Source of the DNA: Methanomassiliicoccales archaeon LGM-DZ1 | GTDB taxonomy: Archaea; Thermoplasmatota; Thermoplasmata; Methanomassiliicoccales; Methanomethylophilaceae | Direction of reading: 5' to 3' | DNA length: 64,000 bases | Assembly: GCA_030168595.1 (NCBI GenBank) | Contig: CP115556.1 | Location: forward strand, 558,001-622,000 | Part shown: positions 1-64,000 of the stretch, one piece after another | Numbering within the stretch: position 1 is the stretch's first letter | How the letters are laid out: each line of letters starts with the position of its first letter | Translations under genes and position numbers: made by a program | Notes under the pieces: generated by a model | The model's input: the letters and a program-made list of their open reading frames with translations, nothing else | Told to the model about the DNA's origin: nothing | Databases searched by the model: none

Positions 1-650
1 ACGCGGGTGCACATGTCCTCCATGTCGCGGATCGAGTGCGACACGAAAACGACCGTCTTCCCGCTCTTGGCCAGATTCCTGAAGTGCTGCTGCGCCTTCT
101 TCCTGAAGCTCTCATCTCCGACGCTGAGTATCTCGTCCACCAGCATGATGTCGGAATCAACGTTGACCATGATGGCGAAGGCCAGCCTGCTGTACATCCC
201 GGAGGAATAGGTCCGAACCGGATTGTCGATGTACTTTCCGATCCCGGAATAGTCGATGATCCTCTGGACGTTCGGCTCCATCTCCTTCCTCGTGAATCCG
301 TAAAGCTCCCCCTTGAGGTAGATGTTCTCCCTTCCGGACATATCCTGGTTGAAACCCATGCCCAGCTCCAGGATCGACGCCACCTTGCCTGAATGCTCGA
401 TCTTCCCGGAATCAGGCTCCATGATCTTCGCGATCATCGAGAGCAGCGTGCTCTTCCCTGCGCCGTTCCTTCCGATGATCCCCAGGACCTCCCCCTTCCT
501 CACGTCCAGGGACAGGTCGTCGATGACCCTGTTCTCCACCTTCTTCGTAGGGTTCCTGTTGAAACGCCCCGCCTTCCGGTCGGGGTCCGATACCTCTATC
601 CTGAACGTCTTGCAAACATGTCTGACCTCTATCGCATTCTTGGGATCCAT
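1..650 (-). CDS. Polysaccharide ABC transporter ATP-binding subunit (Wzt/TagH type), partial
   Basis: ATPase that would power export of a lipid-linked polysaccharide with the permease encoded just upstream. The start ATG is at 648-650; the gene runs off the left edge, so the C-terminus is missing (about 216 codons seen). Visible motifs: Walker A GRNGAGKST, signature-type YSSGMYSRLAFA, Walker B DIMLVDEILSVGDESF and the switch histidine in VFVSHS. The LVDEILSVGD wording and the insertion before Walker A are typical of Wzt/TagH/KpsT-like exporters rather than importers. It lies 2 nt after the permease stop and shares its transcript. A C-terminal sugar-binding domain, as in long Wzt proteins, cannot be judged. 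Confidence 0.93.
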   Translation of the reverse strand, partial: MDPKNAIEVRHVCKTFRIEVSDPDRKAGRFNRNPTKKVENRVIDDLSLDVRKGEVLGIIGRNGAGKSTLLSMIAKIMEPDSGKIEHSGKVASILELGMGFNQDMSGRENIYLKGELYGFTRKEMEPNVQRIIDYSGIGKYIDNPVRTYSSGMYSRLAFAIMVNVDSDIMLVDEILSVGDESFRKKAQQHFRNLAKSGKTVVFVSHSIRDMEDMCTR

Positions 651-652
651 GA

Positions 653-1465
653 TTAAAGCCTCTCTGCGAACCCGCGCTTGAGGCGGCGGAACACCGCATA
701 GCCCAGGACCAATGCGAATAACGCCAGCAGCAGGCACATCGAGATGACCCATGCGTCCGGCGGTTCCCCGAAGTACACTGCGCTGTGAAGCGCTTCGACA
801 AAATAGGTGAACGGATTGATCCAGATGAGAGCATTCAGCAGGCCGGTGGCCTCATCGGCGAAGAAGTACATGGGGGTCATGAAGAAGAACACCATGCTTA
901 TCGAGTTCAGAACGTACTGGACATCGCGGGAGTACACGGTCAGGGAAGAGAACAGGAACACGTACCCCGTGACGAAGATCAGCTCCAGGATAAGAACCGC
1001 CGGAACGAAGAGCATGGAGACCCAATCGAGCGAGAAACCAGTCGCGGCAATCAGGATGAGGCTGACCGAGTAACCGATCAGCATTATCAGGAACGTGCTA
1101 AGGGTCTGGGCGAACACCAGGATCTCCCTGGGGAAGTAGATCTTCTTGACCATGCCCGAGTTGCCGGTGATCGCAGATGCCCCTCCCGTCAGGTTCTGGG
1201 TCATGAAGGAGAACGGGAACATCGCCGACAGGACGTAGACCATGAAATCAGAAATCGCCGACTTGCGGATCTCCGTGAACACGACGTAGTAGACGCAGAT
1301 CATCACCATGGGGATGATGAAGTTCCAGGCGAATCCCAGAGCGGAGTTGCGATAACGGCCGAACAGGTTGTTGTAAACAAGGGAATGCAGGATGCTGCGG
1401 GAAGCGTACAGCTCGCGCAGATGATGCCTGGCCCCTCTGATGACCTTGTTTCCTCCGCTCTTCAT
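653..1465 (-). CDS. Polysaccharide ABC transporter permease (Wzm type, ABC-2 family)
   Basis: Membrane subunit of a surface-polysaccharide exporter, 270 aa with about six hydrophobic segments (for example around residues 35-60, 70-95, 115-145 and 175-195) and a basic C-terminus ending in RRLKRGFAERL. The N-terminal stretch LHSLVYNNLFGRYRNSALGFAW matches the coupling region of ABC-2 exporters of the Wzm/TagG group. Length is normal for the family. The start at 1465 is supported by a TATA-like box about 24-35 bp upstream. It is the first gene of a two-gene unit with the ATPase and is divergent from glf, so both belong to a polysaccharide locus. Confidence 0.9.
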   Translation of the reverse strand: MKSGGNKVIRGARHHLRELYASRSILHSLVYNNLFGRYRNSALGFAWNFIIPMVMICVYYVVFTEIRKSAISDFMVYVLSAMFPFSFMTQNLTGGASAITGNSGMVKKIYFPREILVFAQTLSTFLIMLIGYSVSLILIAATGFSLDWVSMLFVPAVLILELIFVTGYVFLFSSLTVYSRDVQYVLNSISMVFFFMTPMYFFADEATGLLNALIWINPFTYFVEALHSAVYFGEPPDAWVISMCLLLALFALVLGYAVFRRLKRGFAERL

Positions 1466-1488
1466 GCTTTCCCTTTCTGAAACGCGTA

Positions 1489-1500
1489 CCTTATATTAAT
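1489..1500 (-). promoter_or_regulatory. TATA box for the wzm-wzt unit
   Basis: On the minus strand ATTAATATAAGG lies about 24-35 bp upstream of the permease ATG, implying a very short or absent 5' leader. It faces the glf promoter across a 130-bp divergent region. Confidence 0.6.
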
Positions 1501-1563
1501 TGTCGCCAACGGAAATGAAGGCATTTCCGAGTGCATCAGAGAAGGGGATGCACGGAATCCTCG

Positions 1564-1573
1564 TTTTTATATT
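1564..1573 (+). promoter_or_regulatory. TATA box for glf-galE
   Basis: TTTTTATATT centred about 27 bp before ATG 1596. The spacing fits near-leaderless archaeal transcription and argues against the longer frame that opens at TTG 1500, which would begin upstream of the promoter. Confidence 0.6.
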
Positions 1574-1595
1574 GGACAAGGAGATAGGCCGTCCT

Positions 1596-2816
1596 ATGAG
1601 CGGACGCAGGTACCTGGTGGTCGGAGCCGGGATATCGGGATCGACCATTGCAAGGCTGATGGCCGGCAGGGAGCCAGATTCTAGCATCACGGTCATCGAT
1701 TCATCTGACCGCATCGCCGGAGCCTGCAGCGACCGCATCCAGGACGGGATTGACGTCCAGGACCTTGGTCCGCACATCCTGCATACAGACGACGCCGAGG
1801 TATGGGGATTCCTCTCCCGCTTCACCGATTTCAATGCCTACCTGCACCGCGTGAAGGGAATCATTGGGGGGTCCGAGGTCCCGCTCCCGTTCAACACCGA
1901 CAGCCTCCGCATCTGCTTCCCCCCGACTGCCGCCGGCGAGATCGAGAAGAAGCTCGTGAACGCCTACGGGGTCGGAGCACGCGTCCCCGTAGATGAACTG
2001 AAGAAGAGCGATGACAGGGACATTAGGACGCTCGCTGCATTCCTCGAGAGGAGATGCACGCCGGATGGCGGGGGGCAGGTGCCTGCCGGTCTCTGCGGGG
2101 CGGCCGACCGCGGGATCGTGATAGTCTCCCGCGAACCTGGATGCTACGGCGAGAAGTACCAGGGAGTGCCCGTCGGGGCTTTCAACAACACCCGCAGGGG
2201 AACGGTGCTTGGAGGATATTCTGCGATGGTACGCAACATGCTCGACATGCCGAACGTGAAGGTATGCCTCGGGACTCCGTTCGACCCTGATTCCGCCGAT
2301 GACTATGACAGGATATTCTACACAGGCAGCGCCGACGGGCTGCTGGATTACCGTTTCGGACGCCTCCCGTATCGTTCAAGGCGCTTCGTCTTCGAGACCC
2401 ATCTCAGGGAGCATGTTCTGGACAACGCCGTCATCGAATACCCTGAGAATTATGACTTCGAGAGAATCCACGAGTTCAAGTACTACCTGGGCACGAAGAC
2501 CCAGACCACCATGACTGCGAAAGAGTACCCTGACGAGTACGTCCCCGGCAAGAACGAACCGTGCTTCACCATCCCGTCAGCTGAGAGCGTGGCCCTTCAC
2601 AGAAAGTATGCAGAGGCGGCCGCTTCGGAATTCCCTAACCTGAAACTCCTGGGAAGGCTTGGAGACTACAGGGACTACAGCATCGGCGAGGCGGTCTCCA
2701 GGTCCATCTCAGTGTTCAGGGAGGAGTTCGGACCTGAGCTCCCGGAGATCAGGAACCACAAATCGAGCAGGACCGCCGGCAGCAAGACGCCCACCGTGAT
2801 GTACCTGGGGTATTGA
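1596..2816 (+). CDS. glf: UDP-galactopyranose mutase
   Basis: Flavoenzyme converting UDP-galactopyranose to UDP-galactofuranose for surface glycans. Start chosen at ATG 1596 (protein begins MSGRRYLVVGAG) because a TATA box sits 27 bp upstream; the frame is open back to 1500. About 406 aa. The FAD-binding motif VVGAGISGSTIAR is at the N-terminus, followed by VIDSSDRIAGACSD and DLGPHILHTDD, the hallmark glf region; KYQGVPVGAFN is near residue 190, and the C-terminal LLGRLGDYRDYSIGEAV matches the second FAD-contact region. The middle segment (about residues 155-185) looks divergent from bacterial enzymes. It abuts galE by one base, consistent with UDP-Gal supply by the next enzyme. Confidence 0.9.
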   Translation: MSGRRYLVVGAGISGSTIARLMAGREPDSSITVIDSSDRIAGACSDRIQDGIDVQDLGPHILHTDDAEVWGFLSRFTDFNAYLHRVKGIIGGSEVPLPFNTDSLRICFPPTAAGEIEKKLVNAYGVGARVPVDELKKSDDRDIRTLAAFLERRCTPDGGGQVPAGLCGAADRGIVIVSREPGCYGEKYQGVPVGAFNNTRRGTVLGGYSAMVRNMLDMPNVKVCLGTPFDPDSADDYDRIFYTGSADGLLDYRFGRLPYRSRRFVFETHLREHVLDNAVIEYPENYDFERIHEFKYYLGTKTQTTMTAKEYPDEYVPGKNEPCFTIPSAESVALHRKYAEAAASEFPNLKLLGRLGDYRDYSIGEAVSRSISVFREEFGPELPEIRNHKSSRTAGSKTPTVMYLGY

Positions 2817-2817
2817 G

Positions 2818-3864
2818 ATGGCAGGCTCAAACGTGAAGAAGGCGCCGACCGGGACCGTGATGGTCACCGGAGGCTGCGGATACATCGGCTCCCACTGCGT
2901 CCTGGCACTTCTCGAGAAAGGCTATGATGTGGTATCTTTCGACAATTTCTCAACAGGGCACAGGGAGATCTCAGACAGGATCACATCATTCTCCGACGAT
3001 TTAGCAGGAAGATACCTGGGGGCTTTCGAAGGCGACCTTAACAGCCCATCTGATCTGGAGATGGCGTTCTCCGAGCACCATCCGTCAGCCGTCATCCACT
3101 TCGCGGCCCTCTCCCGCGTCGAGGAATCCATGCAGGACCCGGCGAGATACTACAGGAACAACGTGTGCGGGACGATGAACCTCCTGGATGCGATGAGGGA
3201 GAACCGCATCGACAAGATCGTGTTCTCGAGCACCGCCGCGACCTACGGGGAGCCGAACTACGTGCCCATCGACGAGAAGCATCCCTAGGTTCCCATCAAC
3301 CCATACGGCAACACCAAACTGGCCATCGAGCGCATGATGGACGACTACGGGAAGGCCTACGGGATCCGCAGCGTCAGGCTCAGGTACTTCAACGTCGCCG
3401 GGGCCGATTCGAGGCTGAGGACGGGGGAGTGGCACGCCAATGAGTCGCACCTGATCCCCAGGATACTGATCTCAGTCTCTTCCGGAAAGCCGTTCAGGTT
3501 CTTCGGGACCGACTACCCCACACCTGACGGGACCTGCATAAGAGACTATGTCAACGTAGAGGACCTTGCGGACGCTCACCTTCTGGCACTGTCCCATCTG
3601 GAGAAAGGCGGTGACACTGATTTCTTCAACCTCGGCACGGGCGAGGGTTCCTCCGTGAAGAACGTGTACGACGCATGCTGCAGGGTCCTGGGCATCGACA
3701 TCCCCTGCACATTCGAGGCCCGCCGTCCCGGGGATCCCGCAAAACTGGTGGCCGACAGCTCGAAGGCCAGGAATGTCCTAGGATGGAGGCCCTCCAGGAC
3801 GCTGGATGACAGCATCCGCACTGCGTGGGAATGGGAGAAGAAGAGAAGGGAACTTTTCAGCTGA
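2818..3864 (+). CDS. galE: UDP-glucose 4-epimerase containing an in-frame UAG codon
   Basis: SDR-family enzyme interconverting UDP-glucose and UDP-galactose, the substrate for Glf next door. Frame 2818-3864 is continuous (348 residues, normal GalE length) except for one TAG at 3286-3288, codon 157. Before it: VTGGCGYIGSHC (NAD site), DNFSTGH, HFAALSRVEESM and FSSTAATYG. After it: VPINPYGNTKLAIE with the catalytic YxxxK (Y163/K167), RYFNVAGAD and the C-terminal NLGTGEGSSV. A product ending at the TAG would lack the catalytic Tyr and Lys. Since no gene in this window uses TAG as terminator, readthrough or pyrrolysine insertion is the favoured reading; a nonsense-mutation pseudogene or sequencing error is the alternative. 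Confidence 0.85.
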
Positions 3865-4280
3865 AGAAAGAACATTATAATCGATGTGCTCCGACTTATT
3901 CAGCCTCTAATGCTGAGTTCGGCAGTGTAATTGTCGCCGCGCGGCATCCCGATCCCCTTGGAATCCGAATCACCGTTCACCATATTCCGAGCACTGAGTC
4001 GACTGAAACTGCCCACGCGGCCACCGTCTCAGGATCAGAACCGACCTACACGTCGAAACCGGCAGCCGACAATCCGAGAGAAGCCGAATCGAATCTACCT
4101 ACCTCATCTGATCCTACGCAGACAGTCACCTGAATGTCCCGGACTGCATTCTCCATTGACAGAGACTGAAACGGCTGCCGTCCTATCATCCGATCGTTCA
4201 GAAGCGTAAAGATAAACTGCTCCAACTGCAGATGCCATCGCGAAAATCGCGATCACGTCAATCGCGGCTGTGATGGAGTT
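3865..4280. other. 416-bp gap between convergent galE and pgi, no gene supported
   Basis: Short open frames exist on the plus strand, but their products are low-complexity Ser/Thr/Pro-rich translations with no start signal. I see no tRNA fold, transposase remnant or long repeat. It is unusually long for a gap between convergent genes here and may hold an untranslated RNA or decayed sequence. Confidence 0.5.
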
Positions 4281-5327
4281 TCACCGTTTCTCGCCCCTGC
4301 CCTTGAACACGCCCTTTATCCTCGACTTGATGTCGGTGATGGGGTCGACGTTGCAGGGATCGACACTGTGCAGAGAGGCCAGATATAGAGACACATGGTC
4401 CCCAAACATGATGCCGTAGATCATCCGCTCCAGCTGGGTATCGCCGCGGGTCTCGATGTACTTCGGTTCCAGCCCGCGGGTCTTCAACAGGTCCGACGTT
4501 GCGTGGACGATGTCGTTGATGTACTCCAGAGAATCATCGTTGATGATGATCGGGACGAAATCGAACCTCTTGTTGTCATCGTACCAGCCGACGACCTCGT
4601 TGTGATTGAACTCAGGCATCACTCCGGAGAATGCCACCATCTTCGAGTTCTCGTTGAGCTGGTTCTTCATCCTGACGGCAATCGACTCCATGTCCGGCGT
4701 CCCATAGACAACTGGTACCTTCCCATCGACGGCTTCTGCCAGCCTCCAGGCTTCCCCTTCGCCGTCCTCGATGTCCTCCTGATAGCGGCGGAGACGTGGG
4801 ATCATCCCTCTGATCTCATCCCTCACGGCGGGTCCGCCGGCATCCTCGATGATGGCCCCCAGAGTGCCGATGAACCACCCGATGGCGCTGCGAGGCTGCA
4901 TCTTCTTGCCGTTAATCATTACCAATGGATTGCCGTTCTTCCTGGTAAGCTCCAGAAGATCGCCGCCATGTGTCACCGAGACCACATCGAGGCCCATGTC
5001 GATGGCCTTCTCGTACATGTAGAGCGTCTCAGCCGTGTTGCCCGAGTAACTGCAGGCCACCAGCAGGGTGTTCTCCTTGTTGATCCACGAAGGCAGCGAC
5101 ATAGTCTTCACGATGTCCACCGACACCGGAGACTTGTAGTACATCGAATCAGCGTAGATCCTCCCGCCGATAGCAGATGCGCCCATTCCGCAGATGAGGA
5201 TGTGAGAATACTTTCTCTTAAGACCTGTCTTAGAGGAAACGGCCTCTTCGAGGTCGTCAACGAAACCCGAGACCTCCGACGACATTTCGTTGAGTTGCTC
5301 AGTTGAAAAATCCATCTTGCGGGCCAT
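4281..5327 (-). CDS. Bifunctional phosphoglucose/phosphomannose isomerase
   Basis: Interconverts glucose-6-P, mannose-6-P and fructose-6-P, feeding nucleotide-sugar synthesis. The SIS fold shows ILICGMGASAIGGR (residues about 45-58) and the phosphate-binding ACSYSGNTAETL; the C-terminal part has NHNEVVGW and the late histidine region. About 348 aa, typical of archaeal PGI/PMI. Three ATGs lie close together (5333, 5327, 5315); 5327 is preferred because a GAGG ribosome site lies 6 nt before it, whereas it touches the 5333 ATG directly. A TATA-like AT-rich box lies near 5361-5370. Monocistronic and convergent with galE. Confidence 0.9.
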   Translation of the reverse strand: MARKMDFSTEQLNEMSSEVSGFVDDLEEAVSSKTGLKRKYSHILICGMGASAIGGRIYADSMYYKSPVSVDIVKTMSLPSWINKENTLLVACSYSGNTAETLYMYEKAIDMGLDVVSVTHGGDLLELTRKNGNPLVMINGKKMQPRSAIGWFIGTLGAIIEDAGGPAVRDEIRGMIPRLRRYQEDIEDGEGEAWRLAEAVDGKVPVVYGTPDMESIAVRMKNQLNENSKMVAFSGVMPEFNHNEVVGWYDDNKRFDFVPIIINDDSLEYINDIVHATSDLLKTRGLEPKYIETRGDTQLERMIYGIMFGDHVSLYLASLHSVDPCNVDPITDIKSRIKGVFKGRGEKR

Positions 5328-5454
5328 AGCCATCCTCTAATTATAAGTGATAATGAGTACCTTAATAAAACGTTTATCTAACTTAATAAGGTTATTCGAA
5401 ACTCGCATTCGATCTCAGTATTTGCAGGGACATGGCCAGAGACCCACCCTAGAA

Positions 5455-7173
5455 TTATTTGCTTAGGCGCCTTGTTCTTCTCCGCTTCGCCAAGGCATTG
5501 TACGCCCTGACCGCAACCTTGTAGGCGGCCAGCCTGGGGAGGTCGGTCCACCTGACGATGAGGTGACGTGTGATTACGTGGCGGGTGTCCACGGCCCACT
5601 TCATCCCAGAAAGAGTGCATGGGTCGTTCCCGTGTTCCTCCGCTATGAGGACATCCAACCAAGAGTCCATGATGTGCCAGTCTATCCTGGGAACCCTCTG
5701 CCCGAACACATCCTTCCAGAGCTTTACGCAGTCCATGATGCCCGCTTCGATCTGCGGAAACGCTTCCTCCCTGATCCGTTCGTCCTCCGGGATCTGCGTA
5801 GCGGGGACCGGCTCCCCGTCCTCATTGAAGTCGTCCAGCGGAGGCTCGCCGCTGGCCATGAAGAACTCCGTCAGGTTCACGTAGGTCGAGGACAGCTTCT
5901 GCTCCGAACGATCGGCATAGCAGGAATGATCCGGGCCGCCCTCCGCGGTCACCGCATAGTAGCACCCTTCCAATTCCGTCCCCCGCATATAATCGGAGAG
6001 GTCCCGCTGAGCGGTGAAGCTTTTGGTGGTTGCGTCCACCACGGCGGCAGAAACCGGCGAACCGGCGGCAGATACAATATGCTTGGCACATCTGACGCGC
6101 CCCTCGGCGGAAAGCCTGTCCATCTCCTCCCTGTGCTCCTCTGCAAATCTCCTCCAGTCCCTGCGGGAAGCTTCATTAGGGCCGATGATTCCCCTGCGCA
6201 GCATGTAGTCCGCCATCGACAGAACGGCATCCCTGCGCTCCCAATTAGGAGAGCCGAATATCCTGGCCATCATCCTCGATGTGTGCAGATATGCATGAGC
6301 ACGTCCCCCGTAAAGGGTCTCCCAGGAACGCATGGGCATATACCCGTCCCTCGACAGGAACAGAAGCTCTTCCGCTTTCTGCGTATGTTCCACGATGAAC
6401 CTGGCGAAGACCGCGTTCATCGGTCCACCGAACCTGCGCGAGACCTTGTGCATATAGGCCTCATCCTTATCTGAGCTGGATTCAGAAAGCATGTCCATAG
6501 CGGCTACGGCCGATGCCTGCCAACAAGGGTTCTTTTCAGCAAACCGAGCCTCAGACCTGTGCCGAGACAGGTACCTTTCCGTCATGGGGATCCAGCGAAC
6601 GGCGTCCATTCCCAGTGCAGCTGACGAACCGATGTCCGCGTTCGGACCGTCGCCTATTACGGCCACACTATGCGGAGAAAGACCCAGATAAGCCAGGACA
6701 TTCTTCCACAGGCCGTTCCTCTTGGAGATCTTCTCCTCGCAGGAGACGAACAGCCTCTCCCATCCCGAGTAACCGCAATGCTCCAGAATATCTGATATCG
6801 TGCCAGATGACAAGTACATGTCAGAAACAAGCACAATCCTCTTCCCTGAGGACCTGGCTCTTTCGAACAGATTCTTTGCCTCAGGATCAGCGAAAGAGAG
6901 CGAGACCTCTGCCCGGATCTCCTCCTTCATCATCCGGGCGTACATCGAATCCATGCTGGAATAGATCCCTTCCAACCTGGTCTCCCTGTCCTTCTCTCTG
7001 GCCTTCCTCTCTGCCTTGACCCTTGCCTCGGCGAAGCCTGGAGCGGAGAACTCATCCTCCAGATACCCGAATAGATCCCGAGGCTCAAGGAAAGGCCTGC
7101 AGGTCAGCGTTCCGAAGACATCGAAGGCGACGGCCTCAGCGCCTTCGACAGCCTTGTCCGGGGAGCTGACCAT
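5455..7173 (-). CDS. HAD-superfamily hydrolase, COG5610-like, two-domain
   Basis: Large HAD protein of the kind found in surface-polysaccharide loci; substrate unknown. From ATG 7171-7173 it is 572 aa. HAD motif I is AFDVFGTL (the second Asp is replaced, as in several HAD subgroups), motif II VSDMYLS, motif III lysine in CEEKISKRNG, and motif IV VIGDGPNADIGSS. Residues about 230-572 form a second domain of unknown fold with FLSRDGYMPMRSWE and VDATTKSFTAQ. The frame is open upstream to 7302, but that part overlaps rmlA and looks non-native. Even from 7173 it overlaps the rmlA frame by 70 nt. Phosphatase or glycosyl-phosphate processing is a guess from family and context. Confidence 0.75.
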   Translation of the reverse strand: MVSSPDKAVEGAEAVAFDVFGTLTCRPFLEPRDLFGYLEDEFSAPGFAEARVKAERKAREKDRETRLEGIYSSMDSMYARMMKEEIRAEVSLSFADPEAKNLFERARSSGKRIVLVSDMYLSSGTISDILEHCGYSGWERLFVSCEEKISKRNGLWKNVLAYLGLSPHSVAVIGDGPNADIGSSAALGMDAVRWIPMTERYLSRHRSEARFAEKNPCWQASAVAAMDMLSESSSDKDEAYMHKVSRRFGGPMNAVFARFIVEHTQKAEELLFLSRDGYMPMRSWETLYGGRAHAYLHTSRMMARIFGSPNWERRDAVLSMADYMLRRGIIGPNEASRRDWRRFAEEHREEMDRLSAEGRVRCAKHIVSAAGSPVSAAVVDATTKSFTAQRDLSDYMRGTELEGCYYAVTAEGGPDHSCYADRSEQKLSSTYVNLTEFFMASGEPPLDDFNEDGEPVPATQIPEDERIREEAFPQIEAGIMDCVKLWKDVFGQRVPRIDWHIMDSWLDVLIAEEHGNDPCTLSGMKWAVDTRHVITRHLIVRWTDLPRLAAYKVAVRAYNALAKRRRTRRLSK

Positions 7174-8045
7174 GTTCCTCGCTCGGACTGTGCCAGGTCC
7201 TTGAGGAAGCTGTAGTATGCCGTCTCCTTGAACCTGGAGACCCACTGGAGGAGCTGCTTCTTGGTGATGTAGCCCCTGCTGAGGGCGACCTGCTCCGGGC
7301 ATCCTACAAGGGCGCGCCCGTTCTTCTCGGCATCGTGGACGTAGTTCCCGGCCGACAGCATGGTGTCGAAGGTTCCGGTGTCCGCCCAGGTGACCTCGTC
7401 CGGCAGGGATATCGCGCGGAGCTTCCCTGCCTGCATGTAGAGCCTGTTCAGGTCGGTTATCTCGAGCTCTCCGCGCTGCGACGGCCTGAGCTGCTTGGCG
7501 TACTTCACTGCATCCCGGTCGTAGAAGTACAGCCCCGTGACGGCCATGTCAGACTTCGGCTCAGCAGGCTTCTCCTCGAGGGAGACGACCTTGCCGTCAG
7601 CATCGAACTCCGCGACGCCGAACCTCTCCGGGTCGCTGACCTTCTTGCAGAACACTGTGGCGCCGTCGTTCGACATCGCCTCGGCCAGAAGCTCATCCAT
7701 CTCGTCCCCGCAGAATATGTTGTCGCCGAGGGCGAGGGCGACGCTTCCCCCTCCGATGAACTTCTCGCCTATCAGGAAAGCATCGGCGATGCCGCGCAGG
7801 GTCTTCTGGACCGCGAACTTTATCTTGATCCCGAACTGGGACCCGTCGCCGAGGAGCCGTTTGAAATACGCTCTGTCCTCCTTGCTGACGATCACCAGAA
7901 TCTCGGTTATCCCCGCGCTCATCAGCGCGGAAAGCGGATAGTAGATCATGGGTTTGTCGTAGATCGGCAGCAGGATCTTCGAGATGTGCTGGCTGGCCGG
8001 ATAGAGACGGGTGCCCCTGCCGGCTGCCATTATTATTCCCTTCAT
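7104..8045 (-). CDS. rmlA: Glucose-1-phosphate thymidylyltransferase
   Basis: Transfers dTMP (or UMP) to glucose-1-P, the first step toward dTDP-rhamnose and related sugars. Nucleotide-binding MKGIIMAAGRGTRLYP opens the protein; the metal and substrate regions LALGDNIFCGD, FGVAEFDADGKVVSLEEKP, TGLYFYD and WADTGTFD follow in family order. Family similarity ends near residue 288; the last 25 residues (SERGTWSAPRTR and onward) are read in a frame that overlaps the downstream HAD gene and may not be native. No rmlB, rmlC or rmlD lies in the window. First gene of a two-gene minus-strand unit with the HAD protein. Confidence 0.9.
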   Translation of the reverse strand: MKGIIMAAGRGTRLYPASQHISKILLPIYDKPMIYYPLSALMSAGITEILVIVSKEDRAYFKRLLGDGSQFGIKIKFAVQKTLRGIADAFLIGEKFIGGGSVALALGDNIFCGDEMDELLAEAMSNDGATVFCKKVSDPERFGVAEFDADGKVVSLEEKPAEPKSDMAVTGLYFYDRDAVKYAKQLRPSQRGELEITDLNRLYMQAGKLRAISLPDEVTWADTGTFDTMLSAGNYVHDAEKNGRALVGCPEQVALSRGYITKKQLLQWVSRFKETAYYSFLKDLAQSERGTWSAPRTRLSKALRPSPSMSSER

Positions 8046-8174
8046 AACCGCCGTTCCCCACGTTCATTAGTTATAAAAAGGTGCCAGTCACAAAGACGTT
8101 ATTTCCGCCGATTGTACGTCGATAGCCGTACATAGCGCACGCGCCCTAACGGATGCGCCCTGAACTGAAGCAAA

Positions 8175-8184
8175 TGCTTTTATC
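8175..8184 (+). promoter_or_regulatory. TATA box for tRNA-Pro
   Basis: TGCTTTTATC lies 36-45 bp before the first tRNA base, the normal distance for an archaeal tRNA promoter. Confidence 0.55.
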
Positions 8185-8219
8185 AGACGAGCGAATCCAA
8201 GTGTTCAACCCGTGGCTGT

Positions 8220-8292
8220 GGGGCTGTGGGGTAGCTTGGTATCCTTGTAGGTTCGGGACCTATTGACCCCGGTTCAAATCCGGGCAGCCCCA
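8220..8292 (+). tRNA. tRNA-Pro (anticodon CGG)
   Basis: Complete cloverleaf by eye. Acceptor GGGGCTG pairs with CAGCCCC (7 bp). The D arm has GGG/TCC pairing, including G-T. The anticodon stem GTAGG/CCTAT encloses the loop TTCGGGA, giving anticodon CGG at 8254-8256. The T arm CCCGG/CCGGG encloses TTCAAAT. The discriminator is A; CCA is not encoded; there is no intron. It stands alone between rmlA and the cysteine hydrolase gene; the rest of the 8046-8405 gap holds nothing I can assign. Confidence 0.95.
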
Positions 8293-8405
8293 CTCGGATC
8301 GCGTTCATATCCGGCGCCTGCGGTGTTTTTGGATTTGGCCTGTCTTTTCGAACCGTGCACAGACTTGCCCCGTCATGCACCGCCGATCATGCGCCGGCAT
8401 CTGGG

Positions 8406-8924
8406 TCACTGTATGGATGATGCATCTATCGGGCCGTCGATGATGCCTGCGCCCCCTATCGAGCGCATCAGCACGGTCCTCGCGGCGTCATGGCTGGCCC
8501 GGCCGCCGTTGGATGCGGAGTAATGCATGAGGACGCGGCAGGGGATTCCCTTCTCGAAAAGGTCCTCGGCGTTCTTCAGGATGCAGCAATCGGTGTCGAA
8601 GCCTGCTATGTATACAGTTCCTACTCTGCGCTCCTTCAGGAGTGCCAGCAGCCTGCCGTCCGCCGCCGTGTAGAGATGTTTCTCGATGATGAAGTCCGCC
8701 CTGTCCTCGACGAAGTCCAGAAGATCCGTGTCGGGCGGGGACGCCATCCCCGTCCAGCCCATGAGCTCCCGGTAAGGGGACCCCGGGACGTTGACGAACT
8801 TCGTCGCTATGACCGTCCCGAACGGAAGCTCCAGAAGCTCCCTGATGCGCGGGACGGCATGCTCGGTCTCCGCCGAGACGAAGCCCCGCTGCACATCGAT
8901 CAGCAGCAGGGCGGCGCCGGTCAA
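8406..8924 (-). CDS. Cysteine hydrolase, isochorismatase-like family
   Basis: Isochorismatase-fold hydrolase, 172 aa, substrate unknown (nicotinamidase-like or other amidase). Visible are the catalytic Asp in ALLLIDVQRGF, the Lys in FIIEKHLYTA and the nucleophilic Cys in VYIAGFDTDCCILK, which form the family's D-K-C triad. The likely start is TTG 8922-8924, overlapping the stop of the HPP gene, since the fold begins immediately after it; the open frame further upstream lies inside the HPP gene. Translation is probably coupled to HPP. Which of the paired cysteines is the nucleophile is not certain. Confidence 0.8.
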   Translation of the reverse strand: MTGAALLLIDVQRGFVSAETEHAVPRIRELLELPFGTVIATKFVNVPGSPYRELMGWTGMASPPDTDLLDFVEDRADFIIEKHLYTAADGRLLALLKERRVGTVYIAGFDTDCCILKNAEDLFEKGIPCRVLMHYSASNGGRASHDAARTVLMRSIGGAGIIDGPIDASSIQ

Positions 8925-9424
8925 TCGGAGGCCTCCGGCGGATGGGCGTCGCACCAGAGACGCGCCCTCCTGCACAGGTACCCGACGATCATCAGGAACA
9001 CGATGCCGATCATGACTGGCCTTATGATGTACCAGAGGGAGTCGTAGTTGCTGAACACCATGGTCAGGGCGGTGGCGCCCCCGGGAGGGTGGATGGTGTC
9101 AGTGCAGACCATGACGATGATGGCGATCGCGACGGCGGCCGCAATCGAGTACCATTCGATGCCCATGAGGATCACGCACATGGCACCGATGAAAGCTGAG
9201 AACAGATGTCCGAAGAACACGTTCTTCGGCTTGGAGAGCGGGCCGTCCGGAACAGCGAACACGAGGACGGCCGTGGCACCGAACGAGGTCACCAGATAAG
9301 GGTCGTTGAACTCGAGGTCCGCCCAGGCCGTGACCGCGATGCCGACGAACGCCCCGATGAAGGTTATCTGGAGCTTCCTCGGGTCCTTCTCGGTCGGATG
9401 GAAGTATCCCTGAAGTTTGCTCAT
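8921..9424 (-). CDS. HPP-family integral membrane protein
   Basis: HPP-domain membrane protein (167 aa) with four hydrophobic segments and the diagnostic HPPGGATAL motif in DTIHPPGGATALTMV; the first half carries LVTSFGATAVLVFAVPDGPL, also typical. In other organisms HPP proteins have been linked to nitrite or anion transport in chloroplasts and cyanobacteria; the archaeal role is unknown. ATG 9422-9424 (MSKLQGYFHPTEKDP) is preferred over the upstream in-frame ATG at 9448. Its stop overlaps the TTG start of the cysteine hydrolase, so the two are co-translated. Confidence 0.85.
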   Translation of the reverse strand: MSKLQGYFHPTEKDPRKLQITFIGAFVGIAVTAWADLEFNDPYLVTSFGATAVLVFAVPDGPLSKPKNVFFGHLFSAFIGAMCVILMGIEWYSIAAAVAIAIIVMVCTDTIHPPGGATALTMVFSNYDSLWYIIRPVMIGIVFLMIVGYLCRRARLWCDAHPPEASD

Positions 9425-9578
9425 GCACCCGCGGACCTGCGCCCGCATATAAATACGGTAGGTTTCCGTCCGGATACGCTGGGATCCTGTCTTCCCTTCT
9501 CCGGAAATGTGCCTGTCACCTGCCGGGCGCGGGATGCATGCGAACGTTTATGTATGCCCGACGGAGGAATGGAGAAGG

Positions 9579-10127
9579 ATGACTTACATCGTGATCCTCA
9601 ACGGCAGCCCCCGTCCCCGGGGGAACACCGCTTCGATGATAGACGCCTTCGAGAAGGAGGCCGCGAAGCTCGGGATCGAGGTGCGCAGGTACAACATGTT
9701 CAGCCTGAACATCCGCGACTGCAAGGAATGCAACGCCTGCTACCGCGCAGGCGGCAAGCCCTGCATCCAGAAGGACGACTTCAACCCCATCGCCGAGGAC
9801 ATCAGGCGCGCCGACGGCGTGATCTTCTCCTCTCCGGTCTTCTGGTTCTCCATGACCGCCAACCTCAAACTCATCATGGACAGGATGTACTGCTACAGCG
9901 GGCTCGGCTTCGACGTGGGCGAGAAGAAGGTCGGCATCATAGCCGCGGCCGGGGATGATGAGGAGGACACCTTCGAGTGCCTGGTGGACCCCATCGAGAA
10001 ATCCTGCGACCTCCTGAACTGGAACGTCGTGGGGAAGGTCCTCGCCGGGAACGTGATGGAGATGTCCGACGCGGACAAGGCCGGATGGCCCGCCAAGGCC
10101 GCCGAGCTGGCACATGCGTTCGTCTGA
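9579..10127 (+). CDS. NADPH-dependent FMN reductase / iron-sulfur flavoprotein-like
   Basis: Flavodoxin-fold protein of 182 aa. The FMN phosphate loop ILNGSPRPRGNTASM is at the N-terminus, followed by the cysteine cluster CKECNACYRAGGKPC (residues about 48-62), which in iron-sulfur flavoproteins binds a 4Fe-4S cluster, and FSSPVFWFSMTANLKLIMDRM. Probably a cytoplasmic electron-transfer flavoprotein. Start ATG 9579 is chosen because the fold begins there; the frame is open upstream to 9507. A similar gene follows 60 bp downstream. Confidence 0.85.
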   Translation: MTYIVILNGSPRPRGNTASMIDAFEKEAAKLGIEVRRYNMFSLNIRDCKECNACYRAGGKPCIQKDDFNPIAEDIRRADGVIFSSPVFWFSMTANLKLIMDRMYCYSGLGFDVGEKKVGIIAAAGDDEEDTFECLVDPIEKSCDLLNWNVVGKVLAGNVMEMSDADKAGWPAKAAELAHAFV

Positions 10128-10187
10128 CATCGGTACGGACGAAGATCATCGCAGAGAATCGCGGAAGAAAAGGAGGGATCGCATAAT

Positions 10188-10811
10188 ATGAAGGTGATGT
10201 TGGTCAACGGCAGCCCCCATGAGCACGGATGCACCTACACCGCGCTGAAGGAGGCCGCCGACGCTCTGGAGAAGAACGGGATAGAAGCGGAGATCATGTG
10301 GATCGGCAAGGATGCCATGTACGGCTGCTCCGCCTGCGGATACTGCAAGAGGAGCGGGAAAGGCTGCATCAGGAAGGATTCGGTCAACGACGTCCTTGAA
10401 AGGATCGATTCCATCGACGGCTTCGTGTTCGGGGCGCCGGTCTACTACTCCGGGCCCGACGGCCAGCTCACGGCGTGGATGGACAGGCTGTTCTATGCCA
10501 GCGTCGGCAGGATGGCCGGGAAGGTGGCCGCCTCCGTCGTGTCCTGCCGCAGAGGGGGCGCCAGCGCCGCCTTCGAGCGCCTCAACCAGTACTACCTCAT
10601 GAGCAGGATGATCGTCCCCGGGGCGACCTACTGGAACCAGGTCCACGGGGACACCCCGGACGAGGTCCGCCAGGACCTCGAGGGGATGCAGAACATGCGC
10701 ATCCTCGCCGGGTACATCGCCTGGATCCTCAAGTGCATCGACGCCGGCAGGAAGGCGGGCGTGCCCGCGCCGCCCTCTGAGGCGAAGGTCTTCACGAACT
10801 TCATACGCTGA
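10188..10811 (+). CDS. Flavodoxin-family NAD(P)H-dependent oxidoreductase, iron-sulfur flavoprotein-like
   Basis: Second flavodoxin-fold protein in tandem (207 aa). FMN loop MLVNGSPHEHGCTYTAL, cysteine set CSACGYCKRSGKGC (residues about 47-60), and VFGAPVYYSGPDGQLTAWMDRLF. It also has ISF-type features such as VVSCRRGGASAAFERL and NQYYLMSRM. In methanogens such proteins pass electrons from ferredoxin. It shares motif order with the preceding gene but is clearly diverged, so the pair is an old duplication or two separate family members. A GC-rich hairpin terminator follows. Confidence 0.85.
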   Translation: MKVMLVNGSPHEHGCTYTALKEAADALEKNGIEAEIMWIGKDAMYGCSACGYCKRSGKGCIRKDSVNDVLERIDSIDGFVFGAPVYYSGPDGQLTAWMDRLFYASVGRMAGKVAASVVSCRRGGASAAFERLNQYYLMSRMIVPGATYWNQVHGDTPDEVRQDLEGMQNMRILAGYIAWILKCIDAGRKAGVPAPPSEAKVFTNFIR

Positions 10812-10831
10812 GGAAGGGAAGGGGTATGCCG

Positions 10832-10851
10832 GGCCGCCGCGAAAGGCGGCC
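10832..10851. terminator. Hairpin between convergent flavoprotein and CYTH genes
   Basis: Stem GGCCGCC/GGCGGCC (7 bp) with loop GCGAAA, lying between two convergent stops. No T-run; it may serve both directions. Confidence 0.5.
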
Positions 10852-10861
10852 GGGCGCGCCC

Positions 10862-11539
10862 TCAGCCCTGCCTCAGAGATTCTATCCATTCGCGCCCGCG
10901 GGCGTACTTCGACATCCGCTCCTCGTCGAACAGGTAGTCCTCGGTGAGCCTGTAGACCAGGCGCTTCATCATCCTGTCGTCCTCTATGGCCTCGTCGAGC
11001 GATTCGAACTCGAGCTCGCAGACCGGGGCCGATCTGGCGCCGGTGCGGGGGTCCACGTACACGACGCTGTCGTAATCGGCCGTGTACTTCCTGACATTCG
11101 AAGATATGACGAACTCGCACCGGGTTATCTCGGCGGCCAGTTTCGGCATCGGGTCGATGGTGTCCGTCCCGAGGTAGTTCCGCGCATGGTCCTCCAGCGC
11201 CTTCATCCTGTCGAACCCCGGGACGTTGACCACCCTGGTCTCGACCTCGCGGCGGGAGAGCCCCATGCCGCTCCTGATGCTGGGCATCTTCACCGTGACA
11301 TAGCCGGTGATGCCCTCGTCGCGGAAGCGCAGGACGATGCCCCGGTCCGCGAACGTGTCCCCCGGGTCGGTGTAATAGGTGTCGGTGTGCTTCTTCACCG
11401 ATGCGTCCCCGCATGAGAACCCCTCCCTGGAGATGACTGAGCGCAGCCTCTGCAGGGCCGGGCCGGGATCGTCCGAGAACACGAACGGCCCCGAGTCCGC
11501 ATAGAGCTTGATCTCGTTCTCCGTCCTAACGTCCGTCAT
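10862..11539 (-). CDS. CYTH domain protein (inorganic triphosphatase / class IV adenylate cyclase family)
   Basis: CYTH-fold phosphohydrolase, 225 aa. The signature ExExK is ENEIK at residues 7-11; the tunnel strands are seen as TYYTDPGDTFADRGIVLRFR, GYVTVKMP, EVETRV, CEFVISS, YDSVVYVD and APVCELEFES. Members hydrolyse triphosphates (inorganic, thiamine) or make cAMP; archaeal members have no firm assignment. The start at 11539 follows a TATA-like CTTTTATA about 30-38 bp upstream. It stands alone and is convergent with the flavoprotein gene. Confidence 0.85.
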   Translation of the reverse strand: MTDVRTENEIKLYADSGPFVFSDDPGPALQRLRSVISREGFSCGDASVKKHTDTYYTDPGDTFADRGIVLRFRDEGITGYVTVKMPSIRSGMGLSRREVETRVVNVPGFDRMKALEDHARNYLGTDTIDPMPKLAAEITRCEFVISSNVRKYTADYDSVVYVDPRTGARSAPVCELEFESLDEAIEDDRMMKRLVYRLTEDYLFDEERMSKYARGREWIESLRQG

Positions 11540-11598
11540 GGTATCGCATATGCGAACGTTCCGCAGGGCTATAAAAGCGCGCTGCGAAGGCCTGCGGA

Positions 11599-12264
11599 TC
11601 AGTTCTTTCCGCGGAACGACTTGTCGGTGCCCTCGATATAGGAGCAGATGATCTTCCTCTCGGCGGTCCTAAGGGCCACGTTGAGGGTGGATTTGGAGCA
11701 TCCCAGGATGCCCGAGAGCTCGTCGAGGTCCATCTTCCTGGGCACGGCGTAATATCCGCGGGCGTAGGCCTCGCTGAGGTACTTCTCCTCCTTGGGAGTG
11801 AGGGTCATCTCGTCGCCGAACTTCCCTCCGGCAAGGAACTTGATCCTGTAGCCGTAGTCGCGGAGGGCCGACATGAGGCCGTGGACGGTGGAGGAGTCCG
11901 GGCCGACGATGGTCCACTCCACCAGGTTGTTCTCCAGCGGGACGGAGGACATGAGGAAGCACTTGTTCTTGCTGATCAGCGAGCAGATGAAGCAGCTGTG
12001 GTTGGTGATCATCGCTGTGTAATGGGTGGAGCTGATCCTCTCTATACTGCACTCGCCCAGGTCGGTCTTGGTGACGCCCTCTTCCAGGACATCCTTGTCC
12101 TGGGTTATGACCCTCATCATGGAGATGCCCTCTCCGGCGTTGGTGGACGAGCATTTGATGACCTGTATCGAAACATCCGCTCCCTCGGGAATGGGGATCA
12201 GCCTGCGGCAGGGATGCTCCTCGTATGGCATGCTGCGGTCGATCATCAGTCTGCAGTAGTACAT
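11599..12264 (-). CDS. HTH_10 (bacterio-opsin activator type) transcriptional regulator
   Basis: Archaeal regulator of 221 aa from ATG 12264. The C-terminal part has LTPKEEKYLSEAYARGYYAVPRK followed by LDELSGILGCSKSTLNVALRTAERK, the classic HTH_10 pattern. The N-terminal 150 residues would be the sensor and contain several Cys (CFICSLISKNKC); the ligand is unknown. Start 12264 is chosen because a TATA box at 12295-12304 places transcription start near 12272; ATG 12279 would lie upstream of it. The upstream region has an inverted repeat that may be its own operator. Confidence 0.88.
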   Translation of the reverse strand: MYYCRLMIDRSMPYEEHPCRRLIPIPEGADVSIQVIKCSSTNAGEGISMMRVITQDKDVLEEGVTKTDLGECSIERISSTHYTAMITNHSCFICSLISKNKCFLMSSVPLENNLVEWTIVGPDSSTVHGLMSALRDYGYRIKFLAGGKFGDEMTLTPKEEKYLSEAYARGYYAVPRKMDLDELSGILGCSKSTLNVALRTAERKIICSYIEGTDKSFRGKN

Positions 12265-12294
12265 CGGATTACCACCCATCCAAGCGGAGTTGGA

Positions 12295-12331
12295 TTATAT
12301 TAAACATGCTTAGAATGTATCAAAACGATAC
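12295..12331 (-). promoter_or_regulatory. TATA box and GTATC/GATAC inverted repeat upstream of the HTH_10 gene
   Basis: A TTATATTAAA box at 12295-12304 and, just upstream of it for minus-strand transcription, GTATC (12317-12321) and GATAC (12327-12331) separated by AAAAC. The position suits a TFB-adjacent operator or activator site. Confidence 0.4.
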
Positions 12332-12433
12332 TTAAATCCCATCCAACAGATCTGGCCTATCGGGGTTATAGAAAAACTTAACCGCGAAAACAGGAAGGGG
12401 CGTGTGAAAAGGTTTTATACGAGGTCCCGAAGG

Positions 12434-12452
12434 GCCCCGGGCCGGCCGGGGC
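12434..12452 (-). terminator. Terminator after the isocitrate dehydrogenase gene
   Basis: Perfect stem GCCCCGG/CCGGGGC with a 5-nt loop directly after the stop codon, followed on the minus strand by an AT-rich stretch. Confidence 0.5.
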
Positions 12453-13676
12453 TCAGGCGGAGAGCTTGGACGCGGCGGCGTCCACGTACGCCTTCCAGGC
12501 CTTCTCGAGGTCGGGCCTCTGCACGGTCTCGATGACGTACTTCGCGAACTCCTCGCCGGTGGCGCCGGTGGACCTGCCGGTCATGACCAGCTTCTTCTCG
12601 AACTGGACGCAGACATCGAGCGCCATGTCGAGCTTCCTGGCCTTCTCGGTCTCGCCGATGTGCTCGAGCATCATCGCGACGGCCTTGATCATCGAGCAGG
12701 GGTCGGCGTACTTGGCGCGGCCCTCGGTGACCATCCTGGGCGCGGAGCCGTGGATGGCCTCGAACATGGCGTACCTCTTGCCGACGTTGGCCGATCCGGC
12801 TGTTCCGACGCCTCCCTGGATCTGCGCCGCCTCGTCGGTGATGATGTCGCCGTAGAGGTTGGGGAGCACGAACACGCGGAAGTTGGACCTGCGGGCCGGG
12901 TCGAGCAGCTTGGCGGTGGTTATGTCAATGAACCAGTCGTCCCACCTGACCTCAGGGTAGTCCTTCGCGACCTTCTCGGCGATGGACAGGAACTTCCCGT
13001 CGGTGGTCTTGATGATATTGGCCTTCGTGATGACGGAGACGTAGTTGGCGCCGGACTTCTTCGCGTAGTCGAACCCGGCCCTGAGGATCCTCTCGGTCCC
13101 CTGGGTGGTGGCGACGCAGTAGTCGATGGCCAGGTCGTCGGTGACGTTGATCCCATTGGAGCCGACGGCGTAGGACCCCTCGGTGTTCTCCCTGAAGAAC
13201 CTCCAGTCGATGCCGAGCTCCGGGACCTTGACGGGGCGGATGTTAGCGAAGAGGTCGAGCTGCTTCCTCATGGCGACGTTGGCGGACTCGATGTTGGGCC
13301 AGGGGTCGCCCTTCTTGGGGGTGGTGGTCGGGCCCTTGAGGATGACATGGCACTGCTTCAGCTGCTCCATGACGTCGTCGGGGATGGCCTTCATGGTCTC
13401 CACGCGGTGCTCGATGGTGAGCCCGTCGATGTCCCTGATCTCGACCTTCCCGGCCTTGATCTTATCAGCCAGGAGGAACTCGAGGACCTTCTCGGCGTCC
13501 TTGCAGATGTAGGGGCCGATCCCGTCCCCTCCGCAGACTCCGATGATGAGCTTGTCCAGCTTGGAGTAGTCCGTCCAATCCGGTTCGTTCTTCAGCCTCT
13601 CGACCCTCTCAAGCTGCTGCCTGAGGAGGGCGCCGTACTGTTCCTGGGCCTTCTTGATTGCCTGCTCGTCGACCAT
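12453..13676 (-). CDS. Isocitrate/isopropylmalate dehydrogenase family protein, probably isocitrate dehydrogenase
   Basis: Beta-decarboxylating dehydrogenase, 407 aa from ATG 13676. Key sites: CGGDGIGPYI near the start of the core, MRKQLDLFANIRPV (substrate arginines), FFRENTEGSYAV, ITKANIIKTTDG (catalytic Lys), the Asp-rich NLYGDIITDEAAQIQGG and the NAD(P) loop FEAIHGSAP. A roughly 55-residue N-terminal extension precedes the core. It could supply 2-oxoglutarate as isocitrate dehydrogenase; isopropylmalate or homoisocitrate specificity cannot be excluded, and a homocitrate synthase occurs elsewhere in the window. Start 13676 is preferred because a TATA box at 13704-13714 overlaps the earlier ATG at 13700. 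Confidence 0.82.
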   Translation of the reverse strand: MVDEQAIKKAQEQYGALLRQQLERVERLKNEPDWTDYSKLDKLIIGVCGGDGIGPYICKDAEKVLEFLLADKIKAGKVEIRDIDGLTIEHRVETMKAIPDDVMEQLKQCHVILKGPTTTPKKGDPWPNIESANVAMRKQLDLFANIRPVKVPELGIDWRFFRENTEGSYAVGSNGINVTDDLAIDYCVATTQGTERILRAGFDYAKKSGANYVSVITKANIIKTTDGKFLSIAEKVAKDYPEVRWDDWFIDITTAKLLDPARRSNFRVFVLPNLYGDIITDEAAQIQGGVGTAGSANVGKRYAMFEAIHGSAPRMVTEGRAKYADPCSMIKAVAMMLEHIGETEKARKLDMALDVCVQFEKKLVMTGRSTGATGEEFAKYVIETVQRPDLEKAWKAYVDAAASKLSA

Positions 13677-13703
13677 TTCGATCGATAGTGCATCTGGCAC
13701 GTG

Positions 13704-13714
13704 CGTTTAAAACT
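13704..13714 (-). promoter_or_regulatory. TATA box for the isocitrate dehydrogenase gene
   Basis: Minus-strand AGTTTTAAACG, 28-38 bp upstream of ATG 13676; it rules out the ATG at 13700. Confidence 0.5.
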
Positions 13715-13771
13715 ATGCGCGCGCAGGAACGGGGCTGCCGGGGCGGTCCGCATGCGCGGGCCGCGCCGGGC

Positions 13772-14200
13772 TCATTCGCCGCCCAGGGCCTGTCTGAGGG
13801 TGCGCCATCCGAGCATGGCGCACTTCACGCGCGCCGGCATGTGCGAGACGTCCGCGAGGCAGCCGGCCTCTCCCAGCTCGCCGATCTCATCGGGACCGGC
13901 CTCGCCTTTGATCATGCGCATGAAGATGTCCGCGAGGCGGAGGGCGTCCTCCCCGGTGCGGCCGATGACCAGGTCGCACATCATGTCGGCGGACGCCTGC
14001 GACACCGCGCATCCGCTGCCGGAGAAGGCGGCGTCCTCTATCTTCCCGTCCTGCCCGACCTTCAGCTGCAGGACGATGTCGTCGCCGCAGCTGGGGTTCA
14101 CCCCCTCCAGCTCCGCGGTGGGGCCTTCGATCCTCCGCTTGTTCCCCGGATGGAGGTTGTGGTCGGTCAGGATCTCCCCGTAGAACGTGTCAGTCGGCAT
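13772..14200 (-). CDS. sufU: Iron-sulfur cluster scaffold / sulfur acceptor, SufU (IscU-like)
   Basis: Accepts sulfur from SufS and hands it to the SufBCD scaffold. 142 aa with the three conserved cysteines in NPSCGDDI, SGSGCAVSQASADMM and ARVKCAMLGW, and the Asp of GDD, which together form the zinc/sulfur site. The insertion between Cys2 and Cys3 marks SufU rather than IscU. Last gene of the suf operon; its start overlaps the sufS stop by 11 nt. Confidence 0.9.
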   Translation of the reverse strand: MPTDTFYGEILTDHNLHPGNKRRIEGPTAELEGVNPSCGDDIVLQLKVGQDGKIEDAAFSGSGCAVSQASADMMCDLVIGRTGEDALRLADIFMRMIKGEAGPDEIGELGEAGCLADVSHMPARVKCAMLGWRTLRQALGGE

Positions 14201-15437
14201 ACCCCATCTCCCTCCTGATCTTGGAGAGCGAGGCGGCGAGCCTGTCGATCTCCTCCTTCGTGTTGTAGAAGGCGAAGCTCGCCCTCACGGTCGCCGAGAC
14301 CGGTGACCCGTCCGCGTTCTTTATGAAGGCCATCAGCGGCTGGGCGCAGTGGTGGCCGGCGCGCACCGCGATGCCGTCCGCGTCGAGGATGGACGCCACG
14401 TCGTGCGGGTGCACCCCGTCCAGGGTGAAGGTGACGATCCCGATGTGCTCCGCCGGGTCCTCCGACCCGATGATATGCACTCCTTTGACCGCCTTCAGCT
14501 TCTCCATCGCGTAGGCGGTCAGCATCTCCTCCCTCTGCCGGATGTCCTCCATGCCCACAGACCAGATGTACTCAATGGCCGCCTCCAGCCCCACGGCCCC
14601 TCCCACGTTCACCGTGCCGGCCTCGAACTTGTGCGGGACCTCCGCGAAGGTGGCGCTGTCGCGGCGGACGTACTCTATCATCTCGCCTCCGGTCATGAAC
14701 GGGGGCATCTTCTCCAGGTACTGCATCTTCCCATAGAGCACGCCGATGCCCATCGGCGCGTACATCTTGTGGCCGGAGAAGGCCAGGAAGTCGACGTCCA
14801 GGGCCTGCACGTCCACCGGGATGTGCGGGACGCTCTGCGCCCCGTCGCAGACGAACACGCTGCCGTTCTCGTGGGCGATGCGCGCGAACTTCCCGACATC
14901 GTACAGCCTGCCGAGGACGTTCGAGACCTGAGCCATGGAGACTATCTTGGTCCTGGGCGTGAGGGCGGAGCGGAAGGCCTCTTCCGTTACAGTCCCGTCC
15001 TGCTCGCACTCGATGTACCTGAGCTTCGCGCCCGCGTGCCTGACGGCCTGCTGCCAGGGCAGGATGTTGCTGTGGTGCTCGAACACCGTCACCAGGACCT
15101 CGTCCCCCGGGCGGAGGAGGAGCTCCCCCAGGCTGTAGGCAACGAGGTTCAGCGCCTCGGTCGCATTCCTGGTGAAGATCACCTCTTCCGGCCGGGAGGC
15201 GTTGATGAACCCCGCGACGGTCCTGCGGGCATGCTCGTGGGCCTCGGTGGCCTCCTCGCTGAGCGCGTAGACTCCCCTGTAGGGGTTCGCGTTCGCGGTG
15301 CGGTAGAACCGCTCGACCGCATCCATCACGCACTGCGCCCTCTGCGCCGTGGCGGCGTTGTCCAGATAGGCGACGGTGCTGTCCCTGAGCAGCGGGAAGT
15401 CCTTCCTGAGCTCCGCTGCTTTCTTCTCATCAATCAT
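14190..15437 (-). CDS. sufS: Cysteine desulfurase SufS
   Basis: PLP enzyme releasing sulfur from cysteine as a persulfide for cluster assembly. 415 aa, normal for SufS. AAYLDNAATAQ-type opening, FTRNATEALNLVAYS, VFEHHSNILPWQ (His stacking on PLP), DGAQSVPHIPVD, the PLP-lysine in FSGHKMYAPMGIG, and the catalytic cysteine in VRAGHHCAQPLM. C-terminal RASFAFYNTKEEID matches class II. Overlaps sufD by 4 nt and sufU by 11 nt, indicating tight translational coupling. Confidence 0.95.
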   Translation of the reverse strand: MIDEKKAAELRKDFPLLRDSTVAYLDNAATAQRAQCVMDAVERFYRTANANPYRGVYALSEEATEAHEHARRTVAGFINASRPEEVIFTRNATEALNLVAYSLGELLLRPGDEVLVTVFEHHSNILPWQQAVRHAGAKLRYIECEQDGTVTEEAFRSALTPRTKIVSMAQVSNVLGRLYDVGKFARIAHENGSVFVCDGAQSVPHIPVDVQALDVDFLAFSGHKMYAPMGIGVLYGKMQYLEKMPPFMTGGEMIEYVRRDSATFAEVPHKFEAGTVNVGGAVGLEAAIEYIWSVGMEDIRQREEMLTAYAMEKLKAVKGVHIIGSEDPAEHIGIVTFTLDGVHPHDVASILDADGIAVRAGHHCAQPLMAFIKNADGSPVSATVRASFAFYNTKEEIDRLAASLSKIRREMGYAD

Positions 15438-16525
15438 TCATCTCCCTCCTCTGCGCCGGCGTCGAAGAAACGCTCGGCCTCCAGCCTTATCCCGGCGTCC
15501 GGGATCATGCGGCACAGCTTCCTGAGACGGGAATCCGCGATCGCCCTGCAGGCGGTCTCCGCGTCTATCCCCCGGGAGCCCATGTAGAACAGGACGTCAT
15601 CGCCGAGCCTCCCGATGGTGGCCCCGTGGTCGCCCTCGACGTCCTCCTCCGCGCACAGTATCAGGGGGACGGTCTTGTTCTCCACCCCGTCGTCGAACAT
15701 CAGTATGTCCTCCTTCTCGCTCCCCTTGGACCCGGAGCACCCGCTGCGGAAGTCGATAGTCCCGCGGAAGGTCTTCTTGGACCTGCCGCGCAGGGAGCCT
15801 TCGGCGTCCATGCGGGACTCTGTCCTCTTACCGCGGTGCACCGCCTCATAGTTCATGTCGAGGACCGTGTCCCCGCCGATCATGTACCCGACGTCCGCCC
15901 CGAGGCGGCTGGAATCGCCGGCGAGGTCGATGCTGCGGCCGGTGTATATCTCCCGCCCTCCCAGGATCGCATCGGCAAGGTCGGCGGAGGCCCTGTCCCC
16001 CAGCCTCCCGCCGACGTCGCTGATCAGGCGGAACCCGCTGCCCAGGAGGTCTACCTGCACCAGGCGGACCTTCGCTCCGGGGGCGGCGTCGATCAAGGTC
16101 TGCACTGCCGCCTGCCCTCCGGCATCGGCGGATGACGAGAGCACCATGACGGCGGTCATCTCGGAACCCTCCCCGGCGCGCAGGACGAGGCGGAACGCCT
16201 GGCTCCTGCCGCCGGCGAGGTCCGCGCGGATGATGACAGGTTCTGCAGGCCTCTTCCCTGCGGGGACCGTTATCTCATATGCCTTATCCCCGGCGGCGTA
16301 GATAAGACGGGCCATGTCGGGGCCGCAGCCGGTCCTCATGCCACTGAGGTCCTCCGCGTCCGTCCTGGAGACGGTCACCGGAGACCCGGCCGGGACCGTT
16401 ATCTCCGGCGCGGCGGCCTCCGGGATGTCCGCGCTCACATCGGCATGGTTCACCCCGAGCCATTTCCAGGTGGGGGACGGCAGCCTGTCGATGCTGATGT
16501 CCATCTTCCCTTCTCCGGGCATCAT
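15434..16525 (-). CDS. sufD: Fe-S cluster assembly protein SufD
   Basis: Partner of SufB in the SufBC2D scaffold. 363 aa with a central beta-helix region (AGGRSQAFRLVLRAGEGSEMTAVM onward) and the typical C-terminal SufB/D motifs LCAEEDVEGDHGATIGRLGDD, FYMGSRGIDAETACRAI and the late basic helix. The ..DHGATIG.L.D..lFYm.SRGi pattern is diagnostic; its His is thought to contribute to cluster assembly. The start overlaps the sufB stop. ATG 16525 and 16522 are adjacent; an internal ATG at 16504 is a weaker alternative. Confidence 0.92.
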   Translation of the reverse strand: MMPGEGKMDISIDRLPSPTWKWLGVNHADVSADIPEAAAPEITVPAGSPVTVSRTDAEDLSGMRTGCGPDMARLIYAAGDKAYEITVPAGKRPAEPVIIRADLAGGRSQAFRLVLRAGEGSEMTAVMVLSSSADAGGQAAVQTLIDAAPGAKVRLVQVDLLGSGFRLISDVGGRLGDRASADLADAILGGREIYTGRSIDLAGDSSRLGADVGYMIGGDTVLDMNYEAVHRGKRTESRMDAEGSLRGRSKKTFRGTIDFRSGCSGSKGSEKEDILMFDDGVENKTVPLILCAEEDVEGDHGATIGRLGDDVLFYMGSRGIDAETACRAIADSRLRKLCRMIPDAGIRLEAERFFDAGAEEGDE

Positions 16526-17946
16526 GCTCCCCCCTTCATCTCGAGGTTGATCAGGTTGTTCATCTCCGCGGCATATTCCAGCGGGAGCTCCTTGGACACG
16601 TTCCCGGCGAAACCGCTGACGATCATCGCGCGGGCGTCCTCTTCAGATATCCCTCTCGACATAAGGTAGAACACCGCATCGTCGCTGATCTTGCCTATGC
16701 GCGCCTCATGTCCCACATCGGCGTCGTTCGTCCTGATGTCCATCGCCGGGACGGTGTCGGACCTCGAAATGCCGTCGACCATCAGCGACTGGCAGGACAC
16801 GAACGCCTTGCTGCCCTTGGCCTGCGGGTTCACGACCACCGCGCTCCTGAAGATGCTGGCTCCCCCGTCCTTGGAGATCGATTTTGTGCTGATGTGCGAC
16901 GAGGTGCAGGGGGCGTTGTGGACGACCTTGGCGCCGGTGTCCAGCTCCTGCCCCTTCCCGGCGAAGGTTATGCCGGTGAACTCGCAGCTCGCACCCCTGC
17001 CCTGCAGGATGCTCATCGGGTACAGGTACGAGGTGTGCGATCCGAACGATCCGGAGACCCATTCGATCTTGCCGCCCTCCTCCACCCTCGCCCTCTTGGT
17101 GTTGAGGTTGTACATGTTCTTCGACCAGTTCTCTATCGTGGAGTAGCGCAGGGTCGCATTCCTGCCGACGTAGAGCTCGACGCATCCGGCGTGCAGGTTG
17201 GCGACGTTGTACTTCGGCGCCGAGCACCCCTCGATGAAATGCAGGTACGCCCCTTCGCCGACGATGATGAGCGTGTGCTCGAACTGCCCCGCGCCCTTCG
17301 CGTTCAGCCGGAAGTACGACTGCAGCGGGAAGTCGAGGTGCACCCCGGGCGGGACGTAGACGAACGACCCGCCGGACCACACGGCCCCGTGGAGGGCGGC
17401 GAACTTGTGGTCCCCCGGCGGCACGAGCTTCATGAAGTGCTCGCGCACCATATCGGCGTACTCCCCGCGCATGGCGCTCTCGATGTCCGTGTAGACAACG
17501 CCCTGCTTGGCTGCCTCGTCCTTCACATTGTGGTAGACGAGCTCGGAATCATACTGCGCGCCCACTCCTGCGAGCGATTTGCGCTCCGCCTCCGGGATGC
17601 CGAGCTTCTCGAAGGTGTCCTTGATGTCCTTGGGCACGTCCTTCCAATCGCCCTGCATCTTCGCGTTCGGGCGGACGTAGGTAGCGATCCTGCCGATGTC
17701 CAGGCCGTCGATCGAAGGCCCCCAGTCCGGCACGGGCATCCTGTTGTAGATGTCCAGGCACTTCAGCCTGAACTCGCGCATCCACTGCGGGTCCCCCTTC
17801 TCGTCGGAGATCCTGCCGACGATCTCCGGCGTGAGGCCTTCCTCCATCCTGAAGGAGTCGTCCTCGGGGTTCCGGAAATCGTAGATGCTCCGGCCGCTGT
17901 CGGCATCCCGGACCTTCTCCCTGATGCTGTCCCTGCCTTCGCTCAT
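16522..17946 (-). CDS. sufB: Fe-S cluster assembly scaffold protein SufB
   Basis: Core scaffold on which Fe-S clusters form, 474 aa as usual. Recognisable blocks: PDWGPSIDGLDIGRI, GAQYDSELVYHNVK, SGGSFVYVPPGVHLDFPLQSYF, IVGEGAYLHFIEGCSAP, HAGCVELYVGRNATLRYSTIENWS, and the C-terminal DVGHEARIGKISDDAVFYLMSRGISEEDA with the SufB/D signature. The Cys in GCSAP and HAGC are the expected positions. Starts inside the sufC frame (see sufC) and overlaps sufD. Confidence 0.95.
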   Translation of the reverse strand: MSEGRDSIREKVRDADSGRSIYDFRNPEDDSFRMEEGLTPEIVGRISDEKGDPQWMREFRLKCLDIYNRMPVPDWGPSIDGLDIGRIATYVRPNAKMQGDWKDVPKDIKDTFEKLGIPEAERKSLAGVGAQYDSELVYHNVKDEAAKQGVVYTDIESAMRGEYADMVREHFMKLVPPGDHKFAALHGAVWSGGSFVYVPPGVHLDFPLQSYFRLNAKGAGQFEHTLIIVGEGAYLHFIEGCSAPKYNVANLHAGCVELYVGRNATLRYSTIENWSKNMYNLNTKRARVEEGGKIEWVSGSFGSHTSYLYPMSILQGRGASCEFTGITFAGKGQELDTGAKVVHNAPCTSSHISTKSISKDGGASIFRSAVVVNPQAKGSKAFVSCQSLMVDGISRSDTVPAMDIRTNDADVGHEARIGKISDDAVFYLMSRGISEEDARAMIVSGFAGNVSKELPLEYAAEMNNLINLEMKGGA

Positions 17947-18715
17947 GCTCGTACTCCGCGAATCCGTTCCGGTTGATCCCGTCGATCATGGAAGGCCCTC
18001 CGGCGGCCGCCAGCCTCCCCTGCACCATGACGTGGACCCTGTCGATGTCCAGGGAATCGAGGATGCGGGTGCTGTGGGTGATGACCAGCAGGGACCCTCC
18101 GACGGTCTCCCTGTAACGCTCGATACCGGCCGACACCGTGCGGACCGCATCGACGTCCAGCCCTGAGTCCGTCTCGTCCAGGATGGCCAGGTCGGGCTTC
18201 AGCATCAGCAGTTGCAGCACCTCGGCCTTCTTCTTCTCCCCTCCGGAGAAGCCCACGTTGAGCTCCCTGTCGAGATAGGAGATGTCCATGTTCAGCAGCT
18301 GCATGCTCTTCTTGGCCTCGTCCCTGAACTCGAAGTACTTCGCCCTCTTCCCGGTCCTCTGCTCGAGCGCCGTCCTCAGGAACTCCCCGAGCGTTATGCC
18401 GGGGACCTCCGCCGGCGTCTGGAAGGAGAGGAACATGCCCTCCTTCGCGCGCCTGTCGGCGGTCTCGTACGTTATGTCCTGCCCCTTGAAGGAGATCTTC
18501 CCGCCGGTGACCCTGTAGCGCGGGTCCCCCATCAGGGTGCATCCGAGAGTGGACTTCCCGGCCCCGTTCGGGCCCATGAGCACATGGACCTCTCCTTTTC
18601 CGATCTCCAGGTCGATCCCGTGCAGGATCTCCCTGCCGCCGGCCTCCGCCGTCAGACCTTCCACCTGCAGGAGGCTCCCGGCCGCCTGCGTTCCCTTTGC
18701 ATCATCTATGCTCAT
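17549..18715 (-). CDS. sufC: Fe-S assembly ATPase SufC, frame continuing into sufB without its own stop
   Basis: ABC ATPase energising the Suf scaffold. Residues 1-258 match SufC: Walker A GPNGAGKSTL, Q-loop LSFQTP, signature NVGFSGGEKKKAEVL, Walker B LAILDETDSGLD and switch His in ITHSTRI. SufC normally ends near GFAEYEHE, here at about 17943, beside the sufB ATG. No stop occurs there in this frame; it stays open until 17549, adding about 130 basic, Arg/Gly-rich residues that are the out-of-frame shadow of sufB. Either an indel has removed the natural stop (an ATGA overlap exists one frame over) or the protein really is extended. Confidence 0.85.
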   Translation of the reverse strand: MSIDDAKGTQAAGSLLQVEGLTAEAGGREILHGIDLEIGKGEVHVLMGPNGAGKSTLGCTLMGDPRYRVTGGKISFKGQDITYETADRRAKEGMFLSFQTPAEVPGITLGEFLRTALEQRTGKRAKYFEFRDEAKKSMQLLNMDISYLDRELNVGFSGGEKKKAEVLQLLMLKPDLAILDETDSGLDVDAVRTVSAGIERYRETVGGSLLVITHSTRILDSLDIDRVHVMVQGRLAAAGGPSMIDGINRNGFAEYEHERRQGQHQGEGPGCRQRPEHLRFPEPRGRLLQDGGRPHAGDRRQDLRREGGPAVDARVQAEVPGHLQQDARAGLGAFDRRPGHRQDRYLRPPEREDAGRLEGRAQGHQGHLREARHPGGGAQIARRSGRAV

Positions 18716-19005
18716 TGCCGATCCCTTCGCTTCATCGTCTTCTGCAGTGCCGTCATCAGCTTCTCGACGGCCTCCTCGTTGCCCCGGAGCATCCCGCAGG
18801 TGACGCAGGTGCGGATGTAGCCCGCCAGCAGCTCCCTGTTGAATGAGTTCAGGGCGGCGTTGACCGCCGAGGTCTGGACGATTATGTCCGGGCAGGAGGC
18901 ACTCTTCTCCAGCATCCCGCGTATGCCGCGGATCTGTCCTTCTATACGATTCAAACGGTGAATCAATTTGTCGTATTCTTCTTTAGAATGCTCCATGGGC
19001 TTCAT
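18712..19005 (-). CDS. CsoR/CstR-family (DUF156) transcriptional repressor leading the suf operon
   Basis: All-helical repressor of 97 aa from ATG 19005. HRLNRIEGQIRGIRGMLE is the family signature. The ligand positions are C38 (SASCPDII), then Y63 where copper-sensing CsoR has His, and C67 (RTCVTC); the 25- and 29-residue spacings match CsoR exactly, but the His is lost, as it is in persulfide-sensing CstR. An extra C70 follows. It is the first gene of the suf operon (4-nt overlap with sufC). The ATG at 19101 is rejected since the TATA box and operator lie between it and 19005. Confidence 0.88.
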   Translation of the reverse strand: MKPMEHSKEEYDKLIHRLNRIEGQIRGIRGMLEKSASCPDIIVQTSAVNAALNSFNRELLAGYIRTCVTCGMLRGNEEAVEKLMTALQKTMKRRDRQ

Positions 19006-19071
19006 GCAGCCGCCGCATTCCAACGACTTAACAATTGTTTCCACGGGTGCCCCACATAATGATGTCCGATT

Positions 19072-19090
19072 TATACCCTTCGGGGGTATA
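19072..19090. promoter_or_regulatory. Palindromic operator overlapping the suf promoter
   Basis: Inverted repeat TATACCC / GGGTATA with a 5-nt spacer TTCGG. This is the CsoR/CstR-family operator style (ATACCC...GGGTAT). On the minus strand the TATA box (about 19068-19076, GTATAAATC) overlaps one arm, so binding of the repressor should block TBP. Confidence 0.7.
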
Positions 19091-19110
19091 TCCGCGAACA
19101 TTTTTCGGGC

Positions 19111-19166
19111 CGTTCGTTAACGTTTATGGAGAATATGTGTTAATATTTGATTTAACGTTCGTTAAC
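19111..19166. repeat. Two copies of CGTTCGTTAAC in the suf/ABC-F intergenic region
   Basis: Direct repeats at 19111-19121 and 19156-19166, 45 bp apart (start to start), each including the palindromic GTTAAC; another GTTAAC is at about 19228. The 299-bp region between ATG 19005 and ATG 19305 is markedly AT-rich. Confidence 0.5.
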
Positions 19167-19269
19167 AAATCTCGAATGCCCGTTGATAACTTAACATACA
19201 TTCATCGGCATTTGTAAAATATATCTGTTAACTTTTCAGCCGTATAGACCTCTCCGCCCTTTCCCTCAC

Positions 19270-19277
19270 TTTTTAAT
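19270..19277 (+). promoter_or_regulatory. TATA box for the ABC-F gene
   Basis: TTTTTAAT, 28-35 bp before ATG 19305; it excludes the GTG at 19281 as a start. Confidence 0.5.
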
Positions 19278-19304
19278 CCCGTGCGTGCATTGAGCCGGCC
19301 GATC

Positions 19305-21116
19305 ATGCTGTTCAGAGCCGAATCGGTCACCAAGTCTTTCGGGCCCAACAAGGTGCTCACCGACGCCAATATCCAGATAAACGAGCACGATGCGATAGGG
19401 CTCATCGGCATCAACGGCGCGGGGAAGTCCACCTTCATCAAGATCCTCCTCGGCATAGAGCAGCCGGACACGGGCGAGGTCATCCGCAGGACCCACCGCA
19501 TCGGATACCTGGAACAGTTCGCAGAGTCGTCGCACGTCACCGTCCGCGAGGTCCTCGGCAGGCCCTACGGTCACATCGAGAACATCAAGAGCAGGATGGG
19601 CGAGATCGACCGGAAGATGGCCGAGGGAGGGGACATCGACTGGAATGCCCTCGCCACCGAGTACGCGGACCTGGAGCAGAAGCTGGCGAGCTGCGACGTG
19701 GCCGACGAGCACAAGCTCGAGGAGGCGCTCTCTAAGGTGGGCCTCGACCCCGGTGAGATGATGGGCCGCTACATGGACACGCTGTCCGGGGGAGAGCGCA
19801 CCAAGGTCATGCTCGCCAGGATCGTGGTCCAGGCATCGGACTGCGACATCCTGGTCATGGACGAGCCCACCTCCCACCTGGACATCGACACCATCGAGTG
19901 GCTGGAGGACTACATGATCGCCAGCCAGCTGGCGTTCCTGGTGGTCTCCCACGACCGTTACTTCCTGGACAAGATGACCTCCCGCATGGTGGAGATCGAG
20001 AACGGCAAGACCCGGGAGTACAAGGGGAACTACTCCGACTTCATCATGAAGAAGATGATCGACATCAACCGCCAGGAGAAGGAGTACCTCCGCTATACCC
20101 AGAACAAGAAGCAGCAGGAGAAGATCGCCGCCCAGATGCACCACGACATGTGGTACTCCGCGACCTACAAGACCCGCGAGAAGATGATCGACAAGATGGA
20201 GGTCAAGGAGAAGCCTGTGGAATCCCGGGAGATCACCGTCAGGATCGAGGCCGCCCACAAGTCCGGGAAGAACGTCTTCACCATGAAGGACTGCTCCATA
20301 AGCTACGGCGGGAAGGACGTTCTCAAGCATGTGAACCTGGAGGTCCACAAAGGGGACAGGATCGGAGTTTTCGGGGCCAACGGCCAGGGCAAATCGACGC
20401 TGGTTAAGGCGATGATCGGCGAGATCCCCTGCGAAGGAGACCTCTGGATCGCCCCAGGCGCCAAGATCGGGTACTATTCCCAGCACCATGATGACCTCGA
20501 CCTCCGGCTGACCGCCGAGGAGCAGGTGCTGCAGATCATCGGGAAGGACCGCAGGGCGGACGCCCGCAACCTGCTGGCACGTTTCTTCCTGTACGGCGAG
20601 GAGGTCAGCCGCCCCATGTCCACCCTCTCCGGCGGGCAGAGGTGCAGGGTGGCGCTGACCATCCTGCTGCTCAAGGAGACCAACGTCCTGGTCCTCGACG
20701 AGCCCACTAACTACCTGGACATCCCGGCCAGGCACGCCATAGAGGAGGCCCTGAAGGAGTACGGCGGCACCATCATCGCAGTCACCCATGACCGTTACTT
20801 CCTGGACTCGGTGTGCACCAAGGTCATAGAGGTCAAGGACGGGCACGCGGAGATGCACACCGGCACCTACTCGCAGCTCAAGGGCAGGCCGAACATCACC
20901 GAGATCGTCATGGACGCCGACGAGTACAGGGTGCTGGCACCTTTCACCAACTGGTCCACCGGCATGAAGTACAAGAAAGGGGACAGGGTACTGGTGGCCC
21001 CCAACGAGATCGACAACTACCAGTGGGCGATCGACCAGGGCAAGATCAAAAAGACCGGCGGGCGCCAGAGGAAGAAGGTCGCCGTCAAGACCGACGCCGG
21101 GGATGGGAAGAAATGA
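19305..21116 (+). CDS. ABC-F family ATPase
   Basis: Soluble twin-ATPase protein without membrane domain, 603 aa. First cassette: GINGAGKSTFIK, LSGGERTKVMLAR, DILVMDEPTSHLDI; second cassette: GANGQGKSTLVK, LSGGQRCRVALTI, NVLVLDEPTNYLDI. The linker between them (residues about 235-310: KKMIDINRQEKEYLRYTQNKKQ) is the charged helical arm that reaches the ribosome in this family. The last 70 residues form a short C-terminal extension with a basic tail. ABC-F proteins act on translating ribosomes (rescue or antibiotic protection); the specific role here is unknown. Its stop overlaps the next ATG (ATGA). Confidence 0.92.
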   Translation: MLFRAESVTKSFGPNKVLTDANIQINEHDAIGLIGINGAGKSTFIKILLGIEQPDTGEVIRRTHRIGYLEQFAESSHVTVREVLGRPYGHIENIKSRMGEIDRKMAEGGDIDWNALATEYADLEQKLASCDVADEHKLEEALSKVGLDPGEMMGRYMDTLSGGERTKVMLARIVVQASDCDILVMDEPTSHLDIDTIEWLEDYMIASQLAFLVVSHDRYFLDKMTSRMVEIENGKTREYKGNYSDFIMKKMIDINRQEKEYLRYTQNKKQQEKIAAQMHHDMWYSATYKTREKMIDKMEVKEKPVESREITVRIEAAHKSGKNVFTMKDCSISYGGKDVLKHVNLEVHKGDRIGVFGANGQGKSTLVKAMIGEIPCEGDLWIAPGAKIGYYSQHHDDLDLRLTAEEQVLQIIGKDRRADARNLLARFFLYGEEVSRPMSTLSGGQRCRVALTILLLKETNVLVLDEPTNYLDIPARHAIEEALKEYGGTIIAVTHDRYFLDSVCTKVIEVKDGHAEMHTGTYSQLKGRPNITEIVMDADEYRVLAPFTNWSTGMKYKKGDRVLVAPNEIDNYQWAIDQGKIKKTGGRQRKKVAVKTDAGDGKK

Positions 21117-21667
21117 CCCGCATAGGCTACATGGGCATCCCGTTCTCGTTCACCGAGGGGATGACCCAGAGCATGGCGGCGGAACTGGGCATCGATGCCG
21201 AGAAGGTTCCGCTGGAGACCGCCCGCGGGGTCGTCGGGGCCCTGCGCGAAGGAAGCATCGACCTGGGGGTCCTGGCCGTCCGCAACTCCACGTTCGGGCC
21301 GGTCATCGAGACGGAGAAGGCCCTGGAGGGCTTCCCGCACAAAGTGCTCATGAGGAGGACCATGCCCGTCCGCCAATGCATCTTCGTCAGAAGCCCCGGT
21401 GCCAAGGTGAGCATAGTCGCGTCCCACGTGCAGGCGCTGGGTCAATGCAGGGGGACATTGGACAGGCTCTACCCCGGGGCCGCCCGGAAGGAGATCTCCG
21501 ATACTGCAGTGGCTGCCGAGATGGTATCGGACGGAAGGCTCCCGGCCGACTGCGCCGTGGTCTGCCGCAAGGAGGCCGGCCTCCATTACGGCCTGCACCT
21601 AGTCATGGAGAACGCCGAGGACCGGGAGGACAACGCCACCGAGTTCATCCTCATCAGCGCTGAGTGA
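21113..21667 (+). CDS. Prephenate dehydratase-like protein
   Basis: Periplasmic-binding-protein-II-fold protein of 184 aa resembling the catalytic domain of prephenate dehydratase, with no ACT domain. IGYMGIPFSFTEGM replaces the usual G-P-G-T-F opening; DLGVLAVRNSTFGPV corresponds to the P-I-E-N-S block; the C-terminal NATEFILI lines up with the T-R-F motif but has Glu in place of the important Arg. It starts within the ABC-F stop codon and converges on the aromatic operon, overlapping aroA by 14 nt. The context supports phenylalanine synthesis, but the altered motifs leave the activity unproven. Confidence 0.65.
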   Translation: MTRIGYMGIPFSFTEGMTQSMAAELGIDAEKVPLETARGVVGALREGSIDLGVLAVRNSTFGPVIETEKALEGFPHKVLMRRTMPVRQCIFVRSPGAKVSIVASHVQALGQCRGTLDRLYPGAARKEISDTAVAAEMVSDGRLPADCAVVCRKEAGLHYGLHLVMENAEDREDNATEFILISAE

Positions 21668-22973
21668 AAGCACCGTCCCGGAAAGAGGAATACCGGGATC
21701 GGCGGCGTTCGACCTTCATCCCTATCGACTGCATCATCTCCGGGAACCCAGGGTATGAGACGTTCCAGCAGGCATCGTCGTCCATGGAGACGGGCCCGTC
21801 GGCGACCAAGGACGCCACCGCGGCGGCCATGAGCATGCGGTGATCGCCGCAGTGCTCGATCCTCGCGCCGTGCAGCCTCTCCACTCCGTTGATGACGCAT
21901 CCGTCTGATGTCCCGGTGATGTCGGCGCCCAGGGACCTCAGCATCTTCTCTGTGAGGGCGATCCTGTCGCTCTCCTTGAACCTCAGCTGGGGAGCGCCGT
22001 ATAGCCTGCTCCTGCCTTTGGCGGTGCTCAGCAGCACCGCGACCACCGGGAAGAGGTCGGGCATGTCGCCCATGTCGATCTCCGCTCCTTCGAGATTCCC
22101 GGTGCTGGCACATGTTATGGAATCTCCCGATTCCTCCACCCTGCACCCGGCCTCCTTCAGCACGTCGACTATCCTCTTGTCCCCCTGGGGGTCCTTCGGG
22201 TCCATCCCGCGGACGGTGACCTTCCCGGCAAGCCCTCCTGCGACGAGCGGGAAGGCCGCCGAGGAGAAGTCGGCCGGCACGCGGTAATCCGCCGGCCTGT
22301 AATGCTGCGGCTCGGCATGGTAGACGCGGCACCCTTCCTCCGCAGACTCGCCGACCTCCACGCCGAACCTGCGCATCATCTCCGTCGTGATATCGATGTA
22401 CGGCCTCGAGACGAGGTGCCCGGTGATGCGGACGTCGGTCGGGCGCCCCGTCAGGGGCGCTGACATGATCAGCGAGGTGACGAACTGGGAGGAGACCCCG
22501 CCGTCGATGGTCAATACGGGCGATGCGATCGGCCCCCTTACCCTGACGGGAGGCTTCCCGCCCTCCGAGGAGCATGACACCCCTGCGGCGGATAGGCAGT
22601 CCAGGAGGGGCCCCATCGGCCTCTTCCTGATGGAACTGTCGCCGTCCAGCACCGTCTCGGACCCGAAGACGGATGCGATCCCGGTCATGATCCTGAGGGT
22701 CGTACCGGAGTTCCCGACGTCGATGGGCCCGTCCGGCGCATGCAGCTCCTCGGTGAAGATGTCCAGGTATCCGTCCTCCTCCAGGACCTCGGCGCCCATG
22801 CGCCTGACCGCCCCGATGGTGGAGCGGGTGTCGAACGACAGGAGCGGGGAGGATACTCTGCACCTTCCCTCCGACAGCGCGGACATGATTATCGCTCTGT
22901 GGGTATGGCTCTTCGACGGCGGAGGCGATACTTCTCCCTCCGCGCGCCCTCCCGAGAACACTATGTCTCCCAT
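21654..22973 (-). CDS. aroA: 3-phosphoshikimate 1-carboxyvinyltransferase (EPSP synthase)
   Basis: Adds enolpyruvyl from PEP to shikimate-3-P. 439 aa from ATG 22973. Signature PPSKSHTHRAIIMSAL (Lys and Arg for PEP), DVGNSGTTLRIMTG (LxxGNxGT motif), KRPMGPLLDCL, SSQFVTSLIM, VPADFSSAAFPLVAGGL, LRFKESDRIALTEKMLRSLG and EHCGDHRMLMAAAV. The frame extends 47 codons upstream, but that stretch lies inside the shikimate kinase gene. Fifth and last gene of the aro operon, starting 1 nt before the aroK stop would end. Confidence 0.95.
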   Translation of the reverse strand: MGDIVFSGGRAEGEVSPPPSKSHTHRAIIMSALSEGRCRVSSPLLSFDTRSTIGAVRRMGAEVLEEDGYLDIFTEELHAPDGPIDVGNSGTTLRIMTGIASVFGSETVLDGDSSIRKRPMGPLLDCLSAAGVSCSSEGGKPPVRVRGPIASPVLTIDGGVSSQFVTSLIMSAPLTGRPTDVRITGHLVSRPYIDITTEMMRRFGVEVGESAEEGCRVYHAEPQHYRPADYRVPADFSSAAFPLVAGGLAGKVTVRGMDPKDPQGDKRIVDVLKEAGCRVEESGDSITCASTGNLEGAEIDMGDMPDLFPVVAVLLSTAKGRSRLYGAPQLRFKESDRIALTEKMLRSLGADITGTSDGCVINGVERLHGARIEHCGDHRMLMAAAVASLVADGPVSMDDDACWNVSYPGFPEMMQSIGMKVERRRSRYSSFRDGAFTQR

Positions 22974-22974
22974 G

Positions 22975-23787
22975 TTACCTCGTCTCCGCGAGCAGGGTAC
23001 GGTAGGGGAGACGGGCGGAGATCTCCTTCCCCTCCCCTTTCCTGCACAATGCGGCCACGGCCGGCCCGGTCCCGGATATCCCAGCCGCCAAGGCCCCGGC
23101 CTCCAGAAGATCATCGATTATTTCCTGGCTCTCGCCGGTTATCTCGGCAATCAGCCTCCCGTTCATGGTCATGGCCGCCAGGGGATCGCGCAGGCAGACC
23201 TCCTTGATCATCTCCATGTCGGCCGCCCTCGCCTCGTACGATTCGCGGGGCACGCGGACCTTGACCCGCTCCGGGACGAACACGATTGCGTCCATGGGGT
23301 CGACCGGCTCCTTCCTGAGGATGGTATCAGTGCGGTTGTCGGTCACGATGAAGCCTCCGAGCTCACAGCCGACGGCGTCATCGAAGGAGCCGGTGACGGT
23401 CACGCGGGCCTCTTTGGCGCATTGGACTCCCAGTTCGATGATGTCCATTACGTCGGCTTCGGCCCCGTGGGCACTGTACACCGCCTTGATGACGGCATTG
23501 CAGACGGAACTGGAGCTCTTCAGACCGCGGGACGGCGGGATGTCCGATGATATCGACAGATGATAGCCAACGGAAGGGTCCGCCCCTATGGACTCGAGGG
23601 CCCTGCGGACGCATATCCGCGCAAGGCCGGTGTCGGTCTGCTCTCCGACGACCTCGACTTCCTGGGCCGTGCCCTCTTCGCGATAGACGGCATGCGTCGC
23701 CAGGTCGATGCCGATGACCGCTCCCGTCCCGCTGACGATCCCGTTCATCACCGAGATGCACCCGTACGAAGTGCCTTCTCCCATCAT
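22975..23787 (-). CDS. aroK: Shikimate kinase, archaeal GHMP type
   Basis: Phosphorylates shikimate; archaea use this GHMP-superfamily enzyme instead of bacterial AroK. 270 aa. Typical features: an N-terminal small-residue stretch ISVMNGIVSGTGAVIGIDL, the ATP-binding SSDIPPSRGLKSSSSVCNAV (the PxxxGLxSSS motif), VTVTGSFDDAV, and the C-terminal AAGISGTGPAVAAL. Overlaps the AroD-AroE gene by 4 nt and is followed directly by aroA. Confidence 0.93.
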   Translation of the reverse strand: MMGEGTSYGCISVMNGIVSGTGAVIGIDLATHAVYREEGTAQEVEVVGEQTDTGLARICVRRALESIGADPSVGYHLSISSDIPPSRGLKSSSSVCNAVIKAVYSAHGAEADVMDIIELGVQCAKEARVTVTGSFDDAVGCELGGFIVTDNRTDTILRKEPVDPMDAIVFVPERVKVRVPRESYEARAADMEMIKEVCLRDPLAAMTMNGRLIAEITGESQEIIDDLLEAGALAAGISGTGPAVAALCRKGEGKEISARLPYRTLLAETR

Positions 23788-25079
23788 TGCGCAGCACGCT
23801 CCATCGCCCGGATGTCAGCGTCCTTCCCGAACCATCTGCGGAAGGATGCCGCTCCCTGCCCGACCAGCATGTCCGTGCCGGAGACGACGGTGCATCCCTT
23901 CTTCTCGGCGGCGGACACCAGGGCGGTCTTCCGGTTGTAGACCATGTCCATGACGGCCGTGCCGGGCCTGATGTCCGACAGGCCGAACATGTAGTCCCCG
24001 TCCTCCTTCATCCCTATCGGGGTGCATTGGATGAGGGCGTCGCAGCCCTTTACCGCGCCGGCAGTGGCGGGCTCCGCGCCCAGGTCCCGGCATATCGCCG
24101 AGACGTGCTCCGGGTTCCTCCCGAGAACGCTCACCGAGCATCCCTGGGACATGGCCGCGTATATCCCTGCCCGGGCGGCCCCGCCGGTCCCGAAGACCAG
24201 CACCTTGGAGCACGACCCCAGCTCCCTGCCGGCCTTCCGGAAGGCATGCACCACGCCTTCCCAGTCGGTGTTGGCCCCCAGGATCCTGCCGTCCATGTTG
24301 GCAAGGGTGTTCACCGCCCCGATCTCCCGGGCGGGACCCTCCAGGGAATCCGCCTGGGACATGGCCGCCACCTTGTGCGGGACGGTGACGTTCATCCCCC
24401 GGATGCGGTACTCGCGCATGACGTCCGCCAGGTGCTCCGTGTCCGGGGAGTCGAACCTCAGGTAGATCCCGCTGATGCCGGCGGACCGCATGGCCGCCTC
24501 CTGCATCGCCGGCGAACGCGAATGACCCAGAGGATGCCCGGCGATGCCGAGGACCTCGCATCCGTCGCCGAGCTCTCTCATCCTCTCCGCGGACAGCTGG
24601 CCCGGAGCGGTGGGGTTCCCGACGTAGCCGAAGGTGAAGAGGTTCCCGAGGACCGAGCTCCTGATGCGGGTCACCGTGCCGGTCTCGCCCATGCCCAGCA
24701 GGACGTGCGGGCGGGAGACCTTCTCGGATGCCAGGTAGATCGTGTGCAGGTCGGTGAAGGAATGCACGGCGCAGGCGTACTTCGAGACCTCCTGGGTCCC
24801 TTTGTTCAGCGAGCTCACCAGGGTCTCCTCGGACGGGGTCCCGCTGAAATCGTGGACCGAGCGGATCCTCCTGAAGGGGATCCCGGCATCGGAGTCCCCG
24901 GCGTCCACCAGCCCGCGGAATCCCTCCGGCACCTCGGAGACGCTGTGCCCCGCCAGGGTGATGATGCAGTCGTCACCCAGCCACGGAGGCATCCCGCGGA
25001 AGATGTCGAGGCGGACCTCGTGCAGGTCGGCCTCCGCCTTCCTGTCCGGAACGGAGCCGTAGGCCGCGCAGACGCGCAT
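23784..25079 (-). CDS. aroDE: Fused type I 3-dehydroquinate dehydratase / shikimate dehydrogenase
   Basis: Two steps of the shikimate pathway on one chain of 431 aa. Residues 1-170: type I dehydroquinase with EVRLDIF (catalytic Glu), VHDFSGTP (catalytic His), SKYACAVHS (Schiff-base Lys) and RIRSSVLGNLFTFGY; the domain is about 50 residues shorter than stand-alone AroD. Residues about 176-431: shikimate dehydrogenase with GIAGHPLGHSRSPAMQ, RGMNVTVPHK (catalytic Lys), GAVNTLANMDGRILGANTDWEG, the NADP loop VFGTGGAARAG, and MVYNRKTALVSAA. Such AroD-AroE fusions are known in plants and some prokaryotes. Lies 3 nt after the DHQ synthase gene. Confidence 0.92.
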   Translation of the reverse strand: MRVCAAYGSVPDRKAEADLHEVRLDIFRGMPPWLGDDCIITLAGHSVSEVPEGFRGLVDAGDSDAGIPFRRIRSVHDFSGTPSEETLVSSLNKGTQEVSKYACAVHSFTDLHTIYLASEKVSRPHVLLGMGETGTVTRIRSSVLGNLFTFGYVGNPTAPGQLSAERMRELGDGCEVLGIAGHPLGHSRSPAMQEAAMRSAGISGIYLRFDSPDTEHLADVMREYRIRGMNVTVPHKVAAMSQADSLEGPAREIGAVNTLANMDGRILGANTDWEGVVHAFRKAGRELGSCSKVLVFGTGGAARAGIYAAMSQGCSVSVLGRNPEHVSAICRDLGAEPATAGAVKGCDALIQCTPIGMKEDGDYMFGLSDIRPGTAVMDMVYNRKTALVSAAEKKGCTVVSGTDMLVGQGAASFRRWFGKDADIRAMERAAQ

Positions 25080-25082
25080 CGC

Positions 25083-26108
25083 TCACTTCTCCGTGATGGT
25101 CTCTTCGACCTTCATCCCGAAATGGCGGCCTCCCGTCTCGACGTGCGCGAGCACCCTGTCGCCCTTCTTGAGCTCGGTGACCGGCACCGCCCCCCCGGGA
25201 GTGACCAGCTTGATGGTCTCTGCGTTCTGGAGTATGACGTTGAACGTCCTGCTGCCGTCCGTGGCGCTGACTATGAGCAGGGGCCTGACCTCCACCTTGC
25301 AGCGCCCGACCGAGCCGACCCTGGCGTTCCCGCCACGGCCGACGATGAGAACCGGGTCCCCGGCGGAGATCTCCGACAGGTACCTCGTCCCCCCTCCGGG
25401 GACCATGCAGTACTCGTGCACCGCCCCGGCGTTCACGCGGAACGGGCGGGTAGCAACGTACCCGTTGTCCTCGCTCTCGCTCTGCACCAGGAAGAGGCAG
25501 TTGGAGTATGACCCGATGAGCATCCCCTCCCCGGGGTGCATGAGGCTGCAGGTGTCGACGCATACCCTGTCGCCCATCTCGATGGGCTTCACGTCCTCGA
25601 CGGTGACCTCGCTGAGCTCCACGGGGGCGGGAGTCCCGACCAGGTCCCTGAACCTGCCGATCTCCGCCGGATCGGAGGTGTCGATGACAATGCCGTCCGT
25701 CCCGTTCTCCATGGTCTTGAGGTAGAGCTCGGCATCCTCCTTGGTCTTCGCGACGGCATAGATCTTCGTCCCGGAGCCGCGGAACCTGGCGATCATGTTC
25801 TCCAGGGGGATGACCGACCAATCGCCGGTCTCCACGATGACCCCTTTCTTCGACCCTGCGAGGGCGAGCACCTTCTCCTGGTCCTCGGGGGAATCGATGC
25901 GCGCGATCTCCCAGGCCGGGTCGACGGACCTGCCGTCCTCGGTCATGACGGCGTCCTCCATCTTCCCGAGCTTCCGGAACTCCGGGTCCTCGTCCCGGAG
26001 GATGTATGAGACGATCCCGGCCTCGAGGCCGTTCGTCACGAGAGCCTTCCTGTCGTCCTTCACGGCCGGGAGGTCGGCCCTGACGAAGATCTTCTTGGCC
26101 TCTTCCAT
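25083..26108 (-). CDS. 3-dehydroquinate synthase II (archaeal, AroB')
   Basis: Oxidatively deaminates and cyclises 2-amino-3,7-dideoxy-heptulosonate to 3-dehydroquinate in the DAHP-independent archaeal route. 341 aa, the usual length. N-terminal KKIFVRADLPAVKDDRKALVTNGLEAG, the central VIVETGDWSVIPLENMIA, and the C-terminal blocks GMLIGSYSNCLFLVQSES, TRPFRVNAGAVHEYCMVPGG and TRYLSEISAGDPVLIV are all characteristic. Second gene of the aro operon, 12 nt after ADH synthase. Confidence 0.95.
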   Translation of the reverse strand: MEEAKKIFVRADLPAVKDDRKALVTNGLEAGIVSYILRDEDPEFRKLGKMEDAVMTEDGRSVDPAWEIARIDSPEDQEKVLALAGSKKGVIVETGDWSVIPLENMIARFRGSGTKIYAVAKTKEDAELYLKTMENGTDGIVIDTSDPAEIGRFRDLVGTPAPVELSEVTVEDVKPIEMGDRVCVDTCSLMHPGEGMLIGSYSNCLFLVQSESEDNGYVATRPFRVNAGAVHEYCMVPGGGTRYLSEISAGDPVLIVGRGGNARVGSVGRCKVEVRPLLIVSATDGSRTFNVILQNAETIKLVTPGGAVPVTELKKGDRVLAHVETGGRHFGMKVEETITEK

Positions 26109-26120
26109 GCCCCGGCCCCC

Positions 26121-26951
26121 TCAGGCCTTCCCGGCGCGGCGCTTTTCCTCAGAGCAGTCGTCGGTGAGGAACCTGGCCGCTTCCTCGGCGCTGTAGTTCT
26201 CCAGCACGATCTTCGAGATGGCGCGGGTGATGCCCTCGACGTTCTTGTTCTGGAAGACGTTCCTTCCCATGGACACGCCGCGGCCGCCGGCCTCGATGGA
26301 GTCCGCGACCATGTTGAGGACGTCCATGTCGGTGCTCATCTTGGGCCCGCCGGCGATGAGGACGGGCGCGAGGGCGCCGCGGACGACCTCATGGAAGGAA
26401 TCGATGTCTCCGGTGTAGTTGACCTTGACGAGATCGGCGCCGAGCTCGGTGGAGGCGCGGGCTACATGGGCGATCTGGTGGGGGTCGAAGGAGTTGACGT
26501 CGTGGCCTCTGGCGTAGGACATGATCACGAGCGGCATGCCCCACTCGGTGCACTTCCTTGAGATCTCGCCGGCCTCGCGGACCATCTCGGACTCGTACTC
26601 GTCTCCGTAGTTGATCTGTATGGATACCGCGTCCGCCCCGTACTTTATGGCCTCCTCCACAGTGGTGACGGTCACCTTGTGGTTGGCCTGCGCTGGGTTG
26701 ACATCGGTGGACGCCGAGAGGTGGATGATGAACCCGACATCCTTCCCCGATCCCCTGTAGGAGTAGCGGATGAGCCCCTTGTGCATGATGACGGCGGTCG
26801 CGCCGCCGTTGGTGACAGCATCGACCGTGGCCTTCATGTCGTAGAGGCCCTCCATAGGGCCGTTCGATATCCCGTGGTCCATCGGGATTATGACGGCGCG
26901 GCCGGTCTTCCTGTCCATGATCCTCTCCATGCGGATTCCTTTTCCATCCAT
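26121..26951 (-). CDS. 2-amino-3,7-dideoxy-D-threo-hept-6-ulosonate synthase (class I aldolase)
   Basis: First committed step of the archaeal aromatic pathway: condenses aspartate semialdehyde with a 6-deoxy-5-ketofructose phosphate. 276 aa, FbaB/DeoC-like barrel. IIPMDHGISNGPMEGL, VDAVTNGGATAVIMHKGLI, FIIHLSASTDV, DAVSIQINYGDEYES, and the Schiff-base Lys in ELGADLVKVNYTGD, then VLIAGGPKM and AGGRGVSMGRNVFQ. The start at 26951 is fixed by a strong ribosome-binding site AAAGGAGG ending 9 nt upstream. First gene of the aro operon; its substrate comes from asd at 51.5 kb. Confidence 0.93.
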   Translation of the reverse strand: MDGKGIRMERIMDRKTGRAVIIPMDHGISNGPMEGLYDMKATVDAVTNGGATAVIMHKGLIRYSYRGSGKDVGFIIHLSASTDVNPAQANHKVTVTTVEEAIKYGADAVSIQINYGDEYESEMVREAGEISRKCTEWGMPLVIMSYARGHDVNSFDPHQIAHVARASTELGADLVKVNYTGDIDSFHEVVRGALAPVLIAGGPKMSTDMDVLNMVADSIEAGGRGVSMGRNVFQNKNVEGITRAISKIVLENYSAEEAARFLTDDCSEEKRRAGKA

Positions 26952-26956
26952 GTCTG

Positions 26957-27050
26957 GTTCCTCCTTTCTTTATCGAGGGCGGCCCCGGCCCTCCGCCGGG
27001 AACTGCCGTGCTACTTAATGGCACGGCTGAATCCTATCATGAATTTAAAA
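26957..27050 (-). promoter_or_regulatory. Promoter, inverted repeat and Shine-Dalgarno site of the aro operon
   Basis: On the minus strand: TATA box TTTTAAATTC (27041-27050); inverted repeat GCCGTGC / GCACGGC (27005-27011 and 27021-27027, 9-nt spacer) at the expected transcription start; and ribosome site AAAGGAGGAACC (26957-26968). The rest of the 27051-27186 gap is AT-rich with a second possible TATA near 27080. Confidence 0.55.
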
Positions 27051-27186
27051 GTTCTCCATTGGCGGATGAGATATGCACATTTAAGTACATCTTGCTGTAG
27101 CGGATTGTTAAGTATCTTATTATAACTTAAACACCGAACATGACAACCTGCTAGCCATACAATTAATAGATATGTTATTGCCGTTA

Positions 27187-27198
27187 TTTTTTATATTA
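27187..27198 (+). promoter_or_regulatory. TATA box for the TetR gene
   Basis: TTTTTTATATTA, 24-35 bp before ATG 27222; this makes ATG 27201 an unlikely start. Confidence 0.55.
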
Positions 27199-27221
27199 GA
27201 ATGTATAATGGGCGGAAACAT

Positions 27222-27812
27222 ATGTCGGACAATACCAAAGAGAGGATAGTCCAGGCGTTCAAGGAACTTCTCGAGGAGAAGGAGTACAGCAAGATCACCA
27301 TCTCTGATATCACCGAGAAGTGCAACATATCGCGTCAGACGTTCTACTACCACTTCAAGAACGTCTTCGATATGATCATCTGGATCTTCGAGCAGGACAC
27401 GAAGAGCGACCCCCACAACACCGGCAGCTATGTGCCCTGGAGGTTCCTCGTGAGGGAATCCTTCGACTACTGCAGACGCAACAAGGATGTAATAACCCAG
27501 GTCCTCGAGTCTTCCGAGAAGGAGAAGCTCGAGAACTACTTCATCGACTTCAGCATCAGGAAGATCACCGAGGCCATCATGATCAAGACGGACGGCCGCA
27601 TGGAATCCAAGGATGCCGTGTTCCTCGCCAGGGTGTACTCCTACGCCTACACCGGGATCATCATCCAGTGGATCAAGGACGGCATGCCCGATGACGGCTA
27701 CGAGCTCGCCGAGAAGATCGATGCCATCGTCACCGCTTCCATGAACCCCTCCATCGATGTGCTCATGGAGAGGTCCTCGGCCGCTGCCAAGCAGACAGAG
27801 AAGAGCCAGTGA
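27222..27812 (+). CDS. TetR/AcrR-family transcriptional regulator
   Basis: Helix-turn-helix repressor of 196 aa from ATG 27222. The N-terminal DNA-binding domain is clear: KERIVQAFKELLEEKEYSKITISDITEKCNISRQTFYYHFKN. The C-terminal domain, with YCRRNKDVITQVLESSEKEKLENYF, resembles the DhaS-like TetR subgroup; its ligand is unknown. It precedes a cation/proton antiporter by 143 bp, which has its own TATA-like box, so it may control that gene or itself. Confidence 0.88.
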   Translation: MSDNTKERIVQAFKELLEEKEYSKITISDITEKCNISRQTFYYHFKNVFDMIIWIFEQDTKSDPHNTGSYVPWRFLVRESFDYCRRNKDVITQVLESSEKEKLENYFIDFSIRKITEAIMIKTDGRMESKDAVFLARVYSYAYTGIIIQWIKDGMPDDGYELAEKIDAIVTASMNPSIDVLMERSSAAAKQTEKSQ

Positions 27813-27955
27813 TGTGCCAGATGTCACCGGGGCACGCCCGCGGCATCCTTCCGGGGATGCAGGCGCGGGCCCCGGCGGCCTCACGGCCATCAGCCTTCTT
27901 TAGAACAGTTTTATAATTTTAAATCCGATGGGGCACGCAGGGAAGGGGTGCCTGA

Positions 27956-29692
27956 TTGGAAGAAGTCGTTCTGCTCGAGAACATGACCATCCTCCTGCTG
28001 CTGGGAGGGATCTGCTCTGTCATCTTCAAGAAACTGAAGATGCCGGCGATCATCGGTTACCTCGTGACAGGCATCATCCTCGCCAATTATTGGTCGGGGC
28101 GCTCCCAGGACACGGACGACATCGTAGGGTTCCTCTCCGATCTCGGACTCGTCTTCATGATGTTCGGCATAGGGATGGAGCTGAACCTCCAGAAGCTGAA
28201 GAAGACAGGTTCGTTCGCCATCATGGTGGTGATGATCCAGGTGCCGCTGATGCTTATGGGCGGCTATCTGGGAGGCTCCCTGCTGGGTCTCGATTCACTC
28301 CAGTCCATCGTGTTCGGAGCGATTATATCCGGATCGTCCACCGCGGTCGTCACCGTGGTCCTGAAGGACCAGATAAGGCTCACTAAAGAGGAAGTGGAGA
28401 CGGTGGTCCTCGTCACCGTCGTGGAGGATGTGGCCCAGGTCATCATCCTCTCGGCCATCACCCCCATGATGAGCGGCAGCGATATGGAGATCAGCGCCAT
28501 CATCTGGATGTTCCTGAAGATCATAGCCTTCATGGTAGCGGCCGTGTCCATAGGGCTGCTGGTGGTTCCCAAGTTCATCGACTGGGTCGATGCCAAGACC
28601 AGCGACAGGAACTCCTCCGAGGTCGTCCTCATCGTATCTCTGGGTCTCTGCTTCGCCATGGCATGGATGGCCACTCAGGTAGGGCTTTCCATGGCCATCG
28701 GGGCCTTCCTCATGGGAGTCATAGTGTCCCAGTCGAAGCCGGTCACGAAGGTCTCCACGATGGTGGAGCCGATGAAGGAGGTCTTCATGATGATGTTCTT
28801 CATCTCGATTGGGCTGGAGATCAAGCCCTCCTACCTGGTGGACAACATCGGCCTCATCCTCGCCATCTACCTCATCTACTTCTGCCTGAAGACGGCCTCC
28901 GTCCTGATAGCTTACTACCTGGGCAACAGGCCGATGAGGAAATCCTTCTACGCCTCGATCTCGCTGGTCGCCATGGGCGAGTTCGCCTTCATCATCGGCA
29001 AGGAGGCCCTGGACGCAGGCATCCTCTCGAGCGACTTCTACGCATCAGTCATCGGAGCGGCGCTGCTGTCCATGATCCTGCTGCCGCCCATCAACAGCAA
29101 GGCGGACGAGATCTACGATGCTGTCTCCAACCACACTCCCGCGCGCATCAAGATGGGCATGCAGGAGGTCGACAAGCTGAGGAACTCCTTCTTCAACAAG
29201 ATCGAGAACGCCTCGAAGAACACCCAGAAGAACTTCCGCGTCAGGCTGACCTACGCTTACGTGGACATCGTCGTGATCATCCTGATCGAGATAATCTTCT
29301 TCCTGGCGACGCCTGCGCTGTCCGAGTTCATCGCGGACAACACCATGATGGAGATGTACAGCGCGACGGAAGCGGTCATGGTGATCAACTTCCTGATGCT
29401 CATCCCGTTCCTTTACAAGATGATCTTCAACTTCAAGTTCATCGAGCGTGTGCTGCTGGACGCCGAGAGGAGGGCGTCCGCCGGCAACCTGGCCAAGCGC
29501 CGCTCCCTGAACTACCGCCTCACCAAGTTCGTCGTCGAGCTGAACGGATGGATCACCGTCATCATGCTGGACTTCGTGATCATCCTGATCGTCCCGAACA
29601 GCGTCAGCTTCTTCGGCCACCTTGTGGTGGCGGCGATCTCTTCCCTGATCCTAGTCCTGGTGTACCTTTACTCGTACTTCAAGAGGAACTGA
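27956..29692 (+). CDS. Cation/proton antiporter, CPA2 (KefB/NapA-like), unusual C-terminus
   Basis: Membrane antiporter for Na+ or K+ against protons, 578 aa. Residues 1-385 form the CPA2 core, about 12 segments, with FMMFGIGMELNLQKL, GAIISGSSTAVVT, VLVTVVEDVAQV (the acidic transport site), GAFLMGVIVSQS and FISIGLEIKPS. Instead of the cytosolic RCK/TrkA-N domain common in Kef proteins, residues about 410-578 contain a charged helix and three to four further membrane segments (from DIVVIILIEIIFFLATPAL onward). The start is TTG 27956 preceded by GGAAGGGGTG; a TATA-like TTTTATAATTTTAAAT sits near 27908-27923. Confidence 0.87.
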   Translation: MEEVVLLENMTILLLLGGICSVIFKKLKMPAIIGYLVTGIILANYWSGRSQDTDDIVGFLSDLGLVFMMFGIGMELNLQKLKKTGSFAIMVVMIQVPLMLMGGYLGGSLLGLDSLQSIVFGAIISGSSTAVVTVVLKDQIRLTKEEVETVVLVTVVEDVAQVIILSAITPMMSGSDMEISAIIWMFLKIIAFMVAAVSIGLLVVPKFIDWVDAKTSDRNSSEVVLIVSLGLCFAMAWMATQVGLSMAIGAFLMGVIVSQSKPVTKVSTMVEPMKEVFMMMFFISIGLEIKPSYLVDNIGLILAIYLIYFCLKTASVLIAYYLGNRPMRKSFYASISLVAMGEFAFIIGKEALDAGILSSDFYASVIGAALLSMILLPPINSKADEIYDAVSNHTPARIKMGMQEVDKLRNSFFNKIENASKNTQKNFRVRLTYAYVDIVVIILIEIIFFLATPALSEFIADNTMMEMYSATEAVMVINFLMLIPFLYKMIFNFKFIERVLLDAERRASAGNLAKRRSLNYRLTKFVVELNGWITVIMLDFVIILIVPNSVSFFGHLVVAAISSLILVLVYLYSYFKRN

Positions 29693-29721
29693 AAAAAAAA
29701 GATCGGGCCTGCAGGAGGCCC
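29692..29721 (-). terminator. Hairpin plus T-run terminating sbcD-sbcC
   Basis: Minus strand: stem GGGCCT/AGGCCC (29705-29721) followed by nine T (A9 at 29692-29700 on the plus strand), 10 nt after the sbcC stop. The plus-strand side begins at the antiporter stop codon. Confidence 0.65.
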
Positions 29722-29730
29722 ACCGCCGGG

Positions 29731-32700
29731 TCAGTCCCGGCGGATATCTATGCGGCTGCCGCGGCTCTTGTCGTAGCTCACGCGCACCTGCATCGGGATG
29801 CTGTCGCTGAGCTCTTCGACGTGGGAGATGACCCCCACCGATTTCCCGCCGTCCGAGGCGATCCCCTCGAGGACCTTGATGACCTGCCTCAGCGCGTCAC
29901 CGTCGAGCGACCCGAAGCCCTCATCGATGAACAGGGTGCTTATCTCGGTCCCGCCGGACCTCTCGGCCACGGAATCGGAAAGACCCAGCGCGAGGGACAG
30001 GGCGGCCATGAAGGATTCCCCGCCCGACAGGGTGCTGACCGGGCGGACCGCGTTCGCATCGCTGTCGTAGACATAGATGTCGAGAGCATGGGATGACCTG
30101 TTATCCTCTCCGCCTTCGCTCCTGCGGAGCAGGTAGCGGCCGCCCGTCATGACCGCCAGCCTGCGGGACGCTTCCTCGAGGATGCCGTCCATGTAGACCT
30201 GCTGGGCGTAAATCTCGAATGATATCCTCTGAGTCCCTTTCATCCTCCCGTCCGCGACGTCGGCAAGCTCCTTTATCTCATCCTGCCGGCGCCCTTCCCT
30301 CTCGTACTCGCCGAACGCATCGGAGGCCTCCTTCAGGAGCTTGCTGTTCGATTCCATGCGGTTCCTGACGGACGCCTCTTTCTTCACCGCCTCATCATGG
30401 ATCTCTTTTGCCCTGTCTGCAGCTTCGGTAAGCTGTGGGATGTTCTCCGGGCGGACCCTGCCGGCGATCGCCCCGTTATCGGATTCGATGGCGCCCCTGA
30501 CGGTATCGAGTTCGGAGCGGTATGCCTCGATATCCTCCCTCAGGCTGTTCAGGACGGTATCGTCGAGCAGCGCCGAGTACTCCTCGATGCTGCTAAACCC
30601 TGCATGTGCCAGCGCATCCGCGAAATCCTTCTCCGCTTTATCAGCGGCCTTCTCGAGGTCCTCTACGCGCGTTTTCCTGTCATCTCTGATGCGTATATCC
30701 TCGGACAGATTGGACCTGGCCGTGTTCAGAGCGTCTGTCGCGTCAGCCAGCGCCTTCTTCAGGCCGTCGGCGCGGGCCCTCATCTCCTCGGCGCCCTTCT
30801 TAGCCGCCGCACCGGTGGCGAAGTCTTTGTCCAGTTTCGTTCCGTTGACGATCTCGCGGTTCCGGCTGAGCTCGGAACGTATGTCTCCGATCCTCTGGTC
30901 CGATGCCCTCTGGCTGGCATTGAGATCGGTCAGGCTCTCGCGGCAGGCGGCGATGTCCTTCTGGGCCTTCTCCACTGCCTCGGCCTTCTCATGGGCCGCA
31001 TTGAAGTCCTCGGCGACGGCATCGCGCTCGGATTCCATGGAAGCGATCTGCTTCTCGACGGCCCCCGTCCCTTCGGCGGCATCGAGCCCGCAGTCCGCCT
31101 TCAGCTCGGTGGACTGCGCGCGGATGCGTACCTTGATATCATCGCATCTTTCGGCGAATCTATGGCGTTCGGCGGCGGCCTTCTCGAAGTCCGCATCGGC
31201 ATTGGCCTTGCTCTCCCTGAGCCTGTCGACCTCCTCCTTGTCCGGCACACCCTCGGGAACAGGAGCAGGGGACGGATGGACGGCCGAGCCGCATACGGGG
31301 CAGGGGCATCCGGGCCTCAGCCTGCCGGCCAGGATCCCTGCCTGTCCCATGTAGAACAGGTCTTCCTTCTCCTTGCATTCGTCAGATATCCTGGCACGGG
31401 AGACGGCCTTCCTCTTCAGCGCTTCTTCGGCCTCGGAGAGCTTCCCCTCCATTTTCTCCAGTTCCGCGCTGTCGGCCCTGATGTTCCTCAGGATCTTCAG
31501 CGCGTCATCCATGCTCCTGAGGGCGTCCATCAGCTCCGCGGCCTTGGCCGCAGAACCCTCTCCGCTGTCGATTATGGCCTTGCATTCCTTCTCGGTCTCG
31601 GACGCTTCCTCGATCTTCGCAGAGATCTGCCCGGCGAACTTCTCCTCATCCTCCTGCTTCTTACCAAGTTCCTCCAGGCGGCGGCTGGCCGCATCCACCC
31701 TGTCATAGTCGCCTGCCATGGAGTCGAGCCTGCCTGCTCTGATCCTGAGGGCCTCCTCGCCTTCTGCCGCCGACTCGGCCTCCTTCAGGACCTTCTCCGC
31801 CCTCTGGACGGCGGCCTCCTTCCCGACGATCCCGTCGGATATCCTCTGGAGCCTGTCCTTCTCCTCGTACACAGCGGTCCTCGCATTGGATGCGGCCTGT
31901 TCCTCTGGGCGCAGGGATATGGCCTTCTCCCTCCTGCCGGCGGCGGCCGACTTGGCCTCGATCTCCGGGGCCCTCTCTTCCAGGGACCTCAGTCTGGCAC
32001 TGTCGTTCTCCAGGCGGACGAACGCCTCTTCCAGGGACTTGGCGGCGTTCAGCTCCGCATCGGCCGCCTTCGACGATTCCATCGTGCGCTCAGAATCTGA
32101 CACAGCGGTCTCCAAGATGCGGGCGTCCGCGCGGGCGAGGTCGGCGGCGCGGTCTTTCCACCCCTTGGGATCGAGGATCCGCCCCTCGGCGATCGAGGAC
32201 TCGAGAGCGGGCGCCCCTGACTGGTCCATGATGCCCGAGAGCTTGGCCCTGACCTTCTCCAGGAGGCCCCCGGCGTTCCCGCTGTTCTCGTCGGCGATGC
32301 TCTTCAGGGCCTCGGTCAGCCTGAGGTACTTCTCGGTGCCGAAGACGCTCGAGAGGATCGAGCTGCGTTCCTCGGTCTTCGCCGTCAGCATGAGCATGAA
32401 CTTCCCCTGTGCCAGCATCACGGTCTGCCTCCATTGGTCGGCATCCAGCCCGATAATGTTCTTTATCTCGGCGTTCACGTCGGCGACTTTGGAGATCTCC
32501 TTCTTCCCCGGAAGGCAGAGGGCCGCGGTGGGGCTTTCCAGGATGATCCCTTCGCCTCTTTTCTTGGGACGCTCGTAGTAAGGCGTCCTCCGCACCTTGT
32601 ATTCCTGCCCCTGGTGCTCGAAGACCAGTTCCACGAACGGCACGGCGTCCTCCGGCGCGAAGGTGCTCTTGAGCCTCCTGTCATTGCGGTCGGAACCGCT

Positions 32701-32862
32701 GGTCTGACCGTAGAGGGCGTAGGTGACGGCATCGAAAATGGCGGTCTTCCCGGCGCCGGTGTTGCCTTCGATCAGGTACAGCCCCTCCAGGGACGAGAAG
32801 TCGATCCTGGTCCTGGAGGCGTACGACTCGAAGGCGCCCATCTCCAGAGATATCAGCCTCAT
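29731..32862 (-). CDS. sbcC: SbcC/Rad50-type ATPase with zinc hook
   Basis: SMC-like ATPase of the DNA double-strand-break nuclease, 1043 aa. Walker A EGNTGAGKTAIFDAVTYALYG near residue 35; long coiled coils (residues about 175-490 and 540-860) rich in Glu/Ala/Lys; zinc hook CPCPVCGSAVHP in the middle; C-terminal signature STLSGGESFMAALSLALGLSD, Walker B TLFIDEGFGSLD and VISHVEEL. The wording and size are closer to bacterial SbcC than to archaeal Rad50. The start overlaps the sbcD stop by 4 nt. Confidence 0.92.
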   Translation of the reverse strand: MRLISLEMGAFESYASRTRIDFSSLEGLYLIEGNTGAGKTAIFDAVTYALYGQTSGSDRNDRRLKSTFAPEDAVPFVELVFEHQGQEYKVRRTPYYERPKKRGEGIILESPTAALCLPGKKEISKVADVNAEIKNIIGLDADQWRQTVMLAQGKFMLMLTAKTEERSSILSSVFGTEKYLRLTEALKSIADENSGNAGGLLEKVRAKLSGIMDQSGAPALESSIAEGRILDPKGWKDRAADLARADARILETAVSDSERTMESSKAADAELNAAKSLEEAFVRLENDSARLRSLEERAPEIEAKSAAAGRREKAISLRPEEQAASNARTAVYEEKDRLQRISDGIVGKEAAVQRAEKVLKEAESAAEGEEALRIRAGRLDSMAGDYDRVDAASRRLEELGKKQEDEEKFAGQISAKIEEASETEKECKAIIDSGEGSAAKAAELMDALRSMDDALKILRNIRADSAELEKMEGKLSEAEEALKRKAVSRARISDECKEKEDLFYMGQAGILAGRLRPGCPCPVCGSAVHPSPAPVPEGVPDKEEVDRLRESKANADADFEKAAAERHRFAERCDDIKVRIRAQSTELKADCGLDAAEGTGAVEKQIASMESERDAVAEDFNAAHEKAEAVEKAQKDIAACRESLTDLNASQRASDQRIGDIRSELSRNREIVNGTKLDKDFATGAAAKKGAEEMRARADGLKKALADATDALNTARSNLSEDIRIRDDRKTRVEDLEKAADKAEKDFADALAHAGFSSIEEYSALLDDTVLNSLREDIEAYRSELDTVRGAIESDNGAIAGRVRPENIPQLTEAADRAKEIHDEAVKKEASVRNRMESNSKLLKEASDAFGEYEREGRRQDEIKELADVADGRMKGTQRISFEIYAQQVYMDGILEEASRRLAVMTGGRYLLRRSEGGEDNRSSHALDIYVYDSDANAVRPVSTLSGGESFMAALSLALGLSDSVAERSGGTEISTLFIDEGFGSLDGDALRQVIKVLEGIASDGGKSVGVISHVEELSDSIPMQVRVSYDKSRGSRIDIRRD

Positions 32863-34007
32863 TCCCCGGCCTCCGCGCGCTCGGCGGCCGCCAGCAGCAC
32901 TTTGCGCTGCTCCGGCGTGAGCTTTCTGCCGGTGACCTTCTCGAAGAACTCCGCGAACAGGTCCGCAGGGGGCTTGGACTCCATCTCGCGTGCTTTCATA
33001 GCGTTCTCCGCGGAGACGGCCGCTCTCGGGGAATCGTAATGAACATGCATGAGCAGGGGGATCGCCGCTCTCAGCCTCTCCTGGATGTTGCCGATGCTGG
33101 AGCTCATCACCACATTGGCGTAGACGAAGCAGCCGGCGACCTCGTCCCTATGTGCCAGTATCTCATCCACGGTGCCAGATACGCATTTCACGTCGTGCAG
33201 GGGCCTCAGCGGGATGTGTCTTACTGAGACCTCGCCCTTGGCCCCGATCTCCACAGAGTCGACGCCTTTGACATCGTCCGCCTCCGATTCCGAGTATTTG
33301 AGCGGGGATCCGCAGTAGCGGACGGTGTCCCTGCCCATGCGCTGGGGACGGTGTATGTGCCCGGCGGCGACGTAATCGAAAGGATCCAGAACCCTGTACG
33401 GGACGCATTCCGCACCGCCGAGGGTGTCGAGCCTCACCTCCTCGGAATCCGAAGTCTGCAGGGGCGTGTCCCCGCCGACGATGAACTGGTGGCACACGAG
33501 CACATTCCTGGCGGCCGGGTCGACGCCGGACTCGCTGAAAACCCTGCGGAACGCCTTCTCGGAGGTGTCGATGGACGGGTCGCCGTAGTACAGCCTGACC
33601 GTGGAGGTGCGGATGTACGGCAGGAGCCAGATGTTCACTTCGCCCAGACTGTCGGTGAAGACGCACCTCTCGGCCTTCCCGGTCGAATGGAACGGCCCGC
33701 ATATGTGTATCCCCTTCCGCATCAGGGAACGGTAGATGCCCAGCCTCTCGGACGAGTCGTGATTCCCCGGTATGATGAACATCTCGAAGCCCTCGGAGGC
33801 CTCGTTCATGAAATCGTTGAAGATACTGACCGCATCCTCCGGGGGCCGGGAGGTATCGAACACATCCCCCGCTATGACGATGGCATCCGCCTTCTCGCTG
33901 CGGGCGGCCTCCACGATCTGATGCAGGATGTAACGCTGGTCCTCCGCCAGGGAGATGCCGTAAAGCTGCTTGCCTATGTGGAGGTCCGATGCGTGGATCA
34001 GTTTCAT
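32859..34007 (-). CDS. sbcD: Exonuclease SbcD (Mre11-type phosphoesterase)
   Basis: Nuclease subunit of SbcCD, 382 aa. Metallophosphoesterase motifs in order: HASDLHIG, VIAGDVFDTSRPPEDA, IIPGNHDSSERL, VCHQFIVGG and AAGHIHRPQRM, followed by GSPLKYSESE. The C-terminal LTPEQRKVLLAAAERAEAGE would be the partner-binding helix. Processes DNA ends and hairpins together with SbcC. First gene of the pair; promoter in the AT-rich 34020-34070 region. Confidence 0.93.
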   Translation of the reverse strand: MKLIHASDLHIGKQLYGISLAEDQRYILHQIVEAARSEKADAIVIAGDVFDTSRPPEDAVSIFNDFMNEASEGFEMFIIPGNHDSSERLGIYRSLMRKGIHICGPFHSTGKAERCVFTDSLGEVNIWLLPYIRTSTVRLYYGDPSIDTSEKAFRRVFSESGVDPAARNVLVCHQFIVGGDTPLQTSDSEEVRLDTLGGAECVPYRVLDPFDYVAAGHIHRPQRMGRDTVRYCGSPLKYSESEADDVKGVDSVEIGAKGEVSVRHIPLRPLHDVKCVSGTVDEILAHRDEVAGCFVYANVVMSSSIGNIQERLRAAIPLLMHVHYDSPRAAVSAENAMKAREMESKPPADLFAEFFEKVTGRKLTPEQRKVLLAAAERAEAGE

Positions 34008-34142
34008 TGTCTCAGCTACCCCATGGCATGCCGAGTATTTAATTAATACTTTCTAAACGTAATAAAAATAATAGGTCGGACGGCCGCAGGCCGGGACCCC
34101 TGGTGCGGACGTACACGGGTACTGAGATGCAGCATCCCCTGC

Positions 34143-34511
34143 TCAGAGGATGCAGACCATGCAGTTCTGCCGCTTGCAGGCCTCGTTGCAGATCTTCCAT
34201 TTGAGGGCCCACATCTTGATCTCGTGCACGGCGTCCATCAGCTCCCTGCCGGCCTCGGTCATCCGGTACTCGCTCTTGACCGGGAACGAGGAGGCGTCCA
34301 CCCTGTTCTCCACCAGCCCCTCCTCCGTGAGCTCCTTGAGGCGCTCCGAGAGGACCTTGGGGGTGACACTCTTCATCGATCTCATCAGGTCCGAGAACCT
34401 CTTCCATTCCGTGCCCCCGCCGCTGCGCTTGTACAATTCGAGCAGAATAAGCACGGTCCACTTCTTGGAAAGGTACTCCATGGTCTTGTACACGGTGCAC
34501 GACTGGTCCAT
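34143..34511 (-). CDS. HxlR-family winged-helix regulator
   Basis: Small MarR-like regulator, 122 aa, with the HxlR pattern: N-terminal C-T-V near YKTMEYLSKKWTVLILLEL, FSDLMRSMKSVTPKVLSERLKELTEEGLV and EYRMTEAGRELMDAVHEIKMWA. The tail CNEACKRQNCMVCIL is unusually Cys-rich and may bind metal or sense redox state. Divergent from hcp with an 88-bp shared region, so control of hcp is plausible. Confidence 0.88.
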   Translation of the reverse strand: MDQSCTVYKTMEYLSKKWTVLILLELYKRSGGGTEWKRFSDLMRSMKSVTPKVLSERLKELTEEGLVENRVDASSFPVKSEYRMTEAGRELMDAVHEIKMWALKWKICNEACKRQNCMVCIL

Positions 34512-34547
34512 GGTATACTCTCAGAAACCCTTGGGAATATATACGTT

Positions 34548-34582
34548 GCTATCATTTGGATAATTGCTACACTAAAGATAGC
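34548..34582. promoter_or_regulatory. GCTATC/GATAGC inverted repeat in the HxlR-hcp intergenic region
   Basis: GCTATC at 34548-34553 and GATAGC at 34577-34582, 23 bp apart, beside TATA-like GAATATATAC (34535-34544). The hcp ATG follows at 34600 after a GGAGAG site. A candidate HxlR or nitrosative-stress operator. Confidence 0.35.
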
Positions 34583-34599
34583 ATACGGAGAGAATCGCT

Positions 34600-36171
34600 A
34601 TGAAATGCAGGCAGTGCGAAGAGACTATCGCGGGAACAGGTTGCACGAGGAACGGGGTCTGCGGGAAGACCGCAGCAGTGGCGGAGGCGCAGGACCGCCT
34701 CATCCAGTCGCTCATCGTTCTCTCCAAGGGGACCGTCGACGGCAAGGTCGGCCCCGAGGCCATCGAGGACATCGATTCCAGGGCTGTCGACGGCCTGTTC
34801 ATGACCCTCAGCAACACCAACTTCGACCTGGAGGCCATCGAGAATGCATTCAAAGCGAACAAGAAGCTCATCGGCGACCTGGGCCTCGAGTGCGGGCTCT
34901 GCGCGGCCTCCCCCGAGGAGATCGGGATCGACTCCTACGACAAGAACGCGGACCTCAGGTCCCTGAAAGAGCTCCTGCTCGCCGGGATCAAGGGAATGGC
35001 CGCATACTACCACCATGCGAAGGTGCTCGGCTACACCGACCCTGAGGTCCCCGCTTTCATCCGCAAAGCGCTCGCCTCGCTCAGGGCGGACCTTACCGCC
35101 GATGCGCTCGTCGCCCTCAACATGGAGTGCGGAAGCGTCGGCGTCAAGTGCCTGGCACTCCTCGACAAGGCGAACACCGAGACCTACGGGACCCCGTCCC
35201 CCTGCACCGTGAACACCGGCGTCGGCAAGAACCCCGGCATCCTGATCACCGGGCACGACCTCAAGGACCTGAAGATGCTCCTCGAGCAGACCCAGGGCAC
35301 CGGCGTCGATGTCTACACCCACGGCGAGATGCTCCCCGCCAACGCCTACCCCGAGCTGAGGAAGTACCCCAATCTCCGCGGCAACTACGGAGGCGCGTGG
35401 TACAAGCAGAAGACCGAGTTCGCGAGCTTCAACGGTCCCATACTCGCCACCACCAACTGCGTCCTCATACCCCCTGAGGAATACAAGGGCAGGCTGTTCA
35501 CCACCGGCGTCGCCGGAGTACCCGGGGTCAGGCACATCGATGCCGACGCGGACGGGAACAAGGACTTCTCCGAGCTCATCGAGATGGCTAAGAAGTGCAG
35601 CCCGCCCCAGGAGATCGACAACGTGAACCTGACCGTCGGCTTCGGCCACGCGGCCGTGCTGGGTCTCGCCGACAAGATCATCGATGCCGTCAAGGCCGGA
35701 GCGATCAAGCGCTTCGTGGTCATGGCGGGATGCGACGGCAGGGAGAAGCCCAGGTCCTACTACACCGACTTCGCCCAGAGCCTCCCGAAGGACACCGTCA
35801 TACTCACCGCAGGATGCGCCAAGTACCGCTACAACAAACTGGACCTCGGCGACATCGGCGGCATACCCCGTGTCATCGACGCCGGTCAGTGCAACGACTG
35901 CTACTCGCTCGTGGTCATCGCCCAGGCGCTCGCGAAGGCCTTCGGCACCGATGTCAACGGGCTCCCGCTCTCGTTCAACATCTCCTGGTACGAGCAGAAG
36001 GCCTGCCTCGTCCTCCTCTCCCTGCTCTCGCTGGGCGTCAAGGACATCATGCTCGGCCCCAGGCTGCCCGTGTTCCTCACCCCGGGAGTGACCAAGGTCC
36101 TCGTCGACACCTTCGGCATCAAGGCCAACGGCGAGGTCGCCGGCGACATGCAGATCCTCCACATCCAGTGA
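34600..36171 (+). CDS. hcp: Hydroxylamine reductase / hybrid-cluster protein
   Basis: Hybrid-cluster protein reducing hydroxylamine or NO-derived species; cytoplasmic. 523 aa. The N-terminal cluster cysteines are C3, C6, C15 and C21 (MKCRQCEETIAG...). Hybrid-cluster ligand regions are visible as ALNMECGSVGVKCLALLD, VYTHGEMLPA, TTNCVLIPPEE, GCAKYRYNK and DAGQCNDCYS, with the late WYEQKACLVLLSLLSLG. Strong GC-rich codon use suggests good expression. Divergent HxlR regulator upstream, strong terminator downstream. Confidence 0.96.
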   Translation: MKCRQCEETIAGTGCTRNGVCGKTAAVAEAQDRLIQSLIVLSKGTVDGKVGPEAIEDIDSRAVDGLFMTLSNTNFDLEAIENAFKANKKLIGDLGLECGLCAASPEEIGIDSYDKNADLRSLKELLLAGIKGMAAYYHHAKVLGYTDPEVPAFIRKALASLRADLTADALVALNMECGSVGVKCLALLDKANTETYGTPSPCTVNTGVGKNPGILITGHDLKDLKMLLEQTQGTGVDVYTHGEMLPANAYPELRKYPNLRGNYGGAWYKQKTEFASFNGPILATTNCVLIPPEEYKGRLFTTGVAGVPGVRHIDADADGNKDFSELIEMAKKCSPPQEIDNVNLTVGFGHAAVLGLADKIIDAVKAGAIKRFVVMAGCDGREKPRSYYTDFAQSLPKDTVILTAGCAKYRYNKLDLGDIGGIPRVIDAGQCNDCYSLVVIAQALAKAFGTDVNGLPLSFNISWYEQKACLVLLSLLSLGVKDIMLGPRLPVFLTPGVTKVLVDTFGIKANGEVAGDMQILHIQ

Positions 36172-36189
36172 GCGGCCTGCAGGGCCTCC

Positions 36190-36226
36190 CCTCCCCTTGC
36201 CGGGGAGGTCCCCAACTTCCTTTTTT
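36190..36226 (+). terminator. Terminator after hcp
   Basis: Stem CCTCCCC/GGGGAGG (36190-36208, 5-nt loop), then a T-rich stretch with six T at 36221-36226. Confidence 0.6.
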
Positions 36227-36305
36227 ATATCATCATTCAGGAAGCGTATGCTTCTGATAACAATCATTCGAAACTTTTTATTACTGCATCTCTGATTACT
36301 GCACG

Positions 36306-37058
36306 ATGGAGAGCAGGTCCGAGATCGTCGACAGGATCAGAGCCGGTTATGACGTCGCAGCCCCGAAGATATCCGATTTCGCCGAGGAGCACCGCGCGAG
36401 GGAAGAGTCCTCGCTGTACTACTGCAGGCTGAAGGAGCTCTGCAGGGGTAAGCACCTCAGGGCCCTGGAGATCGGCGTCGGCGGAGGGTTCCTCTCCATA
36501 TTCCTGGCCCGGCTGGGCTGCGAGATGACCGCAGTGGACAACTCCGACGGCATCCTGGCACAGGCCCGCCGCAACTTCGCCGAGGCCGGCGTGGACGTCG
36601 ACCTCAGAAAAATAAAGGACGCCCAGGACCTGGACTTCCCGGAGGGGACGTTCGACCTCATCGTGTCCCGCAAGGTCACCTGGCACTTCACGGAGCCCAG
36701 GAAAGCGTATGCCAGCTGGATGAAAGCGCTCCGCCCCGGAGGGACCATGATGGTCTTCGACGGGAACTATTATCTCAAGTTCAACGACCCGGACTACATG
36801 CTCGCGGAGCAGCAGAACGCGGATTACCTCTACAGGTGCAACGGGAACACCGTCAACACCGATGAGGAGGGCTTCCGCCGGAAACTGTACATGAGCAGCC
36901 AGAGGAGGCCCGCCTGGGATATCTCGGTGCTGCTGGGGCTCGGGGCGCCCGAGGTCTCCGCCGACGTCTGGGAGAGCATCAAGCTCACCAGGGAGGACGG
37001 CACCGTCGAATGGCTGCCGTACACCTACTTCATCACCGCCCGCAAAGGATCCAAATGA
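36306..37058 (+). CDS. SAM-dependent class I methyltransferase
   Basis: Methyltransferase of 250 aa, substrate unknown. SAM motif I is RALEIGVGGGFLSIFLARLG, acidic residue in MTAVDNSD, motif DLIVSRKVTWHF and the post-motif MKALRPGGTMMVFDGNYYL. The N-terminal 45 residues are helical, with ARGYDVAAP-like wording typical of UbiE/small-molecule enzymes. TATA-like ACTTTTTATTA lies about 25-35 bp upstream. Neighbours give no pathway. Confidence 0.85.
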   Translation: MESRSEIVDRIRAGYDVAAPKISDFAEEHRAREESSLYYCRLKELCRGKHLRALEIGVGGGFLSIFLARLGCEMTAVDNSDGILAQARRNFAEAGVDVDLRKIKDAQDLDFPEGTFDLIVSRKVTWHFTEPRKAYASWMKALRPGGTMMVFDGNYYLKFNDPDYMLAEQQNADYLYRCNGNTVNTDEEGFRRKLYMSSQRRPAWDISVLLGLGAPEVSADVWESIKLTREDGTVEWLPYTYFITARKGSK

Positions 37059-37120
37059 ACCGCCGGACGGCTGCGGGATCCGTTTACAGGTCCGTTTTAT
37101 AAAATAATGCAGAAAAAGAG

Positions 37121-37189
37121 CCCGGAGCCGATGCTCCGGGAACGGCCGGGCGTCAAGGGCGGCGGGGATGATCCCCCGCCCGCCCGGCC
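37121..37189 (-). terminator. Double hairpin terminator after the homocitrate synthase gene
   Basis: Two strong stems follow the stop on the minus strand: GGCCGGGCG/CGCCCGGCC (37144-37152 with 37181-37189, GC-rich inner pairing) and CCCGGAGC/GCTCCGGG (37121-37140, loop of 4), then a T-rich run. Confidence 0.6.
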
Positions 37190-37197
37190 TGAAGGTT

Positions 37198-38376
37198 TCA
37201 GAGGGTCTCGAACGGGTCCTGCCCGTTCTTAAGGTCCTTGTAGAGGTCGTAGAGCTCGTCAGAGGTGAGGCTGCGGTGCAGGCCGACAGCTGCCTTCCTG
37301 ACCATCTCCAGGAGTTTGACGGCATCTTCCTTGGAGATGTCGACGCCCCTCTTGGAGAGGTCGTTGATGAGCGTGTGGGTGCCGGAGTGCTTCCCGATGA
37401 CGATCTTCCTCTCGAGGCCCATGATGGCCGGGTCGTAGGGCTCGTAGTTGTGGGCATCCTTGATGATGCCGTCGGCGTGGATGCCGGCCTCGTGCGCGAA
37501 GCAGTTGCTGCCGAGGAACGGCTTCCCAGGGGTTATCTCCCTGCCGGAGGCGCGGGAGACGAACTCGGCCAGCGGCTTCAGCTTGATGGGGACAATGCCG
37601 GTCTTCTTGCCGAGCAGGAGCTGGCAGGACATGACAGCCTCCTCGAGCGGGGCGTTGCCGCTGCGCTCGCCGATGCCCATCGAGGTCACGCTGAGGAACC
37701 TGGCCCCGGCCTGGACGCCGGCGACGGCGTTGGCGGTGGCCATGCCGAAGTCGTTGTGGGTGTGCATCTCGACCTCCATGCCGGTGGCCTCGCGTATCTT
37801 CCTGATCCTCTCGTAGCAGTTGCTGGGTATCTCCCTTCCGATGGTGTCGCAGTAGCGGAACCTGTCCGCACCGGCATCCTTGGCGGTCTTGACGAACTGG
37901 ATGAGGAAGTCCATGTCGGCGCGGGAGGCGTCCTCGCCGTTGCAGGAGACGTAGAGGCCGTGCTCCTTGGCGAACTCGACGGACTCGGTGATCTTGTCCA
38001 GGACCCACTGCCTGTCCTTCTTCAGCTTGTGCTGGATGTGGATATCGGAAGCGGACATGGAGATGGCGACGGAATCGACGTCGCAGTCGATGCTGGTCTC
38101 GATGTCGTGAATGTCGGCCCTGTTCCATCCGAGGATGGAAGCATTGAGCCCCATGTGGGCGATGTGCCTGACCGCGACCTTCTCGTCCGCTCCCATGGTC
38201 GGGATGCCGGACTCGATCTGCTGTACACCGGCGTCATCGAGAAGCTGGGCGATCCTGTACTTCTCCAGGTTGGAGAAGACGATGCCTGCGGTCTGCTCTC
38301 CGTCCCTGAGGGTGGTGTCGCAGACGACGACATCATCTTTGGAGAGGAGCCTCTTGACCTCGTTGTATGATTTCAT
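37198..38376 (-). CDS. Homocitrate synthase family protein (NifV/AksA-like)
   Basis: Condenses acetyl-CoA with 2-oxoglutarate in methanogens as the first step toward the coenzyme B side chain (AksA role), or supplies homocitrate. 392 aa. DRE-TIM signature DTTLRDGEQTAGIVF, SMSASDIHIQHKL, VSCNGEDASRADMDFL, YCDTIGREIP, metal-binding HTHNDFGMATANA and HEAGIHADGIIKD. The TAGIVF wording and length fit NifV/AksA better than isopropylmalate synthase, as the C-terminal LeuA regulatory domain is absent. Monocistronic. Confidence 0.87.
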   Translation of the reverse strand: MKSYNEVKRLLSKDDVVVCDTTLRDGEQTAGIVFSNLEKYRIAQLLDDAGVQQIESGIPTMGADEKVAVRHIAHMGLNASILGWNRADIHDIETSIDCDVDSVAISMSASDIHIQHKLKKDRQWVLDKITESVEFAKEHGLYVSCNGEDASRADMDFLIQFVKTAKDAGADRFRYCDTIGREIPSNCYERIRKIREATGMEVEMHTHNDFGMATANAVAGVQAGARFLSVTSMGIGERSGNAPLEEAVMSCQLLLGKKTGIVPIKLKPLAEFVSRASGREITPGKPFLGSNCFAHEAGIHADGIIKDAHNYEPYDPAIMGLERKIVIGKHSGTHTLINDLSKRGVDISKEDAVKLLEMVRKAAVGLHRSLTSDELYDLYKDLKNGQDPFETL

Positions 38377-38576
38377 AGCATCAACCCTTGTATTGATGTT
38401 ACCTCGACAGGTACCCCATCCGCCTGCTGTATAACACCCATGCCTATCTTCGCTTCGTTCTTAAATATATTGCAGAGGCCAGCGGACTATGTGTAAAAAC
38501 AGACACAGATGAGAAACACGGCACACAACATGTCGTAAAACGTTTCAGGGAAGGAGGGGGAGGTCCCCCTCCCTCC

Positions 38577-40532
38577 TCATGCAGATCCAGGCTCCGCGCT
38601 GCCGCTCCTGCCGATGCGCAGGCGCCCGAAGGCGCCGGCGATCTGCAGGGCAGCGAAGACGGCGGCAATGAGGGATCCGGCGGCGGCGAAGTACGCCCCG
38701 TCGGCCGCAGATGCCCCGTCGGGGTTCCAGAAGAGGAACGCGACGGAGAGGACGAACGCCAGCGCCGACGTTGCAAAGGCAGCGGAGACCGCTGCCTTGG
38801 AGGAACGTCCGGAGATGGTGAAGTTCCAGATCTCGGCCGCGAGGGCGATGATGCCCAGAACGAGGACGGCGGCAGGGAAGAAGGCCTGTGCTCCGTCCGG
38901 CCCGTCGGCGGTGAGCAGCATCGTCCCGCTGTACAGGTGGTGCGCGTACCCGTGGAGGAGCATGTCGGACCCGCTGAAGGTGATCCACGACGCCAGGAAG
39001 GAGCAGATCGCTATGGCGATCCCTGCGATCGCGAACGGCGTCAGCAGCTTCGGGTAGGGGTTGCCCTCCTTCTCGAACCTGACCCCGGGCCTCATGGAGG
39101 GATGGGCCTGGGTGTTCCACCACTGGATGAAGATCCAGCAGGGCACGTAGAGGAAGGTGACGGCGATGCCGACGATGTCGTATCCGAAGCCCATGCCCTT
39201 GTACACATAGTACAGGAGCCCCGGGATCATGAAGAAGATCTCGAAGAGGCACATGAACCAAGCACCGGCCAGGGCCCACTTCGGAGCGCGGTAGATCCTC
39301 TTGACGTCCTTGAACCTGGGGTCGCGCCTGGATTTGATGAACGCCATCATGCACATGGCGAGGGCGATGGCGAATCCGAGCGCGGAGACGGCAAGGATCT
39401 GCGAGGAAGTGATCTGTGCCAGTATGACCACGAAGCCGATGAACGCCTCGAAGTACATGGCGTACATCGGGACGCCGTAGATGTTGGTGCGCGAGAAGAT
39501 GTGCGGGAAGTTCCCCTCGCGGGCCATGATCTGAATGGTCCTGGCAGTCCCCAGGAACGCGGTCTGGATGATCATGACCATGCCTGCGATGAGCAAGACG
39601 ACAGCGACGGCGCCGCCGGTGTCGCCGAAGCCGTACTTGGCCACAGGGATGAGAGTGGAGGCCCCGTTCTCATGGATCTCGGAGTATCCGAGGGCCCCGT
39701 ACATGCAGAACGAGATGATGAAGTACATCGCGAGGCACATGAGGCCGCAGGAGAAGAGCGCCTTCGGCACGTCCCTGCTGGGCTCCTTGTACTCCGCCCC
39801 GTAGGTGGCGGCAGACTCCCATCCGACGGCGGACCACTGGGCGACGGTGAAGCATCCCAGGATCATCAGCATGTCGTTGCCGTCCCATTTCCATCCGTCA
39901 GGCACCATCTCGTCGGTGATGGTCCCGAGATGGAAGTCGCCCGTGAAGATAGGGGCGATGCAGATGACCAGGATGGGCACGATGGTGATGGCCGCGAGGA
40001 TGAGCTGGGTCTTCGCTCCTCCCTCGAGCCCTTTCCTTCCGGAGATGATGATGAAACCGTAGATCAGGACGCCGAGGAGAAGGTAGAACAGCGTGCTCGA
40101 GACGCCTTCGAATCCCAGGTCGAAATAATCGTTGATGTAGACTCCGGTCATTATGGTGAAGATGGGGATGACAGGCACCCAGGTGTCGAAATACGCCCAT
40201 GCGCCCAATGAACCGACCAGGCGGCCCCAGTTGATCTTGCTGCTCTTGTACTTCTCATCATCCTCGAACACATACTGGATCGATCCGCCGATCCCCGCCA
40301 CGCCGAACGTGGCGCAGAGCTCCCCGAGCGGGATGTTCAGCAGGAACCCGGAAAGGACCGAGAGGACCCAGAGGATGATGCTCATGGCCCAGAGAGTCTC
40401 CGACAGGTCCGCGAGCGACGGCACGATGAGGATCGGGATGCCCATGGCTATGATGAGCCCCTGTTTCCAGTCGATGCTGCGCACGAGCGTATCGCCGGAA
40501 GATGCACCGGACGCAGCCTGATTTTCAGTCAT
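38577..40532 (-). CDS. APC-superfamily amino acid/amine permease
   Basis: Membrane transporter of 651 aa with about 14 hydrophobic segments. N-terminal IDWKQGLIIAMGIPILIVPSLADLSETLW, TFGVAGIGGSIQYVF and SAVGWESAATYGAEYKEPSRDVPKAL match the APC pattern (the GWE..A...E.K.P.r..P block). The C-terminal 120 residues contain three to four extra segments and a basic tail. The substrate is unknown; in methylotrophic methanogens related permeases carry methylamines. TATA-like TTTATATAAC (minus strand, about 40603-40612) upstream; the 40533-40765 gap otherwise holds nothing assignable. Confidence 0.85.
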   Translation of the reverse strand: MTENQAASGASSGDTLVRSIDWKQGLIIAMGIPILIVPSLADLSETLWAMSIILWVLSVLSGFLLNIPLGELCATFGVAGIGGSIQYVFEDDEKYKSSKINWGRLVGSLGAWAYFDTWVPVIPIFTIMTGVYINDYFDLGFEGVSSTLFYLLLGVLIYGFIIISGRKGLEGGAKTQLILAAITIVPILVICIAPIFTGDFHLGTITDEMVPDGWKWDGNDMLMILGCFTVAQWSAVGWESAATYGAEYKEPSRDVPKALFSCGLMCLAMYFIISFCMYGALGYSEIHENGASTLIPVAKYGFGDTGGAVAVVLLIAGMVMIIQTAFLGTARTIQIMAREGNFPHIFSRTNIYGVPMYAMYFEAFIGFVVILAQITSSQILAVSALGFAIALAMCMMAFIKSRRDPRFKDVKRIYRAPKWALAGAWFMCLFEIFFMIPGLLYYVYKGMGFGYDIVGIAVTFLYVPCWIFIQWWNTQAHPSMRPGVRFEKEGNPYPKLLTPFAIAGIAIAICSFLASWITFSGSDMLLHGYAHHLYSGTMLLTADGPDGAQAFFPAAVLVLGIIALAAEIWNFTISGRSSKAAVSAAFATSALAFVLSVAFLFWNPDGASAADGAYFAAAGSLIAAVFAALQIAGAFGRLRIGRSGSAEPGSA

Positions 40533-40765
40533 ATTTTACCCCCGTAGGCGGTACGGCGCCAGACGGTGCGTACACGCCATTGGGCGCGAAGACCGATGAA
40601 TGCGTTATATAAATCTCACTTATCGTTTGTAGAAAAATTTATAAATGATAGCGCAGAAATGAAAATGTTATAGAAATAGTTTAAATATGATGTTCACGAA
40701 ACATCCAATGCCATCCAACAGAAATCGATGAACGGAAACGTTCTCCGGAGGCCGCAGAATGGACT

Positions 40766-41812
40766 TTATTGAGGCTGCAGGTCGTAGCGCAGGAGCGCCC
40801 CGATGCCGCCGAGGGCCGCAAGCTGCCGGCCGCCCTCATGCTCCTCCGAGACGACGATGACCTTTCCCTTCTGGGACTCCACATCGCGCACGACTCCGTC
40901 AAGGTCCTTCTCGCGCAGGACGGAATCCAGGACCAGCAGGGTCTCGACAGCCCCCGCCGATGCGGCCGCTGCGACCTCCGAAGGCCCGTACGCGGCGAGC
41001 TTCCCCTTCGATATCCCTGCCATTAATTGCTCCACGGCCTCCATCTCGACTCCCACGCTCGAATCGCGCAGGATCTGGGCGCCCATCCCTCCGCGGATGA
41101 GCTCGTTGACCCCGACCATCCCGCTCTGCCCCGTATGCTGCACGTACAGCTGACCGAAGGTCCCCTTGGGGAGCTTCTTGATATCGTCGGCGAGGAGTTC
41201 CTTCTCGAAGCCGGGGCCCAGGAGGACCAGCGGCATGTCGGGCGTCGCCACGGCGCTCAGCTTGGAGATGATCTCTCCGTGGTAGTCGAAGGGCTTCCCT
41301 TTCTCATCGTACTGCTTGCCGGAGCGCATGGAGCGTACGGTCACGATCTCCTTCAGGCCGGACTGCCTGAGGACGGCGACCGTGGCCTCGTCCTGATCAA
41401 GGGAGACGAAAACAATCCTTGGCTTGACGGTGTCCTTGGCGGCCTTCTCCAGCCTCTCCATGTCGGTGGTCTTCCAATGTGCCTTCCTGATACGGAGCGG
41501 CTCGCCGGGCTCGATCATCAGAGTGTGATGCTGCCCTATGTCCTGAGGGCCCTCCTCGATGACCCCGAGAAGGCGCATCCTGAGCCCGTCCCCGTCATAC
41601 TCGATCTTCTCGACGCGCACGCCCAGGGTCATCCTCTTCTTCTCCGCCCTCTCCGCACGGAGCTTGTCGTCCGATTTCTCGTCCCTGCGGACGGTGGACG
41701 CGGTCACGAGGTCCCCGGTCCTGATGATGTTATAGAGATGCCAGATATCGTCATCGGTCTCGGGAAGGACCTTCACTTCCCCCTGTCCCGCGTCCTTTCC
41801 GAGTATGCGCAT
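40766..41812 (-). CDS. pelA: Pelota, mRNA surveillance/ribosome rescue factor
   Basis: Binds stalled ribosomes with aEF1A/ABCE1 to rescue them; eRF1-like without the GGQ motif. 348 aa from ATG 41812, where MRILGKDAGQGEVKVLPET lines up with archaeal Pelota N-termini; ATG 41836 would add eight non-conserved residues. N-terminal Sm-like domain (1-130), central domain with VLLGPGFEKELLADDI, C-terminal AYGPSEVAAAASAGAVETLLVLDSVL. In an organism with read-through UAG codons it would also police ribosomes at stops (inference). Confidence 0.95.
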   Translation of the reverse strand: MRILGKDAGQGEVKVLPETDDDIWHLYNIIRTGDLVTASTVRRDEKSDDKLRAERAEKKRMTLGVRVEKIEYDGDGLRMRLLGVIEEGPQDIGQHHTLMIEPGEPLRIRKAHWKTTDMERLEKAAKDTVKPRIVFVSLDQDEATVAVLRQSGLKEIVTVRSMRSGKQYDEKGKPFDYHGEIISKLSAVATPDMPLVLLGPGFEKELLADDIKKLPKGTFGQLYVQHTGQSGMVGVNELIRGGMGAQILRDSSVGVEMEAVEQLMAGISKGKLAAYGPSEVAAAASAGAVETLLVLDSVLREKDLDGVVRDVESQKGKVIVVSEEHEGGRQLAALGGIGALLRYDLQPQ

Positions 41813-41960
41813 GGGCTCCCCTATCGCAGGGTACATGATTAACCTTGGCAGGTCCGAGCGGCGGCGTTTTCGGTCTGGTTAAAACAGACCCATCGTACCG
41901 AATCGGTTAAATAGTGTTTAAATGAGCCTAAATTAGGGCCCATTCAACACCCATCATGCC

Positions 41961-41968
41961 TTTATACC
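41961..41968 (+). promoter_or_regulatory. TATA box for the ferredoxin pair
   Basis: TTTATACC, 23-30 bp before ATG 41991, implying a leaderless or near-leaderless mRNA. Confidence 0.55.
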
Positions 41969-41990
41969 ATGTCCTGGGATTTCATTAAAC

Positions 41991-42155
41991 ATGCCTACAA
42001 TCGTAGCTGACAACTGTGTTGCGTGCGGTGCCTGCGCCGACGCTTGCCCCAACGAAGCCATCACCGTCGGAGACATCGCCCAGATCGATGCCGACAAGTG
42101 CGTTGACTGCGGAGCCTGCATCGATGCATGCCCCTCTGAGGCCATCACGGAGTGA
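41991..42155 (+). CDS. 2[4Fe-4S] ferredoxin (first of tandem pair)
   Basis: Low-potential electron carrier, 54 aa, too short for many gene finders. Two CxxCxxCxxxCP motifs: [12 protein letters not shown] and [12 protein letters not shown], the full eight cysteines. Methanogen ferredoxins of this size serve hydrogenases, formylmethanofuran dehydrogenase-type and heterodisulfide systems. A TATA box lies 23-30 bp upstream. The second copy starts 5 bp after its stop. Confidence 0.93.
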
Positions 42156-42160
42156 ATGAG

Positions 42161-42328
42161 ATGGCTGCAAAAGTCAACGCTGACAGCTGTGTCGCGTGCG
42201 GCGCCTGCGCCGACGCTTGCCCGAACGGGGCCATCACCATCGAGGATGTTGCTGTCGTCGACGCCGACAAGTGCGTCGACTGCGGCGCCTGCGTCGATGC
42301 CTGCCCCTCTGAGGCCATCACCGACTGA
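42161..42328 (+). CDS. 2[4Fe-4S] ferredoxin (second of tandem pair)
   Basis: 55 aa, also with [12 protein letters not shown] and [12 protein letters not shown]. It is nearly identical to its neighbour across both cluster motifs and differs mainly at the N-terminus (MAAKVNADS) and in the middle ([11 protein letters not shown]). Recent tandem duplication of a highly used carrier is likely. The pair is co-transcribed and followed by a terminator. Confidence 0.93.
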
Positions 42329-42347
42329 TCGGTGAGAAAACCATCCT

Positions 42348-42387
42348 GGGGCCTCCGGGCCCCGCTTTTCCATTTTTCGCATTTTTC
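42348..42387 (+). terminator. Terminator after the ferredoxin pair
   Basis: Stem GGGGCC/GGCCCC (42348-42363, loop of 4) followed by repeated T-runs up to 42387. Confidence 0.6.
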
Positions 42388-42595
42388 CGATCCGCTCTTC
42401 ATCCTGCATCCTGCGATGATGCCGCCGGGCCTACAATCCCCGCCTTCCTGCCCTTTATAGGGATTATAGAAAATTATGAAACATACGTGCGTTAAGCGCA
42501 TGCCCCGGCCCTGCTTTTACTCCTGTGTCCGAAATGGGATAACGGCTGATTCGGATTTACATAGGAGTTCTAACCATTCAATTTTGTCCATTATC

Positions 42596-42645
42596 AGACA
42601 ACGCCTTCGAAGGCTTGTCAGACGCCGCCCCCTTGGATTAAATAG
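42596..42645 (+). promoter_or_regulatory. Palindrome and TATA box upstream of carAB
   Basis: GCCTTCGAAGGC (42603-42614) is a perfect 12-bp palindrome, extended by GACAA and TTGTC on its flanks with one unpaired base. A TATA box TTAAATAG (42638-42645) lies 26-33 bp before ATG 42671. The remainder of the 42388-42595 gap holds nothing I can assign. Confidence 0.5.
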
Positions 42646-42670
42646 GTTTTCCGACTGTGATTTATTCTCG

Positions 42671-43756
42671 ATGGCAAAGAATTATCTGGTCCTCGAGGAC
42701 GGAGCAGTGTACGAAGGCGAGGCCTTCGGATACCCCTCCGACGCTTTCGGCGAGGTCGTTTTCGCAACAGGAATGAACGGTTATCAGGAAAGCCTCACCG
42801 ACCCCTCCTACCAGGGTCAGATTCTCGTGCTCACGTTCCCTCTGATCGGGAACTACGGCATCAACGACGCCTTCAACGAGTCGGACAGGGTCCACGTCAG
42901 GGCCCTGGCGGTCAGCGAGTACTGCCGCGAGCCTTCGGACATGTACGGGGGGAAGACCCTCGACGAGTTCCTCAGGGACAACAAGGTCCCCGGGATCTCC
43001 GGCATCGACACCCGTGACCTCGTCATCAGGATCAGGCAGCACGGGACCCTCAAAGGCAAGATCACTTCGGATCCGGACGAGGTCCCCGGCCTCGCGGAGA
43101 AGCTCAGGCAGGCCCCTATGCCATCCGAGGCCAACCTGGTCGCCGAGGTCGGCTGCAGGGAGATAGAGCGCTTCGACGGCGGAAAGGACCTCACCGTCGG
43201 CATGATCGACCTGGGCGAGAAGGGGAGCATCCTCAAGAACCTCCGCGCCCGCTTCAATGTCATAATGTTCCCGTACGACACGCCGGCCGACGTGATAACG
43301 GAGAGCGGGGTGAAGGGCGTCCTCATATCCAACGGTCCGGGCGACCCCTCGCAGCCGATGATCCTCAAGCACACTGCGAGGACGGTCAGCGACCTGTCCA
43401 CTCAGCTCCCGCTGTTCGGGATCTGCTTCGGGAACCAGATAACCGCCCTGGCGCTCGGCGCGAAGACGTACAAGCTCAAGTTCGGCCACCACGGATGCAA
43501 CCAGCCCGTCATGTACGACGGAAGGGTGTACATCACCAGCCAGAACCACAACTTCGCGGTCGACGAGGCCTCCCTGGCGGGGACCGGCCTGATCGCGGAC
43601 CAGTTCAATGTCAACGACCGCACGGTGGAGGGGATGAGGCACAAGGACCTCCCCATATTCACGTGCCAGTACCACCCCGAGGCCTCTCCGGGCCCCTGGG
43701 ACACGACCTTCCTCTTCGATCGCTTCGCCTCCGTGGTCAGGGAGGGACGCCTGTGA
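42671..43756 (+). CDS. carA: Carbamoyl-phosphate synthase small subunit
   Basis: Glutamine amidotransferase subunit delivering ammonia to CarB, for arginine and pyrimidines. 361 aa from ATG 42671 (MAKNYLVLEDG), supported by the TATA box; the frame is open to 42476 but upstream residues are unlike CarA. N-terminal VFATGMNGYQESLTDPSY, class I amidotransferase triad in LFGICFGNQITALALG (Cys), and YHPEASPGPWDT (His, Glu), with GHHGCNQPV between. Its TGA overlaps the GTG start of carB. Confidence 0.96.
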   Translation: MAKNYLVLEDGAVYEGEAFGYPSDAFGEVVFATGMNGYQESLTDPSYQGQILVLTFPLIGNYGINDAFNESDRVHVRALAVSEYCREPSDMYGGKTLDEFLRDNKVPGISGIDTRDLVIRIRQHGTLKGKITSDPDEVPGLAEKLRQAPMPSEANLVAEVGCREIERFDGGKDLTVGMIDLGEKGSILKNLRARFNVIMFPYDTPADVITESGVKGVLISNGPGDPSQPMILKHTARTVSDLSTQLPLFGICFGNQITALALGAKTYKLKFGHHGCNQPVMYDGRVYITSQNHNFAVDEASLAGTGLIADQFNVNDRTVEGMRHKDLPIFTCQYHPEASPGPWDTTFLFDRFASVVREGRL

Positions 43757-46700
43757 GGAAGGATTACAAGAAGCTCCTGGTGATCGGCTCCGGTCCGATC
43801 GTCATCGGGCAGGCCGCCGAGTTCGATTTCTCCGGATCCCAGGCGTGCCGCTCGCTCAGGGAGGAAGGCTACAAGACCGTCCTCGTCAACTCGAACCCCG
43901 CCACCATACAGACGGACCCCGAGACCGCCGACCGCGTGTACATCGAGCCCCTGCAGGCGGACATCGTCGCGAAGATCATCGAGAAGGAGGGCGTGGACGG
44001 CGTCGTCTCGGGCATGGGAGGGCAGACCGCTCTCAACATCAGCTCCGAGCTCGCCGAGAAAGGATACCTCAAGAAGTTCGGCGCCGAGCTGGTCGGCACC
44101 CAGCCCGATGCGATCGAGAGATCCGAGGACAGGGAGCTGTTCAAGGAGACCATGGAGAAGATCGGCGAGCCCGTGCCGAAATCGAGGCCCGCCAACTCCC
44201 TCGAGGAGGCCCTCGAGGCGGTCAGGGTCATAGGCCAGTATCCGGTCCTCATCAGGCCCGCGTTCACCCTCGGAGGCACCGGGGGCGGCATAGCCTACAA
44301 CGAGGCGGAACTGAAGGAGATCTGCGCCCGCGGGCTCGCCTACTCCAGGATCCACCAGGTCCTCATCGAGGAGAGCATCCTCGGATGGAAGGAGCTCGAG
44401 TACGAGGTCATGAGGGACTCCAAGGACAACTGCGTGATCATCTGCAACATGGAGAACATCGATGCGATGGGCATACACACCGGGGAGTCCATCGTCTGCG
44501 CCCCCTGCCTCACACTTTCGGACAGGGACCACCAGAGGTTCAGGACCGCCTCGCTGAAGATCATCCGCGCCCTCGGCATCGAGGGCGGGTGCAACGTCCA
44601 GTTCGCCCTGAACCCCAGGACCCACGAGTACCGCGTCATCGAGGTCAACCCCCGTGTCTCGAGGTCCTCCGCCCTGGCCTCCAAGGCCACCGGGTACCCG
44701 ATCGCCAGGGTCTCCACCAAGATCGCCGTCGGCTACACCCTCGACGAGATCCCCAACCACATCACCGGCAAGACTTTCGCGGCCTTCGAGCCGACCATCG
44801 ACTACGTCGTGGTCAAGATACCCAGATGGCCTTTCGACAAGTTCCGCACCGTCGACAGGCACCTCGGGACCCAGATGAAGTCCACAGGGGAGACCATGTC
44901 CATAGGCAGGACCTTCGAGGAGGCTCTGCTGAAAGGGCTCAGGTCCCTCGAAATCGGCGTCGACGGCCTGGACCCCATCGACATGACCGACAGCGAGATC
45001 CACGACGAGTTCAGGCATGCCACCGACAGGCGCATCTTCGCGGTCGGGGAGGCCCTCCGCCGCGGGTGGTCCCCCGCTGACATCGCCAAGGAGACCGACT
45101 GGGACGAGTTCTTCGTGAGGAAGGTCGCCAACATAGTTGCCATGGAGAAGCGCCTGCAGTCCGAGCCCCTCACCGACGACCTGCTCAGAGCGGCCAAGAG
45201 GATGGGCTTCGCGGACAAGACCATCGCCCGCCTGGTAAAGAAGGAGCATTGGGACATCATGTCCCAGAGGGTCAAGGCCGGCATAATCCCGGTCTACAAG
45301 ATGGTCGACACCTGCGCCGCCGAGTTCGCGGCCGAGACCCCCTACTTCTACAGCACCTACAACGGAAGGTCCTCCGAGACCAGCTCCGACGGGAAGAAGC
45401 GCGTCGTCATCATCGGCGGCGGGCCCATAAGGATCGGCCAGGGGATCGAGTTCGATTACTGCTGCGTGCATGCGGTCAAGGCGCTGCAGGAAGAGGGTAT
45501 CGAGGCCATCATGATAAACAACAACCCCGAGACCGTCTCCACCGACTACGACATCAGCGACAGGCTGTACTTCGAGCCCCTGGAGCTGGAGGACGTCCTC
45601 GAGGTCATCAAGGCCGAGGACGCCGACGGCGTGATATGCCAGTACGGAGGGCAGACCTCGGTCAACCTGGCCATCGACGTCGAGAAGGGCCTCAAGGGGA
45701 CCCGCACCAAGATCCTCGGCACGACGCCGGATCAGATGGACGTCGCCGAGGACAGGAAGAGGTTCACCGACCTCATGCGCAAGCTCGGCATCAAGCAGCC
45801 CAAGTCCGGCACCGCGTTCTCCTACGAAGAAGCGGAGAAGATCGCCGAGGATATCGGCTACCCTGTGCTGGTCAGGCCGTCCTACGTCCTGGGAGGGCGC
45901 GGGATGGAGATCGTCTACTCCGCCGACGAGCTCAAGACCTACATGGAGACCGCGGTCAAGGTCTCCAGGCACCACCCGGTCCTCATCGACAAGTACCTCA
46001 CCGAGGCGATCGAGATCGATGTCGACTCGGTCTGCGACGGCGAGACCGTCTACATCGGCGGGATCATGGAGCACATCGAGTACGCCGGCTGCCACTCCGG
46101 AGACGCCACCATGGTGCTGCCGCCGTTCACCCTGCCCCAGAAGACCATCGAGGAGATCGTCAGGATCGACACCGAGGTCGCCCTGGCGCTGAAGATCGTC
46201 GGCCTGATGAACCTCCAGCTCGCCTACAAGGACGGCGAGATCTGGATGATCGAGGCCAACCCCAGGGCGTCCAGGACCGTACCGTTCATCTCCAAGGCCA
46301 CGGGCGTCCCCCTGGCCAAGATCGGCGTCAAATGCATGCTGGGCCATAAGCTGAAGGACATGGGCCTACAGGGATACAGGCCGATCGACCACTATGCCAT
46401 CAAGGCGTCCGTGTTCCCGTTCCTGAAGCTCCCGGGCGTGGACTCCATCCTCACCCCTGAGATGAAATCCACCGGAGAGGTCATGGGCATCGATGCCGAC
46501 TTCGACACCGCCGCCTACAAGGCGCTGGTGGCCGCCGGCAACAAGCTCCCGACCGAGGGTGGGGCGTACTTCACCGTCAACGACCAGGACAAGCCCCAGG
46601 CCCTGGAGGTCGCGAGGGCCCTGAAGGACATGGGATTCAGGATCTACGCCACCAAGGGAACCTCCACCTACTTCCGCGAGCACGGAGTGGAGAACACGGC

Positions 46701-46962
46701 CGTGTTCAAGAACAACGAGAACCTGAAGCCCAACGCCATCAGCCTGATGCGCGACGGCGACATCAACATGGTCATCAACACCCCGACCCAGCATTCGGGA
46801 GCTGTCAGGGACGGTCACAGGATGAGGCGCCTCGCCGTGGAGCTGGAGATCCCCTTCATGACCACCATCAACGGCGCCAAGGTCGCCGTCGGGGCCATCA
46901 GGGTCGCCCGCGAGGACCACATCGGCGTCAAGTGCATGCAGGAGTTCCACGGGCTCAGGTGA
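43753..46962 (+). CDS. carB: Carbamoyl-phosphate synthase large subunit
   Basis: Makes carbamoyl phosphate from bicarbonate, ammonia and two ATP. 1069 aa, the full one-chain form (some archaea split it). GTG start at 43753, four bases overlapping carA. Duplicated ATP-grasp halves: LLVIGSGPIVIGQAAEFDFSG and VVIIGGGPIRIGQGIEFDYCC; RPAFTLGGTGGGIAYN and RPSYVLGGRGMEIVYS; ENIDAMGIHTGESIV; NPRVSRSSALASKATGYP and NPRASRTVPFISKATGVP. The C-terminal MGS-like allosteric domain has YATKGTSTYFREHGV and NTPTQHSGAVRDG. Confidence 0.98.
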   Translation: MRKDYKKLLVIGSGPIVIGQAAEFDFSGSQACRSLREEGYKTVLVNSNPATIQTDPETADRVYIEPLQADIVAKIIEKEGVDGVVSGMGGQTALNISSELAEKGYLKKFGAELVGTQPDAIERSEDRELFKETMEKIGEPVPKSRPANSLEEALEAVRVIGQYPVLIRPAFTLGGTGGGIAYNEAELKEICARGLAYSRIHQVLIEESILGWKELEYEVMRDSKDNCVIICNMENIDAMGIHTGESIVCAPCLTLSDRDHQRFRTASLKIIRALGIEGGCNVQFALNPRTHEYRVIEVNPRVSRSSALASKATGYPIARVSTKIAVGYTLDEIPNHITGKTFAAFEPTIDYVVVKIPRWPFDKFRTVDRHLGTQMKSTGETMSIGRTFEEALLKGLRSLEIGVDGLDPIDMTDSEIHDEFRHATDRRIFAVGEALRRGWSPADIAKETDWDEFFVRKVANIVAMEKRLQSEPLTDDLLRAAKRMGFADKTIARLVKKEHWDIMSQRVKAGIIPVYKMVDTCAAEFAAETPYFYSTYNGRSSETSSDGKKRVVIIGGGPIRIGQGIEFDYCCVHAVKALQEEGIEAIMINNNPETVSTDYDISDRLYFEPLELEDVLEVIKAEDADGVICQYGGQTSVNLAIDVEKGLKGTRTKILGTTPDQMDVAEDRKRFTDLMRKLGIKQPKSGTAFSYEEAEKIAEDIGYPVLVRPSYVLGGRGMEIVYSADELKTYMETAVKVSRHHPVLIDKYLTEAIEIDVDSVCDGETVYIGGIMEHIEYAGCHSGDATMVLPPFTLPQKTIEEIVRIDTEVALALKIVGLMNLQLAYKDGEIWMIEANPRASRTVPFISKATGVPLAKIGVKCMLGHKLKDMGLQGYRPIDHYAIKASVFPFLKLPGVDSILTPEMKSTGEVMGIDADFDTAAYKALVAAGNKLPTEGGAYFTVNDQDKPQALEVARALKDMGFRIYATKGTSTYFREHGVENTAVFKNNENLKPNAISLMRDGDINMVINTPTQHSGAVRDGHRMRRLAVELEIPFMTTINGAKVAVGAIRVAREDHIGVKCMQEFHGLR

Positions 46963-46982
46963 AGCCCCGGATCTCCGAGGAG

Positions 46983-47007
46983 CCTGCGGGGGGCTTTCCC
47001 CCGCAGG
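46983..47007 (+). terminator. Terminator after carB
   Basis: Perfect 10-bp stem CCTGCGGGGG/CCCCCGCAGG with a 5-nt loop. A second stem CGGGAAC/GTTCCCG and an A-run (T-run for hisA on the other strand) follow to about 47060. Confidence 0.6.
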
Positions 47008-47092
47008 TCTGCCGCGGGAACTGCCGGTTCCCGAAAAAAACCAGAAAAAGGCGCGATCCGCCTTGATTTTCAATCCGGCAGTCGGGAAGGTA

Positions 47093-47806
47093 TCACGCCT
47101 TCCAGGGCGTCTCCCATTCCCAAGGCTTCATCGTGCCCTTGTAGACGGCCATCCCGATGACGGCCGCCTCGGCGCCTGCGGCCGCTCCGGCCTTGATGTC
47201 CTCATAGGAGGCGAACCCTCCGGAGAGGATGACCGGGCAGGGGCATTTGCGGACGAACTCGGCGTTGGCCGCGGCGTTCACGCCCTTCCCTTGGCCCTCG
47301 ACATCGATGTTGGTGTTCAGGACGCCCCTGACAGGCAGCTGCCTGAGGTCCTCGAAGACCTTGTCGATGGACAGGTCGACCTCTTCCTGCCACCCCTTGA
47401 TCGAGATCTTCCCGCCCTTGGTGTCCATGCCGAGGATGAGCTTCCCGGGGAACTTCCGGGCCATCTCGGCGAACCACTCAGGCTCCTTGATGGCCTTGGT
47501 CCCCACGATGACACGGTCTGCCCCGGCGTCGAGGTATTTCGCTATCTGGGACTCCGACCTGATGCCTCCTCCGACCTCGCAGGGGACGCCTGCAGAGGCG
47601 ATGACTTCGCAGAACGCATCCGAATTGTCGGGCTTCCCGAAGGCCGCATCGAGGTCCACGAGATGGAGGCAGGGCGCCCCCATGGAGACCCAGTGATCCG
47701 CCGTCTTGGCGATGTCCGGCAGGATCACCTGCTGGCTTCCTGGCACGCCTCCGACCAGCTGGACCACCTTATGGTCCAGGACATCGACGGCCGGGATGGC
47801 GATCAT
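47093..47806 (-). CDS. hisA: ProFAR isomerase (1-(5-phosphoribosyl)-5-aminoimidazole-4-carboxamide isomerase)
   Basis: Fourth histidine-pathway step. 237 aa beta/alpha barrel: MIAIPAVDVLDHKVVQLVGG (catalytic Asp), LHLVDLDAAFG, CEVGGGIRSESQIAKYLDAGADRVIVGTKA, LGMDTKGG and the second phosphate loop PVILSGGFASYEDIKAG. The substitution NTNIDVEGQGKG replaces the usual T-D-I-x-x-D-G stretch: the Asp is shifted but acidic residues remain. Last in the hisC-hisH-hisA unit, overlapping hisH by 4 nt. Confidence 0.93.
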   Translation of the reverse strand: MIAIPAVDVLDHKVVQLVGGVPGSQQVILPDIAKTADHWVSMGAPCLHLVDLDAAFGKPDNSDAFCEVIASAGVPCEVGGGIRSESQIAKYLDAGADRVIVGTKAIKEPEWFAEMARKFPGKLILGMDTKGGKISIKGWQEEVDLSIDKVFEDLRQLPVRGVLNTNIDVEGQGKGVNAAANAEFVRKCPCPVILSGGFASYEDIKAGAAAGAEAAVIGMAVYKGTMKPWEWETPWKA

Positions 47807-48402
47807 GCCATGTCCTCCGCGAAAGCCTCGAAGTTCTTCAGGAACGCGGCCCCCGCGTCCGAGCTCTTCTCGGGATGGAACTGGGTGGCGACGGTGTTGG
47901 CCGTGCGCATGACGGTCGGGAACTCGAACCCCTCATACTCGGTGATGCCTTTGATGACGGACCTGTCCTCCGGATCGCAGTAATAGGAGTGGGCGAAATA
48001 GAAGTGGAGGTCCTCCAGGCCCTCGAAGAGGTCGTCCTGGGTCTTCACCAGGTTCCACCCCATGTGGGGGACCGTCTTGGACTTCAGCGCCCTCACGCGG
48101 CCGGGGAAGAGCCCGATGCCGGGGCCCTGCCCCTCGTCGCTCCCCGGGAAGAGGATCTGGGCCCCGATGCAGATGCCCAGTGCAGGGACCCCTGCCTCCA
48201 TCCTCTCCCTTATCGCGTCCCTGTAGGGCAGAAGGCGCTCCATGGTAGCATCGAACGCCCCCACGCCCGGGAGCATGATCGCCGGGGCGTCCAGGAGCTT
48301 CGACATATCGGTGACGGGCTCGACCTCGAACCCGGCGATCTCCAGCGCTTTGCGGATGGAATGGATGTTGCCGACCCCGTAGTCGGCGAGAGCGATCCTC
48401 AT
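47803..48402 (-). CDS. hisH: Imidazole glycerol phosphate synthase, glutamine amidotransferase subunit
   Basis: Supplies ammonia to HisF. 199 aa class I amidotransferase: IMLPGVGAFDATM, nucleophile Cys in ALGICIGAQILFPGSDE, HMGWNLV, FYFAHSYYC, and the His/Glu in TVATQFHPEKSSDAG. Its partner hisF lies on the other strand at 54.2 kb, so the two subunits are made from separate operons. Overlaps hisC and hisA by 4 nt each. Confidence 0.96.
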   Translation of the reverse strand: MRIALADYGVGNIHSIRKALEIAGFEVEPVTDMSKLLDAPAIMLPGVGAFDATMERLLPYRDAIRERMEAGVPALGICIGAQILFPGSDEGQGPGIGLFPGRVRALKSKTVPHMGWNLVKTQDDLFEGLEDLHFYFAHSYYCDPEDRSVIKGITEYEGFEFPTVMRTANTVATQFHPEKSSDAGAAFLKNFEAFAEDMA

Positions 48403-49463
48403 CTGCTCTCCTCTGCGATGATATCCTCCATCGCGTCGGTCATGAGCTTATTCAGCTCCTCGGTGCCGACGGTCGGGCGGACGCAGTTCTCGGTCCTCCT
48501 CTTGGTCCCGAAGTCGCGGATGAGGATGCCCCTTTTCTTCATGCCCTCGACCAGCTTGGCGTGGTCTATGGGGGCCCTGGCGAGGATGAAGTTGGCGTCG
48601 GACGGGTAGCACTCGAACCCGAGGGACTCCATCTTCTTGGCCAGCTTCGGGCGCTGCTCCTCGACCATGCTGACGCTGCGCTCGACGAACGACCTGTCCT
48701 TCAGGGCGGCGATGGCCGCCCCCTCGGAGATGCCGTTGAGCGAGTAAGGCACCTTGACGGAATTGAGCATGTCGGCCACCTTCAGGTTGGAGGCCATGTA
48801 GCCCACGCGGAACGCGGCCATAGCGTATGCCTTGGAGAACGTCTTGCAAACGATGAGGTTGTCGAACTCGTCGACCTTGTCGATCATGGTCTTCCTGGCA
48901 TACTCGCTGTACGCCTCGTCGAGGATTACTATGCCCTCGTGCTTCGAGAGGATCTCCTCGATGTCCTTGGTCCGGAAGCAGTTCCCGGTGGGGTTGTTGG
49001 GCGACGGCATGATGAGGACGCCCTTCCTGTCCTCGCCTTTGCCGATCATGGCATCCGGGTCCAGCTGGAAATCCTCGTCCAGCTCGGCCTCCTTCATGAT
49101 GCCCGACGACAGCTGGGTGAAGTAGCTGTAGAGCGAGTACGAGGGGTACGGCTGGATGACGGAGGTCACGCCGGGCTCCACGAAGGTCGTGAAAGCAGTG
49201 TTGATCATCTCGTCGCTGCCGTTCCCGACCACGAAGTTGTCCCTCTTCAGGCCGTAGAGGTCCGCCAGGGCGTCCCTCAGTCCATCGGAATAGGTGTTCG
49301 GATAGGTGTTCGTGTTGATCCTGAGGCCCTCGATGTACGCCTCCGCCGCTGGGTTGGAGCCCAGGACGTTGACATTGGTGTCCATCCTGATGGCATTCCC
49401 CACGTCGGGGTTATAATAGGTAGTGAGCCCGCGGACGCTCTTCCTCATCATGCTGCGGTCCAT
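48399..49463 (-). CDS. hisC: Histidinol-phosphate aminotransferase
   Basis: PLP-dependent aminotransferase, 354 aa from ATG 49463. VVGNGSDEMINTAF, SPNNPTGNCF, ILDEAYSEYAR, the PLP-lysine in CKTFSKAYAMAAFRVGY, and ARAPIDHAKLVEGMKKRGILIRDFG with a C-terminal RPTVGTEELNKL. The frame is open 45 codons upstream, but TATA-like TCATATACG lies inside that part (near 49550), so the shorter start is preferred. First gene of the hisC-hisH-hisA operon; a GGCCGC/GCGGCC hairpin (49475-49492) sits in its leader. Confidence 0.93.
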   Translation of the reverse strand: MDRSMMRKSVRGLTTYYNPDVGNAIRMDTNVNVLGSNPAAEAYIEGLRINTNTYPNTYSDGLRDALADLYGLKRDNFVVGNGSDEMINTAFTTFVEPGVTSVIQPYPSYSLYSYFTQLSSGIMKEAELDEDFQLDPDAMIGKGEDRKGVLIMPSPNNPTGNCFRTKDIEEILSKHEGIVILDEAYSEYARKTMIDKVDEFDNLIVCKTFSKAYAMAAFRVGYMASNLKVADMLNSVKVPYSLNGISEGAAIAALKDRSFVERSVSMVEEQRPKLAKKMESLGFECYPSDANFILARAPIDHAKLVEGMKKRGILIRDFGTKRRTENCVRPTVGTEELNKLMTDAMEDIIAEESR

Positions 49464-49704
49464 GGTAACCACTCGGCCGCATGTCAGCGGCCCTTCGGGA
49501 CTCTGGATACTCCATTCCGTAATAATGGTTGCGTGCGCGCGCGTCCGTGCGTATATGATAAGAAGAGCAGGCATGAAGAACGCGGCATGGCGGCGCATCC
49601 CGATAGGTTACCTGCAGGTTACTGTGTAACATCATAGTTTCTAATTGATACTTATACTTCGCAGGCATACTAGGAATTAGACTGAAACAAGTCGGTGAGA
49701 AAAA

Positions 49705-50493
49705 ATGAAGACCCAGAGCATTGAGATGCAGCACGGAGCCATGATCGTGATCGACTGCGGGGACGTCAAGGTCCACGCCTACCAGACCAAGGACCTCATA
49801 GATGACGAGGTCATCATCCTCGAGAAGGCCGGGAAGGGAATCGTCGTCGAGATCCCTCCCTTCAAGGAGAACATCGCGGAGCTGGAGCAGTACATCCGCG
49901 AGAAGAACATCGACATTCAGGCGAAGCTGGTCTCCTACCACGCGGCGGGATCCTCCTTCCTCCCGGAAGTCCCCTCCTACGCCACCGAGTCCGCCAACTC
50001 CTACAACACCAACGGAGGAGGCGCCGCCCTGATCGGAAACTTCACCAAGGCCTTCGGGGATGCGTTCGACAGCGGGATAGTCCTGGGGAAGAACATCCTG
50101 AAGGCAGGCAAGACCCAGATCGCCGGGATCGACATGATCGTCAGGCCGAACGACGAAGCTTTCGAGATCGAGCTCCCCGAGATCAAGACGGTCTACATGC
50201 ACATGCTCGGCCATGACTGCCACTCCATCGTCCCGGGCGCAGCGGCCGCAGAGGCGATGGCAGCGAACCTGCAGGACTACCTGGACCGCGGGTTCGAGAC
50301 CTTCCTCTCGGCCCACTACGTACCTGAGACCAGGAAGGATGCCGAGACGAAGATCTCCTACCTGAAGGAGACCGAGAAGCTGGCATCGGAATCGAAGGAC
50401 GCGGCCGAGTTCACGGCGAAGATGAAGGCGGAATTCCCCGGATACTCCGGCGAGAACTACCTGGGAATGACCGCCGGCGCGTTCTTCAGCTGA
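49705..50493 (+). CDS. Metallo-beta-lactamase-fold-like protein without the HxHxDH motif
   Basis: 262 aa, cytoplasmic, function not recognised. The opening MIVIDCGDVKVHAYQTKDLIDDEVIILEKAG (here split by position, residues 13-43) and the later HMLGHDCHSIVPGAAAAEA plus FLSAHYVPETRKDAETKISYL resemble the second half of MBL-fold hydrolases, where H-x-x-G-H and A-H-x-x-P are metal or structural sites. The first metal motif HxHxDH is absent, so hydrolase activity is doubtful. ATG 49705 follows GGTGAG and a TATA-like box ACTTATAC near 49649. Monocistronic. Confidence 0.6.
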   Translation: MKTQSIEMQHGAMIVIDCGDVKVHAYQTKDLIDDEVIILEKAGKGIVVEIPPFKENIAELEQYIREKNIDIQAKLVSYHAAGSSFLPEVPSYATESANSYNTNGGGAALIGNFTKAFGDAFDSGIVLGKNILKAGKTQIAGIDMIVRPNDEAFEIELPEIKTVYMHMLGHDCHSIVPGAAAAEAMAANLQDYLDRGFETFLSAHYVPETRKDAETKISYLKETEKLASESKDAAEFTAKMKAEFPGYSGENYLGMTAGAFFS

Positions 50494-50514
50494 AACCTTC
50501 TGAAAGGAAGGCAG

Positions 50515-50532
50515 GGGGGCCGTTCGGCCCCC
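50515..50532. terminator. Hairpin between convergent genes
   Basis: Stem GGGGGCC/GGCCCCC with loop GTTC, between the MBL-like gene and hisG; usable in both directions. Confidence 0.55.
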
Positions 50533-50541
50533 TGGCTCATC

Positions 50542-51411
50542 TCAGTCCACGAGCCGCTCTATGGGCATGGTGAGAATGCCGCGGGCGCCGATCTTCTTGA
50601 GGTCGGCGACGACGCGGTAGCAGCTCTCGTTGCCGACGACGGCCTGGACGGCCACCCAGCCTTCCTTGCCGGCGATGTCCACCACGGTGGGCCCTCCGAT
50701 GCCGGGGATGATCTTCTCGGCGTCGGGCAGCCTGTCCCTGGGAACATCGGCCATGACGTACTTCTTGCCCTCGGCGCTGATGACGGAGCGGAGAGCGTCC
50801 ACGATCTCCCCGATCCTGTCGCTCTTGGCAGGATCTGCCATGGCCTTCTCGGAGGCGATGACGCACGCCTGGGACTCCATGATGACCTGCACCTCCTTGA
50901 GGCGGTTCATCCTGAGGGTGCTGCCGGTAGCCACAAGATCGGAGATGCAGTCGGAGACTCCCAGCATGGGCATGATCTCCGCCGCCCCCTGCACGAAGAC
51001 TATGTCGGCCTTGATCCCCTTGGACCTGAAGAACTTCTTGGTGAGCTCCGGGAAGGAGGTGGCCACGCGGATGCCGTCCTTCATGACGCCGCTCTTCGCG
51101 ATCTCGGAGTCTTCGGGAGCGGCGATGGAGAGCCGGCATCTCCCGTATCCGAGATCGAGTATCTCCTTCACCCTGACGCCGGCCTCGGCGGTGACATCCT
51201 GGCCGGTTATGCCGAAATCGACGGCCCCGGAATCCACGAAGATGGGGATGTCCTGCGCACGGATGAGGAAAACCTCCAGCCCGAGGCCCGGGACATTGAT
51301 GTTGAGCCTGCGCCCCCAGTCGTCCCCCAGGCTGATGCCTGCTTTGGTTATGAGCTCCACGGCCTTCTCGTTGAGCCTCCCCTTGTTCGGAATGGCCATC
51401 TTCAGCGTCAT
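50542..51411 (-). CDS. hisG: ATP phosphoribosyltransferase, long form
   Basis: First histidine-pathway step. 289 aa, i.e. the long form with a C-terminal ACT-like regulatory domain (residues about 210-289) that binds histidine for feedback inhibition, and no need for HisZ. MAIPNKGRLNEKAVELI, SGAVDFGITGQDV, RVATSFPELTKKFF, and the PRPP-binding VATGSTLRMNRLKEV. TATA-like TTAATTAATAAAGG lies 25-38 bp upstream. It stands apart from the other his genes. Confidence 0.95.
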   Translation of the reverse strand: MTLKMAIPNKGRLNEKAVELITKAGISLGDDWGRRLNINVPGLGLEVFLIRAQDIPIFVDSGAVDFGITGQDVTAEAGVRVKEILDLGYGRCRLSIAAPEDSEIAKSGVMKDGIRVATSFPELTKKFFRSKGIKADIVFVQGAAEIMPMLGVSDCISDLVATGSTLRMNRLKEVQVIMESQACVIASEKAMADPAKSDRIGEIVDALRSVISAEGKKYVMADVPRDRLPDAEKIIPGIGGPTVVDIAGKEGWVAVQAVVGNESCYRVVADLKKIGARGILTMPIERLVD

Positions 51412-51537
51412 TGTATATCGCTTCGCCCATCCCTTCCTTTATTAATTAACTCATCGCAGACGCGATGATCTGGAGTAACCTGCCGGAACGGCCGGAGCGG
51501 GGAAGGAAGACCCGCTCCGCCGCGGCCCCGGACAGGA

Positions 51538-52602
51538 TCAGAGAAGGTTCTTCTTATAGGCGTACTCGGCGTTGAGGATGGAACCGCCGGCCCCGCCGCG
51601 GAGGGTGTTGTGCGAAACGACCCAGAGCTTGTAGTAGCCGTTGGACTTCCTTATCCTGCCGACGGTGGAGGCCATCCCGCGGGCCCTCTCCGGGGAACCC
51701 GCGAAGACATCGTAGATGGGCTGGGGCCTGTTCTCCTCGGTCCTCACGATGACAGGCTGCACCGGGGCCGAGGGGAGCTTCAGCTTCTGGGGCTCGCCGC
51801 GGAAGCCCGAGAGGGCCGAGGCGACCTCCTCCAGGGAGGGCTCGTCCCTGAGCTTCAGGGAGAGGGACTCGGTGTGGCCGTCGACGACAGGGACCCTGGC
51901 GCAGTTGGCGATGACATCGAAGTCGGCGTACCTGAACTTCCCGTCCCCGTACGTCCCGAGCATCTTCCCGAGCTCGGACTCCATCTTCTCCTCCTCATGG
52001 TTGATGAAGGGTATGACGTTGCCCACGATGTCCAGGGACGGCACTCCGGGATAGCCGGCGCCGGAGATGGCCTGGTAAGTGGAGACGAAGACCTGCTCGA
52101 GGCCGAAGGCGTCCCTCAGGGCCTTCAGGGGCACGACGATGCCGGTCGAGGAGCAGTTGGCGTTCGTGACGATGTACCCGCCGTCCTTGTAGGTAGGCTG
52201 GTCCTTCACGGCGGCGAACTGGTCGGTGTTGACCTCCGGGACGATGATGGGCACGTGCTCGTCCATCCTGTGGGCCCCGGCGTTGGTGTAGACCGCCACT
52301 CCGTTCTGCGCGAGCTGGGTCTCGGTCTCGCCCGCGAGCTCGCTGGGTATGCCGGAGAACGCAATCCTGCACGAATCGGCGATGTGCCTGATGTCCATCT
52401 TGGAGATCTTCATGTCGAGGGTCTCCTGGCTGTACTCGTGGTCGCGGACCTTCAGGGTGTCCCCGAACCTCTTGCCCTCGGACCTCTCGGAGGCGTAGAG
52501 CCCCTCGATCTCGAAATAGGGGTGGCCCTCCAGCATCTGGACGAACCTCTGCCCGATCATGCCCGTGGCGCCTAGAACCGCCACCTTCACTTTTCCGCTC
52601 AT
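51538..52602 (-). CDS. asd: Aspartate-semialdehyde dehydrogenase
   Basis: Makes aspartate semialdehyde for Thr/Met/Lys and, in this archaeal route, for ADH synthase of aromatic synthesis. 354 aa. NADP loop VAVLGATGMIGQRFVQML, catalytic Cys in TNANCSSTGIVVPL, STYQAISGAGYPG, FINHEEEKMESE, and the catalytic His in RVPVVDGHTESLSL. Ribosome site GGAAGGGAGGAA precedes the ATG. Second gene after chorismate mutase (28-bp gap), linking aromatic supply and demand. Confidence 0.95.
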   Translation of the reverse strand: MSGKVKVAVLGATGMIGQRFVQMLEGHPYFEIEGLYASERSEGKRFGDTLKVRDHEYSQETLDMKISKMDIRHIADSCRIAFSGIPSELAGETETQLAQNGVAVYTNAGAHRMDEHVPIIVPEVNTDQFAAVKDQPTYKDGGYIVTNANCSSTGIVVPLKALRDAFGLEQVFVSTYQAISGAGYPGVPSLDIVGNVIPFINHEEEKMESELGKMLGTYGDGKFRYADFDVIANCARVPVVDGHTESLSLKLRDEPSLEEVASALSGFRGEPQKLKLPSAPVQPVIVRTEENRPQPIYDVFAGSPERARGMASTVGRIRKSNGYYKLWVVSHNTLRGGAGGSILNAEYAYKKNLL

Positions 52603-52630
52603 TTCCTCCCTTCCTTCCGGATGCGCCGGC

Positions 52631-52918
52631 TCAGTCGCCGTCGTAGATCTTCTTCTGGCGCTCCTTGGAGATGCTCAGGATGACATGCGCGATCTGCTCG
52701 GCTTCATCCTCGTTGAGGCTGACCTCCTTGCAGAGGTCCAGGTACCTGGCGACTATCTCCTTCTCCCTCTCATCGTCCCAGTAGCTCTGGCCGCTGCGCT
52801 TCTTGGCCTTCGCCAGCTCGTCGGTGATGTCTATGCGGGTGGCTATGAGGTCGATGATCTTGCCGTCGATCTCGGACACCTCGTCCCTGAGTTCCTTCGT
52901 AGATGCGGGCGCTTCCAT
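52631..52918 (-). CDS. Chorismate mutase (AroQ class)
   Basis: Converts chorismate to prephenate. 95 aa, stand-alone all-helical AroQ. KELRDEVSEIDGKIIDLIATRIDITDELAKAKKRSG contains the conserved Arg/Asp/Arg/Lys pattern; the C-terminal helix has HVILSISKERQKK. ATG 52918 is chosen because the TATA box at 52959-52966 would sit almost on the earlier ATG 52948. Leads the operon with asd. Confidence 0.9.
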   Translation of the reverse strand: MEAPASTKELRDEVSEIDGKIIDLIATRIDITDELAKAKKRSGQSYWDDEREKEIVARYLDLCKEVSLNEDEAEQIAHVILSISKERQKKIYDGD

Positions 52919-52958
52919 GGAAACCCTCTTACTGATGAACGCGCGCATGAGTCTTTAC

Positions 52959-52966
52959 TTATAAAA
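52959..52966 (-). promoter_or_regulatory. TATA box for chorismate mutase-asd
   Basis: Minus-strand TTTTATAA, about 41-48 bp upstream of ATG 52918. Confidence 0.5.
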
Positions 52967-53055
52967 CCCTCGCTGTGCTCAATCTATACGGTTACTGTTT
53001 TCGTATTGCCGATTGAAAGAATCGAATATAAACGAAGAAAATTTACGGATTTCGT

Positions 53056-53104
53056 ATTAATGAACTTATTAGTTCATTAATGCACTGAAAAGATGGTTTA
53101 AATC
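53056..53104 (+). promoter_or_regulatory. Strong palindrome and TATA box upstream of the ACT-domain regulator
   Basis: ATTAATGAACT and AGTTCATTAAT (11-bp perfect arms, spacer TATT, 53056-53081), then GGTTTAAATC (TATA, 53095-53104) and ATG at 53127. It lies in the 208-bp divergent region with the chorismate mutase-asd promoter; candidate operator for the regulator itself. Confidence 0.6.
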
Positions 53105-53126
53105 CTATGGGCGCATCTACGGCTTC

Positions 53127-53624
53127 ATGGACCGTATTCAGAAGTATTTCGGACGCCATCCCTCCCAGATGGCAGTCGCAAGGCTGCTGCTGAGCCAGGG
53201 GCTCAGCGTTCACGACGGCTACATCTGGTGCGGGGATATCAGGCAGGCGGACACATCCGTCGCCGAGGCCGCCAAGGTAGACCGCAGGGTGGTCCGCTCG
53301 GCCGTGGAGAGGATAATGGGCGAACCCGAGCTGCTGGCACTGTACTCCAAGCTCAGATGCATGGTGCTCCTCTCGGACGTCGCGAAGGAGCTGGGATGCT
53401 CGGTCATCGAGGTCATCCCCACCGACGAGAAGGTCCCGGGGATAATGTCAGGCATCATGGACATCATCTTCAAGGCCGGGATCAACGTCAAGCAGGCGGT
53501 CGTCAGCGAGCCCGCCGACGACGGCCAATCGCATCTGATCCTCATCACCGAGGGCGAGATGCCGGGGACCGTCATATCGGCCGTCCGCGAGAGCTTCGGC
53601 GTCGCGAGCGTCATCATCAGATGA
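53127..53624 (+). CDS. Predicted regulator of amino acid metabolism, HTH plus ACT domain
   Basis: Archaeal regulator of 165 aa (COG2150-like). N-terminal HTH region: SQMAVARLLLSQGLSV, then DTSVAEAAKVDRRVVRSAVERIM. C-terminal ACT domain (residues about 85-165): VIEVIPTDEKVPGIMSGIMDIIFKAGINVKQAVVSEP and GEMPGTVISAVRESFGVASVIIR, which would bind an amino acid. It precedes hisB by 54 bp and is divergent from chorismate mutase-asd, so it probably controls one or both units. A palindrome overlaps its upstream region. Confidence 0.88.
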   Translation: MDRIQKYFGRHPSQMAVARLLLSQGLSVHDGYIWCGDIRQADTSVAEAAKVDRRVVRSAVERIMGEPELLALYSKLRCMVLLSDVAKELGCSVIEVIPTDEKVPGIMSGIMDIIFKAGINVKQAVVSEPADDGQSHLILITEGEMPGTVISAVRESFGVASVIIR

Positions 53625-53678
53625 CGGACGCCCGCGCGCTGTTTTAATAAACAGCACGCGCATCATGCGGTCGATATC

Positions 53679-54233
53679 ATGACGGCTACGTCAAGGAGAG
53701 CGGACCTGGAGCGCAGCACCCGCGAGACCGATGTGAAGGTCGGGCTGTGCATCGACGGCACAGGGGAATTCGACGTCAAATGCGACATCCAGTTCCTGAA
53801 GCACATGTGCGAGACCCTCGCCAGGTACGCCGACTTCAACCTCACCCTCGAGGCAGGCGGGGACAACGACCACCACGTGATTGAGGACACCGCCATCGCC
53901 CTGGGGGAGGCGTTCAAGCGCGCCCTGGGCGACGGGCCCGTCGAGAGGACGGCATCCTGCGTCCTCCCCATGGACGACGCCCTCGTCCTCGTGTCCATTG
54001 ACCTCGTCGACAGGCCGTACTGCGACGCCGACCTGCCCGATCCCCTCTACATCCACTTCATGAGGAGCTTCGCGATGTCCGCCGGGATCACCCTGCACAC
54101 CGTGAAGTTCAGGGGGTTCGACGACCACCACGTGATCGAGGCGACGTTCAAGGCTCTCGGCAAATGCCTCAAGAACGCGGTCAGGCCCCGCGACAGGCTC
54201 CTGAGCACCAAGAACGCGGTCAAGACGGTGTGA
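53679..54233 (+). CDS. hisB: Imidazoleglycerol-phosphate dehydratase
   Basis: Dehydrates IGP to imidazole acetol phosphate. 184 aa, stand-alone (no phosphatase domain). The two duplicated manganese motifs are [18 protein letters not shown] and [17 protein letters not shown]; also [20 protein letters not shown], where bacterial enzymes have G-x-G-F-L-D-H-M, and C-terminal R-D-R. First of the plus-strand hisB-F-IE-PHP cluster; 3 nt before hisF. Confidence 0.95.
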
Positions 54234-54236
54234 AGC

Positions 54237-54998
54237 ATGCTCGCCAAGAGGGTCATCCCGTGCCTCGATGTGAAGGACGGCAAGGTCGTCAAAGGAACGG
54301 AGTTCGTCAACCTGAAGGAGGTCGGGCGCCCGCCCGAGCTCGCCGAGCGGTACTCCAGGCAGGGCGCCGACGAGATCACCTTCCTGGACATCGCCGCCTC
54401 CAAGGAATCCCGCGGGACCACGCTCGGCCTCGTGAAGGAGACCGCGGAGCGCGTCTTCGTCCCCCTCACGGTCGGCGGGGGCATCCGCACGGCCGACGAT
54501 GTGCACAACGCCCTCCTGGCCGGAGCGGACAAGGTCTCCATGAACTCCGCCGCCGTGGCGCACCCGGAGGTCATCTCCGAATCCGCCGAGAGGTTCGGGA
54601 GGCAGTGCGTCGTCGTCGCCATCGACGCCAAGCGCACCGGGAGCACCTCTTCCGGGTTCGAGGTGTTCGTCAAAGGCGGCACGGAGCCCACCGGCATCGA
54701 CGCCCTCGCCTGGGCGGCCGAGGCCGAGGACCGCGGCGCCGGCGAGATACTGCTCACCTCGATCGATGCGGACGGGACCCGCAACGGCTACGACATCCCG
54801 CTGACGAAGGCCGTGGTCGAGGAGACGAGCGTCCCCGTGGTCGCTTCCGGAGGATGCGGCGGCATAGACGACATCTACCGGGTGTTCGCCGAGACCGACT
54901 GCTCCGCGGCGCTCGCCGCGAGCATATTCCACTACGGGGAATGCACCGTGGACGACGTGCACGAATACCTCCGCGAGAGGGGGATAGAGGTCAGATGA
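54237..54998 (+). CDS. hisF: Imidazole glycerol phosphate synthase, cyclase subunit
   Basis: Cyclises PRFAR with ammonia from HisH to IGP and AICAR. 253 aa barrel: [23 protein letters not shown] (catalytic Asp), [71 protein letters not shown] (second Asp) and [16 protein letters not shown] overlap with hisIE. Confidence 0.97.
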
Positions 54999-55606
54999 CG
55001 GAGATTCCGAAGCTGAATTACGATGACAAGGGGCTGGTCCCCGTCATCGTGCAGGACTACAGGACCAACGAGGTCCTCATGCTGGCATATTCGAACGAGG
55101 AGGCCGTGAGGCTGATGTACGAGACAGGCTACACCCACTTCTGGAGCCGCAGCAGGCAGAAGATGTGGAAGAAGGGAGAGGAGTCCGGCCACGTGCAGAG
55201 GATAAAATCGATCGAGGCCGACTGCGACGCCGACACCCTGCTGGTCAGGGTCGACCAGACCGGCCCCGCCTGCCACACCGGCCACCCCTCCTGCTTCTTC
55301 ACCACCGTCGAGGGCAGCACGGACGACACCGCCGCCATCATGCCCGAGCTCATCCGCACCATAAAGGACAGGAAGGAGAACCCCTCGGAGGAGAGCTACA
55401 CCTGCAAGCTCTTCTCCAACGAGAACAAGATGTGCAAGAAGATCGTCGAAGAGGCCGCCGAGGTCATCCTCGCGGTCAGGGACCACGACAAGGAGGAGAT
55501 CGCGTCGGAGACGGCCGACCTCATCTACCACACCCTGGTGGCCCTGGTGAAGGAAGACGTGGACCTGGGCCTTGTCTATAAAGAGCTCACGGAGAGGCAT
55601 TCATGA
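54995..55606 (+). CDS. hisIE: Bifunctional phosphoribosyl-AMP cyclohydrolase / phosphoribosyl-ATP pyrophosphatase
   Basis: Steps 2 and 3 of histidine synthesis. 203 aa. HisI domain (1-110): [67 protein letters not shown] with the zinc cysteines and magnesium aspartates. HisE domain (115-203): [23 protein letters not shown] and [14 protein letters not shown] HisI-HisE fusion is the bacterial and partly archaeal arrangement. Overlaps both neighbours by 4 nt. Confidence 0.96.
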
Positions 55607-56259
55607 AGCCCAGGGCGGACCTGCATACGCACACCGTCTTCAGCGACGGGGAGCTCATCCCGGCGGAGCTCGTGCGGAGGGCATCAGTGCTAGGACATGA
55701 CCTCCTGGCCATCACCGACCACGTCGACATGACCAATGTCGAATGGGTGGTGACCAACCTCGTCAAGGCCACGCAGCTGAACAGGGACTACAACATCCGC
55801 GTCCTCCCGGGCGTGGAGATCACCCATGTGCCTCCGGCGCTCATCGCCCAGGTCGCGCACGACGCCCGCCGCTTCGGCGCGAAGATTGTCGTGGTGCACG
55901 GCGAGACCATCGTCGAACCGGTCGCCCCCGGCACCGACAGGGCGGCCGCGGAGAACCCCGACATCGATGTGCTGGCACATCCCGGGTTCATCACCGCGGA
56001 GGAGGCCGACATCGCAAGGGAGAACGGCGTGGCCCTGGAGATCTCCGGGCGCAGCGGCCACAGCTTCACCAACGGGCACGTGTGCAGTATCGCGAGGGCG
56101 TCCAAGTGCATGATGGTGGTCGACTCCGACACCCACCAGCCCGAGAACCTCATGGACGACGAAGCGGCGACCAAGATCGCACTCGGAGCCGGCCTCACAG
56201 CCGAAGAGGCCGATAAGGCCCTCCACAAAACGCCTTACAAGATCGCCGAAGGCCTCTGA
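55603..56259 (+). CDS. PHP-domain phosphatase, probable histidinol-phosphatase
   Basis: 218 aa PHP metallophosphoesterase. Motif [14 protein letters not shown], motif II AITDHVD, E in [12 protein letters not shown] in VVVHGET, motif [12 protein letters not shown], and late [11 protein letters not shown]. As the last gene of the hisB-F-IE unit, translationally coupled (4-nt overlap), histidinol-phosphate is the likely substrate, a role filled by PHP proteins (HisK) elsewhere; it is shorter than Bacillus HisK (about 268 aa), so this assignment rests on context. Confidence 0.82.
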
Positions 56260-56272
56260 AAAGGGCCCGGCA

Positions 56273-56320
56273 GGCGCCCCTCCACGGGGCGCCCGGCGCT
56301 TCTGTCTTTCTTAATTTTAC
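56273..56320. terminator. Terminator between convergent PHP and Fe-ADH genes
   Basis: Stem GGCGCCCC/GGGGCGCC (56273-56293, 5-nt loop) followed on the plus strand by a T-rich stretch reaching the Fe-ADH stop. Confidence 0.6.
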
Positions 56321-57456
56321 ATCGATTCGCGGTAGATCAGCGAGACCTCTTCCTCTGTCGTGATGGGCTTGGGGTTCCCCAGAAGCCTGGCCTTCGAGAC
56401 CCTGAAGGCATTGGAGGCCAGCCAGGGGATGTCCTCCTCCGTGAAGCCCTCGTCTGACAGGTAGACGCTCAGCCCGATGCGGTCCAGGAGCATCTCGACC
56501 TGCGCGGCGCAGTCCTCGGAGCCTTTCCCGCCCAGGAAGCGGGAGATGACGGCGTACTTCTCGGGCGCGCCTTCGACCGAATGCCTGATGACCGTCGGCG
56601 TGAGGGCCGCGAGCCCCCTGCCGTGGACGATGTTCCTCAGACCGCTCAGCGGGTGCTCCAGGCCGTGCGGGGCGGCCAGGCTCGAGACGTAGAACGCCAT
56701 GCCGACCGCCGAGGCTGCGGCGGTCACGGCGTCCAGGGCCTCCGTGTCATGGATGTCGTCGTTCGCGGCGACGATATTGTCCGTCAGCAGGCGGAGGCAT
56801 TCCAGCGAGATGGCCTCGGTGACCGGGGAGGCGCCGGGGCTGACATATGATTCCATGCTGTGGCAGAGGGCATCGAAGGTCACCGGAGCGAGGACCGAAC
56901 GGGGCATCGTCTCCATCAGCGAAGGGTCCACGATCGCGCATCTGGGTATGAGGCAGTCGTCCCTGATCCCGCGCTTGTCCTTCGTTGCAGGGTCTGTCAG
57001 AATGGCCGTTCCGTTGCTCTCGCTCCCGGTCCCGCAGGTGGTCGGCACCGCGATTATGGGGAGTGCTGAGTACTCCTGCTCGGAGAACCCTTTCTCCAGG
57101 AAATCCTCCACGCGGCCGGGGCTGCAGGCCATGAGGGCGATCCCTTTGGCGCAGTCGATGGGACTCCCGCCGCCGAGGGCGACGACCGTACCGCACCCCT
57201 CGGAGCGGGCAAGGGCGGCCCCGTCGGCAACTGCAGTGGTCAGTGGATTGGCCGAGACGCTGTCGAACACGCAGTAGCCGATATGCTCATCATCGAGCTG
57301 CCCGAGGACGCGGTCCAGGAGGCCGGTCTTCGCACTGCTCCGGCCGGTCACCACCAGAGCCTTGGCGCCGATCTTGGAGACCTCGCTGCCGACAGTATCT
57401 GCCTTCCCCCTACCGAAGACGATGTTGGCAGGAACAGACCAGTGGAAATCCTTCAT
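56317..57456 (-). CDS. Iron-containing alcohol dehydrogenase
   Basis: Type III ADH, 379 aa, substrate unknown. N-terminal PANIVFGRGKADTVGSEV, VVALGGGSPIDCAKGIALMA (NAD loop), IIAVPTTCGTGSESNGTAILTD, and the metal ligands in FDALCHSMESYVS, AAPHGLEHPLSG and NIVHGRGLA. Similar enzymes reduce butanal, propanediol aldehydes or lactaldehyde. TATA-like CGATATACGC sits about 20-30 bp upstream of ATG 57456. Monocistronic. Confidence 0.9.
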   Translation of the reverse strand: MKDFHWSVPANIVFGRGKADTVGSEVSKIGAKALVVTGRSSAKTGLLDRVLGQLDDEHIGYCVFDSVSANPLTTAVADGAALARSEGCGTVVALGGGSPIDCAKGIALMACSPGRVEDFLEKGFSEQEYSALPIIAVPTTCGTGSESNGTAILTDPATKDKRGIRDDCLIPRCAIVDPSLMETMPRSVLAPVTFDALCHSMESYVSPGASPVTEAISLECLRLLTDNIVAANDDIHDTEALDAVTAAASAVGMAFYVSSLAAPHGLEHPLSGLRNIVHGRGLAALTPTVIRHSVEGAPEKYAVISRFLGGKGSEDCAAQVEMLLDRIGLSVYLSDEGFTEEDIPWLASNAFRVSKARLLGNPKPITTEEEVSLIYRESM

Positions 57457-57513
57457 GAACAGGAATGGGCAGGCGCGTATATCGTTCTGCCCGTCATAAA
57501 CTCCCAGAAATCG

Positions 57514-57693
57514 TCAGTCCTTCCCGTCGGTCCCTAGTTCCCGGCGGATCTTCCTGATGAGGTCGTCCATGTAATCCTCGCGCCCCTCATCGCGGAAATC
57601 CTCGTCGACGACCATGAGCGCGGCATAGAGCTCCCTCTCGGTGAGCGCCTCCTCCCCGGACTCGGGCTTCTTCTTCCTTTCCGGCTCCGCCAT
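57514..57693 (-). CDS. Small highly charged hypothetical protein
   Basis: 59 aa from ATG 57693 (MAEPERKKKPESGEEAL...). Very rich in Glu, Asp, Lys and Arg, with a likely single long helix (ALTERELYAALMVVDEDF and DYMDDLIRKIRRELG). No recognisable domain. It lies upstream of Fe-ADH on the same strand and divergent from the MTA phosphorylase gene. It may be real because codon use is GC-rich and the product is coherent, but no homology is claimed. Confidence 0.5.
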   Translation of the reverse strand: MAEPERKKKPESGEEALTERELYAALMVVDEDFRDEGREDYMDDLIRKIRRELGTDGKD

Positions 57694-57779
57694 GGTATCA
57701 TGCACTCGACGCACGGTAAAGGATTAATCACTTTCCCCGACCCAACGGTTATTAGCCATCCGTGCGTTCGCAGGGGCAT

Positions 57780-58574
57780 ATGCCAAAGATCGCAATCATC
57801 GGCGGTTCCGGGATCTACAACCCGGACAGCTTCGAGCTCATACGGGAAGAGTTCCCGGACACCCCTTACGGGAAGCCCTCAGACCCCATCATGATCGGGA
57901 AGATCAACGGCGTGGAGGTCGCGTTCCTCTACCGCCACGGCAAGCAGCACCAGCATCCGCCTTCCTCCGTCCCCTACAGGGCCAACATGTACGCTCTCTG
58001 GAAGCTCGGCGTGGAGTATGTGATCTCTGCGTGCGCCGTCGGCTCCCTCAAAGAGGAGTTCCGCCCCGGAGACCTCGTCATCTGCGACCAGGTCATCGAC
58101 TTCACCCGCGGCAGGAAGCTGACCTACTTCTACGACCAGACGGTGCACATCTCGATGCCGGACCCCTGCTGCCCCTACCTGAACAAGATCTTCGCGGGCG
58201 CAGCGGAGGAGATGGGGATCAGGTACCATCTCGGAGGCACCTATGTGTGCATCGAGGGCCCCAGGTTCTCCAGCAGGGCCGAGAGCAGGATGTTCAGGAG
58301 CTTCGGCGACCTGGTCGGCATGACAATGATCCCAGAGGTCACCCTCTGCCGCGAGCTTGGCATGTGCTACTGCAGCCTGGCGACCATAACCGACTACGAT
58401 GCCTGGAAGGACGAGGCCGTCACCATCGACATGGTGAACAAGACCATGGCCGAATGCCTCGACAAGGTCCTCAGGCTCCTCGAGCTCGGCCTCCCCAGGA
58501 TCGGGAAGTCGGACTGCTGCTGCGCCGAGGCCGCCGAAGGCTGCGGATCGCTCAAGGCCATAGAGAAACAGTGA
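57780..58574 (+). CDS. S-methyl-5'-thioadenosine/thioinosine phosphorylase
   Basis: Purine-nucleoside-phosphorylase family, 264 aa from ATG 57780; salvages methylthioadenosine (in methanogens often as methylthioinosine). KIAIIGGSGIYNP, VAFLYRHGKQHQHPPSSVPYRANMYAL, CAVGSLKEEFRPGDLVICDQVIDFT, CIEGPRFSSRAESRMFRS, VGMTMIPEVTLCRELGMCYCSLATITDYDAW. The TDYDxW stretch fits MTA phosphorylase; base preference cannot be decided. The C-terminal CCCAEAAEGCG is Cys-rich. GGGG lies just before the ATG. Confidence 0.92.
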   Translation: MPKIAIIGGSGIYNPDSFELIREEFPDTPYGKPSDPIMIGKINGVEVAFLYRHGKQHQHPPSSVPYRANMYALWKLGVEYVISACAVGSLKEEFRPGDLVICDQVIDFTRGRKLTYFYDQTVHISMPDPCCPYLNKIFAGAAEEMGIRYHLGGTYVCIEGPRFSSRAESRMFRSFGDLVGMTMIPEVTLCRELGMCYCSLATITDYDAWKDEAVTIDMVNKTMAECLDKVLRLLELGLPRIGKSDCCCAEAAEGCGSLKAIEKQ

Positions 58575-58637
58575 ACAGGGGGCGGCCGGAATGCCGCCTC
58601 CGATCGAACATTTCTGATCTGGCACATCCGATTTCGT

Positions 58638-58664
58638 AAAATTTGGAGTTCAACTCCAAATTTT
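58638..58664. repeat. Perfect 27-bp palindrome upstream of the AAA ATPase
   Basis: Arms AAAATTTGGAGTT and AACTCCAAATTTT around a single C, 34 bp before the ATPase ATG. Much more AT-rich than the flanks. Could be an operator, a recognition site for the ATPase system or an insertion target. Confidence 0.7.
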
Positions 58665-58697
58665 TCAAACTAAGAAGACCCAGTTTGTAAAAAAAAC

Positions 58698-59930
58698 ATG
58701 ATTCAGAGAACCGTTCGGAAGGCCATCGAAGAAAGCATCCTCCGCAAGCCTGTCACCCTTGTCACAGGCCCGAGGCAGGTAGGCAAGACAACGCTCTGCA
58801 AGGCCATAGGGGACGAGCACGGATTCGGATACGTCTCCCTCGCAGATATGGGCAACCGTGAACAGGCGCTCAGCGACCCTGTGATGTTCCTGAAGTCCCA
58901 CCCAGCGCCGCTGGTGATTGATGAAGTTCAGTATGCGCCCGGGCTCTTTGATGCCTTGGAGGCCGAAGCAGACGGAAGAAAGGCAGAGACTGGTTCCAAT
59001 GCCGGAATGTATCTGATCATAGGGAGCCAGGTTTACGGCCTTATGAAGGGCGTGACACAATCCATGGCCGGGAGAGTGTCGGTGATCCAGATGTCGCCTC
59101 TGAGCCTGAGCGAGACGCTCGGCAGGGAGGAAGTGCCATTCAGGGTGGACTTCGAGAGCGATCTCCGGAGAGCGTCCGAATCGAAACTGTCTGTCGGGGA
59201 TATCTATGAACGGATCTTCCGCGGCTCGTATCCGGAGCTATGGAACGATAGGACAGAAGATCCCAGGGATTTCTATTCCGACTATGTTTCCGCATATATC
59301 GAAAGCGACGCAAGCCAGATAATCAGCGTGAAGGACAAGATCAAATTCCATCAGTTCCTCGAACTGATGGCATCGCTCAGCGGCCAGGAACTGGTCTACA
59401 ACAGAATATCCAATTCCCTCGGGATCAGCGTCAAGACCGCAGAATCATGGGTAGGAGTGCTCGCTACCGGAGGGATCATAACCCTGCTTGAACCGTACTG
59501 TGATAGGTCCAAACTGAAACGCATCGTCCGCCGCCCCAAGATGTATTTCTGCGATACAGGCCTGGCATGCTTCCTGGCAAGGGTTTGCGATCCGGAATCC
59601 CTGAGGGCCGGATACCTCAGCGGGCATTTTGTTGAGACCTACATCGTCAATGAAATAATGAAAAGCTGCAAGAATAACCGCGACTTTCCGGGTCTGTACT
59701 ACTATCGCGACTCGGAGATGAACGAGATAGACCTCATGATCCTCCGCAACGGAACATTCTCCCTCGTTGAATGCAAGGCCGGCATCTCATACGGCGCCGA
59801 GGACGTGAAGGCATTCCGGAAGATGAAGAAGTCCGGTTTCAAGATAGGCCATTCATGCATCATCTGCATGACGGACACCGGCTATCCTGTGGCCGAGAAT
59901 GTTTACGCTCTACCGATAGCATCCATCTGA
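58698..59930 (+). CDS. AAA ATPase with DUF4143-type C-terminus
   Basis: 410 aa. Walker A VTGPRQVGKTTL, Walker B APLVIDEVQYAPGLFD, sensor IIGSQVY, arginine-rich AGRVSVIQMSPLSLSE; then the winged-helix region YNRISNSLGISVKTAESWVGVLATGGII, and a C-terminal nuclease-like fold with YYRDSEMNEIDLMI and SLVECKAGISY (the D...E-x-K of PD-(D/E)xK enzymes). This architecture is common, lineage-specific and of unknown role. Codon use is more AT-rich than neighbours (many AAA, ATA, TAT), and a palindrome precedes it, suggesting horizontal acquisition. Alone between MTA phosphorylase and hypF. Confidence 0.88.
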   Translation: MIQRTVRKAIEESILRKPVTLVTGPRQVGKTTLCKAIGDEHGFGYVSLADMGNREQALSDPVMFLKSHPAPLVIDEVQYAPGLFDALEAEADGRKAETGSNAGMYLIIGSQVYGLMKGVTQSMAGRVSVIQMSPLSLSETLGREEVPFRVDFESDLRRASESKLSVGDIYERIFRGSYPELWNDRTEDPRDFYSDYVSAYIESDASQIISVKDKIKFHQFLELMASLSGQELVYNRISNSLGISVKTAESWVGVLATGGIITLLEPYCDRSKLKRIVRRPKMYFCDTGLACFLARVCDPESLRAGYLSGHFVETYIVNEIMKSCKNNRDFPGLYYYRDSEMNEIDLMILRNGTFSLVECKAGISYGAEDVKAFRKMKKSGFKIGHSCIICMTDTGYPVAENVYALPIASI

Positions 59931-59972
59931 CAGCGGCGGCAACCTAAATACGCGCACCCCAATCACACCGCG

Positions 59973-62165
59973 ATGAGGATCGTCTTCAGAGGCACCGTCC
60001 AGGGAGTGGGCTTCCGCCCGGCCGTTTACAGGACGGCGGTCTCCCTCGGCCTGCACGGAAGCGTCCGCAACGACGGCTCCCGCGTGACTGTAGATATAGA
60101 CCGGGACGATCTTACGGAGAAATTCATCTCCGAGCTGAAGGCCTCCCTCCCCCCGCTCGCCAGGATCGATTCTGTGGAGACCGAGAGGTTCGCCGTGGAA
60201 GCCGGTTCGTTCTCGATCGCCGCCTCGGGGGAGGACGGCAGGGACGGCGCTTCCATCCCCACGGACACCGCAATCTGCCCCAAATGCCTGGAGGATATGA
60301 GGTCCGGCAGGAGGAAAGGCTACGCCTTCACGTTCTGCACCGACTGCGGGCCCAGGTTCACGACTCTGACCGCGATGCCTTACGACCGCGCCCACACGTC
60401 GATGTCCGCATTCCCCATGTGCCCGGAATGCGCCAAAGAGTACTCCGATCCTTCCGACCGCCGCTTCCACCACCAGACGATATGCTGCCCCCGCTGCGGC
60501 CCGCAATACAGGCTCGCAGGCGCGGACGGCTCGGAGATCGCCTCGGACGATCCGATAAGGGACTTCGCCGCACGCCTCGACGGCGGAGCGATAGGTGTCG
60601 CCGAGAGCTGGGGCGGGATGCACATCTGCTGCACGCTGGCACAGTTGGAGAAGCTCCGCTCGTGGTACCGCCGCCCCCAGAAGCCGTTCGCGATCATGGT
60701 GCGCGACATAGAGACTGCGGAGAGGTATTGCAGCCCGACCGACGCGGAAAGGGAGCAGCTCCTGTCCCCGCACCGCCCGATCGTGCTCGTGAAGAAGAAA
60801 GAGACCGAGTTCTCCGGACTCATCTCGCCCGGCATCGATACCACCGGGGTGTTCCTGCCCTATACCGGCATGCAGCACCTCCTCTTCGATTCCCTCGGGG
60901 CCGACGCCCTGGTCATGACCTCCGCCAACCCGCCGGGGGAGCCTATGGCCACCGATCCGGAAGACGCTTTCCGCCTGGGAGCGGACTGCTACCTCCTGCA
61001 TAACCAGGCCATCGTCAACCGCGCCGACGATACCGTCCTCCGCATGTGCGGGGACAGCGTGTTCTACATCCGGAAGTCCAGGGGAGCGATACCGTCCTTC
61101 TACGAGATCCCCCTGGAAGGCGGTGCGGCCGCCGTGGGGGCGCAGGAGAACCTCGCTGGTGCGGTCGCCTGGAAAGGGCGCATCTATCCGACCCAGTACA
61201 TCGGGAACGGCGAGAAGTTCGGGGTGGAGGACTATCTCGAGGAGGCCGTCCGCCGGCAGCTGGAGTTCACCGGCTGCGAACCGTCCGTCATCGCGGAAGA
61301 CATGCACCCGGCATATGCCAACCGCGCTTTCGCGGCCCGCCTGGCCGAGGAATGGGGCGCAGAGGTCACCGATGTGCAGCATCACCATGCGCATGCGGTG
61401 TCCCTGATGGCCGATTCCGGGATCTGGGACCATCTCACCGTCCTCGCGCTCGACGGCACCGGGCACGGCGACGACGGGGCGGCCTGGGGAGGCGAGGTCA
61501 TGTCGTGCACCCTGGGCTCCTACGAACGCCTGGCACATCTGCAGTACCTCCCCCTGATCGGAGGGCAGAAGGCGGTAGAGGACATCCGCAGGCTCAGGCT
61601 CGCCGCCGACCTCGCCAACGGCGCTGAGACCGATACGGGATTCTCGGATGCCGAGCTGTCAGTCCTCTCTAAGTTGGCCGGGAGGAGCGTGAGGAGCTCG
61701 TCCTTCGGGAGGTTCCTGGACGCTCTGGCATATTCGCTCGAAGTGTGCAGGGCCCGTACCTACGACGGGGAGCCGGCCATGAAGCTGGAACATCTTCTGG
61801 CCCGCGGGCATCTGATCGACGGGTTCGGGACGGAGACCGTGAGGGGAGAGATCCAGACAGCGCCGCTGTTCCTCAGGCTCGGAAAGGCGGACCCGGCCGA
61901 CGAGGCCTATTCCGCCGTGCACGGAGTGCTGGCAGAGATGGTCTCCGCCGCTTCCATGAACGCAGAGGCCGAGGGGGAGGACCGCATAGGCATCACCGGG
62001 GGGGTGTCCTACGATGTCCCGATCGTGAAGATGGCGGAAGAGCTCGCGGAGGAGCGCGGCATGAGGCTGATCGTCCATTCCCGCGTCCCGAACGGCGACG
62101 GAGGGATCTCGACGGGCCAGGCGGTCTGCGCGCTGGCACGCGCCGGGGAGAGAAGACTGGATTAA
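59973..62165 (+). CDS. hypF: Carbamoyltransferase HypF, [NiFe]-hydrogenase maturation
   Basis: Makes the cyanide ligand precursor from carbamoyl phosphate and transfers it to HypE. 730 aa. Acylphosphatase domain (1-90: MRIVFRGTVQGVGFRPAVYRTA), two zinc fingers (CPKCLEDM...CTDCG and CPECAKEY...CPRCG, residues about 100-180), YrdC-like domain with KPFAIMVRD and VMTSANPPGEP, and the Kae1-like domain with HPAYANR, VQHHHAHAVSLMAD and LALDGTGHGDDGAAWGGE. Implies [NiFe] hydrogenases. TATA-like CCTAAATAC lies about 23-31 bp upstream. Confidence 0.96.
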   Translation: MRIVFRGTVQGVGFRPAVYRTAVSLGLHGSVRNDGSRVTVDIDRDDLTEKFISELKASLPPLARIDSVETERFAVEAGSFSIAASGEDGRDGASIPTDTAICPKCLEDMRSGRRKGYAFTFCTDCGPRFTTLTAMPYDRAHTSMSAFPMCPECAKEYSDPSDRRFHHQTICCPRCGPQYRLAGADGSEIASDDPIRDFAARLDGGAIGVAESWGGMHICCTLAQLEKLRSWYRRPQKPFAIMVRDIETAERYCSPTDAEREQLLSPHRPIVLVKKKETEFSGLISPGIDTTGVFLPYTGMQHLLFDSLGADALVMTSANPPGEPMATDPEDAFRLGADCYLLHNQAIVNRADDTVLRMCGDSVFYIRKSRGAIPSFYEIPLEGGAAAVGAQENLAGAVAWKGRIYPTQYIGNGEKFGVEDYLEEAVRRQLEFTGCEPSVIAEDMHPAYANRAFAARLAEEWGAEVTDVQHHHAHAVSLMADSGIWDHLTVLALDGTGHGDDGAAWGGEVMSCTLGSYERLAHLQYLPLIGGQKAVEDIRRLRLAADLANGAETDTGFSDAELSVLSKLAGRSVRSSSFGRFLDALAYSLEVCRARTYDGEPAMKLEHLLARGHLIDGFGTETVRGEIQTAPLFLRLGKADPADEAYSAVHGVLAEMVSAASMNAEAEGEDRIGITGGVSYDVPIVKMAEELAEERGMRLIVHSRVPNGDGGISTGQAVCALARAGERRLD

Positions 62166-62239
62166 TTATCCATGCATAACATGGTTTATCTATCTGTGGA
62201 TTATTGTTCCATCCATACCGCGCCGAGCGCGCGCTACTG

Positions 62240-63259
62240 GTGATTTCGACGGACAATACGCTCTTCGTTCTTCTCGACGGCATGGAGGATGACCCGTGCC
62301 CGGAGCTCGGGGGGAAGAAACCCTACGAGGCCGCGGAAATGCCCTTCATTAGGAAGGCCGCCCCGAACCTGGCATGGACTACCGGCAGGGGATATACCCA
62401 GCTGTTCCTGAACGAGTTCTGGACCGGGCACGCCCCTGATCCCTCGACCTCCCGCGCGGCGATCGAGGCCTGCGGGCTCGGGCTGGACATGGGCCACGGA
62501 AGGACCGCCTTCCGCATGAGCCCCGCGTTCATCGGGGACGGGACCGTGAAATGGGCCTACGGAGTGGACGACCGCGCCGACGACCTCATGCAGAGCGTGA
62601 AGGACAACATGTACCTCCTGGACGACTGCGCCCCGGAGATGAAGTTCTTCGTGCACGGCCGCGCCGTCATCACCCTGGACTACGGGGACTATGTTCCCGA
62701 GCCCGGGCCCCAGGCCCCCGTGGACGGCCCCTTCGTGCCGATAGCCGGCCCTATGGGCGAGCTGGTCATGCAGGTGGCCTCGGAGAACGAGGGCCTCACG
62801 CTCTATCCCTGGGGCATCGGGAAGGTCGGGCACATCTACCCCGCCTTCCCCTGCGTCAGGAAGATGACCGCTATCTCGGACAGCCCGACCGCCTTGGGAA
62901 TCGCCGCCATGATCGGGCACAAGACCCAGCTGATCGAGGACATCGACGACAGGTTCCCGGCTGCCCTGAAAGCGCTCAGGGAGGGGAACGTCTTCCTCCA
63001 CATGGACGAGGTCGATGAGTACAGCCACGAGAAGGACCCCATGAAGAAGAAGCGCATCCTGGAGCACATCGACTCGATGATGTCCGAATACTTCTCGGAC
63101 TGCAGCAGGATGGTGTTCTTCGTCGACCACGGCACGTCCTGCGTCACCGGCAAGCACATCCTGATGGACGTCCCCTTCAGGACCAGCTTCGAATGCTTCG
63201 GGCAGGGCGAGCACGTAGAGCTCCCCGCCCTGGTCCCCAAGCTGATGGGAGGGATGTGA
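62240..63259 (+). CDS. ApgM-like phosphoglycerate mutase homologue (alkaline phosphatase superfamily)
   Basis: 339 aa from GTG 62240; the frame is open to TTG 62204. The first metal motif is FVLLDGMEDDPCPELGGKKPYEAAEMP, then GHAPDPSTSRAAIEACGLG in place of the usual P-G-S-D segment, LHMDEVDEYSHEKD (D...D...H metal motif) and FFVDHGTSCVTGKHILMDVPF (D-H and H). Thus most metal ligands remain, but the middle domain is divergent and shorter than ApgM (about 400 aa). Role uncertain: phosphoglycerate mutase or a phosphatase. It lies 64 bp before cobT on the same strand. Confidence 0.7.
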   Translation: MISTDNTLFVLLDGMEDDPCPELGGKKPYEAAEMPFIRKAAPNLAWTTGRGYTQLFLNEFWTGHAPDPSTSRAAIEACGLGLDMGHGRTAFRMSPAFIGDGTVKWAYGVDDRADDLMQSVKDNMYLLDDCAPEMKFFVHGRAVITLDYGDYVPEPGPQAPVDGPFVPIAGPMGELVMQVASENEGLTLYPWGIGKVGHIYPAFPCVRKMTAISDSPTALGIAAMIGHKTQLIEDIDDRFPAALKALREGNVFLHMDEVDEYSHEKDPMKKKRILEHIDSMMSEYFSDCSRMVFFVDHGTSCVTGKHILMDVPFRTSFECFGQGEHVELPALVPKLMGGM

Positions 63260-63323
63260 AACGGATTTCGAACTGCCGCCGTCGCTGACTGCCCGCGGGA
63301 ACGTTGGCAATGCCAAGAAGATA

Positions 63324-64000
63324 ATGAAGAGGATCTGGGGGAAGAGGGGGATATTCACCTGCACCATCGCCTCCACCCTGACCTCCACCATCCCGGGGAT
63401 CTCCGAGGCAGGGGACACCCCCGAGCTCACCCTGTTCACCGGCCCGGCCGATGCCGAGCTCCTCATGGCGGGGAAGGTCCTCTGCATGAAGGACATCCCG
63501 ATGAACCCCGGGAACATCCCCACTCCCGCCACGCTCACCAAAGCCGCCCTGGAGCTCTCCGGGATGCCGTTCGCGATCATCAACGGCGGTTCGAAGGTAA
63601 CCCCCAGGATCCCCTGCATAGAGGTCGGGGGAGTCACCGGGGAGAAGATCACCGGCGGGCATGCCATGGAGCATGACAACGTCATGAGGGCGTTCGAGTA
63701 CGGGAAGATCCTCGGGAAGCACCTCGCGGACACATACGATTACGTCGTGGTGAGCGAGAGCTGCGCCGGCGGCACCACCACCGCTCTCGCCGTCCTCCTC
63801 GCCATGGGCGTCATCAGGGAGAACCTTGTGAGCAGCAGCTCCCCGAAGAACCCCAAGAAGTTCAAGTGGGACACCGTGATGGAAGGGTTCAAAGCAGCCG
63901 GGATCTCCATCGGGGACCTGAAGGATAACCCCCTGAAGGCGATCGAGCTATTCGGGGACCCTATGATGCCGGTGAACCTCGGCATCGCGCTGGGAGCGGC
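63324..64000 (+). CDS. cobT: Nicotinate-nucleotide--dimethylbenzimidazole phosphoribosyltransferase (archaeal CobT), partial
   Basis: Cobamide lower-ligand activation, relevant to methyl-transfer corrinoids. Visible: TSTIPGISEAGDTPELTLFTGPADAELL, GNIPTPATLTKAALELSGMPFAIINGGSK, ESCAGGTTTALAVLLAMG and VSSSSPKNPKKFKWDTV, matching the archaeal CobT/UPF0284 group. It runs off the right edge. ATG 63324 is the only obvious in-frame start; the frame is open upstream to a TGA at 63243 but without ATG, GTG or TTG, so the N-terminus looks slightly short. Confidence 0.85.
   Translation, partial: MKRIWGKRGIFTCTIASTLTSTIPGISEAGDTPELTLFTGPADAELLMAGKVLCMKDIPMNPGNIPTPATLTKAALELSGMPFAIINGGSKVTPRIPCIEVGGVTGEKITGGHAMEHDNVMRAFEYGKILGKHLADTYDYVVVSESCAGGTTTALAVLLAMGVIRENLVSSSSPKNPKKFKWDTVMEGFKAAGISIGDLKDNPLKAIELFGDPMMPVNLGIALGA

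Follow-up and report, generated by a model that had tools for sequence, protein, structure and literature searches.

A UDP-glucose 4-epimerase gene with an in-frame TAG codon, predicted to be read as pyrrolysine, in a Methanomassiliicoccales archaeon

The glf-galE locus and its in-frame TAG

The window analysed here is a stretch of 64,000 nucleotides (C1:558001-622000) of a single-contig genome of 1,768,094 bases that is 99.68% complete. The features that concern us lie near its beginning and are listed below with their positions in the window.

653..1465, minus strand: ABC-2 type permease similar to the galactan exporter Wzm/RfbD, transcribed divergently from glf (NF050109, 70.4 bits, below the curated cut-off)
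1596..2816, plus strand: glf, UDP-galactopyranose mutase (TIGR00031, E=2.4e-68, below the curated cut-off, profile positions 4-375 of 378; alternative upstream start at 1500)
2818..3864, plus strand: galE, UDP-glucose 4-epimerase with one internal TAG, 348 residues on read-through (TIGR01179; AlphaFold)
3286..3288, plus strand: in-frame TAG at codon 157, predicted pyrrolysine; CAG (Gln) in 13 close orthologues (translation, orthologue alignment)
3304..3318, plus strand: codons of Tyr163 (3304-3306) to Lys167 (3316-3318), start of the catalytic helix, intact past the TAG (translation, alignment, model)
4281..5333, minus strand: bifunctional phosphoglucose/phosphomannose isomerase, intact, convergent with galE (profile search)

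Translation of the galE frame (2818-3864, plus strand) gave 349 codons whose sole internal stop is the TAG of codon 157 (3286-3288), located between ...DEKHP and VPINPYGNTK... and six residues ahead of the catalytic Tyr163. The first-pass annotation had described a single galE frame broken by this TAG only, with both catalytic residues and the C-terminal half intact behind it. Both statements were confirmed: the read-through protein matched TIGR01179 over its full length and free of frameshifts (394.9 bits for a cut-off of 262.3, profile positions 2-330 of 332), and no second lesion was present downstream of the TAG. The GxxGxxG dinucleotide motif is found as GGCGYIG at residues 18-24 and the Tyr-x-x-x-Lys pair as Y163 and K167; Y163, G164 and K167, all in frame past the TAG, are invariant in an alignment of 21 distant GalEs. 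Indeed, each of the 55 columns invariant in these distant proteins is kept, 23 before the TAG and 32 after it, and the 191 codons downstream of the TAG scored as coding by themselves in our coding model. The coding sequence is thus conserved on both sides of the TAG, as expected of a gene for a pyrrolysine-containing protein, and the frame behind the TAG goes beyond what chance would give. When the positions invariant in the 13 close orthologues were considered, galE deviated at 2 of 51 before the TAG and at 8 of 95 after it, which exceeds most of the orthologues. These deviations are often residues found in other GalEs and look like the mark of a longer branch, a resemblance that is no proof of constraint. 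The gene is present in single copy, the next galE-like sequence of the genome being only 23% identical, so that a second intact galE, a possibility raised in the first-pass annotation, did not turn up. Translation restarting at the next ATG (3334) would leave out both Y163 and K167, and the C-terminal part alone would therefore not be a normal enzyme.

The glf gene immediately precedes galE on the same strand and ends two bases before the galE start, an arrangement that recurs in three related genomes (G010, G055 and G066). A compensated frameshift in glf was considered and rejected since the profile match spans the full length of the gene. Another genome of the same species lacks the glf-galE block here, meaning that the locus is variable, and carries a different galE (62% identity, CAG at the codon) elsewhere on the same contig. 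A close galE occurs in 27 of the 102 genomes of the family, many relatives having none. The pair is likely to supply UDP-galactofuranose for a surface glycan.

Codon 157 in relatives and in the structural model

Aligning the galE orthologues at this codon, as the first-pass annotation had proposed, gave CAG in each of the eight full-length genus orthologues and in all 13 members of the close orthologue set. As CAG is one base away from TAG, a single C to T transition explains TAG157. Among the 26 other sequences of the family that cover the site, residue 157 is Gln in 22, Leu in 2 and Lys in 2, and the codon is never TAG. Outside the family the residue is mostly Leu, and GalE relatives as a whole carry Q, L, K, I, M, V, T and others. 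The TAG was thus not conserved, being present in this genome only among the galE sequences compared; such conservation is no requirement for neutral cases such as that of Thg1 (see below).

The AlphaFold model of GalE, computed with Gln entered at the TAG, had a mean pLDDT of 89.5, and its best PDB matches were UDP-glucose 4-epimerases, with 8wxk first (TM 0.91 by query length). In this model residue 157 lies in a well-predicted coil just ahead of the catalytic helix, which starts at residue 162. At the galE TAG, a search for a PYLIS-type element gave no Rfam match and an RNA fold no better than shuffles; this element is not obligatory for a pyrrolysine-containing protein.

Pyrrolysine machinery and TAG usage in the genome

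The first-pass annotation had pointed to the pyl genes as the thing to look for, and pylT, pylS, pylB, pylC and pylD are all present. The pylS match was above the curated cut-off, and pylT, pylS, pylC and pylD form a cluster. Directly upstream of pylS is pylT (L033 9697-9767), a tRNA-Pyl-like gene with a CTA (CUA) anticodon, which was called by neither ARAGORN nor Rfam and which we identified by its CTCTAAA anticodon-loop sequence, its position and its CUA anticodon. Since pylB is outside this cluster it was suspected to be absent, a suspicion rejected when the gene was found at C1:663176-664183, about 1 Mb along the contig from the cluster. With the complete set the organism is equipped to make and insert pyrrolysine. 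The methyltransferase genes mtmB, mtbB and mttB each contain one in-frame TAG, followed in mtbB by a match to Rfam PYLIS_2 and in mttB by a match to PYLIS_3. Judged by its gene content, the genome belongs to a Methanomassiliicoccales-like methanogen that decodes UAG as Pyl. A degenerate second copy of mtmB lies between mtmB and pylT (L033:9145-9640), with a partial tRNA-Pyl-like stretch ahead of the intact pylT. We also observed that none of the start codons ATG, GTG and TTG occurs shortly before the conserved N-terminus of pylC (L033:10700-10730), where translation might begin at a CTG near 10712.

Gene ends were called with a self-trained coding model, at first over 459 kb and then over 859 kb, roughly half the genome. 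Among the 741 stop-terminated genes of the 859 kb, TGA was used 672 times, TAA 57 times and TAG 12 times. Ten of these 12 TAG ends run on in frame for at least 90 codons; the extension is strongly coding in nine and weakly coding, with a score of 3.5, in the tenth, a TetR-like gene. A control on TGA and TAA ends gave no information on this point, because the coding extensions there appeared to be separate downstream genes. The two remaining TAG ends belong to a weak ORF of 68 residues, at L197 6201, and to a CMP-sugar synthetase-like gene, at L040 8411, with a TGA one codon later. With the extended cases set aside, the share of TAG among stops in the sample is at most 0.3%, to be compared with the 1.6% of M. 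alvus and the 11% of M. luminyensis given in the relevant passages of PMC4153887. No more than two genes of the sample, short or ambiguous ones, may still end at TAG, and some termination at this codon is possible. On these counts UAG is hardly used as a stop in this genome, which suggests constitutive decoding, and is most likely mainly a sense codon. In the CMP-sugar synthetase-like gene (L040:7674-8417, plus strand), the order TAG, one codon, TGA leaves the TAG as either a sense codon or part of a double stop.

Genes interrupted by TAG include those for TiaS, an FBP aldolase/phosphatase, a PHP-domain protein, an amidohydrolase-like protein, a TetR-like regulator, a transposase and a large repeat protein. 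Two of them were compared with the second genome of the species.

L045:15756-17066, plus strand: TiaS (tRNA-Ile2 agmatinylcytidine synthetase), TAG at codon 59 of the called frame
L181:17724-18863 (G000:C1:47724-48863), minus strand: FBP aldolase/phosphatase, TAG at codon 28

The TiaS TAG is common to the second genome of the species (98% protein identity), and other genus members have Lys or Gln at this position. Past the TAG the two same-species genomes differ by 14 synonymous and 7 nonsynonymous codons in 377. In the FBP aldolase/phosphatase, codon 28 is ATG in the same-species genome and in the other genus members examined. The change from ATG to TAG needs two base changes (AT to TA), and the protein is otherwise 99% identical. 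Comparison with the same-species genome past this TAG gave 23 synonymous and 2 nonsynonymous differences; these may predate the TAG, and the case for read-through is consequently weaker than for TiaS. Searches of the genome with either protein gave one match each, and that both genes are dead is improbable. Two further observations were made: a very large, repeat-rich, surface-like protein (L183:8152-19998, plus strand) has two in-frame TAG codons and is still open at the end of its stretch, and a glycosyltransferase-like gene (L049:18847-19305, plus strand) is interrupted by TAG at codon 34 and seems to be frameshifted beyond it.

Whether TAG has been wholly reassigned to pyrrolysine in this species, with core metabolism (GalE, FBP aldolase/phosphatase, TiaS) now dependent on it, is a possibility that we regard as real, if somewhat less than even; complete reassignment is not proven by a sample of about half of the genome that includes two ambiguous TAG ends. 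If true, the organism could not dispense with its pyl genes even when no methylamines are available. Kivenson and colleagues reportedly described in Science in 2025 archaea that read all TAG codons as pyrrolysine (the 'Pyl code'), with TAG stops near-absent and many TAG-containing genes; both of these traits are seen here too.

Interpretation of the galE TAG and comparison with known pyrrolysine proteins

From the comparisons above we infer read-through of galE, pyrrolysine as residue 157, a near-neutral change and a role in glycan synthesis. Very probably, galE encodes a working GalE in which UAG157 is decoded as pyrrolysine; the replacement would be near-neutral, at a loop position that varies in the family, and would take place without a recoding element. 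A single C to T transition would have made the ancestral CAG (Gln157) into TAG. In this lineage tRNA-Pyl(CUA) charged by PylS would compete very successfully at UAG, few or no genes still needing a TAG stop. Because tRNA-Pyl would outcompete termination, TAG157 is expected to act as a missense change from Gln to Pyl and not as a knock-out. The full-length GalE would then make UDP-galactose for the mutase, the product of glf immediately upstream, leading to UDP-galactofuranose for the surface glycan. The first-pass annotation had proposed pyrrolysine, or another read-through residue, and pyrrolysine insertion holds as the best reading, given the pyl set, the rarity of TAG as a stop, the TAG codons in other housekeeping genes and the single-copy, undecayed galE. 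Any special role for a pyrrolysine next to the active site is not supported, since the position is a variable loop with CAG one base away, the TAG is present in one genome and a PYLIS-like element was not found there.

If instead the TAG were a recent nonsense mutation, galE would be a young pseudogene with an inactive 156-residue fragment, in a variable surface-polysaccharide locus that tolerates loss. The absence of the block from the same place in the same-species genome, the patchy occurrence of close galE genes in the family and the larger deviation of galE from its close orthologues fit this explanation. We nevertheless consider it unlikely, as TAG is nearly always a sense codon in this genome and should not by itself kill a gene, galE shows neither a second lesion nor the loss of any distant-invariant residue, and the upstream glf spans its whole profile. 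A mere error of sequencing or assembly, with CAG read as TAG, would agree with an ancestral codon one base away; it is made very improbable by the single-contig genome, by its many independent TAG-containing genes and by the TiaS TAG confirmed in a second genome.

The pyrrolysine could also have been retained for a purpose. Read-through depends on the Pyl pool, and GalE output might therefore be tied to the pyrrolysine supply of methylamine metabolism, coupling the surface glycan to the growth substrate; in the passages concerned, Borrel 2014 (PMC4153887) argued that TAG in core genes would make Pyl essential. We give such regulated read-through little chance, since neither PYLIS nor another RNA element was found at the site, no other galE examined shares the TAG, and the avoidance of TAG as a stop suggests constitutive decoding. 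A chemically active pyrrolysine in or near the active site, making GalE an adapted, non-neutral Pyl enzyme, could be imagined from the position of residue 157, six residues from Tyr163 and beside the catalytic helix. A catalytic role is not supported, however, and this scenario appears hardly credible: the residue varies among GalE relatives, the catalytic set is already complete, and Pyl157 is predicted in one genome only.

The preferred reading, pyrrolysine insertion by a near-neutral change, has precedents. In the same genome MtmB, MtbB and MttB have an in-frame TAG read as Pyl, as is predicted for galE; there the Pyl is catalytic and conserved, with a PYLIS match in two of the three, whereas galE has neither the conservation nor such an element. 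Closer to our case is the tRNA-His guanylyltransferase Thg1 of Methanosarcina acetivorans, whose in-frame amber is translatable as Pyl, dispensable for activity and ascribed to neutral evolution (Heinemann 2009, as cited in passages of PMC2933860). As in galE, the amber is reported there in one species only; Thg1 was studied experimentally, whereas Pyl in galE is a prediction. By analogy, near-neutral gain of Pyl in galE is most likely the process described for Thg1 in those passages and argued for M. alvus in parts of PMC4153887. Predicted Pyl or in-frame amber genes of this kind, outside the methyltransferases, number 16 in Borrel et al. 2014 (PMC4153887) and 46 in ISO4-H5 (PMC5011839), according to the sections concerned. 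'Ca. Methanomethylophilus alvus' and ISO4-H5, of the same order, are alike in that the same sections describe sporadic in-frame TAG codons in housekeeping genes with sense codons in the homologues, and very few TAG stops; galE is not named in the main-text passages of these two papers on Pyl proteins. It is thus a plausible further case of the predicted Pyl proteins already described in close relatives.

A sugar-nucleotide enzyme, a tRNA-modifying enzyme and the gluconeogenic FBP aldolase/phosphatase hereby join the predicted pyrrolysine proteins outside methylamine metabolism. The FBP aldolase/phosphatase (TAG versus ATG within the species) and TiaS (TAG in both genomes) offer natural test pairs for the origin and tolerance of Pyl replacements. 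Standard gene callers will cut such TAG-containing genes short and report false pseudogenes.
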